A stretch of DNA of 29,422 nucleotides, taken from positions 1 to 29,422 of IMG/VR virus record IMGVR_UViG_3300021083_000346; one strand, given 5' to 3'. Of the stretch, positions 1 through 29,422 are shown one piece after another. A program made the position numbers and the translations under genes. The notes under the pieces are model-generated. The model searched no databases, was not told where the DNA came from, and saw only the letters and a list, made by a program, of their open reading frames with translations. Each line of letters opens with the position of its first letter. Positions within the stretch are counted from its first letter, which is position 1. This stretch comes from a virus.

Positions 1-419
1 CCACCCGAACGACCGCCGCCGCCGCCGCCGCCAGCGCCAGACCCACTTACATTCCCCCCAGCGCCACCAGCAAATCCTGTGCTAACTGGAAAATTGTTTG
101 CTATTGCACCAGCGACCCCTCCCGTCTGGTTTGTAGAGGAACGTCCATAGTCCGCGACAAGGGTAGATGTGTTCTTAAAAATAGTTCTTGTTGCGGAGCC
201 CCCTGTGCCAATAGTGACGCTTTCAGAAGTTCCACCCGCATCAGTTAAATTAGCAATAGAGCAATATGCGCCACCGCCGCCACCCGCTCCACCTTTAGAG
301 GCCGCTGTACCGCCAAACCCTGAACCACCTTCACCTACCGCATCGATTGTGTTGGTTACGGTATTCCAATTTGCGGGCAAAACATACGTCTGGGTAGTTA
401 AGATAAATACCTGTGTCAT
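1..419 (-). CDS. Glycine-rich tail fibre / virion protein, 3' end outside window
   Basis: The minus frame opens with ATG at 419-417 and stays open to the left edge (about 139 residues, partial). The ATG overlaps the TGA of the upstream 69-aa gene (ATGA), which suggests translational coupling. The protein begins MTQVFILTTQTYVLPANWN, then becomes very rich in Gly, Ser, Thr and Ala, with runs such as GGAGGGGG and a run of seven Gly near the edge. Gly-rich C-terminal regions like this are typical of phage tail fibres and tip proteins, where they form polyglycine-type or flexible receptor-binding segments. The place at the distal end of the tail operon agrees with this. The exact family cannot be named without the missing C-terminus. 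A plus-strand Pro-rich open frame over the same bases is its antisense shadow. Confidence 0.7.
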   Translation of the reverse strand, partial: MTQVFILTTQTYVLPANWNTVTNTIDAVGEGGSGFGGTAASKGGAGGGGGAYCSIANLTDAGGTSESVTIGTGGSATRTIFKNTSTLVADYGRSSTNQTGGVAGAIANNFPVSTGFAGGAGGNVSGSGAGGGGGGGRSG

Positions 420-625
420 AGCCCAGCCTTGGCAATTGCGTCTTTGATTATGCTTTGCAACTGCTCATGTGTGGAAATTTTATACGTTTCCATTGGGATA
501 TACACATGTATGCTTCCGGCGGGATGAAAGGCCAAATCCTCTAATTCATGATCATGGTCCGGCACAATTACCATTAAAGGTGTGCCGGTGGCCACATCAA
601 TTACAACGGCAGCATTCTTGCCCAT
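416..625 (-). CDS. Small hypothetical protein in tail-fibre operon
   Basis: A 69-aa acidic protein (starts MGKNAAVVIDVATG, ends KDAIAKAGL) with no family I recognise and no signal peptide or membrane segment. It contains a DHDHELEDLAFHPAG stretch and ends in a predicted helix. It lies between the phage structural protein at 681-1082 and the Gly-rich fibre, overlapping the latter by four bases (ATGA). Its own ribosome site is weak (CTGGATGAT upstream), and a strong RNA hairpin sits in the 55-base gap before it. Co-transcription and coupling suggest a fibre-associated role such as a chaperone or small tip component, but that is inference. Confidence 0.6.
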   Translation of the reverse strand: MGKNAAVVIDVATGTPLMVIVPDHDHELEDLAFHPAGSIHVYIPMETYKISTHEQLQSIIKDAIAKAGL

Positions 626-641
626 ATTATCATCCAGGGAT

Positions 642-675
642 TAGCATAGGGCGGGCGATGTGCCGCCCTATGCTA
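642..675 (-). other. Strong intergenic RNA hairpin after a structural gene
   Basis: A perfect 13-bp inverted repeat (TAGCATAGGGCGG / CCGCCCTATGCTA) with an 8-nt loop at 655-662. On the minus transcript it starts five nucleotides after the TAA of the upstream gene. It is followed by ATCCCTGG rather than a U-tract, so a classic intrinsic terminator is not supported. It may stabilise or process the mRNA 3' end of the upstream gene. Confidence 0.6.
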
Positions 676-680
676 TATAT

Positions 681-1082
681 TTAATTCCCATTCGTTATCG
701 TTGCACTCGAGCAAGAAGCTGCAGCGCCCGCCACAATGGAGGTGGTGTTAAGGTTCAAATCGGCGCCAGAAGTTCCAATGCTGAAATCAGCCTCACGAAC
801 GGCAGCCGAGGTAACGAAAGAACCCCATGTTGCGGTTCCGGTGTTATCGGCGCTCGATTCAGTGCTGATTGCGTTGAAGGTAAACACACCGCCCGATGCT
901 GTACCGCTGGTAGCGCTCAATGGCAAATTTGCCAGCATGGTGTTACCGGAAAGCGCGGTATCCGGATTAGTAGGCTGTGTGCCGCTATACCAGCGCATAA
1001 AACCACTTGCGCCGATTGCCGTAGCAATACCGCCAAGTTGGTCATTTTTAAGAACGTTTGAATATTTCAGATTGCTTGCCAT
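681..1082 (-). CDS. Phage virion-associated protein (fibre-region structural protein)
   Basis: A 133-aa protein that starts MASNLKYSNVLKNDQLGGI and contains the pattern RWYSGTQPTNPDTALSGNT followed by LANLPLSATSGTASGGVFTF. This arrangement recurs in a family of small phage structural proteins encoded near tail fibres (recognised from memory of the sequence pattern; no domain name is certain). The rest is Ser/Thr/Ala/Gly-rich beta-type sequence without a signal peptide. The start is the ATG at 1082-1080, four bases after the upstream TAA, with a modest AGTAGG ribosome site. The strong hairpin at 642-675 follows its stop codon at once. Likely a minor tail or fibre component. Confidence 0.7.
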   Translation of the reverse strand: MASNLKYSNVLKNDQLGGIATAIGASGFMRWYSGTQPTNPDTALSGNTMLANLPLSATSGTASGGVFTFNAISTESSADNTGTATWGSFVTSAAVREADFSIGTSGADLNLNTTSIVAGAAASCSSATITNGN

Positions 1083-1086
1083 GTGA

Positions 1087-1494
1087 TTAACCTACTTTCT
1101 TGAAGATAATAGAGGTTCCGGCCAAATCAGAAACGGCCGGAATCTCGCCGATAACATCGCCAGCCACATGCTTAAGGCCATGCTGCCCTTCAACCGCTTC
1201 ATTACCATGAGGAACGCCGTGACGCCCACGCAATTTATTGCGAATTTGGGTAATGAAAGCATCTTCGCCGCCATCTTTTTTGACCTGATGGTGAATTTTG
1301 AATCCATCCGGATATTGACATTCAACCATATAGTGTTCGCTATATTTTGATGCCAGCTCTGGGTTTTCATCTTCAACGGAAATAATCTTAACTTCGATAT
1401 CGCCATCCGGAAGCTGATTGGCAAAAGATTCGGTAATTTCATGCGGATGCAATAATCCGCCGCTAATTTTGGCCTTTTGTGCAATATCTTTCAT
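1087..1494 (-). CDS. Hypothetical protein in tail-fibre operon
   Basis: A 135-aa soluble protein, starting MKDIAQKAKISGGLLHPHEI, with a good ribosome site (AGGAGAAGATTTT then ATG). The middle is strongly charged (DGDIEVKIISVEDENPELA, HHQVKKDGGEDAF) and the C-terminal part is Gly/His-rich. No recognised domain, signal peptide or membrane segment. It sits between two fibre-region genes in the same operon. A competing minus-strand frame at 1092-1484 lacks a ribosome site and is a shadow. Function unknown. Confidence 0.65.
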   Translation of the reverse strand: MKDIAQKAKISGGLLHPHEITESFANQLPDGDIEVKIISVEDENPELASKYSEHYMVECQYPDGFKIHHQVKKDGGEDAFITQIRNKLRGRHGVPHGNEAVEGQHGLKHVAGDVIGEIPAVSDLAGTSIIFKKVG

Positions 1495-1521
1495 AAAATC
1501 TTCTCCTAAAAAATAGCGTAA

Positions 1522-2136
1522 TTAATATGCTTCGGCATGGAATACTATAACATCCGCATTTGTCACAGTCGCGGACAAAGTGCAAGAGGCTGTAGATTTT
1601 GCCGTTTGCGTGAATACGTCAGCTGGATGGGTTATATCATTAGCCCAGCAAGCCCAGCCATGCGGCGCGGTTGGAAGTGCTATTATTGGAACGCACCCAG
1701 TTTGCCCAGCTGCAAAGCTTCCGGTTGCAGCTCCGCCGGTAAGAGCCCCAGGGGTTCCGCAGCCAGAGGTTATGGTAAAGGTTGTCCCACCGGAAATAGT
1801 TCCAGCCGCCGTCGATGTGCCAGTTGCGGTCAGGGCTGCCGCATGAACAGCCGCTGGGCTTGTGCCGCCGATTATGGTTCCATCGATTGTGCCGCCAGTT
1901 ATGGCTACAGCATTGGCGTTTTGCGTGGCCATTGTGCCAACGGCAACGCCACTTATTTTATTAACGGTTGGATTTGGGTATGTTCCACCTAAATCTCCAC
2001 CAGCATTTCCGCCGGTTATTGAAACATTGAGCGGCCCCACGCCAGGGGAAGAAGGCGAGCCAGCCATTGCAAAATTACCAGCCAGCAACCATGCAGCCAG
2101 CATTGAAACACAGAATATATTGGTAAATGTTTTCAT
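1522..2136 (-). CDS. Signal-peptide protein with tail-fibre-like repeats
   Basis: A 204-aa protein. Residues 1-25 are a clear Sec signal peptide (basic MKTF, hydrophobic CVSMLAAWLLAG, cleavage after AMA). The mature part opens with a GGDLGGTYPNPTV motif and ISGVAVGTMATQNANAVAITGG, both common in phage fibre shafts. It ends with a Cys-containing domain (GCGTPGALTGG, HGWACWANDIT, SCTLSATV) seen at the C-termini of fibre-like phage proteins. The start is supported by TGAGGTC just upstream. A signal peptide on a virion-like protein is unusual: the product would be exported to the periplasm of the infected cell, where the paired cysteines could form disulfides. It may be a moron-type surface protein or a fibre with a captured leader; unsettled. 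Confidence 0.7.
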   Translation of the reverse strand: MKTFTNIFCVSMLAAWLLAGNFAMAGSPSSPGVGPLNVSITGGNAGGDLGGTYPNPTVNKISGVAVGTMATQNANAVAITGGTIDGTIIGGTSPAAVHAAALTATGTSTAAGTISGGTTFTITSGCGTPGALTGGAATGSFAAGQTGCVPIIALPTAPHGWACWANDITHPADVFTQTAKSTASCTLSATVTNADVIVFHAEAY

Positions 2137-2143
2137 GATGACC

Positions 2144-2566
2144 TCAGTTGATTGGTTGCGCGATTACTTGCAGCGTACGTGTGCCGCCCTGATTAACGGG
2201 AACGCTTGGCGGGGAAGCATAATTGACCGATTGAATTTCCATGCAGTTTACATAGCCAAAGACCGCCGGATCCAACAAAATATATTCGCTTGCCGCAGCA
2301 TTTACCACATACTCATTGCCATTCCCGTCATATAGCTCCGTGAAGGTCGAGCAGCTATCAGTAGAAATTAGAAAAATCAGGCTCGCGGTTGTCCATGTGG
2401 CTGGCATTAAAACAGCAACGGGATGCTGGCCGCCGATAGAGACATAGGGGATAACATTTACGGCGCTCGAGAGTGAAGTCCCGCTGGTTATAATGGCAGG
2501 GATAACAGCGGCTTTTGCTGCCAATGGAAACACCGAAAGAAGAATGAATAATAATATTTTTTTCAT
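2144..2566 (-). CDS. Signal-peptide protein with phage virion-type beta domain
   Basis: A 140-aa protein with a Sec signal peptide (MKKILLFILLSVFPLAAKA, cleavage about residue 19). The mature region has the pattern PATWTTASLIFLISTDSC, then FTELYDGNGNEYVV, YILLDPAVF and PVNQGGTRTLQVIAQPI. A similar pattern occurs in small phage virion proteins that normally have no leader. It lies seven bases upstream of another signal-peptide gene in the same operon and has a good AGAGGA ribosome site. The two exported neighbours may act together outside the cytoplasm. The family assignment is from pattern memory only. Confidence 0.7.
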   Translation of the reverse strand: MKKILLFILLSVFPLAAKAAVIPAIITSGTSLSSAVNVIPYVSIGGQHPVAVLMPATWTTASLIFLISTDSCSTFTELYDGNGNEYVVNAAASEYILLDPAVFGYVNCMEIQSVNYASPPSVPVNQGGTRTLQVIAQPIN

Positions 2567-2577
2567 GCCGTTTTCCT

Positions 2578-3111
2578 CTATGGTATGGTTACGGAATTAC
2601 TTGGTATAGCGCCGACCTGGCCGCCACTATTTGCGTAAATGGAAATAACGGCTACATAATCAGCTATGGCATTTGCAAAAGCCTTAAACTGATCGGTTGT
2701 TTCAAATGTATGGCTGCCGCCATCGATATCATACCATATGAGCGTTGCGAATCTGCCTGGGAATGCTTCGTTAATAATAGCATACGTCATTACGGAATTT
2801 ATATTGGCTTGCGCCTGTGGAGTAACTGAATAAATTCCGTTAAGAGCACATGCGCTAGTGGAGGTGATTTTTAGGCCGCCATTAATAGCTATAAAGGCCG
2901 CATTGCAAGCAATCTGCGCTGCTGTCGGAGTCTGAGCTACCGCGATAGGATTGCCATTAGTATCCGGCTGAATTCGCTGGCCAGCAGATTGGGCGGCCAT
3001 CAAAGATTCATAAGTGGCAAGTGATATTTGTACTGCGTCTGCCGGCATGTTGTCGCCATGGATAATATCGATATAAAAACCGCCTGTAGTTTTTGAGTAG
3101 AAATATTCCAT
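2578..3111 (-). CDS. Tail fibre assembly / DUF4376-like protein
   Basis: A 177-aa protein from the ATG at 3111. An upstream in-frame ATG at 3135 would extend it by eight residues into the fibre gene, but the 3111 start has GGAG eight bases before it. The N-terminus (MEYFYSKTTGGFY, then VQISLATYESLMAAQSAGQ, IQPDTNGNPIAV) is the pattern of tail fibre assembly chaperone families, which begin with a short beta segment, then 'Y..L...QS.G..I..D..G.P'. The C-terminal half resembles DUF4376-type helical domains, with an FETTDQFKAFANAIADYV segment. It follows the fibre gene directly (stop and start two bases apart), the usual place for a fibre chaperone. Confidence 0.7.
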   Translation of the reverse strand: MEYFYSKTTGGFYIDIIHGDNMPADAVQISLATYESLMAAQSAGQRIQPDTNGNPIAVAQTPTAAQIACNAAFIAINGGLKITSTSACALNGIYSVTPQAQANINSVMTYAIINEAFPGRFATLIWYDIDGGSHTFETTDQFKAFANAIADYVAVISIYANSGGQVGAIPSNSVTIP

Positions 3112-3113
3112 GA

Positions 3114-4202
3114 TTAATCTCCAAATGCGCGCCATGAGCGCGATGCTGTATCAACGAACTGAACCTGAGAAGTTGTCCATGTCGGCGCTGAAGGAGAGCC
3201 GCTCCCGAGTATGGCAGACCAGCTGCCATCCGGCGCGCCGCCAGCATTATTGACAATCCAAGTGTTGACGACATTCCATATATTATTTGGAAAGGTCAGC
3301 GGAAAAGTTATTGTCTGGGTTACGGATGCGGCCTGATTGGCAGCCACGGTTCCCCATTGCTCAATAGTGCCATCCGAATTTTTTCGCCAACCGTTTGTGC
3401 CAAGAGAATTGGAGGTAATAACGCTTATCACGCCACCTGATATAGATATTGTTGTGCCGTCTGGCTTCGATATGCCCTTGACGCTGCCTGTAGCAGTTGC
3501 AGCTGAGATAACACCAGAAGCAGCAGTTATGGTCGTGTTGTCAACTTCGACAACACCTTTGGCGCCGGATGAGCCGACCGGAACGGTTATATGCCCTGTT
3601 CCGTCTACTGTAATAATTGTGCCATCAGGTATAACGCCGCCACGAACGGATGTTGTTGCTATGCCAAGCGCTATAGTCCCAGAAGTGGTAATTACGCCGC
3701 CCGTGAGGCCAGTTCCAGCGGTAATAGAGGTTACCGTTCCGCTAAGCGGCGCGCCACCATCTTCAATGGTCCCATACGTATCAGCGAACACAGCCATGTG
3801 ACCAGCCGTAAAGCTTCCGCTTTGTGCGCCAAATGCAATAGCCCATTTTGAAGTTGGCGGAGTGTCAGTATTGCTGCCAACGAGAGAAGTATAGTTTACC
3901 CCGCCCAGAGATACCGTCGCTCCGAATGGATAGCTATATGGAGAGCCGCCGTTCATCGCCGATGTGATAAATGGCGTTGGCGTGCCTTGCTGCAATTTTT
4001 GGATTGCAGTAGTTATATCATTTAAAATTTGATTATGCTGGCGTCGAGGAAAATCAAAGCCGCCGCTACCAACCGGAGTGCTGTAAAGAATCGCGTAGCC
4101 ATTTTCATAGCTGACACTGCCATCAATCTGAGTGCCATCGGGAACGGCTGTTAAATCACCACCGACAGCAAAGGGAACATCAAAATAGCCGCTTATAGGC
4201 AT
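3114..4202 (-). CDS. Tail fibre protein with gp53-like C-terminal domain
   Basis: A 362-aa protein. The N-terminal 110 residues (MPISGYFDVPFAVGGD..., DFPRRQHNQILNDITTAIQKLQ) fit a baseplate-attachment segment. The middle (about 150-260) is a repetitive Gly/Thr/Ser shaft with repeated 'VTSITAGTGLTGG', 'ATTSVRGG' and 'ATGSVKGI' units. The C-terminal 90 residues begin NGWRKNSDGTIEQWGTV, the hallmark of putative tail fibre gp53-like C-terminal domains that form a trimeric receptor-binding tip. It follows the DUF2612 baseplate gene by six bases and precedes its probable assembly chaperone. Likely the main adsorption fibre. Confidence 0.8.
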   Translation of the reverse strand: MPISGYFDVPFAVGGDLTAVPDGTQIDGSVSYENGYAILYSTPVGSGGFDFPRRQHNQILNDITTAIQKLQQGTPTPFITSAMNGGSPYSYPFGATVSLGGVNYTSLVGSNTDTPPTSKWAIAFGAQSGSFTAGHMAVFADTYGTIEDGGAPLSGTVTSITAGTGLTGGVITTSGTIALGIATTSVRGGVIPDGTIITVDGTGHITVPVGSSGAKGVVEVDNTTITAASGVISAATATGSVKGISKPDGTTISISGGVISVITSNSLGTNGWRKNSDGTIEQWGTVAANQAASVTQTITFPLTFPNNIWNVVNTWIVNNAGGAPDGSWSAILGSGSPSAPTWTTSQVQFVDTASRSWRAFGD

Positions 4203-4208
4203 AAAACA

Positions 4209-4880
4209 CTACCCTGTATAAACAATTCCGTTATCAAAATTATAATTGAAAGAATTAAACCCAAAATACTCCGTAAGGTTATTAGTATAGGTGGATATTA
4301 CACCAGCTGGGCGCGGTAGTATATCATAATTATCAAAAAGGTAAGTTAGGTCAGCTGATAGTGGAAATTCAAAGATATACTCTTGTGCCATGTGCCCTAA
4401 ATCTAATAAATACGCCGTTCCCATATCACCAAAAAGATATTTTAGCATCCGATTTGTTTCCGGAACAGTGCCGCTGCTTGTTAACTGGAAATAGCGCAAT
4501 TGCAATGCAATGCGCTGCGTTTCAACAGGCAGAACATGTGTTTCACCATTCCCTGTGGTTAATATACCGTTATCGAAATTTACGGATCCGGTTATCGAGC
4601 CGGAAAACCCGAATATCGGCGCGCCGGATGGTGGGGGAACATTCACATATAGCTGCAGCCCGAGTATTATTCCCCAGACGACAAGCCCAAACTGATCGGC
4701 GGTTTCAAGATTGAAAACATTATCGTACCAACTTGACCAGAATTCAGTCTGGTTAGCTTCATACCATGCGTTTTTTGCCTCGAGAAGCCCCTGCAAATTG
4801 ACAGCATTATTGTACTGCCACAGAATAGCCTGAAGCAAATTTATTTCATAATCGAATTGCTGTATGGTTGTAGATGCCAT
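4209..4880 (-). CDS. Baseplate protein, DUF2612 family
   Basis: A 223-aa protein that starts MASTTIQQFDYEINLLQAILWQYNNA and contains the DUF2612 pattern NVFNLETADQFGLVVWGIILG, followed by FGFSGS and QLRYFQLTSSGTVPETNRMLKYLF. The C-terminal part is Tyr/Phe/Asn-rich. DUF2612 proteins lie immediately after baseplate J in this kind of myovirus and probably occupy the gpI-like position linking J to the fibres. The start overlaps the J stop by one base (TAATG). Confident family and place; mechanism inferred from position. Confidence 0.8.
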   Translation of the reverse strand: MASTTIQQFDYEINLLQAILWQYNNAVNLQGLLEAKNAWYEANQTEFWSSWYDNVFNLETADQFGLVVWGIILGLQLYVNVPPPSGAPIFGFSGSITGSVNFDNGILTTGNGETHVLPVETQRIALQLRYFQLTSSGTVPETNRMLKYLFGDMGTAYLLDLGHMAQEYIFEFPLSADLTYLFDNYDILPRPAGVISTYTNNLTEYFGFNSFNYNFDNGIVYTG

Positions 4881-6472
4881 TACGATGTCACTACCGTCAC
4901 ATAGGATGCCTGAGTATAGGCAATCTGGTTAAGGCCAATCGGGATAACTGCCGTTGAATAGCTCGACACAAGAGCCGTCTGCACAAGCTGCAGATTAATG
5001 CCTGGGTTTTCAGCTGCAACAGCCGCACCTATTTCGAAAGTTGAAACATCAGCGCCAACAACGAACCCTGGATAGACGCTGCTTACACCGTTTTGGTCGA
5101 CTGTTCCCACAATGCCGTTAGCGTAATCAACAACTGACTGTACAACATTAGCCGAATTTCCGTTCGGGGTTGTAACCTTAACCAGAACTGGCACTTGAGT
5201 TGGTCGATCAAATTTAACCGTATAGGATTGACCGCTGGCTGGCTCTATTACAGCAACGCTAGTGCTGCCATTCCATCCGCAACCGGAGCTCTTATTTTCC
5301 AATAGAGCGGCTGCCACATCGGTATCGGATCCGCCATTAACGCAAACATAAATAGAATTCGCAATCATTGATATGCCGGAATTAGAGCCAAGTATATCCG
5401 CAGCCGCAGCCATGTAGGATTGCCGTGTCCACGCGCCGGACTCCGCTAAATATAATCCATTATTTACCGAGCTGGTTTGATTTTTTACCAGTACAATTTG
5501 GCCGGCGGTCAATGGGGCGGCCCAATCGCCGCCGCCTTGAGTGCCGAGACCTGAGAGGGTTATATTGGCTGTGGTTGAAAATGCTGCGGTCGGCCAAGGG
5601 TTAACGCTCGGAAGAGTTTGGAGGCTTTTTGCAAAGTCAATCGCATCTGTTCCAACCACAATCAGGTCATCGGTTCCGCTTCCGCTAGTCGTTGTCATGC
5701 CCCAAGTTTGCCCCGATAAAGTCGCGCCGCCAGTTATTGTCGTCAATAGCCCCATTGGAGCGGGGTTGACGTTTTCGAGAAAGGCCAAGCTGGTCACGCC
5801 TTCTGTCGCATATAGCGCGGAAGTAATGGCAACAGGCAATGCCACGCCTTGGAATCCAAGGGTATTTTGCCTTAATGCGCGCGCCTGTTGATCTGATTGC
5901 GTAACTTGACCTAAGGTCGTAGCGGATGACGGCGTGCTCGATGGATTATTAATTACAGTTTCCCAGCCCAAAACTCCGCTTATGACATTGGTCAAATCAT
6001 TGGCAGCGCAAGGAATTGCTCCGTATTCGATAGATGCAAAATTAACCATCCCGTTACCGCCAGCGTCTAAAATTATTAACGATAACGATTGGAATACATC
6101 ACCCTCAGATGTTGATGCCTGGCTGCCAGCAGGAATAATTGTTCCAGGCTGGCCAGCCATGGTCACGTTCGTTACTAGTGTTTGGCTCTGCGCTGCGCGC
6201 TGTATCCCGCTTAGCGCCATGATGCTATCGAGAAAATTCCCGCCAGCTATATTAGGATTGAGCATGTTCGCTACATTGGCGTTATTATTTACAACACCAG
6301 AGCGGGAAAGAGCCTCTGCAGTTATCAATACGCCCTGGGGCGTATCGGGCGTCAATATGATATCGGCGCCGAAAACGTCCTGATATTCGGTTTGAACGGT
6401 GCTTAATATGGTCGATGTATCCGGAACAATTGCTCCGGTTGAATCGATATAATTATAAATGCTGTCAACCAT
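4880..6472 (-). CDS. Baseplate J-like protein with inserted fibre-type domain
   Basis: A 530-aa baseplate wedge protein of the gpJ family. The N-terminal region (about 1-240) has the J features: DTPQGVLITAEALS, MLNPNIAGGNFLDSI, TIIPAGSQASTSEGDVF and TQSDQQARALRQNTL. The C-terminal region (about 366-530) resumes with the usual IYVCVNGGSDTDVAAALLE, SGQSYTVKFDRPT and VVDYANG. Between them, about residues 245-366 form an extra block containing STTANITLSGLGTQGGGDW, GQIVLVKNQTSSVNNGLYL and SGAWTRQ, a module normally repeated in phage fibre and tail proteins. J trimerises with neighbours to form the baseplate ring. The start ATG overlaps the wedge gene end by eight bases. Confidence 0.85.
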   Translation of the reverse strand: MVDSIYNYIDSTGAIVPDTSTILSTVQTEYQDVFGADIILTPDTPQGVLITAEALSRSGVVNNNANVANMLNPNIAGGNFLDSIMALSGIQRAAQSQTLVTNVTMAGQPGTIIPAGSQASTSEGDVFQSLSLIILDAGGNGMVNFASIEYGAIPCAANDLTNVISGVLGWETVINNPSSTPSSATTLGQVTQSDQQARALRQNTLGFQGVALPVAITSALYATEGVTSLAFLENVNPAPMGLLTTITGGATLSGQTWGMTTTSGSGTDDLIVVGTDAIDFAKSLQTLPSVNPWPTAAFSTTANITLSGLGTQGGGDWAAPLTAGQIVLVKNQTSSVNNGLYLAESGAWTRQSYMAAAADILGSNSGISMIANSIYVCVNGGSDTDVAAALLENKSSGCGWNGSTSVAVIEPASGQSYTVKFDRPTQVPVLVKVTTPNGNSANVVQSVVDYANGIVGTVDQNGVSSVYPGFVVGADVSTFEIGAAVAAENPGINLQLVQTALVSSYSTAVIPIGLNQIAYTQASYVTVVTS

Positions 6473-6824
6473 TGATGGATCCTTGAATGTTTACGGGGCC
6501 GTAAATACTATTAATTTCTGCGATATAATTCAAATCGCCATCGGTTTGCGTTAATGTTATGTTTTGAACCGTAGCAACGCCCTCGACGTTGAGCAATGTA
6601 TTTTCCAGATAGCTCTGCCATATAGCATAATCAGGCACGCCAACCCATATAGCCTGAAAATTTGGAAGCCCTTGGCCGGTAATCAAGACGCATTCTCCAA
6701 GTTGGGTTTGGGCAGCGGTGTTGCATCCGGCAGCCACAGCATTAACGCCAGTAAGCATCGTCAGGCTGCCAGCTGAATTCAGGAATAGGTCATTATTGGA
6801 ATTGAGGGCTAATGTCTGGGTCAT
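6465..6824 (-). CDS. Baseplate wedge protein, gp25-like
   Basis: A 119-aa protein starting MTQTLALNSNNDLFLNSAG, with the gp25/gpW-type order: a short beta opening, a small helical middle (AVAAGCNTAAQTQLGECVL), a GLPNFQAIWVGVPDYAIWQSYL segment and the terminal beta pattern VATVQNITLTQTDGDLNYIAEI. It lies between the spike and baseplate J, where gp25-like wedge proteins are expected; these connect the sheath initiation ring to J. It overlaps the spike stop by four bases (ATGA). Family call by position and pattern, moderately sure. Confidence 0.7.
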   Translation of the reverse strand: MTQTLALNSNNDLFLNSAGSLTMLTGVNAVAAGCNTAAQTQLGECVLITGQGLPNFQAIWVGVPDYAIWQSYLENTLLNVEGVATVQNITLTQTDGDLNYIAEINSIYGPVNIQGSING

Positions 6825-7594
6825 AGCGGCCCTGGAGGGTTCGGGGCATTGCTGGCTGTGGCAACGCCGTTTGTATAAGACGTTATGAGGCTCGGCGTAT
6901 AGACAACGCCAGTTCCATCAGCATCAAAAGAAACATTCGCGCCACTATGCAGGGAAAGCTTGGTAGATGCGCTGATATTTATATTGGGAGCGACCATATT
7001 GATGGTAGACGAGCCGTTAATATCCACCGTAGATGATGCGTTAATTGTGGCTGTTTCTGTATTTACGGTTACGGCGGTTGGCGCGTTAATAACTATAGCC
7101 GTTTCCGAAAGCGATATTTTTACTGTTCCAGCATAATTTTGTAGCACGCAGTTTGCCGCATCGCCGCCCGCTATTGTCACATTTGGCCATAAGGTTTGCG
7201 GATAAAATAGAGCGTCTTTGAAGCTGTGCTTGCGCTGAGTATTGGGCGGTGACATTTTCCCCGTTTGCATGAAAAGCGATATATCCCGATCGTTGGCCTT
7301 TATCCAGCCAATATCCCCAGGCTTAACGGGGAATCGCAAAATAAAGCCTCCGGCGCTAATTTGGTAAACCGGAACAGATGCCACCTGTGCTTTATTAACA
7401 ATCTGGTTATCGGTAGTTACCGCAGCCACTAATGGCTGTACTTGCGCCATGTTGGTATCGAGATTGTATGCGATAACAATTGCCGGAAGACAATCATCAA
7501 CCTTCTGAAGAAACTTATTCAGCACAAGGCGTATTACCCCACGAAGATTATGGCGGTCCGCCGGATTGCCTGATGGTGGGGAATTTTGAACCAT
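6821..7594 (-). CDS. Baseplate central spike, Gp138 N-terminal domain
   Basis: A 257-aa protein. Residues about 12-125 match the Gp138 N-terminal OB-type domain (VNKFLQKVDDCLPAIVIAY-like opening, MAQVQPLVAAVT, PVYQISAGGFILRFPVKPGD, ANDRDISLFMQTG, SFKDALFYP). The C-terminal half is a beta-helix-like repeat (ITIAGG, AVTVNTETATINASSTVDINGSS and similar) that would form the membrane-piercing needle. It sits on the hub in contractile tails. One-base overlaps (TAATG) link it to the hub gene upstream. The end is Pro/Asn-rich, with no obvious metal-binding apex motif. Confidence 0.8.
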   Translation of the reverse strand: MVQNSPPSGNPADRHNLRGVIRLVLNKFLQKVDDCLPAIVIAYNLDTNMAQVQPLVAAVTTDNQIVNKAQVASVPVYQISAGGFILRFPVKPGDIGWIKANDRDISLFMQTGKMSPPNTQRKHSFKDALFYPQTLWPNVTIAGGDAANCVLQNYAGTVKISLSETAIVINAPTAVTVNTETATINASSTVDINGSSTINMVAPNINISASTKLSLHSGANVSFDADGTGVVYTPSLITSYTNGVATASNAPNPPGPL

Positions 7595-8496
7595 TATCCT
7601 CCCGCCCCGCTATATATCCCGAGATTAGAGCAAACAAGTGTGTACCAGAAAGGCTGGTCGCGGCTGGCAATTTCATAATGAATTTGCATAATTTTATATT
7701 TTCCATTTGCCGCCGGATTTATCACGCTTTGAACCGTAACATTTCCGCCAATTTGTATCTTATTATTAAGCATCATCTTAACGATAATGCCCTGATCTGT
7801 CACCTGTGGAATTCCCACCATGCCTGTACCGGAATTTAGCATATAATTCGAATTTGCAACAGCCTTATCAGAATCAACCAGCGTAAGCGTGCCGTTATCA
7901 ACGCACGCCTGTATACCGCCCATATTATTAAGCTCCTCGACGCCATCAAGCGGAGTGCCGGTATAAGAAAAGTTGCTTATCGTTTTGTCTGTAGCCTGAT
8001 TATTTAGGAGCCATCCGCCATTTTTGGCTATGCCCTGGGCGATGCTGGAAATCGGCGCGCTGGCGGCAAACTGAACATTTTGGATGGATCCGGTTAGAAA
8101 ATTATTAGCGAGACTTCTTAATACGATGCCTATGTCCGGTGGCTGCAGCACATCAGCCAGTATAACCTGTCCAGTGTAAAGCAAAAATAGCCCAGAGGAT
8201 TTGCGCCCAGCCTTAAGCGTCATTGCCACAGGCGTTCGCGGCTGCTTTAGTGGCGAACTAAGTGTTATTATCTGCTGTCTCTGGGCTTGAGTAAGATTAT
8301 AAATTCGGCACTCGCAGCTAGCGGAATTAGCGCTGAAGAATTTCTGGCCGCTGGCATATATGGCAAAGCCCTCAGAAAATGTTAGTGTTCCTGTTGGCAG
8401 CGCAATATCAAGCTCAATAAGGCGTCCATCAAAAGCGGATTGCGGAGGCGATGCTGCGCCAACTGGATTGACTGCATTTGATATTATGGATGACAT
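7594..8496 (-). CDS. Baseplate hub protein (gp44/gp27-like)
   Basis: A 300-aa protein between the baseplate plug and the spike. The beginning (FDGRLIELDIALPTGTLTFSEGF, SANSASCECRIYNLTQAQRQQIITL) and the middle (GTPLDGVEELNNMGGIQACVDNG-type segment, VDSDKAV) match phage hub proteins that trimerise under the tail tube and carry the spike. The C-terminus (NGKYKIMQIHYEIASRDQPFWYTLVC) is also typical of the family. Start and stop codons overlap both neighbours by one base (TAATG), so the hub is tightly co-translated with plug and spike. Call rests on pattern plus gene order. Confidence 0.75.
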   Translation of the reverse strand: MSSIISNAVNPVGAASPPQSAFDGRLIELDIALPTGTLTFSEGFAIYASGQKFFSANSASCECRIYNLTQAQRQQIITLSSPLKQPRTPVAMTLKAGRKSSGLFLLYTGQVILADVLQPPDIGIVLRSLANNFLTGSIQNVQFAASAPISSIAQGIAKNGGWLLNNQATDKTISNFSYTGTPLDGVEELNNMGGIQACVDNGTLTLVDSDKAVANSNYMLNSGTGMVGIPQVTDQGIIVKMMLNNKIQIGGNVTVQSVINPAANGKYKIMQIHYEIASRDQPFWYTLVCSNLGIYSGAGG

Positions 8497-8891
8497 TAAG
8501 CCTCCACATAACCTTGGGGTGAAAATCTCAAAGGAAGGGCTGCTATCGGGTTAAATGATGCTGCAGTTATGGGCGGCGGAGTTGGAGCGCGCAGCGCATT
8601 TAATTCTTCGGCGCTGATATATATTAGTGCCTGAGTTACGCCAAATTGGGTATAATAAGGCAGCAGAAAGTTTTGGGTAACAAAGAAGAAGTTTCCGCTT
8701 TCCTGATAAATAGATGGTATTATTAGCGCCCCAGCCGCGCAATGCGCGCTATCAACAATATCCGTCCCATTGAGCGATATGCTGGCAACGGTGGTATTGC
8801 TGACTGTTTTTAATAAAAATTCCCATGAATTCCCATCCAATATAACGGTAAAGGATTGATTCGGTAATTGCTGTACGGGCAAATTCATCAT
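8496..8891 (-). CDS. Baseplate plug protein, Pam3 gp18-like
   Basis: A 131-aa protein starting MMNLPVQQLPNQSFTVILDGNSWEF, with VASISLNGTDIVDSAHCAAGALIIPSIY-like strands and a GNFFFV segment. This matches the cyanophage Pam3 plug (gp18) type, a small beta protein closing the hub. Two ATG codons are adjacent; the first overlaps the upstream stop (ATGA). Its position just before the hub gene supports the assignment. The C-terminus is Pro-rich (RAPTPPPITAA). Confidence 0.7.
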   Translation of the reverse strand: MMNLPVQQLPNQSFTVILDGNSWEFLLKTVSNTTVASISLNGTDIVDSAHCAAGALIIPSIYQESGNFFFVTQNFLLPYYTQFGVTQALIYISAEELNALRAPTPPPITAASFNPIAALPLRFSPQGYVEA

Positions 8892-9601
8892 AGCGCTTTA
8901 CCTGTGGCCAAAGCTGCATAGGTTGAAATGCCCGAGGCGCTGGCAAGGAGCTGAGTTCCCAGCGTTGCGCCCTGCTGAAGCCCAGCATCAACCGTATTGC
9001 TGTTGGTGGCATCGAGCGGCTGATAATTCAAAACGGTTCCGCCAACCTGTGTCCCGTTGCCAGGCACAACAAAAATCGATTGTTTTAGATGCAGTGCAAT
9101 TGTTATCGCGTCGAACATATCCGGATCCTCTTCATGAGGCATATCGGCTATGACCATATCGCTAAAAACACCAACGCGCGTCTTGATGGCAAGCGGCGTG
9201 GCGTTGATAAAATTCTGCCTTATCTGGCTGTATGTGGCTGCGTAAAATTCAGAAGTGACCAGTAGCGGCAAGTCAATTTCAACTGGATTTATTATATGAT
9301 GATCAGCTAGGACAGCCCCAGTTTCTACGGGATGCTCCATTATTTTTGAGGTTTCTCGGACAGTGGCCTTTAGTGGGCGCGCATTGACAAAAAGCTGGCC
9401 GATCGACGCGGTGGTATTTGTGGTACCGAGAATGGAATTAAGGATTGAAACACTTAAGCCGGAAAGCCCTGTGGAGGACGCCGCGCCGCCTTGTCCAGCG
9501 CCATTCGAATAAATGCCGACAACATCAACGTTGGGGCCAAGAGAAGCAAGTAACCCTAATCCCAGAGAAACATTTGATATTAATGATGCTGGCGTTGCCA
9601 T
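8888..9601 (-). CDS. Dit-like distal tail / baseplate protein
   Basis: A 237-aa protein directly after the tape measure. The central block (about 85-165) contains VRETSKIMEHPVETGAVLADH, then IINPVEIDLPLLVT and MVIADMPHEEDPDMFDAITIALHL, the signature of Dit-like N-terminal domains in contractile phages. The first 75 residues are Gly/Ser/Leu-rich and probably flexible. Such proteins join the tail tube to the hub. The start overlaps the tape measure stop by one base (TAATG), and the stop overlaps the plug start by four (ATGA). Confidence 0.75.
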   Translation of the reverse strand: MATPASLISNVSLGLGLLASLGPNVDVVGIYSNGAGQGGAASSTGLSGLSVSILNSILGTTNTTASIGQLFVNARPLKATVRETSKIMEHPVETGAVLADHHIINPVEIDLPLLVTSEFYAATYSQIRQNFINATPLAIKTRVGVFSDMVIADMPHEEDPDMFDAITIALHLKQSIFVVPGNGTQVGGTVLNYQPLDATNSNTVDAGLQQGATLGTQLLASASGISTYAALATGKAL

Positions 9602-11223
9602 TACCTGTCTATCCCATCATTGGAATCGCTATATAAATCATCAAGATGCCCTTTCAGCCCATCTGCAAATATCTGGTGAATTTGCGAGGCATCGGCGTTT
9701 TGGGCGTTGATTTCAATTTTATCTATCTTAACATTTAACGCAGCACCGCCGCCAGAATTTTGTGACGCCGTAGCGGAAAATTGCGATGCTAGCTGGTGGG
9801 CTATCTGCATGCGATGGGCAGGGTTCTCGCCCGATACCTCAAAATATCTATTTGTTATGGCCGCGGCTGATTCGGCGGATCCGGCTGTTCTAATGCGGGC
9901 GTCATCCCCGCGCTGGTGAAGCTCCCATGCAGCCGCTTGACGCTGCTCGTCAATCGAAGCGTTGGCCACATCAATACCAGTGCCAGCTAAAATCTGATAT
10001 CGACGGCGGCTATCCCACTGGTAAAGCCCGTAATGGACGCCTTTGAGATAATTACGCGCATCAGCGCGCCCGCCGCTTTCCGCCTTTTCATTGGCCGCTA
10101 ATCCGGCTGCCTGTGCCGGCGTATAGCTCTGGGATATCCAAAAATCCAAAGCGGATCCGCTTCTTCCGGATTTGGGCGGCGCTTTCGGCGCTGGGATTGG
10201 AGAATTTTCATCTCCCAATATCCAGCTATCGATTAAAGATGCCAAATGCGACTGCCTGGCTTCACTAGGATGGGCTATATCATGCTCAGCCGCCCCAATC
10301 TCCTTTGCCGCTAAGAAAGTTGCCAAAACCAACCTTCCCAGAGGAGTCCATGCAAGGATGCCGGCTGCTGCTGTTTCAGCAAAAAATGATTCGATGCCGC
10401 CTTTTTGCTTTTCCAGCCCTTTTATATAATCATCAAATTTAGCCAGCTCTTTGGAAACGGTTGGCAATACATCGGAGCCGAGATGCGTAAAGGCGCTAGT
10501 TAGCGAATGCAGCGCATCAGTGCGCGCGCCCTCGAATGTACGCGCGGCTTCATAATCCTCGCGCGTGGCTTTAGTTAACTTCTCCTGAAGATCGATGCTT
10601 TCTCTATATTTGGCGTTGCTTTGCTCAAGAAAGGCTATCGCCCCAGGGTCAGTTATGCCCCCCAATCCCAGAATCCGGCGCTGCTCCTGTTTTGGCAATC
10701 CAGCTATTTTCTCATGGTAATAATCGAATAAATCCGCCACCTTCGTAAATGCCACGCCATTCTGCGCTGCGGCGGCGGTCATGGAATTGATTGTGCTTAG
10801 AAACCCCTCCGAGCTTCCGCCGGCAGACTCAACGGCTGCGGAATAGGTGCGAAGTTCATCAACATTCTGCCCCGTTATTTTAGATTGAATTTCCAAACTA
10901 GAATTAAGGGCGGCTGCATTTAATATTCCAGATTTTAGGCCATTGAAAGAAGCAAAGGCAGTCAACGCAGCCAAGCCATTCTGTGCGAGACCAACGAAAG
11001 AATCGCTTATTTTATCTACTTCTTTTTGCTGATCTTTTAAGCCTTGAACGGCTTCCTTGCGGCGCTTTTGCAGCTCTTTATATTCTTTATTTTCTTCCTC
11101 TGAGCGCTTTTTGCCTTTTTTGGCCAGATCATCAAGCTGCTTATCCAGCCCAGCAATTTCTTTTTGAACTGAGGTGGGTATATCGGTCTTGAACAGCAAG
11201 TAAAATGTATCGAGAATGCTCAT
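9601..11223 (-). CDS. Tape measure protein with C-terminal phage tail lysozyme domain
   Basis: A 540-aa protein that sets tail length and is ejected during infection. Residues 20-75 are a charged coiled coil (LDDLAKKGKKRSEEENKEYK), 75-280 are Ala/Ser-rich helix, and 284-306 is a hydrophobic segment. From about 355 a phage tail lysozyme-type domain follows: LDFWISQSYTPAQAAGLAANE, KAESGG with E382 as the likely catalytic Glu, YGLYQWDSRRR and AAWELHQRGDDARI. This would cut peptidoglycan locally as the tail penetrates. The helical part alone predicts a short tail, well under 100 nm. The start overlaps the end of the frameshifted chaperone frame by four bases (ATGA). Confidence 0.85.
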   Translation of the reverse strand: MSILDTFYLLFKTDIPTSVQKEIAGLDKQLDDLAKKGKKRSEEENKEYKELQKRRKEAVQGLKDQQKEVDKISDSFVGLAQNGLAALTAFASFNGLKSGILNAAALNSSLEIQSKITGQNVDELRTYSAAVESAGGSSEGFLSTINSMTAAAAQNGVAFTKVADLFDYYHEKIAGLPKQEQRRILGLGGITDPGAIAFLEQSNAKYRESIDLQEKLTKATREDYEAARTFEGARTDALHSLTSAFTHLGSDVLPTVSKELAKFDDYIKGLEKQKGGIESFFAETAAAGILAWTPLGRLVLATFLAAKEIGAAEHDIAHPSEARQSHLASLIDSWILGDENSPIPAPKAPPKSGRSGSALDFWISQSYTPAQAAGLAANEKAESGGRADARNYLKGVHYGLYQWDSRRRYQILAGTGIDVANASIDEQRQAAAWELHQRGDDARIRTAGSAESAAAITNRYFEVSGENPAHRMQIAHQLASQFSATASQNSGGGAALNVKIDKIEINAQNADASQIHQIFADGLKGHLDDLYSDSNDGIDR

Positions 11224-11516
11224 TTATTTCTAGCCTTTTTCCTTGCCTGTTCTGACGCCAACCATTCATTGTAGCGCGGGATTACGATACATTCCCACAA
11301 GATATAGGCATCCTCTATGGTGTAGATTGTCCTGAGTTCGTGGAGGCTTGCTTTTTCAGCTGCGATGATGGTCCCGAGGATTGGGTTAACATTTCTGAAA
11401 TCTTCGCTATGTACTGATGAACGGTATTTTCGAAGAAACTTGAGATCGTCTCTTTTTGAAAAAAACCATTGTTGTACGCTACCTCCGCCTTGAGAAGCTG
11501 AATCAGCGCTTGCCAA
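11220..11516 (-). CDS. -1 frame extension of tail assembly chaperone (G-T type frameshift)
   Basis: This open frame overlaps the 3' part of the chaperone gene and runs on to abut the tape measure start (ATGA). From the T-tract onward it has no ATG or GTG, only TTG codons, so independent translation is unlikely. Its last 40 codons (ASLHELRTIYTIEDAYILW, PRYNEWLASEQARKK) look like real protein, with a patterned helix and charged end, whereas the earlier part reads like shadow. The natural explanation is a programmed -1 frameshift from the upstream chaperone, as in many tailed phages. The shift site is most likely GAAAAAG at 11357-11351, giving a chaperone ending about 45 residues beyond SSQLKK. 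Confidence 0.65.
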   Translation of the reverse strand: MASADSASQGGGSVQQWFFSKRDDLKFLRKYRSSVHSEDFRNVNPILGTIIAAEKASLHELRTIYTIEDAYILWECIVIPRYNEWLASEQARKKARNK

Positions 11517-11785
11517 TCAGTTACATGGTTATCTATAAGCGCCAAGGTGATGAGAGGCTGTGGCTTGCCCTCAATGGAAACGGCAACATACTTCAATATT
11601 TTATACTGTAGCTCTTGGACGATTTCCCAATCAGCGATTTTAGGCAAAGCCGTTGCTACAATCGCCCCTGGGAAACGGGCTATAATTTCCAACCCATCCC
11701 ATGCAGGGAATTTTGAAAGCAAAAATTTTTTATCCTTGCCGGAGCCATCCGTTATGGTCACTTCTTTTGGGTCGCGTAAATCCAT
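11315..11785 (-). CDS. Tail assembly chaperone (zero-frame product)
   Basis: A 156-aa protein starting MDLRDPKEVTITDGSGKDKKFLLSKFPAW, typical of the chaperone that coats the tape measure in contractile phages. The middle (GLEIIARFPGAIVATALPKI, ILKYVAVSIEGK) is followed by EVAYNNGFFQKETISSFF and a low-complexity tail QLKKQASTNSGQSTP that ends in the overlap with the -1 frame. The position between tube and tape measure is diagnostic. The ribosome site is weak, and the start lies four bases from the tube stop, so translational coupling to the abundant tube protein is likely. A minority of ribosomes would shift into the overlapping frame. Confidence 0.75.
   Translation of the reverse strand: MDLRDPKEVTITDGSGKDKKFLLSKFPAWDGLEIIARFPGAIVATALPKIADWEIVQELQYKILKYVAVSIEGKPQPLITLALIDNHVTDWQALIQLLKAEVAYNNGFFQKETISSFFENTVHQYIAKISEMLTQSSGPSSQLKKQASTNSGQSTP
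11351..11357 (-). other. Candidate -1 slippery site (GAAAAAG)
   Basis: On the minus transcript the zero frame reads CTG AAA AAG CAA. Slipping back one base gives GAA AAA GCA and joins QLKK to ASLHELRT. The AAG to AAA step re-pairs well, but the AAA to GAA step mismatches at the first base, so this is not the textbook A6G heptamer. It is favoured because zero-frame protein upstream and -1 frame protein downstream both look genuine at this point. Confidence 0.45.
11459..11465 (-). other. Alternative -1 slippery site (TTTTTTT)
   Basis: A perfect X XXY YYZ heptamer in the zero frame (GGT TTT TTT CAA) that would shift AYNNGFF into SKRDDLKF. T-tract sites are used in other phage tail chaperone genes (for example T6G in P2). 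It is less favoured because the -1 frame just downstream does not resemble chaperone sequence. Confidence 0.3.
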
Positions 11786-11788
11786 GGA

Positions 11789-12238
11789 TTAAACCGATCC
11801 AGTAGATGAGCTGAAGGAGAAGGTATAGGCTTTGGTTTTCATGCGGCCGGAGCTGGCAACGCCAGTGCCAAATGGCGCATCGGTGATAAAGCCCTGATTA
11901 TTAGTGGTTACAGTGCCGTCCTGATAGGTAATAACAGCTGTAATTATATCGCGGGCATTAACGGAGCCTTGGCTTACACGATTTGCATTGGCTAAGATGG
12001 CCAGATTGATGTCGTCCTGAGAATTTGGGATGACATTAAGAACCATCGGATTCATTACGGCTTTGCTCCATTTTAGCCCATCGCCATTTAAGCCCATCCC
12101 TGTATCTGCGATTTTAATTGCGGCGATGTCCATAGGATCCGCATCATCGGCAAATTGGGTTATCGCCAGGCCGGCTGGGAAAGTTTTGGATGCCGTCAGG
12201 ACTACAACGAGTCCATATCCGGTAATATCATTAACCAT
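11789..12238 (-). CDS. Tail tube protein, DUF3277 family
   Basis: A 149-aa protein starting MVNDITGYGLVVVLTASKTF, with the DUF3277 pattern FADDADPMDIAAIKIADTGMG, LNGDGLKWSKAVMNPMVLNV, VSQGSVNARDIITAVITY and a final AYTFSFSSST strand. DUF3277 proteins polymerise into the inner tube of contractile tails and follow the DUF3383 sheath gene. It has an excellent ribosome site (AAGGAG, eight bases from ATG), as expected for an abundant structural protein. A one-domain fold without additions. Confidence 0.85.
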   Translation of the reverse strand: MVNDITGYGLVVVLTASKTFPAGLAITQFADDADPMDIAAIKIADTGMGLNGDGLKWSKAVMNPMVLNVIPNSQDDINLAILANANRVSQGSVNARDIITAVITYQDGTVTTNNQGFITDAPFGTGVASSGRMKTKAYTFSFSSSTGSV

Positions 12239-12249
12239 GAGGCAGCTCC

Positions 12250-13782
12250 TTAAATCAGAATGTTAGAACCCGTTATCGATTGCACCACATCGTCTTTGCT
12301 GTAAACCAGCGTGTAAACAGCGGTATAAACGGTGACACCATCCACAATGCTTGATTGGATAACTACATTGACCCAATAGCCGTTATTCTGCACTTGCTGC
12401 CATGCCGTTGGGCTGTTGGTAACTTCTCCAATGAAAGCAATCTGTGTGCTGTTTAAGGTTTTGCCAACAGAAATGGTTCCGTTGAATAATGCGACATTTA
12501 TTACGCTTTGCAGCTGCGCGGTAATAAGGGCCACGCCCTTTAGATTCGCGGGAATCTGCGTAAGAGCCAAGAGCAAATTTAGCAGGGCAGCCGCCAGATT
12601 ATCCTTAAACCAGATTTCATTAGCATAAAGATTCTGGAACTGCGGATCCGCAGCAAGCCCCATCATATAGCCATTCATGTAGAAAGATATGATCTGGCCA
12701 GCAGTTTGTGTGCTGCCATAGAAATTGATTCGCAACGCCGTATATGTGTTGTAACTCGCCTGATTGGCCACGGATGGAGTCAGGATGAATTCCTGATATT
12801 TATAATTCTGCACAGAATTCGGCCCGTTATAATCGGTAGCCGCGAAAATCATCATCGGTACCATTTCAGGGAATTCAATATCAGCCGCAGACCCAGGAGA
12901 TTGCAACGTCACTGTTGTTCCGCCGATTTCAAGCAAGGCAGCTGACCAAGCGGAAGCATTAGCCGCAGTAACATTGACGGCATAAATAAACTGCACGTTT
13001 GGATTCAGACTGTTGTTCCAGTTTGCCACGGCTTCGGTATTTAAAAGCGTCAATGCTAAATCGAATGTCGTGCAAATCGAGCCAAAATTGTTGCTGATAT
13101 TGACTAATTCAGCGAGATTTGCAGCAATAAGCTGTGCGGAAGTCCCGTTTGATAATATCGTGCCTGGGCTAAGCCATCCAAGCAAACTCGCCACATCATT
13201 AGAAACGCCGGCCGTAACAGATATTGTATCAGCGCCGGTTGCGCCGCTTACGAGGTTAAACGCGCCGCTTGTGTTGTCATAAGTTACTGTTGCACCTGTC
13301 CATGCGGCTCCGCCAGCTGAATAAGCATTAATTATGCCTGTCATGGTTGTGGCAACAGCCGCTAAGCTTCCGTCTGCTGAAAAATCAATTGTAGTAAAGG
13401 TATGCGAGAAGCCACCCATATTTATTGTTATCTCGCCAGCGCCGCTTATGGCATTTAACTGCGATAAAGAGCCGGACGGTTTAGCCCCAAAAATGAGGCT
13501 AGCAGTAGCGGCATCATTGTTCCAAAACCAGAAGCTAAGCAAGTTCGGAGTGGTAGCGGTTTTGCTCACCCACCCAAAATAGAAGAGCGCGCGCAAATAT
13601 TCTTCGGATTCAAAGCCGAAATAAGTGCCAACGTCATCGGCATTTGTGAAAGAAATGATGTTTCCAGTAGGAACTAGGCTATTATTTGTAATAACCATGG
13701 CTCCATAATTGCGTGTAGGAACCTGATTTGCGCCACCAACGCCCGAGGTGATGTCGACAAAATTCAAAATAGGAATAGCCAT
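12250..13782 (-). CDS. Tail sheath protein, DUF3383 family
   Basis: A 510-aa contractile sheath subunit. The N-terminus (MAIPILNFVDITSGVGGANQ) and the YFGFESEEYLRALFYFGWVSK segment are characteristic of DUF3383. A variable domain at about 110-210 (GEITINMGGFSHTFTTIDFSAD, TVTYDNTSGAFNLVSGATGAD) is a surface insertion, and the C-terminal half (YKYQEFILTPS, INFYGSTQTAGQIISFYMNGYMM, VNVVIQS) carries the core sheath fold with the exchange arm. Very strong ribosome site (CGGAGGA, seven bases from ATG). Its presence establishes a myovirus. A 60-base gap upstream holds a 15-bp palindrome. Confidence 0.9.
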   Translation of the reverse strand: MAIPILNFVDITSGVGGANQVPTRNYGAMVITNNSLVPTGNIISFTNADDVGTYFGFESEEYLRALFYFGWVSKTATTPNLLSFWFWNNDAATASLIFGAKPSGSLSQLNAISGAGEITINMGGFSHTFTTIDFSADGSLAAVATTMTGIINAYSAGGAAWTGATVTYDNTSGAFNLVSGATGADTISVTAGVSNDVASLLGWLSPGTILSNGTSAQLIAANLAELVNISNNFGSICTTFDLALTLLNTEAVANWNNSLNPNVQFIYAVNVTAANASAWSAALLEIGGTTVTLQSPGSAADIEFPEMVPMMIFAATDYNGPNSVQNYKYQEFILTPSVANQASYNTYTALRINFYGSTQTAGQIISFYMNGYMMGLAADPQFQNLYANEIWFKDNLAAALLNLLLALTQIPANLKGVALITAQLQSVINVALFNGTISVGKTLNSTQIAFIGEVTNSPTAWQQVQNNGYWVNVVIQSSIVDGVTVYTAVYTLVYSKDDVVQSITGSNILI

Positions 13783-13821
13783 TTTATGTCCTCCGAGGAT
13801 GAAATTAAACTTACATTATCA

Positions 13822-13836
13822 CAATCAAATTGATTG
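13822..13836. promoter_or_regulatory. Palindrome upstream of tail sheath, operator or promoter candidate
   Basis: CAATCAA-A-TTGATTG is a perfect 7+1+7 palindrome in the 60-base gap before the sheath gene. On the minus strand it is followed by TGTGATAATG, which resembles an extended -10. No good -35 is present, so a promoter is only a possibility; the palindrome may equally be a protein site. Confidence 0.3.
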
Positions 13837-13842
13837 CACAAT

Positions 13843-14382
13843 CTACACTTCGTATATAGCGATTTCCGTTGGCTGCAGAACAGGCGTAGTGGATGATATT
13901 GTCTGTTTATGCGTACAAACAAAATCAAAATTTGGATTGAATTCATTCCTATCCCTGTCATCGATAAGATTCGGATTTCTAACTCTAGTTATCCTCTCTA
14001 TGCCCACGCCGCTGGCCTGAAATGTCTTTATAGCCACATCGCTCTGAAGGATGGAGGCACATAGATTGCAAATATCCGATGCCGTGTATTGACTTTGGTT
14101 TGCCGGATCCTGAGTGGCCAGCGTGCTCAGCTGAAAGGTTGTTTCATATTGCTGGGATTCAATATGATTAAATCGGGAATGAACCGGATCCCATATATCC
14201 TCCCGCAACAGTGAGCCATAGCGATAATCGTCTATTTTATAAATAAATGCCGTTGGCTGCGTATTAACGCCTTGCTGTGTTGGCTGGAAAGCTTGCGCTA
14301 TAGGCGTGTTTTCGATTCCGGCAGTGGCTTCGCCGGAAATAAGAATTTGGATTATTAACGTGATTAGGGCGTTATCCAGCAT
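13843..14382 (-). CDS. Neck / tail terminator protein, LIC_12616-like
   Basis: A 179-aa protein. ATG at 14382 is chosen over an upstream TTG, with GGGA eight bases before it. It begins MLDNALITLIIQILISG and contains PTAFIYKIDDYRYGS, QQYETTFQLSTLATQDPA, DICNLCASILQSD and NLIDDRDRNEFNPNFDFVCTH, matching the phage neck terminator family adjacent to the sheath. It would cap the tail tube and join it to the head connector. It follows the strong hairpin at 14401-14444, so its translation level may be set apart from the genes before it. Confidence 0.75.
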   Translation of the reverse strand: MLDNALITLIIQILISGEATAGIENTPIAQAFQPTQQGVNTQPTAFIYKIDDYRYGSLLREDIWDPVHSRFNHIESQQYETTFQLSTLATQDPANQSQYTASDICNLCASILQSDVAIKTFQASGVGIERITRVRNPNLIDDRDRNEFNPNFDFVCTHKQTISSTTPVLQPTEIAIYEV

Positions 14383-14400
14383 AGTTATTCCCAAATATGT

Positions 14401-14444
14401 ATAGCCTTGGCGCTCCCCAACCCATCAAAGAGCGCCAAGGCTAT
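14401..14444 (-). other. Long perfect intergenic RNA hairpin between neck genes
   Basis: A perfect 14-bp inverted repeat (ATAGCCTTGGCGCT / AGCGCCAAGGCTAT) with a 16-nt loop; further A-T and G-U pairs extend it to about 14395-14450. On the minus transcript it begins five nucleotides after a TGA stop codon. It is followed by ACATATTTGGG and the next ATG, with no U-tract. It resembles the hairpin at 642-675 in its position relative to the stop codon and its tatatAGC entry. Candidate mRNA stabiliser, RNase site or attenuator. Confidence 0.7.
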
Positions 14445-14449
14445 ATATA

Positions 14450-14818
14450 TCACGGAATTGGAACCTCCACAGCTAAAACCGCATCCCATCCATCAATCGC
14501 ATCCCACGGGGTTTTCGATAGCGCCTGATATCGACGGCAATTAAGTATAAATTGGTCGCCAGCCACATCGCGGGTCACATCAAGAATATTACGCGAAACA
14601 AAAAACGTAAAATATTTTTTGTCGAAATCCAGCCCGTTTTTCTGATAGAGCTCGCGTGGCATCGGCTGGGCGCTCCCAGTGCAGCTGATTGGCGCTTTAT
14701 ACGATGTCAGATAAAGCCCGTTTGGCTGCAGCGTGCGTTTGTCATATGCTATATATTGGAATGGCTGGCGGGCTATAAGCCGAAGCGCCATATTCAAAAC
14801 ATTTTGTCCTGGGATCAT
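14450..14818 (-). CDS. Head-tail connector region protein (collar/neck candidate)
   Basis: A 122-aa protein starting MIPGQNVLNMALRLIARQPFQYI, with NGLYLTSYKAPISCTGSAQPM, PRELYQKNGLDFDKKYFTFFV and RDVAGDQFILNCRRYQ. This order is conserved in small phage proteins lying before the neck terminator in contractile phages; they probably belong to the connector or collar. No domain name is certain. The start overlaps the previous stop by four bases (ATGA). The hairpin at 14401-14444 follows immediately. Confidence 0.65.
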   Translation of the reverse strand: MIPGQNVLNMALRLIARQPFQYIAYDKRTLQPNGLYLTSYKAPISCTGSAQPMPRELYQKNGLDFDKKYFTFFVSRNILDVTRDVAGDQFILNCRRYQALSKTPWDAIDGWDAVLAVEVPIP

Positions 14819-15420
14819 GTTTTTTCTACCTTGTGTGTTAAGGTGGCAATAGCTTTTCCGCTATCGATAAGCGGCTTGGTCGACACATCGGGAGTTTTAT
14901 AGCCTGGCGTGGTTACCTTCGTTGCCGCTTGTCCGACAGTTGCTCCGGTAACGCGCAGACTCGGATCCTTCTTTTTCATGGCGCGTAATTCAATGGTAAT
15001 GGGCGACAGGCGCGGATCCAGAACTTTAAGGATGGTTTCCTTAACGTCATCTTCCGCCTTTTGTGTGAGCAACTCCATCGCATCCACGCCGCTTATGGCT
15101 CCGGCGACAACTTGTTTTGACGCAGCCAGAGCTGTTCGCGCCCATGGCTGCTTTTGCTCTGTCGCCGTGGGCCGAAAGAATGGCCGCGGAGGAGTTGAGC
15201 CATGCCCATGTTCATTTAGCGCCATCACGCCGGCAACCGGAACATCAGTCCCTTCATATTTGGAATCCTCAAACCAGCCAACCTTACCCTCGAGCCCGCG
15301 AAGCTGCTCAAGCCTATTGCTTAATGTCTGAAATGCAGATGGATTGCCGCGCTTTAGCTCCACATCAACCAACCCCACCGAACTGGAATCCGGCGCGTCC
15401 TGGGGGCGATGATGACGCAT
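14815..15420 (-). CDS. HK97 gp10-like head-tail / tail completion protein
   Basis: A protein of 201 aa from the ATG at 15420; upstream in-frame TTG (15438) and GTG starts are possible but no start has a clear ribosome site. It has FQTLSNRLEQLRGLEGKVGWF, GVMALNEHGHGSTPPRPFFRPT and QVVAGAISG, the pattern of HK97 gp10-like completion proteins (target GxxxxPxRPFFR-type segment). The C-terminal region is long and basic. It overlaps the DUF4054 gene by about 56 bases, which is unusual in this otherwise minimally overlapping operon. Confidence 0.65.
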   Translation of the reverse strand: MRHHRPQDAPDSSSVGLVDVELKRGNPSAFQTLSNRLEQLRGLEGKVGWFEDSKYEGTDVPVAGVMALNEHGHGSTPPRPFFRPTATEQKQPWARTALAASKQVVAGAISGVDAMELLTQKAEDDVKETILKVLDPRLSPITIELRAMKKKDPSLRVTGATVGQAATKVTTPGYKTPDVSTKPLIDSGKAIATLTHKVEKT

Positions 15421-15808
15421 AGAAACCACCAACGCCAATTATTTGCAAAAGAGCAAGGAGCTGCTGTCCGTACGGGGTTGTTTGTAGCCAATATTGCCAT
15501 TGATTTTTAACGGGCGGCGGCTCAATCGAAACAGTTATTTTATCGATTGTCGCCCCTGTTATGATCGACGGAACTTCGCCGGCCGCAATCAGGTCAGACA
15601 AATAAAGAAGATGCGCTGTCATCAAGTTGATGGCTTGCGTCTGCTGGGCAACGCTCATGCCAGTAAAGCGACCGCCATACCTATTGTTGATATAAAGAAT
15701 GGCACTATTCCAGAACGTCTGGATTGTATTGGCCGGATAAGTTATAGGGCTGGCATAAGGGGCAAATAAAGCCCGAAAGCCAGCATCATTATAATTTATA
15801 GAGGGCAT
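15365..15808 (-). CDS. Head-tail adaptor, DUF4054 family
   Basis: A 147-aa protein starting MPSINYNDAGFRALFAPYASP, with the DUF4054 segments FWNSAILYINNRYGGRF, AQQTQAINLMTAHLLYLSDLI and KNQWQYWLQTTPYGQQLLALL. DUF4054 proteins form the ring under the portal that receives the tail. The strong AAGGGG ribosome site lies at the end of the upstream gene, whose TAA is one base away. The C-terminus (GVGGFYASSSPPGRAG) is also typical of the family. Confidence 0.85.
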   Translation of the reverse strand: MPSINYNDAGFRALFAPYASPITYPANTIQTFWNSAILYINNRYGGRFTGMSVAQQTQAINLMTAHLLYLSDLIAAGEVPSIITGATIDKITVSIEPPPVKNQWQYWLQTTPYGQQLLALLQIIGVGGFYASSSPPGRAGFQFGGVG

Positions 15809-15809
15809 T

Positions 15810-16202
15810 TTACCCCTTGGCTTTTTTGGCAGCCTTTTCCGTTATTTTTTCAGCGCTTTCCGCACTCGCTTCTTTGCCGGTGGTGATTTTGACCATTTTT
15901 GGCGAAGAATTGTCGTTCGGATTCATGTCCTTTGCAACAACATCGGCATTTTTAGCCGTCTTGACTACGGTAATGAACCCAGCCTTTTTATGACGCTGAA
16001 ATGATGGAAGCGACTCAAGATATTCCAAATCTTCATCGCTAACATGAGTGCCGACGCCAAGAGGAGTGATAAGTCCTTTTCCGCCACGAGTTGCGCCACC
16101 TTTGATAAGAACGGTTTTTTCAAGAATTGGCAAATCTCCACCGCCTTTGGTGTAATGGCCATATTTTGTGTCGTTCGTTATCGTAGAGTATACATGAGGC
16201 AT
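15810..16202 (-). CDS. Hypothetical head-region protein
   Basis: A 130-aa protein between major capsid and DUF4054 adaptor. It begins MPHVYSTITNDTKYGHYTKGG, has a beta-like middle (LIKGGATRGGKGLITPLGVGTHVSDEDLEYLE-type region) and a Lys/Ala/Glu-rich tail ending KAAKKAKG. Genes in this place often encode small capsid-associated or head completion proteins of 'VLIKGGA...V.V...dle.L' type, but I cannot name a family. Good ribosome site (AGGGAG, seven bases from ATG). Confidence 0.6.
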   Translation of the reverse strand: MPHVYSTITNDTKYGHYTKGGGDLPILEKTVLIKGGATRGGKGLITPLGVGTHVSDEDLEYLESLPSFQRHKKAGFITVVKTAKNADVVAKDMNPNDNSSPKMVKITTGKEASAESAEKITEKAAKKAKG

Positions 16203-16228
16203 GGGCTGACTCCCTGTTTAATGGTTAA

Positions 16229-16266
16229 AATCTTATATAGCCGGATAACTGAATCTTATATTATCC
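16229..16266 (-). repeat. Direct and inverted repeats in capsid downstream gap
   Basis: The 65-base gap after the capsid stop holds two copies of AATCTTATAT (16229-16238 and 16252-16261) and an inverted repeat GGATAA/TTATCC (16243-16248 with 16261-16266) that could form a weak hairpin just after the stop codon. No U-tract or clear promoter is seen. Confidence 0.35.
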
Positions 16267-16267
16267 A

Positions 16268-17404
16268 TTATATATTGTAGTAGCGAACAACGGCATACGG
16301 ACGCTTACACATCACGCCAGCTGTTGAGTTGCTATAATCTTCTTCGTAGCCTTTAGCGAGCTTCTGTACGCCAACCAAGAAGAATTTCTGCGGAACGACC
16401 TGAATAAAGGTGCGCTTATCATCCGTAGAGGTATCGTCAATGGTATCAGCGAATGCAACAAACACGTTATCGCTGGCATTTGCAGCATTAAGCTGTGGCG
16501 CCGAAACAACGCGAATGGTATCGCCGAAGGTTTCTTTCAGCCAGCCCCAGACGCTCATTCCATAATTGGAAGTGACCGACAGGTAAATGACGGAAGCGGT
16601 GGCAATTGCCAACGTGATTTTAGTTTTGCCTGGCTCGATTGTGTCTTGCGACTGAGTCTGCAGAGCACCAAGGGCTGTGCGGATATCGGCGCAGATTTCA
16701 AGGAAGGTTTTCTGCGACCAATGGAAGCCGCCAACACCAGTTGCAACTTCGACATAAGCCGGAATGCTTGGGTCGTTGAGGAAGCCGTAGGTGCTGTTGT
16801 TGCCATTATTATAACCATAGAAGCAAACAGCATTGCGCTGCACTTCCAGATCGAGAGCGGCTGATTCGCGTTTGGTCTGGCCGCTGTTAACACGCTGGCG
16901 AGCCGCGCGAGCTTCTTCCAGTACGCCGACACGCATACCTTCTTCGAAGCGAATCACGGTGCGGGTATTATAATTGATGTTCCAGTTTGACAAAGGAACG
17001 TTCGTGGCATCGCCATAAGGAACGGCAGTACCAGTATTTTCCAATACTGGCATGACGATTTCTTCATCTTCCCATGAGCCAACAGTGCTAATACCAACGA
17101 TTTCATCGCCCTTGCGTGCGGCGGTGAGAATCTTGACCATCCCAGGCAGCCATTCCTGCAAGAACTGAACCAACGTAGAAATGCTGGCAGTTGTCAAGGT
17201 CTGCTGAATGGTTGGGTAAGCATCCATGGCGAAAGCCGCATCCATCGCTGCAGCGCGCATATCAGCGATGGCGCGTGGCGTCCAACCAATGCCATGATCT
17301 TGAGCGACTTGTGTCAATTCAAAGTCGTCATAATCTTTGCCCATAACGAGGGGAGCAATTTCCCGAGCGTCAAGGCTATAGAGAATATTTGAAGCTTGTG
17401 GCAT
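16268..17404 (-). CDS. Major capsid protein, DUF2184 family
   Basis: A 378-aa HK97-fold capsid protein. The DUF2184 signature is visible: LPGMVKILTAARKGDEIVGI, GSWEDEEIVMPVLENTG, PYGDATNVPLSNWNINYNTRT, RFEEGMRVGVLEEARAARQ, and at the end VQKLAKGYEEDYSNSTAGVMC and KRPYAVVRYYNI. No N-terminal propeptide or scaffold fusion is evident, which fits the separate scaffold upstream. Start with GGGAG nine bases before ATG. It follows the cement protein, the usual order in this group. Confidence 0.9.
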   Translation of the reverse strand: MPQASNILYSLDAREIAPLVMGKDYDDFELTQVAQDHGIGWTPRAIADMRAAAMDAAFAMDAYPTIQQTLTTASISTLVQFLQEWLPGMVKILTAARKGDEIVGISTVGSWEDEEIVMPVLENTGTAVPYGDATNVPLSNWNINYNTRTVIRFEEGMRVGVLEEARAARQRVNSGQTKRESAALDLEVQRNAVCFYGYNNGNNSTYGFLNDPSIPAYVEVATGVGGFHWSQKTFLEICADIRTALGALQTQSQDTIEPGKTKITLAIATASVIYLSVTSNYGMSVWGWLKETFGDTIRVVSAPQLNAANASDNVFVAFADTIDDTSTDDKRTFIQVVPQKFFLVGVQKLAKGYEEDYSNSTAGVMCKRPYAVVRYYNI

Positions 17405-17455
17405 TGGTTTGTTCTCCCTAGTTACTAAATATCGTTGTTATTAATTGTCTTTAGT

Positions 17456-18430
17456 TTAGTTGGTCAGCTTGATAGAGGAAACGCCACCTGTGCTGCTTGC
17501 TCCATAAACACCAACCGTTGCTTTCGGTACCAAAATGTTTGAAGGGCCAGTTACAGCAATCGGATTCGCTGTGGTCTGGCTGTTGTTTACCGTGTAAGTT
17601 CCGGTTCCGCCTGTACCACTTCCGAAAGCAGTTATAACGGTATTTGGAAGAACACCAGTGCCAAACACTTCCTGACCAATCTGAATTTCACCAGATGTTA
17701 ATGTGGTGATTGTCAGCGTTGTACCTATGATATGGGCGTTAGAAGCCGCAAAAGCAGTGGCCGGAACATTCGGAGCAGTCATTGCTTCGCTGCCAACAGT
17801 CTGCTCATTAATCGTGGAAAGATTATAAGTTCCGGTATCACCTGTGCCAGTGCCGAGTGAGGAAATATATGTTCCGCCGGCAACACCAGCCCCAGTTATC
17901 ACTTGGCCAACAGCAAGCTGGCCAACAGCTACAGATGATACGGTCATAACATCATTTACACCGGCGCTTCCACCGGCGGCAATTGAAGCGGTAAACTGGG
18001 TAATTGGCGCGATGCTGTTTAGATTGCCAGTGAGTGGATCGTAGGTAACTAAATCACCTTCATTTGCCGGTCCAGGCAGATTGACAAAGCATTCGCCCAT
18101 GGTCATCAGCTCAACCTGAGTGTTGTCAGGAACAACAAGAGTTGGGGCAAGAGGGCCAGCGGCTACAGTGCCAACTGCAGCATAATTTTTTGGATTGATG
18201 AGAATGCCGCCGAACACCCCAGTTCCACCCACCTGTGCAGTGCCGGAAACTGAGCTGTTGCCAACTGGATCCGGATTAGCGTTTCCAGTAAGCGTGAACA
18301 CATTGCCGACCAGCTGCGGAGTGCCGCTGGAATTAGCAATGTATGATTTTGCGCGGATAGGACCGTCAAAAGAAATTTCGCCAGGGACGCCCAATGCGGT
18401 AAAGATATTTACTGTTTTCTGAAAGCCCAT
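17456..18430 (-). CDS. Capsid cement / decoration protein with duplicated Ig-like insert
   Basis: A 324-aa protein from ATG 18430, preferred to an upstream GTG at 18439 because AGGGAG stands eight bases before the ATG. The first 130 residues resemble phage structural cement proteins ([59 protein letters not shown]). This type is usually about 150-200 aa. The rest adds two similar Gly/Thr-rich units ([19 protein letters not shown]... GTYNLS and [19 protein letters not shown]... GTYTV) before returning to a short core-like end. It stabilises the DUF2184 capsid lattice; the duplicated units are probably exposed. Confidence 0.75.
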
Positions 18431-18484
18431 TTTAGTCACTCCCTGTTAATTAATACTATGCTTATGCCCTAGTAATTATCGTTA

Positions 18485-19219
18485 TTATGCCTGTGATGCC
18501 TTGCGCTCTGCGTACTTGCCTTTGCGTCCACCGGTGCTTACAGCGCTATCTAAGCTGAAGCCGACTGTCGCTGGCTTGCGGTCATGCAAGAAGCCAGTTA
18601 ACACTGCGGTTTCCTGACCTTTGGCGCATTTAATGCCAAGCTTGGAAACGCCGTAGGCAGCAACTTCTGATGTGTTCATTTCCGAATGGTCGAACACACC
18701 AACGAACTGAGAAAGCTTGCTGGCGAGCTGGTCACGCGCTGCGGCTTCTCGCATGATGGTTTTGAAGCCATCTTTTTCAAAGGTGCTGACGCGACTATCA
18801 AGACCTTTAATCGCCGAATCCATGGCGTCTTTTTTGTCATCTTCGTCTTTGGCATCCTTTTTCATATCGTCTTCCTCATCTTGGACGCCTTTGCCAGTGC
18901 CGGTTTTGGCGGGCGTTGTGGTTGGCTTGAAATCAGCGTTATCAGCTGCCGGATCCGTTGCTTCGGCGGTCTTTTCGCCATCTTCGCCGCCCTTGCCATG
19001 CTTCTCGATGAGCTTATTCATCTTTGCAATGGTAGGCATAATTTTTTGCATCATGGCATGAGCTTCTGCCATGGACATTTCTTTGTCGCCGCCTTCTTCG
19101 CCTTCGCCAGCGGGCTTGCCTTCTTTACCTTCGTCATTGTCTTTGACAGCCTTGTCTTTAGCTTCCTGATCGCCTTTAGCAGAGTTTTCGCCGCCTTTGT
19201 CGTCTTTTCCGTAAGCCAT
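18485..19219 (-). CDS. Nested in-frame scaffold protein (internal start)
   Basis: Inside the fusion, ATG 19219 (residue 360) is preceded by GCGAGGAGTTAAAGAAA, a strong ribosome site nine bases from the ATG. Translation from there gives a 244-aa protein that is exactly the scaffold part: AYGKDDKGGENS, a highly charged coil, MSMAEAHAMMQKIMPTIAKM helix, and a folded C-terminal end. The arrangement parallels lambda C/Nu3, where the protease gene contains a separately started scaffold. Inferred from the sequence; expression not demonstrated. Confidence 0.55.
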   Translation of the reverse strand: MAYGKDDKGGENSAKGDQEAKDKAVKDNDEGKEGKPAGEGEEGGDKEMSMAEAHAMMQKIMPTIAKMNKLIEKHGKGGEDGEKTAEATDPAADNADFKPTTTPAKTGTGKGVQDEEDDMKKDAKDEDDKKDAMDSAIKGLDSRVSTFEKDGFKTIMREAAARDQLASKLSQFVGVFDHSEMNTSEVAAYGVSKLGIKCAKGQETAVLTGFLHDRKPATVGFSLDSAVSTGGRKGKYAERKASQA

Positions 19220-20296
19220 TTTCTTTAACTCCTCGCTGTCCAGTGCCAAATCGAAATGATCAAACACCATGTGGTTATCTAAAACTGCTACATCATTTCG
19301 CCCTCTATCCACAAGAGCTAAATGATTGCCCCTTAATTTTGTTTGGACATATTCATAGAACTGGCCATCGAATGTTCCGGACTGTTTTACGAACTTGCAC
19401 CAATATCCTAAACTAAGTTCTCGCTTACCCATTCTTATCATATTCAAAAGTGTTTGGCTAAATATTTTTAGTGTTGCGTACAAAACGCCATTTTTGAAAA
19501 CGATGTTTTCTCCTGTAGCACCTTGAATTCCCTTCGCTTCCGGTGGTAAAAGTTTTTTCTCTTCTGCTCCAAGCATATCGTGCTCATCGACAAAGGGTAG
19601 CAACTTGAAACTCTCAATCGCTTCTGCATCTTCAATTTCTGACGCCGGCCGCAACACATAATAAATTTTATCGGGGATACATTCCTTGCTGATACTTTTT
19701 CCCAGATATGGGAAAATACCCGAGCGCGATATAGGATTATTTTCAATCGTGATGTAGCCGTTCTGGTCTTCCATGCGTGCGCTTGGAAAATCATCCATGC
19801 TGGATGACCGCTCCATAAATTCTGGCTTTCTGAATGTCGCTGAAACACCTGGGTGCAAAGGAATAGGCAAGCTATCGAGCTTTGCCCACATGTAGGCGCT
19901 GTGCTCGTTATTCAGGACGGGGCTAATAGGGATTTCATCGCATAAATAGGTAGTGAATTCCACATTTGGATTCTCACTGTAATCGATTTGCTGTATGTCG
20001 CCGGATGGCGCATAGCCGATTTCTTCCTGTGATTCGCGGCGTGCGGCTTGCTCCGGTGTTTCGCCATCTTCAATCTTTCCGCCAGGGAGCGCCCACATTT
20101 CTCCGGCATCGCGCCGCTTGAGTAAAAGAACCGAATCCTTATTGCGGTAAACTATACCGGATGCGCGGATAGCGGAATCTTTGCCCGTGGCCTCGTACGC
20201 AATAGCCACGGCTTGCTTGATGGGCTTGCCAGCTGCGCGCTCGGCTTCTATGTCATTCTTAAACGCAGCTTCGGTATTGGCGTGCTCAAGAGGCAT
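18485..20296 (-). CDS. Nudix - DUF2213 prohead protease - scaffold fusion
   Basis: A 603-aa multidomain head-assembly protein. Residues 1-40 carry the GKPIKQAVAIAYEATGK motif found in phage proteins. Residues 44-150 are a Nudix hydrolase with a complete box: G73, E79, R87-E88, E91-E92, G94. Residues about 180-345 match DUF2213, a capsid maturation protease family (SRSGIFPYLGKSI, YYVLRPASEIEDAEAIESFKLLPFVDEHDML); H239 and S295 (ELSLGYW) are likely catalytic. Residues 360-603 are a Lys/Asp/Glu-rich scaffold. DUF2213 proteins normally start near residue 167 here, so the Nudix part looks like an addition. The final region would be cleaved and expelled during maturation. The product of the Nudix reaction cannot be predicted. 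Confidence 0.8.
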   Translation of the reverse strand: MPLEHANTEAAFKNDIEAERAAGKPIKQAVAIAYEATGKDSAIRASGIVYRNKDSVLLLKRRDAGEMWALPGGKIEDGETPEQAARRESQEEIGYAPSGDIQQIDYSENPNVEFTTYLCDEIPISPVLNNEHSAYMWAKLDSLPIPLHPGVSATFRKPEFMERSSSMDDFPSARMEDQNGYITIENNPISRSGIFPYLGKSISKECIPDKIYYVLRPASEIEDAEAIESFKLLPFVDEHDMLGAEEKKLLPPEAKGIQGATGENIVFKNGVLYATLKIFSQTLLNMIRMGKRELSLGYWCKFVKQSGTFDGQFYEYVQTKLRGNHLALVDRGRNDVAVLDNHMVFDHFDLALDSEELKKMAYGKDDKGGENSAKGDQEAKDKAVKDNDEGKEGKPAGEGEEGGDKEMSMAEAHAMMQKIMPTIAKMNKLIEKHGKGGEDGEKTAEATDPAADNADFKPTTTPAKTGTGKGVQDEEDDMKKDAKDEDDKKDAMDSAIKGLDSRVSTFEKDGFKTIMREAAARDQLASKLSQFVGVFDHSEMNTSEVAAYGVSKLGIKCAKGQETAVLTGFLHDRKPATVGFSLDSAVSTGGRKGKYAERKASQA

Positions 20297-20299
20297 AAA

Positions 20300-20398
20300 T
20301 TATTTCTTATCTTTTTCAATCGCACCTTCAATGACTTTTGTTCCAACATTTATCAGCTTTGTTAAAGCGATAATTAAGAGCTTTAATTCACCTTCCAT
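20300..20398 (-). CDS. Small ORF (32 aa) between Mu-F and protease genes
   Basis: ATG at 20398, stop TAA at 20302-20300. The product is MEGELKLLIIALTKLINVG followed by TKVIEGAIEKDKK: an amphipathic or hydrophobic helix with a charged end. It has an excellent ribosome site (GGGAGGGATGAT), which also contains the stop of the Mu-F-like gene, and its stop lies three bases from the next ATG. The fit in the operon and the ribosome site make translation likely. Function unknown. Confidence 0.6.
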   Translation of the reverse strand: MEGELKLLIIALTKLINVGTKVIEGAIEKDKK

Positions 20399-20399
20399 A

Positions 20400-21275
20400 T
20401 CATCCCTCCCCAAACTTAATAACTGGAACTGCCATGCATCTGCAATTTATCAGCTGCCCTGGCAAACCTTTTTCCCCTGTCATCTTATCAATAACGGGAG
20501 GGTTTGTATATTCAAATATTTTGCCATTAAGTTCGTGGAGGTGAAAATCTCGCGGGCGATTGCTGGGAACGTGACGCCATTCGAATTCCTTTATGCCAAG
20601 CCTACGCACGCGCTCATTGCTCATGCCTTGGAATGCTTTGCGGGTCTGATCAAGCGCTATGGTCTTCGCTCGCCCGTATGTTATGCCTTTGTGCTTCAAT
20701 AGATATTTTACTAAATCTGGTTCGCCAGTACCGCCAACAATGGAACGCATGACCGCCTGTTGAACGCCTGTCAAATATTGCTGGGGAATGGATTTGATCA
20801 GCGATACATTTTCAACCACAGTGGCCTTGATAATATCATTTAATGGTCCATCAATATTGGCTGTCGATAATGATAAGCCACCAGAAAGCTTCTGGACGCT
20901 CATGTGAACGGATTTACTGCTCGCTGCATCGGTCTGACGTGCGAATGATTCGGCAATTTCTTGTGCATTGCGGGCAAATAACGCTTCATATTTTTTCTTG
21001 AGCGCGTTGGTAACGATGCGCGCTTGCGATGATATGCTTGGGTCGGCGTCAAGGGCTGCGGCGTCTTCGGCAAAATATATCTCAGCAGCCTCTCCGGCAT
21101 ATAAACGCTTAAGCTGACGCTCAACGTCTTCCGTCATGCGCCGAATAAGACTTTCAAGCTTCTCATGATAACGGGAAGCTACAGCCATATTCGGCGCGAG
21201 GGCGGTTCCCCGCAGAAAATCAGGCTTAAAACGATTAACCCACTTTTGCTTGCGAACCGTCAGCAGATTGGCCAT
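20400..21275 (-). CDS. Phage Mu F-like head morphogenesis protein
   Basis: A protein of 291 aa from ATG 21275 (MANLLTVRKQKWVNRF); the longer open frame upstream overlaps the preceding gene in another frame and is rejected. The helical N-terminal half (DVERQLKRLYAGEAAE, KKYEALFARNAQEIAESFA) leads to the Mu-F C-terminal domain: ALDQTRKAFQGMSNERVRRLG, EFEWRHVPSNRPRDFHLHELNG and PGQLINCRCMAVPV. Mu-F proteins sit at the portal vertex and may be ejected. It overlaps the upstream gene by about 41 bases. Confidence 0.85.
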   Translation of the reverse strand: MANLLTVRKQKWVNRFKPDFLRGTALAPNMAVASRYHEKLESLIRRMTEDVERQLKRLYAGEAAEIYFAEDAAALDADPSISSQARIVTNALKKKYEALFARNAQEIAESFARQTDAASSKSVHMSVQKLSGGLSLSTANIDGPLNDIIKATVVENVSLIKSIPQQYLTGVQQAVMRSIVGGTGEPDLVKYLLKHKGITYGRAKTIALDQTRKAFQGMSNERVRRLGIKEFEWRHVPSNRPRDFHLHELNGKIFEYTNPPVIDKMTGEKGLPGQLINCRCMAVPVIKFGEG

Positions 21276-21648
21276 CAGCTTCACTTTCTGTTTTAGCTTT
21301 AGCTTCTTCCTCTGCACGCTTGGCGTTTTCATCGCCTTTGGCAGCGGCTTCTTTTTGAGCGGTATAGAAACCATCAAGCATCTGGTAAAGCTGCCCCATC
21401 GTCTTATAATCAAAGACCAGAACGGCGCGCGTATACGGCGTGCCGCCATGCGCTATTTCCATCGCAGCCAAGCGACAATAATTAGGCGTCAAGGCTAGCT
21501 GGAAGCTATTAACAAGCGTGGCTGGCATGTTGAATGCAAAATCATCGGGCGCTTTTTTCAATTCAGCCGCCTTTTTAGTGGTTTCAGTTCCGAGCGCGGC
21601 GGCTATGGCTGATGGTGGAACTTGCTGTCCTTTTAGGTTGTTCTTCAT
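21235..21648 (-). CDS. Hypothetical protein between portal and Mu-F genes
   Basis: A 137-aa protein starting MKNNLKGQQVPPSAIAAALG. The middle (NSFQLALTPNYCRLAAMEIAH, TRAVLVFDYKTMGQLYQMLDG) looks folded; the end is a Glu/Lys/Ala-rich charged tail (KRAEEEAKAKTESEADGQS). No recognised family. Its ATG overlaps the portal stop (ATGA), so it is coupled to the portal. Possibly a head assembly factor at the portal vertex (inference from location). Confidence 0.65.
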   Translation of the reverse strand: MKNNLKGQQVPPSAIAAALGTETTKKAAELKKAPDDFAFNMPATLVNSFQLALTPNYCRLAAMEIAHGGTPYTRAVLVFDYKTMGQLYQMLDGFYTAQKEAAAKGDENAKRAEEEAKAKTESEADGQSADGSQAKVG

Positions 21649-23255
21649 GGGTTAGATTCCTTCTCTTGGGTTGATTTACCTCTATTGCTTTGATTGACAG
21701 GCTGCTCAAGAGCGGCTTCAGCTTCTTGCTGGGCTTCTCTATCGCCTGGACCATCCGGCACAATCGCGGCAATGCCATTATAATCGGAATCAGGATCCGC
21801 CACAATGCGCTGCCTTGAATCTGTGCCGTCGATCGAGCCGCCTTGGATGAGAGCCATATCCCGTTGGGCTTTAAGCAGCTGGATTTCTGCTTGCTCTTTA
21901 TCTGTTGGCGTATCGGTCGGTTTCCAAGCTACCTCAGTTTCAAAAAATGGTATAGAGAATTTTTTCATCACCTCGGATTTAATTAGAAGCGCATGATGGC
22001 GATTGACCAGCGGAGACAAATCATTTTCTTGAATAGATTCAAGGAATTCATGATAAGAGCTTTCTTCATATTCGCCAGATGCCCCGAATCCTTTAGGTGA
22101 TGTGCCTAGCAATTTAGTTGCTGGAACTTCGGCGGCTGCAGCGACCAGCTGGTACTGTGTCATAATGACGGCGTCGAGGTCATTTAATGATGTGTCTTTT
22201 TGGTCGAGCTCTTCATTCTCGCCGATGATTTTTATGCCGAAGTTATTCATCAGCGCTGACCAGAATGTCATCTTCTCAATAAATTGCGGCCCATTGGCCT
22301 CCGCTTCGGTAATATCGGTTTTTAACGAAATTAAGCGCTTGGTCATTGCCAGCATTGGGGCTTCGTTCGCGGTGCGCTCTGCAGCAAATACGCGCTCGGC
22401 AATCTTTTGTGGTGTTGGAATGCCGCCATAAAAATATGTCGGCTTAAGTATGTCCGGCAGATCATCGCCATTGCGCCCGATAATCAAATGGGTGCGATGC
22501 ACGCGCTTGCCATTGATCCGCCACCATGTTGGCTCGTAAAAGTGTTTGCTGGCAGGGTTGGCGGCTGCGTTAGCGTCAAGCTCTGGCGTTATCCAGTATG
22601 GATCCACCTGGCTTATGCCGCGATAGCTACCCTCGACCACGCCATCAATATTAAATGGCAGTTCATAATATAGCGGATCCGTGGAATCAACCTCAAACAA
22701 GGCAATTCGGATGCCGAACTTACGCTCCATGGTTACAAATTCAGCGCAATTTTCTTTAAGCTTAAATGCTTTATCGCGCTTGCGTATATAATCCAAAACT
22801 GCTGGTTTGATTTCTGAGCCATCATTGATGGTGACATCATAGCCATGGCGGACAGCATCGCGTGCCGGCATAGCGCATGCTTTATTAATCAGCCAATTTT
22901 GCGATAATATTGCAGCGGTTTGATACCCGATAAAGGATTGATTCGCATACCATATCATCTGCGCCGGCGCTATATCCCCGCCATAGGAATTTTGGAGTTT
23001 GACCAGCTGCAAATCAGGATACGCCTCATCCATAACCGAGGTCGTGCCGTCATCATTTTGGATTATGGTTTTCTGGTGGGTGAAATCTTCTTTCTTTTTA
23101 CCGCGCTGGATGTTGCGGTCCAGAGATTCAACGACTTTTTGGCGCTCATGCTCCGTGAATCCGCGCCCTAAATCACTATGCGTGCTGAATATCCCACCAG
23201 CCCTTTTTTCAGGAATAACGGTAACGGCTTTAGTTTTTTTTCTGAATAGGGACAT
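21645..23255 (-). CDS. Portal protein, DUF1073 family
   Basis: A 536-aa portal protein. It has the DUF1073 features: YANQSFIGYQTAAILSQNWL, KACAMPARDAVRHGYDVT, FGIRIALFEVDSTDPLYYELPF-like segment, VPATKLLGTSPKGFGASGEYE and EESSYHEFLESIQENDLSP. The C-terminal 80 residues (EAQQEAEAALEQPVNQS and beyond) are acidic and Gln-rich. Twelve copies form the vertex through which DNA enters. It follows the large terminase by about 31 bases and is coupled to the next gene by ATGA. No fusion or truncation seen. Confidence 0.9.
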   Translation of the reverse strand: MSLFRKKTKAVTVIPEKRAGGIFSTHSDLGRGFTEHERQKVVESLDRNIQRGKKKEDFTHQKTIIQNDDGTTSVMDEAYPDLQLVKLQNSYGGDIAPAQMIWYANQSFIGYQTAAILSQNWLINKACAMPARDAVRHGYDVTINDGSEIKPAVLDYIRKRDKAFKLKENCAEFVTMERKFGIRIALFEVDSTDPLYYELPFNIDGVVEGSYRGISQVDPYWITPELDANAAANPASKHFYEPTWWRINGKRVHRTHLIIGRNGDDLPDILKPTYFYGGIPTPQKIAERVFAAERTANEAPMLAMTKRLISLKTDITEAEANGPQFIEKMTFWSALMNNFGIKIIGENEELDQKDTSLNDLDAVIMTQYQLVAAAAEVPATKLLGTSPKGFGASGEYEESSYHEFLESIQENDLSPLVNRHHALLIKSEVMKKFSIPFFETEVAWKPTDTPTDKEQAEIQLLKAQRDMALIQGGSIDGTDSRQRIVADPDSDYNGIAAIVPDGPGDREAQQEAEAALEQPVNQSNRGKSTQEKESNP

Positions 23256-23286
23256 TGTTCCACCATATTATAAAAGGCTGTTAATA

Positions 23287-24858
23287 TCAAGGCTTCCAGC
23301 TTGAGCTGAAAAAACCTAACGGCTTCGCGGCTATCATAGTCATAATGGCATCACATAGTGGGTCAATCTGGTCATCAAAGGCATGGCTGTCATCGGAAGT
23401 GAAAGCCTCGCACTCGTTGATAAATTCGCTATTAAACGGCATCCCATCCATCAGAACAACATGGCCGGATTCTATATGCCCGATGACATCCATGACGCGC
23501 GTCAACTTGTCCTTCTGGGCAAGAGCGCCGCGAACCATTGGCATAATCGGGATGGAATTGCTGCGCTTTATATCCTGAATCAAGCCAGTGCCGCTCGACT
23601 TATCTTCAACAAAGAATTTTCGCAACTCTCCCATCTCTTTCACGGCTTTATTTTTATTCCAGAAATCTATCGCTTGCCGTTTTAGCTCGGGCGCTTCCCA
23701 TTTGCCGCGAATAAGATCGAGCAAATATAGCTTGCCATCATCGCCTTTGCCCCAGCATTCAAAAACACTATAATCGTTGCGCTCGGCGGTTTTCTGAGCG
23801 GTATCGGCGAATATATTGCGATAGACTATTTTCGGTGCCACGCTGGCGCGTCCAAACCATTCACCTCTGATAATATTACCGCCCAGCGCTTTTGGATTCT
23901 GCATATATTGGGCAGCAAACACATATTTGCTAACTTTATTGCCCTCAGCATCCTCGCCATTGCCGCGCTCCATTTCAAGCATATCCTCGAGCGGTTCTTT
24001 ATATGGCCAATAAGAAAAACGCCCCTTATCATCCTGAGGTTGGCAAATAACCATCTCCTGAAGCTCGGGCGGCAGTGTTTTAACGTATTCCTCATCAATC
24101 AATGCGGGGATGGTGACAAACTCCCATTTGCCTGGGAAGTTTTTACCCTTGATAAAGGCTGTTGGATCCTTCTCGCCAATGCGCTGCATGATCAGGATAA
24201 CTGGCGTTGAGGGATTTGCCTTTCGCGATTTGACGGTGCTGATCAGCTGACGGTTGGCATTCTTAATGGCCGCGGCACTATAGGCTTCATCAGCCTTGAC
24301 CAAATCATCAAGGATTATTGCGCCCTGAAACCCTTCTGCCATATTGCCGGCGCGGAAGCCGGTGATCTGGCCGCCAAGAGATACCGCATAAACGCCGCCG
24401 GCCTTCTTGCCATCGATGAGCACGTTCCAACGCTTCTTAGCCTTGGCATCATTGGCGATGATCAGCGACCACATAGCTTGGTATTCATCGCTGCTTATGA
24501 TATCGCGGGCGCTCTGGGAATTGAGCAGCACAAGATCATCGCCGGAGCTAATATGCAGAAAGCGGGCCCGCGGGTTCAACGCGAGTCCACGCGCGATGAA
24601 ATTGATCACCGCCATTTCGGTTTTTGAGCTGCCAGGCGGCACGTTGATCACAAGATTCTGGCATTCGCCACGAATGACGCGCTCGAGCGCATGCGCGATA
24701 ATGATGTGATGCCAGTTAACAATGAATTTAATGTTCTGGCGATGCTTAAAGAAATAGCGAGTAAAAAATAAATGGCTGGCCTCGCAGCGCAGCTTTATTA
24801 TTTCCTTGCGCGCATCAGCCGGTTGAACTTTATGAGCAGCCTTGGCATTAGAATTCAT
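23287..24858 (-). CDS. terL: Terminase large subunit
   Basis: A 523-aa packaging motor. Walker A is VPPGSSKT (73-80), and Walker B is IILDDL (181-186) with the expected acidic pair. The coupling region contains [18 protein letters not shown]. The RNase H-like nuclease has D352 (NIFADTAQ), E418-D419 ([11 protein letters not shown]) and D496-D497 (HAFDDQIDP), so all catalytic acids are present. It cuts concatemeric DNA and pumps it through the DUF1073 portal encoded next. The start overlaps terS by 11 bases. Length is normal for the family. Confidence 0.9.
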
Positions 24859-25270
24859 TCTCGATTTTTTCTAATTCTTGCCTGATAAAGTCGGGCGTTA
24901 AATTGACATTTTGGACATTGGCGGGAAGCGGATTCTCGGGGTCGCTGCCCATCAATGTAGTCTTTGTCCAGCCAGCACGCCGCTCGAGGAAGAATGTTAT
25001 CGCCGGCACGTTCATGAGGTTGATTGCTTGCAATAACTTGGCTGCGACAGCCGCTATTCCTGTGGCCAGCCCCTTCATCATAGCCGCCTCGAATCTAGGG
25101 TCGTCTATCTGTCTGCGATATAACGTTACTGGCGACATGCCAATGCAGCGCGCAACCTCATCTTTGGTCAGCCCGCGAGCGGCATAAGCCTCGACCTTGT
25201 CGTAATCAATTACGAGCTTTGGTCTTCCTGGCTTTCGTTTCGGTTTTACCTTCTGTGTTTTCTTTGCCAT
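24848..25270 (-). CDS. terS: Terminase small subunit-like DNA-binding protein
   Basis: A 140-aa protein from ATG 25270 ([19 protein letters not shown]); the longer open frame is rejected because the upstream part lies in the methyltransferase gene. A basic AT-hook-like KRKPGRPK stretch is followed by a helix-turn-helix ([23 protein letters not shown]) that resembles small terminase DNA-binding domains. The C-terminus ([17 protein letters not shown]) may contact the large subunit. It overlaps the methyltransferase by 65 bases and the large subunit by 11. Confidence 0.8.
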
Positions 25271-26468
25271 TTTCCAGTACCGCTTTCTTGCCTGTAAAGT
25301 TTTCCCAGCGCTTGACCGCGACGTCAACATAAGCAGGGCTGATTTCCATAGCATAGCATATCCGGCCTAGCATTTCAGCCGCTATAATGGTCGTGCCGGA
25401 TCCGCTGAATGGTTCAAAAATCAACTGGCCAGGTGACGACGATATCATCATCATGTTTTGGATTAGCTTGATCGGCTTTATAGTTGGATGACCATCTTCT
25501 TTCTCGCGCGCATATTCTAAGCATTTAGAATAGTTGGCATCTTTGACTGCATTATTCCATTTTGCAGATTTGCGAAAAAATAAAATATATTCAACATCTG
25601 GTCGATGCTGCCCTCCCAAGGGAATGGCATTCGGTTTCTTCCAAAATAAAATATTGAAATTGTAACCAGCCTCTACAGCCCATTTGAGATAATTAGGCAC
25701 TAAGTCTTTGTTGCAAAATACATAAGAATTCATAATGCCTTTATCAAAAATAGTGGGCAGCATGGCAAGAAATTGTTCAGGTTCAAAATCACATAAGTGT
25801 TTAATCGCTTCGCCCAGCTTCGCGGCAGCGCGGCCTATCGGTTGTTTACTCCCACCCTCTGCAGCCATATTATATGGCGGGTCTGTTATGCAAAGCTGGG
25901 CTATACCTCCATTTAATAATAAATCTAGTTGAGTTTGCGAAGAACTATCGCCACACATAAGTCGATGCCCCCCTATCTGCCATATATCGCCCGTTTTCGT
26001 AATTGGCTCTTCCGGTAATTCCGGTACCGCATCTGGATCCGTAAGCCCCTCTGTGCCGCCAGCATCAAGCAGCTTTGCTATTTCGTCCTCATCAAATCCC
26101 GTTAGCTCGAGATTATAGCCATCATCCATGAGCGCTTGCATCTCAAGCTTAAGCATATCGGCATCCCATCCAGCGGATAGCGCAAGCCGATTATCAGCCA
26201 GCACAAGGGCTTTGCGCTGAATTTCCGTCAAGCCGCTGATGACCATACACGGCACTTCTTTGAGCCGCAGCTTTCTCGCCGCGAGGACGCGCCCATGGCC
26301 GGCGATTAAAACATTATCATCGCCGATTAACACGGGATTTGTGAAGCCGAATTCTTGTATTGAAGCGGCTATCTGGGCAATCTGCGCTTCGGAATGGGTG
26401 CGGGAATTATTAACATACGGCACGAGCTCATCGAGCTTTTTAGACTTAAATTTAATAGGTGAAGCCAT
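25206..26468 (-). CDS. ParB-domain DNA methyltransferase (beta-class)
   Basis: A 420-aa protein from ATG 26468; an upstream ATG at 26501 is less likely because AAGGAG lies six bases from the 26468 start. Residues 5-95 are a ParB/Srx-like domain (ELVPYVNNSRTHSEAQI, IAGHGRVLAARKL, ALVLADNRLALSAGWD). Residues 160-395 are an amino-methyltransferase: catalytic DPPY at 196-199 comes before the SAM-binding FEPFSGSGTT at 351-360, the order of the beta class. It methylates adenine N6 or cytosine N4 in a target that cannot be read from sequence. The C-terminus is basic and repetitive. No restriction endonuclease is visible, so self-protection of phage DNA or regulation of packaging is likelier than restriction. 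Confidence 0.9.
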   Translation of the reverse strand: MASPIKFKSKKLDELVPYVNNSRTHSEAQIAQIAASIQEFGFTNPVLIGDDNVLIAGHGRVLAARKLRLKEVPCMVISGLTEIQRKALVLADNRLALSAGWDADMLKLEMQALMDDGYNLELTGFDEDEIAKLLDAGGTEGLTDPDAVPELPEEPITKTGDIWQIGGHRLMCGDSSSQTQLDLLLNGGIAQLCITDPPYNMAAEGGSKQPIGRAAAKLGEAIKHLCDFEPEQFLAMLPTIFDKGIMNSYVFCNKDLVPNYLKWAVEAGYNFNILFWKKPNAIPLGGQHRPDVEYILFFRKSAKWNNAVKDANYSKCLEYAREKEDGHPTIKPIKLIQNMMMISSSPGQLIFEPFSGSGTTIIAAEMLGRICYAMEISPAYVDVAVKRWENFTGKKAVLENGKENTEGKTETKARKTKARN

Positions 26469-26517
26469 GGGTTCTCCTTGAAGATATATCAAAACTATCA
26501 ATATTCCTCAAAATAAC

Positions 26518-26544
26518 ACTATAGCAATTAAAATGCTATTGCTA
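26518..26544 (-). promoter_or_regulatory. Candidate late-operon promoter with TAGCAAT/ATTGCTA operator
   Basis: Read on the minus strand, TTTAGC is followed after 17 bases by TGC-TATAGT, an extended -10 (TATAGT at 26523-26518). The 7-bp arms TAGCAAT (26522-26528) and ATTGCTA (26538-26544) form an inverted repeat that covers both promoter elements. The predicted start is near 26511, about 43 bases before the methyltransferase ATG. A related arrangement stands before the plus-strand gene at 29221. Confidence 0.45.
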
Positions 26545-26547
26545 AAA

Positions 26548-26761
26548 CTCAGTCAGTCTCAGTCAGTCTCAGTCAGTGACAACATATTGATATTTAATAA
26601 AATGACCGAGATGACTGAGTATTTAGCTAAAAGAGTCTAAAAATCCCCAAAACACAAAAAACGGCACAATGTCCTGTTTTGGGTAATATAGGAAGTTCCG
26701 GTCAGTCTCAGTCAGTGCGTATATAATATTAATATAAAATAAAAACTTAAGGCTGACTGAG
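26548..26761. repeat. CTCAGTCA box cluster, origin or operator candidate
   Basis: Three perfect tandem copies of CTCAGTCAGT (26548-26577), one separate copy (26707-26716) and two inverted TGACTGAG copies (26612-26619, 26754-26761) lie in the gap between primase and methyltransferase. AT-rich stretches lie between the boxes (26585-26600, 26720-26745). Iteron-like boxes plus AT-rich DNA beside a primase gene suggest a replication origin; a regulator-binding array is the alternative. Confidence 0.5.
26639..26683 (-). terminator. Candidate intrinsic terminator
   Basis: On the minus strand CCCAAAACA pairs perfectly with TGTTTTGGG (9 bp, 20-nt loop; arms 26675-26683 and 26646-26654), followed by GATTTTTAG. 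The stem is A-T rich and the loop long, so strength is uncertain. It would stop transcripts from the primase before the late promoter. Confidence 0.35.
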
Positions 26762-26769
26762 TCGCCTTA
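26741..26769 (-). terminator. Candidate intrinsic terminator after primase
   Basis: On the minus strand TAAGGC pairs with GCCTTA, with further inner pairing across GACT/AGTC, followed by AAGTTTTTATTTT. It lies about 40 bases after the primase stop. It also contains one CTCAGTCA box, so the arms may serve double duty. Confidence 0.4.
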
Positions 26770-26808
26770 TTTCACATATTAAAAATGTATAATAGAAAAA
26801 TGGGGAAA

Positions 26809-28932
26809 TTAGAAATCCAGCGGCGTACTATTATTGACGCCATTATAAATATATTTGCCAATATTGAACAGGCGGCTGCCAAATCGGTCACGGCGCATAG
26901 GAACGCCACGAGCGCGGAGATAGTTGGCGATGATACGGGTTTCGCGCTGGCTAATGTTTTTAAGGCCTATGCCTTCGGCTATCTGGGTTGATGTATTCCA
27001 TTCGGTGGAGCGCCTGTTGTCGATATCGTATTTGGCATTTATCATTTCATGTAGCGGCTCGATTTGCTGATGCTCTTTATTGATACGCGCAACATGGGCG
27101 CTTTCATCCGGTAACAGCTTCCAGTTTTCGCTATGGGTTTCAATAAGGTCTAAAACTTCCGCCCAAAGCTGCTGCATATCGATATCGTGATAGCTGTCGA
27201 TAGCCGTACATGGGATTGTCCAGAAGCGGCGATTACCAGCTGTATCCTGTAAATAAAAATCTTGATCAACGCTGGCAATGAGTCCGGTTCGGCGGGGATA
27301 TTTCTTGTCGCCAACACCATACGGTCGGCGCATAGTGTCGTGGTCACGGGTAATAAAGGTTTTTACAGCTTGTAAATCCGCGCGGTTAAATGTGGCGCCA
27401 ATTTCGCCGAGTTCGCATATCCAATAGCTGATGACCTGGCTTACGGTATCTTTATCCTTCGGATCCACCATGGCATCGGTGCGTATAAGTTCCGATCTGA
27501 TATTCTTGGGCAAAAGCTTTTTGACCCACCATGTTTTGCCTAAATTCTGTGGCCCCTGCAGCACAAGGCATCCGGCGGAGTCAATGCCATTATATAGCGC
27601 CATGCACATTGCTGTGATGAGCCAGCGGCGGATTAAAAGTTCTTTTGCTTCATGCTCTGGGCTAGTGATGGTGTCATAAAATTCCGGCAAGCGGCTGACC
27701 TTATCCCATGGGCGGCTGCGAACCCAATTCAGGACGGGATTGTATTGGTTTTCATCGGCAATACGCATGAGATACATAGTGTGGCCATCAGTCGGCAACT
27801 TCCATTCCTTCATATAGCTGTAAATGACAGCCAGTGCGGATTCTTCGGCATTTTCGATGCTGAATACTTCGTTCGGTATCACATGCTCAACGCGCTTCGA
27901 AATTACATTGTATCGGCACTGGATATTATAATAACTTAGCAAATCCCGCATGTTTTGCAGCGTGGCCAGTGCGCGGTTATTGTTTACCGGATCCATGTGC
28001 GTCAACAACAGGGCTATGCGCTCGGCACTGATTTGCGGCTGGGTATTTTTTACCTGAAGTTCATTATCTTTGCCTTCTTGTAAAAATTGCTCGGTTGGGA
28101 AATTATCGGGCGCATCGCCCAAGTCCCAGCCTTCCTCGACGCCATCCGGCAGCTTGACGATATGCAAATCTGGCAGCATCTTTTTAATTCCGGTTGCCGC
28201 GATATTCCCAGGCTGGTCGGCATCCGGCCATATCCATGTATAGCGGCTCTTGAGCGGCGTCCAATCGGTTCCCTTAATGGCTTCAGCGCCACCGCACCAG
28301 CCAACAACAACCCAATCCGGCAAGAGCAGCTGAGCCCGTTCTGCTTTCTTTTCACCCTCGACAATGAGCACCTTGGCATCTGGACGCGCGAGGAGAGCGG
28401 GGAGTCTGTAGATTGGCGAAGCGCATGGCCATTTCTTCCATTTCCATATACATGTACCATCACCGCGCTTCCAGAATGTGCGGGGAATGAATTGCTTTTT
28501 CTCATTTGGATTCGGTGGAGGGAAGCGGCATATATAGCCAACGATTTTCCCATCCATACCGCGATATTCATAGACCGCTTCCGGCTTGCCAAATTTGGAA
28601 TGGGCTGGGATTGGCGGGGATTCAACGCCGCCGAGATAAGTATCCTCCGCCAGAGTGTCTTTTGAGGTGCTGAAATGCTTGGCGGCTTCGGATTGCTTTA
28701 CGTCATGGATGGCAGCATATAGGCTGATTAGGTCAGCTGAGCCTTTGCCGCTGGCAAAATCGCGCCATATTCCGGTGTCTATATTGATGCTCAAGGAATG
28801 GCCAGCTTCGCCTTGTAAACTGCCAACCACGAATTCTCTCCCCTTTAATTTTCCCTGCGGAAACCACTCGCTTAAATAGCGCGGCGCATCAGCCAATAGG
28901 CGGTCAGCAATTGCCTTGAAGTTTATCGCCAT
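26809..28932 (-). CDS. Primase-helicase with TOPRIM and VirE-type P-loop domains
   Basis: A 707-aa replication protein. Residues 20-90 form a primase-like N-terminal part (GIWRDFASGKGSADLISLYAA). Residues 185-275 are TOPRIM-like (VLIVEGEKKAERA with E192, WPDADQPG with D237/D239). Residues 400-640 are a VirE/SF3-like ATPase: Walker A GPQNLGKT at 460-467, then ELGEIGATFNRADLQAVKTFI, RRPYGVGDKKYPRRTGLIAS and DTAGNRRFWTIP. The enzyme would prime and unwind phage DNA. The start has AGGG about nine bases upstream. It is separated from the late operon by a repeat-rich gap and transcribed in the same direction. Confidence 0.85.
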   Translation of the reverse strand: MAINFKAIADRLLADAPRYLSEWFPQGKLKGREFVVGSLQGEAGHSLSINIDTGIWRDFASGKGSADLISLYAAIHDVKQSEAAKHFSTSKDTLAEDTYLGGVESPPIPAHSKFGKPEAVYEYRGMDGKIVGYICRFPPPNPNEKKQFIPRTFWKRGDGTCIWKWKKWPCASPIYRLPALLARPDAKVLIVEGEKKAERAQLLLPDWVVVGWCGGAEAIKGTDWTPLKSRYTWIWPDADQPGNIAATGIKKMLPDLHIVKLPDGVEEGWDLGDAPDNFPTEQFLQEGKDNELQVKNTQPQISAERIALLLTHMDPVNNNRALATLQNMRDLLSYYNIQCRYNVISKRVEHVIPNEVFSIENAEESALAVIYSYMKEWKLPTDGHTMYLMRIADENQYNPVLNWVRSRPWDKVSRLPEFYDTITSPEHEAKELLIRRWLITAMCMALYNGIDSAGCLVLQGPQNLGKTWWVKKLLPKNIRSELIRTDAMVDPKDKDTVSQVISYWICELGEIGATFNRADLQAVKTFITRDHDTMRRPYGVGDKKYPRRTGLIASVDQDFYLQDTAGNRRFWTIPCTAIDSYHDIDMQQLWAEVLDLIETHSENWKLLPDESAHVARINKEHQQIEPLHEMINAKYDIDNRRSTEWNTSTQIAEGIGLKNISQRETRIIANYLRARGVPMRRDRFGSRLFNIGKYIYNGVNNSTPLDF

Positions 28933-28959
28933 GCAATAATCCCTGTTCTTGGTGGTCGA

Positions 28960-29004
28960 CGCAACGGGAAACGGGCGTTAAGGCGCTCGCTTTATACCGT
29001 TGCG
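28960..29004. promoter_or_regulatory. Inverted repeat in primase leader
   Basis: CGCAACGG (28960-28967) and CCGTTGCG (28997-29004) form a perfect 8-bp inverted repeat 28-72 bases upstream of the primase ATG, enclosing GC-rich sequence. It is transcribed if the promoter lies farther upstream, so it may be a leader hairpin. Its function is unknown. Confidence 0.3.
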
Positions 29005-29143
29005 CCTCCCGTAATTATAGATAAATCAAGCGAAATATAGGGGAAAATCATAAAAAGCTATCCTTAACTAGCTATATCAGCTTTATAAGTTCTTTATATC
29101 TTTGGCAAGCAAAAAGATTGCTAAAATATATTCAAAATAGCTG
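29005..29143. other. AT-rich divergent intergenic region, no gene seen
   Basis: Together with the leader this makes a 288-base gap between the divergent primase and Cys-rich genes. It is AT-rich, contains an extra ATTGCTA copy (29117-29123) and several AGCTAT words, and shows no convincing ORF, tRNA or clear minus-strand -35/-10 pair. The primase promoter should lie here. Confidence 0.4.
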
Positions 29144-29171
29144 TTGCAATTAGCAATTAGATTGCTATTGT
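29144..29171 (+). promoter_or_regulatory. Candidate promoter with perfect TAGCAAT-TAG-ATTGCTA operator
   Basis: TTGCAA (29144-29149) and TGC-TATTGT (-10 at 29166-29171) are separated by 16 bases. The spacer and -10 are covered by a perfect 17-bp palindrome, TAGCAATTAGATTGCTA (29151-29167). The predicted start near 29178 leaves a leader of about 43 bases with AAGGAAA before the ATG at 29221. The box sequence is shared with 26522-26544, suggesting one regulator for both promoters. Confidence 0.5.
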
Positions 29172-29220
29172 GGATTCACAAAATATTTATTTTTATAACT
29201 ACAAAGCAAAGGAAATAATA

Positions 29221-29422
29221 ATGTTGAAATGGATCAAAGACGAAAATGGAATCGAATGGGCTATTGACGACAAAGGAAACAAATGCAGTGAAAGTTATTT
29301 CGGCACAAAAGAGCTTGCAGAAAAAGCTTTAAAAAGTTTAAAAAACTGTGAAAATTGTATCAATTGCTCGCATTGCTCGCATTGCTCGCGTTGCTCGGGT
29401 TGCTCGGATTGCTCGGATTGCT
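29221..29422 (+). CDS. Cys-x-x triplet repeat protein, 3' end outside window
   Basis: The only plus-strand gene, with AAGGAAA seven bases before ATG; 67 residues are visible. Residues 1-42 form a soluble charged segment (MLKWIKDENGIEWAIDDKG, YFGTKELAEKALKSLK) that resembles a small sheet plus helix. From C43 every third residue is Cys (43, 46, 49 ... 67), first as CENCIN, then CSH, CSH, CSR, CSG, CSD, CSD. No signal peptide or membrane segment. I do not recognise a named domain. The spacing could give a Cys-lined beta-solenoid or a multi-metal cluster; both are speculation. It is transcribed away from the virion operon under a probable repressor site, so an early or accessory role is plausible. 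Confidence 0.7.
   Translation, partial: MLKWIKDENGIEWAIDDKGNKCSESYFGTKELAEKALKSLKNCENCINCSHCSHCSRCSGCSDCSDC
29365..29422 (+). repeat. 9-bp tandem coding repeat
   Basis: Six consecutive copies of TGCTCGNNT (CAT, CAT, CGT, GGT, GAT, GAT at the variable codon) and the start of a seventh run to the window edge. Each copy encodes Cys-Ser-x. The first two codons are invariant while the third varies, consistent with recent expansion by slippage or recombination and change at one exposed position. Confidence 0.85.

Follow-up and report, generated by a model that had tools for sequence, protein, structure and literature searches.

A shared operator-like 17-bp dyad over two promoter-like sequences flanking the primase-helicase gene of an uncultured contractile-tailed phage

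In phage lambda, CI and Cro bind the OL and OR operators, 17-bp dyads that overlap early promoters. The two operator regions are separated by about 2.4 kb and lie on either side of cI–rex; each has more than one site, and the sites cover promoter elements. The C1 operators of phage P1 and the stoperators of mycobacteriophage L5 place sites for one repressor at several separate transcription units, and these sites are asymmetric and occur many times per genome. Next to a VapE/D5-type primase-helicase gene, origins of the P4 type carry short repeats, both direct and inverted.

Here we describe a locus in a virus record of 29,422 bases (the whole of which we call the window) that resembles each of these in part. 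As in lambda, the same 17-bp dyad is found at two promoters, here promoter-like sequences, in a fixed register over promoter elements (relative to predicted starts), with more than one site per region and a comparable spacing: the centres of lambda OL1 and OR1 are 2407 bp apart, versus 2629 bp between OL and O1 in the window. Unlike lambda, the sequence of the dyad is different, the two regions flank a primase gene, no repressor gene was seen in the window, and the left promoter leads directly into terminase and virion genes, whereas the CI operators of lambda lie over early promoters. The presence of sites at separate transcription units recalls P1 and L5, but the 29.4 kb of the window contain just three dyads, all within two intergenic regions, and one stray genic copy, and the many genome-wide sites of those phages have no counterpart within it (4 sites with ≤2 mismatches). 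The likeness to P4-type origins, judged from sequence alone, covers a set of decamer repeats rather than the dyads, and the repeat sequence differs. The shared operator-like site is real and well formed; its sequence and setting are new, and the type of control is already known.

The minus strand carries one long gene run, encoding a ParB-like methyltransferase, terminase subunits, portal, head, sheath, tape measure, baseplate and fibre. Upstream of this run is a VapE-type primase-helicase gene (26809–28932, minus strand), beyond which a divergent Cys-rich gene starts at 29221; the contig ends 0.2 kb into that gene, inside 9-bp repeats. The sites fall in the two intergenic regions so defined, 26469–26808 (340 bases) and 28933–29220 (288 bases), and the relevant features are as follows.

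23287–24858, minus strand: terminase large subunit gene of the left operon (protein scans)
25206–26468, minus strand: ParB-like/N6-N4 methyltransferase gene, the first of the left operon (protein scans)
26518–26545, minus strand: predicted left promoter, TTAGCA - 16 - TATAGT with TG, 9/12 (promoter scan)
26522–26538, unstranded: OL, a 17-bp dyad with a single mismatch in its arms, which covers the −10 and spacer of the left promoter (17-mer scan)
26538–26544, unstranded: additional half-site, ATTGCTA, which overlaps the left promoter on its −35 side (17-mer scan)
26548–26577, unstranded: three copies in tandem of the decamer CTCAGTCAGT, directly adjoining the left −35 (repeat scans)
26809–28932, minus strand: VapE-type primase-helicase gene, between the two operator regions (protein scans)
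29107–29123, unstranded: O2, a dyad with two arm mismatches (17-mer scan; 29/5000 shuffles)
29144–29171, plus strand: right promoter, predicted from the sequence, TTGCAA - 16 - TATTGT with extended −10 TGC, 8/12
29151–29167, unstranded: O1, TAGCAAT-TAG-ATTGCTA, a 17-bp dyad without mismatches, which covers the −10 and spacer of the right promoter (sequence)
29221–29422, plus strand: Cys-rich CSxCS-repeat gene, with the CSxCS repeats at 29363–29422, incomplete at the contig end (phrog_15341, E 4.7e-7)

The arms of O1 are 7 bp long and free of mismatches around a 3-bp centre, and OL shares this centre and 15 of the 17 letters. An earlier note on this DNA had reported a perfect palindrome at 29151–29167 and a second site at 26522–26544, and both were found as stated. 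It had read the left site as a variant with a 9-bp spacer, which is better described as the 17-mer at 26522–26538 with its 3-bp centre, followed by the half-site at 26538–26544; the ‘extra single arm’ it placed at 29117–29123 is present, but is half of a third full site, O2, whose centre lies 44 bp upstream of that of O1. Exact TAGCAAT...ATTGCTA pairs with spacers of 0–12 occur in the 29,422-base window only at 29151–29167 and 26522–26544. Of the four sites with ≤2 mismatches three are in the two intergenic regions, the other being a stray with two mismatches at 22107, inside the portal gene (17-mer scan).

Both sites coincide, as described before, with extended −10 elements, TGC-TATTGT at 29166–29171 on the plus strand and TGC-TATAGT at 26523–26518 on the minus strand, and the leaders up to ATG 29221 and ATG 26468 are, again as described, about 43 nt long. 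With starts placed 7 bases after the −10, near 29178 on the plus strand and 26511 on the minus strand, O1 and OL each span about −27 to −11 of the promoter-like sequences and leave leaders of 43 bases, and O2 spans −71 to −55 of the right promoter. Since the dyads have this span, binding at O1 and OL should block RNA polymerase. An alignment on the −10 gives 18 identities between the two promoters over the 22 positions that run from the dyad through TATWGTG, and half of this similarity could come from promoter sequence alone, because the ATTGCTA arm partly coincides with the extended −10. The left promoter scores 9/12 with TG, in a region whose shuffles average 1.7 such sites; the right promoter is absent from the promoter-scan output, its 8/12 being a manual count over the two hexamers. 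A second small dyad, TTGTG-GATT-CACAA (29169–29182), directly follows O1 and reaches over the last part of the right −10 and the predicted start.

How far chance could produce this arrangement depends on the question asked, and all shuffle figures are optimistic because the motif was picked after the sequence had been inspected. Exact TAGCAAT...ATTGCTA pairs average 0.02 in shuffles of the window, and two copies appeared in 0/100. Some same-arm pair of perfect 7-bp inverted repeats arises anywhere in the window in 49/300 shuffles, so that a bare pair is unremarkable at that scale; an inverted-repeat arm common to both intergenic regions was obtained in 2/3000. Plain similarity between the two regions is weakly unusual, the best 22-mer (18/22) being reached in 20/1000 shuffles and the best 17-mer (15/17) in 47/1000. 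A joint score for identity and dyad symmetry is 28 here and was reached in 0/1000 shuffles; the known lambda OL/OR pair scores 24 (2/1000), and the P22 OL/OR pair went undetected (315/1000), so the test misses even-centred operators. Finally, an additional site with ≤2 mismatches turned up in the remainder of the right intergenic region, beside O1, in 29/5000 shuffles.

The dyad comparison was extended to 10 other records (seven terminase kin, Mica, Bphi-R1888 and ctOK67), with genes called by a crude ORF rule and Bphi-R1888, ctOK67 and one of the terminase kin compared in part. The window shows the shared dyad, nine of the 10 records show none and the tenth an A/T run. As these other phages gave only that one A/T run, the shared dyad in the window is not background. 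A comparable dyad was thus found in 0/10 records by a method that misses some true operators; since P22 was among those missed, the null result in kin does not show that they lack shared operators.

The searches gave no close relative. Burkholderia phage BgManors32 has a terminase 62% identical to the one in the window, and Burkholderia phage Mica a primase 33% identical; a terminase search returned 34 viral loci, the best at 75% on a 4.4-kb contig, and five genome loci, two of them at 60–63%. In viral_contigs, from which records very near the window may be omitted, the primase search gave no close relative, an exact tandem pair of decamers occurred 0 times, and no relative with the same operator pair was found. 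Homologues of the Cys-rich gene lacked the dyad in the 180 bases upstream at all 39 loci examined of the 63 found. The literature searched, most subscription journals lying outside it, held nothing on the operator or the CSxCS protein.

The pattern TAGCAATNNNATTGCTA matches at least 120 stretches in viral_contigs, and a stricter operator–promoter pattern matches 34 records, 29 of them inside open frames of ≥100 codons, mostly in unrelated genes; the matches outside such frames are in L018, L229, L230, L238 and L242. When six window proteins were compared by tblastn with the 149 loci from both patterns, four loci matched (L065, L101, L105 and L122). One of these, L105 (1952–1968, in record G011), has the identical 17-mer and centre, with a methyltransferase gene on one side and a small gene on the other. 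This copy lies downstream of a VapE gene and adjoins two inverted DnaA-box-like sequences, and two further 2-mismatch sites occur in 41 kb. G011 is the most tempting of the four matches, but its VapE is 24% identical, no clear promoter accompanies its site, and nothing in the window corresponds to its DnaA-box-like neighbours. The 17-mer there is probably a chance match. The right operator with its −10 also recurs letter for letter (21/21) on an unrelated viral contig (L230, 1235–1255), where it precedes a gene that resembles ribonucleotide reductase by its translation.

Taking these results together, we consider it rather probable, going by the sequence, that the three 17-bp sites are operators of one dimeric HTH repressor which silences the Cys-rich transcript and the methyltransferase–terminase–virion transcript together. 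The repressor would most likely be encoded by the phage itself, past the right end of the contig. At O1 and OL it would cover about −27 to −11 and exclude RNA polymerase from both extended −10 elements, so that the rightward Cys-rich transcript and the operon would be silenced jointly, in an off state of the prophage or superinfection type; O2, 44 bp upstream, may give cooperative binding or touch a divergent primase promoter. The shared dyad, its 3-bp centre, the same offset from the −10 and the third site near O1 all speak for a single repressor, as do the shuffle figures for the two intergenic regions and the joint score, and the small HTH proteins of kin records and Mica described below. 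Counting against it are the lack of a regulator gene among the window proteins scanned, the failure to find the operator in kin, the matches to the operator–promoter pattern that fall mostly in unrelated genes, the overlap of the ATTGCTA arm with the extended −10, the stray site in the portal gene and the weakness of the right promoter (8/12).

That one regulator acts at both promoters, as the earlier note proposed, is the best-supported inference and likely right, given the same dyad in the same −10 register and the clustering of sites. Its suggestion of a temporal switch finds no support, since two promoters that carry one operator at the same place should be controlled simultaneously. With O1 and OL alike in register and sequence, both units are predicted to switch off and on together, and such joint switching favours a common off state, e.g. 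lysogeny, over a temporal relay. A lysogeny switch, the other form that had been suggested, may exist, but the window shows neither an integrase nor a repressor, and PF00717 (S24 peptidase) and PF00589 (tyrosine integrase) were each found in 0/10 kin records, which are possibly fragments.

A source for the regulator outside the window, also proposed earlier, is consistent with gene content: among the window proteins scanned (some small ORFs being left out), there was no DNA-binding regulator beyond the primase-helicase, the ParB-methyltransferase and a weak HTH match, which falls in the terminase small subunit (E 0.015 or worse). Small HTH regulators are usual in this phage group, as seen from a small HTH_3 protein in seven of 10 kin records (possibly fragments), two annotated HTH genes immediately before the primase-helicase gene of Mica, and the gene order in two of those 10 records: in G001 (L263, 1396–3185), a terminase relative, an HTH_3 regulator gene lies directly upstream of a primase-like gene, and G003 has divergent HTH-like genes, judged from their translations.

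Regulators of the MarR and TetR families often bind odd-centred dyads of about 17 bp. A host protein of such a kind, tying both phage promoters to the state of the host, would suit the size and position of the dyad and the lack of a regulator gene among the scanned window proteins; we consider it unlikely, as two phage promoters with one private operator are more simply a phage system. We give still less credence to a phage early protein that uses the dyads as activator or dual-regulator sites and switches the right and left transcripts in sequence. O2 does sit at about −63 of the right promoter, where activators can sit, and the decamers abut the left −35, but O1 and OL lie over the −10 in the same register, which fits blocking and predicts equal timing.

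Coincidence, in which two promoter-like sequences happen to share an AT-rich inverted repeat with some help from the extended −10, seems to us just as improbable as that activator. The frequency of same-arm pairs across the whole window (49/300), the shuffles that reach the best 22-mer and 17-mer identities (20 and 47 of 1000), the selection of the motif after inspection and the single occurrence of the same 21-mer in an unrelated phage (L230) would all accord with it; the figures for the two intergenic regions (2/3000) and for the joint dyad score (0/1000), and the third site, argue otherwise. Most improbable of all is that dyads and decamers are parts of a replication origin flanking the primase-helicase gene and not transcriptional operators: the stretch from the primase 3′ end to the methyltransferase gene has iteron-like decamers of both orientations, and the identical dyad of G011, a phage with VapE and methyltransferase genes, lies beside two DnaA-box-like sequences, yet neither intergenic region of the window has a DnaA box with ≤1 mismatch, and the dyads overlap −10 elements, with one register for both promoters. 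We also rejected an RNA hairpin or terminator, since the dyads precede the predicted starts and the scans detected nothing like a terminator; as RNA the dyads fold modestly (z −2.5, −1.2 and −2.3). A one-arm resemblance to the P1 C1 operator was dropped since the window sites are symmetric. The window dyads presumably match no LexA box of a known type.

Under a single repressor, the left promoter may still have a second input. The three decamers end 2 bases from its −35 and are spaced about one helical turn apart, in the AT-rich gap between the primase-helicase and methyltransferase genes; a further copy lies at 26707, partial copies in the opposite orientation lie at 26612 and 26753, and the right promoter is without such decamers. 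As in iteron-type origins, they are repeated short sites beside a primase-helicase gene. Their position points to such an input or to a replication origin: an activator bound to them could make the left promoter late, or they could be the iterons of an origin beside the primase gene. One might go further and imagine one repressor that directly keeps the Cys-rich gene and the entire operon silent and loops between the two operator regions on either side of the primase-helicase gene and an iteron-type origin, with a decamer-bound activator licensing the left promoter only after replication starts. We think this elaboration quite unlikely; if true, one 2.6-kb unit would couple prophage silence, replication and late expression.

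Should control by one repressor be borne out, it would show how gene control is wired in an uncultured phage with a contractile tail, and offer a concrete operator with which to find the repressor once the remaining genome is known. The wiring would be somewhat unusual, in that the virion operon's own promoter, not an early activator, would be repressed directly, and a widespread CSxCS-repeat phage gene of unknown function would fall under repressor control. That gene is kin to phrog_15341, itself of unknown function, and has relatives in 63 viral loci. Several contigs with such relatives likewise stop inside the repeats, their frames marked open, and the CSxCS repeats therefore seem to be a regular assembly break point.

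Follow-up and report, generated by a model that had tools for sequence, protein, structure and literature searches.

The CSx-repeat gene at the right end of the record

The window, i.e., the whole stretch of DNA that was analyzed, comprises the 29,422 bases of a viral record. An open reading frame on its plus strand runs into the right end without a stop codon (Table 1), and the translation of 29221-29421 is MLKWIKDENGIEWAIDDKGNKCSESYFGTKELAEKALKSLKNCENCINCSHCSHCSRCSGCSDCSDC. Cys is located at position 22 of this product and then at positions 43, 46, 49, 52, 55, 58, 61, 64 and 67, which is the ladder of nine Cys at every third residue from residue 43 described in the original prediction. This run is the longest of period 3 in the record, compared to a maximum of 4 in codon-shuffled records.

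The array starts at 29347 with the units TGTGAAAAT and TGTATCAAT, followed by six TGCTCGNNT units. The third codons of these six are, in order, CAT, CAT, CGT, GGT, GAT and GAT, so that the predicted variation at the third codon alone, next to a shared TGC TCG, is exact. Tandem Repeats Finder reported the region 29363-29422 with a period of 9, 6.7 copies and a match of 94%.

Table 1. Positions of the CSx-repeat gene, its parts and the adjoining features in the window.
Feature	Position	Strand	Remarks
Primase/helicase gene	26809..28932	-	Context; divergent from and adjoining the CSx gene
Operator-like palindrome AGCAAAAAGATTGCT, 15 bp	29108..29122	.	Divergent CSx/primase intergenic region
Second operator-like palindrome AGCAATTAGATTGCT, 15 bp	29152..29166	.	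44 bp from the first, start to start
CSx-repeat gene, 5′ part, 67 codons	29221..29422	+	63 related loci; contig end falls inside the array
N-terminal cap domain, residues 1-42	29221..29346	+	Predicted beta-beta-alpha in relative L027 (pLDDT ~90)
Start of the 9-bp/Cys-x-x array: cap units CEN and CIN, six TGC-TCG-NNT, cut seventh	29347..29422	+	Codon reading, Tandem Repeats Finder

Genomic surroundings and operator-like sites

All other convincing genes are located on the minus strand, among them primase/helicase, ParB-methyltransferase, terminase, portal, head and tail sheath genes, which leaves the CSx gene as the sole convincing plus-strand gene, as had been stated. The operator-like palindrome noticed in front of it was found in two copies (Table 1), and the pattern occurs 16 times in the record compared to 5.8 expected matches. 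The ParB-methyltransferase gene is preceded, at a distance of 22 bp, by a copy with one mismatch (AGCAATTAAAATGCT, 26523-26537), and because of this copy one repressor may govern both this gene and the CSx/primase intergenic region. The gene itself (25206-26501) encodes a DNA methyltransferase fused to a ParB-like nuclease domain.

Between the primase and ParB-methyltransferase genes, iteron-like repeats were observed at 26548-26577, ~26700-26717 and 26750-26770, comprising three perfect CTCAGTCAGT copies, another GTCAGTCTCAGTCAGT and inverted GACTGAGT copies. They possibly represent a putative replication origin or ParB-type binding site. Further to the left, the long ORF at 18485-20296 combines, as judged by eye, an N-terminal Nudix hydrolase-like part (GGKIEDGETPEQAARRESQEEIGY) with a phage head-maturation-type protein.

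For the relatives of the CSx gene, 143 downstream genes were scanned. YqaJ (9), ERF (5), AAA_24 (4), RecT (2), DUF669 (2) and SSB (1) were identified, and a sliding clamp and methyltransferases also recur. YqaJ was present in only 9 of 40 records, in about six of the nine within ~4 kb of the array gene according to the coordinates. From its gene content, the downstream neighborhood reads as a typical early DNA-metabolism region.

Relatives and domain architecture

The product of 29221-29421 matched 63 IMG/VR loci with an identity of up to 68% over cap and array. In 17 of the 63 related viral contigs the sequence likewise breaks within the array, and one related contig has both of its ends in the array (L050 and L059). 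The cut at the right end is thus attributed to an assembly effect of the repeat. No relatives of the primase by which the 29,422-nt record could be extended rightwards were found.

What the frame 29221-29422 contains is the 5′ end of a gene that is widespread among phages and is cut off here. A frame closing just past the edge, which had been named as a refutation, is not what the relatives display, since complete ones continue. They consist of a small N-terminal cap, 4-59 Cys-Ser-x (CSx) units and, at the C-terminus, a helical domain that stays constant. The cap consensus is TWIxDxNGNRCSVEYFGSxEAAxxALDSLKNC, and two further cap types exist. In the alignment of relatives the C-terminal domain carries the motif WHTCxTTHCRAGW / WHxCxxTHCRAGW; the domain is present in the complete loci that have the same cap type as the truncated gene, whereas two loci with different caps (L045 and L057) have different C-terminal ends.

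Used as a query, the C-terminal domain matched 453 viral stretches and 36 loci in bacterial genomes. The bacterial genomes are those of Alphaproteobacteria, Bacteroidota, Xanthomonas, Acidobacteria, Patescibacteria and others. Two strains with the gene in their genomes, as candidate prophage carriers, are Rhizorhapis suberifaciens DSM 7465 and Kaistia dalseonensis B6-8.

No family was found for the C-terminal domain in Pfam or NCBIfam. PHROG 15341 covers the cap-plus-array end (E 4.7e-7) and PHROG 31265 the C-terminal domain (E down to 5e-35); the product of 29221-29421, being a cap followed by (CSx)n, corresponds to the former and to the 63 loci. Both PHROGs resemble the ends of the CSx protein, but they are phage clusters without a function and without a description of the repeat, its variability or its swap with pentapeptide repeats. 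A full-text search of the open literature with peptide strings yielded no paper describing the CSx repeat, and the matches to "cysteine-rich repeat" were unrelated eukaryotic modules. The protein can hence be called unrecognized, as originally proposed, with regard to Pfam, NCBIfam and the searchable literature, but not with regard to the PHROG clusters containing both of its ends. A fixed known domain with an assigned role was likewise not encountered among the homologues, to which no role is assigned. The PADLOC-DB models gave no match to the product of 29221-29421, the L027 protein or the C-terminal domain, and the reading as a known anti-phage defense protein was rejected.

Exchange of the array with pentapeptide and other repeats

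Upstream of the C-terminal domain, CSx repeats were found in 15 genome and 64 viral loci and pentapeptide repeats in 14 genome and 8 viral loci. The viral set comprises the best 80 of the 453 stretches, and some of its loci are the same contigs as among the 63 loci of the array search. PF00805 was confirmed in five of seven tested proteins with the C-terminal domain. One confirmed case is a plasmid-borne, phage-like protein of Bordetella bronchiseptica, annotated as pentapeptide repeat. For the product of 29221-29421, where the unit is three residues, no PF00805 match was found.

An Ala/Trp/Arg-rich repeat (L101:5611-6228) and a leucine-rich-like repeat (L089:2-427) were also observed in front of the C-terminal domain, indicating that more than two repeat types are exchanged. 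A profile comparison detected no relation between the CSx cap and the pentapeptide cap, and homology of the two was rejected. Since the caps are not detectably related, cap and array appear to be swapped together while the C-terminal domain remains. As relatives in other phages and prophages carry pentapeptide repeats instead of the CSx array, the triplet array takes the place of a solenoid.

PF00805 proteins such as MfpA and Qnr fold into a right-handed quadrilateral beta-helix and contain an uninterrupted run of eight or more A(D/N)LXX pentapeptides, whose A and L face inward in known structures. They combine a short tandem unit with invariant inward and variable outward residues, as the CSx array probably does. 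Their unit has five residues and an A/L pair, compared to three residues and one invariant Cys in the CSx protein. In the pentapeptide relatives, 13 silent variants were counted in 1655 codons, whereas the residue was changed 346 times at positions 2, 4 and 5, 4 times at L and never at A. The CSx protein behaves like the pentapeptide repeat proteins, but by the unit that defines them it is not a member.

Variation within and between arrays

Copy number and variable codons were compared among relatives, which had been suggested as a check. The copy number ranges between 4 and 59, the x position varies and silent sites are nearly fixed. In 118 distinct arrays, the Cys register is kept at 2901 of 2905 interior positions, and the second position is Ser in 2642 units. 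The x position is mainly occupied by D (1086), G (833) and R (708), followed by Y, S, N and H.

Minor silent variants within an array were found in 1.8% of the Ser codons (46 out of 2556), 0.7% of the Cys codons (21 out of 2808) and 0.5% of the third bases of x (13 out of 2780). In comparison, the x residue differs from the commonest one of its array in 54% of the units (1527 out of 2808). Such frozen silent sites beside a variable x are not explained by neutral drift and require selection for a diverse surface or shuffling of units. The Ser codon is constant inside one array and is TCG, TCC, TCT, TCA, AGC or AGT across arrays, showing that Ser is kept by selection on the protein. As this codon differs between phages, the 9-mer is unlikely to act at the level of DNA.

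The order of x is near random, and block duplications were detected in 25 of 93 arrays; arrays can also be garbled by short-read assembly. Two Arg at x are less often spaced by exactly eight units than expected: 96 such pairs were counted instead of 134 (z -4.5), and each half of the data shows the deficit.

In one contig, the whole CSx gene is tandemly duplicated (L174:2443-4239). The end domains of these paralogues are identical at 103 of 105 and 336 of 342 nt (98%), whereas their arrays of 45 and 52 units have an aligned identity of 77.8%, vs 76.7% for shuffled units. Two other contigs (L026/L030) are 100% identical over 3123 bp of flanks and differ in their arrays, for which an assembly error is possible. 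A third pair (L032/L033) has flanks of 99.7% identity and the same array, hence the turnover of arrays is not instant. The array is a hypervariable module in which unit number and x order change much faster than the flanks. The idea of a modular, fast-evolving Cys-ladder protein is borne out by the architectures, the variable arrays and the contigs L174 and L026/L030.

Structure prediction and fold

Modeled alone with AlphaFold2, the C-terminal domain is helical with a pLDDT of 92.6. In the full-length L027 protein the cap reached a pLDDT of ~90 and the array one of ~30; the first array residues were joined by weak bridges with a spacing of 12 residues. The fold search in the PDB gave no match for the C-terminal domain and none for the full-length model, the array of which is poorly modeled; in a viral structure library, the relative from phage FL-1 was the sole confident match of the C-terminal domain. 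The proposed HMM searches and structure prediction thus placed both ends in PHROGs and left the array at low pLDDT and the C-terminal domain without a PDB fold.

The only clear match of the array to the sequence of a solved structure was 1EZG (E 3.7e-5 with the L035 array and E 0.0056 with the profile), which is short, composition-biased and a likeness of spacing rather than homology. Artificial control sequences with Cys at every fourth or every second residue did not match 1EZG in phmmer. In the 12-residue coil of the beetle antifreeze protein, positions 2, 5, 8 and 11 face inward and the inward Cys form disulfides (PMC8038014). The Tenebrio-type antifreeze protein 1EZG (TCTxSxNCxxAx) is comparable to CSx in that Cys is found at multiples of three; every third of its residues points inward, as would also be the case in a CSx solenoid. 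It differs in being a secreted, disulfide-bonded, ice-binding insect protein with Cys at only half of the inward positions, whereas the phage protein has cap domains, no secretion signal by eye and no sign of common descent with it.

The array probably folds as a very thin right-handed beta-solenoid with ~12 residues (four triplets) per turn. Such a compact solenoid, one of the two forms originally envisaged, is favored by the pentapeptide repeats that precede this C-terminal domain in relatives and by the period-3 spacing shared with 1EZG, whereas the low pLDDT of the array speaks against it. A charge-stacking test did not reveal a turn of four triplets. The same test fails on pentapeptide arrays of known geometry, which give no clear signal, and the derivation of coil geometry from charge spacing was dropped.

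Possible role of the array and alternative explanations

The best explanation, for which the chances are considered to be about even, is a thin Cys-cored solenoid with a reshuffled x pattern in an early phage protein that probably serves variable binding. Cys would be located in the core and Ser on the surface, with x exposed. Recombination between 9-bp units would reorder the D/G/R pattern, perhaps assisted by the neighboring annealing and exonuclease genes, and selection for diversity would act on the reshuffled pattern. The earlier suggestion that x forms a recognition surface thus agrees with a variable and probably exposed residue, while recognition itself is a proposal.

The weakest step is the role, which is held with low confidence: the protein might act early and inside the cell as a binding rod for a host partner that itself changes. 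The rod would be anchored by the constant C-terminal domain, and its surface would vary to engage or escape that partner, e.g., a defense factor. Equally tentative is the view that the array represents a novel class of tripeptide solenoids, the core of which would consist of thiols throughout (approximately four inward Cys per turn), and acts as a combinatorial recognition rod. Its 9-bp units, mainly of three types with D (negative), G (neutral) or R (positive), would be permuted without reverse transcriptase, the recombined units would give rapidly renewed charge patterns, and the module would be interchangeable with pentapeptide solenoids.

Alternatively, the period-3 Cys could bind metal, with approximately four inward thiols per turn, or form disulfides, making the array a metal sink, redox buffer or electron relay, as had also been considered in the original prediction. 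The nearly invariant Cys (2901 of 2905), the disulfides in the beetle fold of the same spacing (PMC8038014) and an invariant H-x-C-x3-H-C cluster in the C-terminal domain are in line with this. However, A and L are equally invariant in the pentapeptide arrays, so that invariance alone is no sign of chemistry, and the varied x is left unexplained. As pentapeptide arrays with few or no Cys occupy the same place in front of the C-terminal domain, a thiol-based activity cannot be what the family as a whole has conserved. For the CSx type such chemistry may be of importance, and overall this explanation is regarded as unlikely. The exchange of repeat types in one position, together with the copy number of 4-59, would also suit a structural or spacer rod, in which the array sets only the distance of the end domains and variation at x is merely tolerated. 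Tolerance predicts similar variability of silent and replacement sites, in contrast to the silent variation of ~1% and the more than 50% at x. In addition, x is restricted to D, G, R and a few polar residues, and His is rare although a single step leads from GAY or CGY to CAY, making a mere spacer quite unlikely.

The block duplications and the frameshifted C-terminal domain of the FL-1 copy would be expected if a dispensable gene carried a minisatellite, selfish or neutral, made by slippage alone. But slippage alone would homogenize x together with the silent sites, more than 100 arrays retain both the frame and the Cys register, Ser persists whether encoded by TCN or by AGY, and both end domains are conserved; this origin appears improbable. 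The limitation of the variation to defined codons is reminiscent of directed mutation of x codons in the target of a diversity-generating retroelement. At base 1, however, the changes are mainly G/C, at base 2 mainly A/G, and they span dozens of units; moreover, no reverse transcriptase (PF00078) was found in the 40 records, whereas control genomes matched. A retroelement is accordingly disfavored and seems extremely improbable.

If the preferred reading of a reshuffled solenoid is right, these phages diversify a protein without a dedicated mutator, the exposed residue being permuted in 9-bp steps with a fixed core. A three-residue unit would join the short list of solenoid repeats and provide a natural case for probing the minimum thickness of a beta-solenoid, and the array would point to a host partner that drives the variation. 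There is a real chance that the repeat may prove to be a new class.

Comparison with the Gracilibacteria repeat and annotation of the family

A PTD tripeptide-repeat surface protein with a variable 9-bp array that breaks assemblies was described for Gracilibacteria (PMC6851277). The CSx array is similar in being a variable 9-bp tripeptide array that disrupts assembly. The two differ in what is conserved: the Gracilibacteria repeat keeps its peptide while its nucleotides change (PMC6851277), whereas the phage arrays keep their silent sites and change their peptide.

The array explains why the assemblies of these phages break at the CSx gene, and because of these breaks the family is probably under-counted and mis-annotated. 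The annotation of phage FL-1 (L065, KY421186.2 26567-27271) reads the CSx gene in the wrong frame and gives its product as an Ala-Pro-Val repeat protein; a frameshift is also located within the C-terminal domain.
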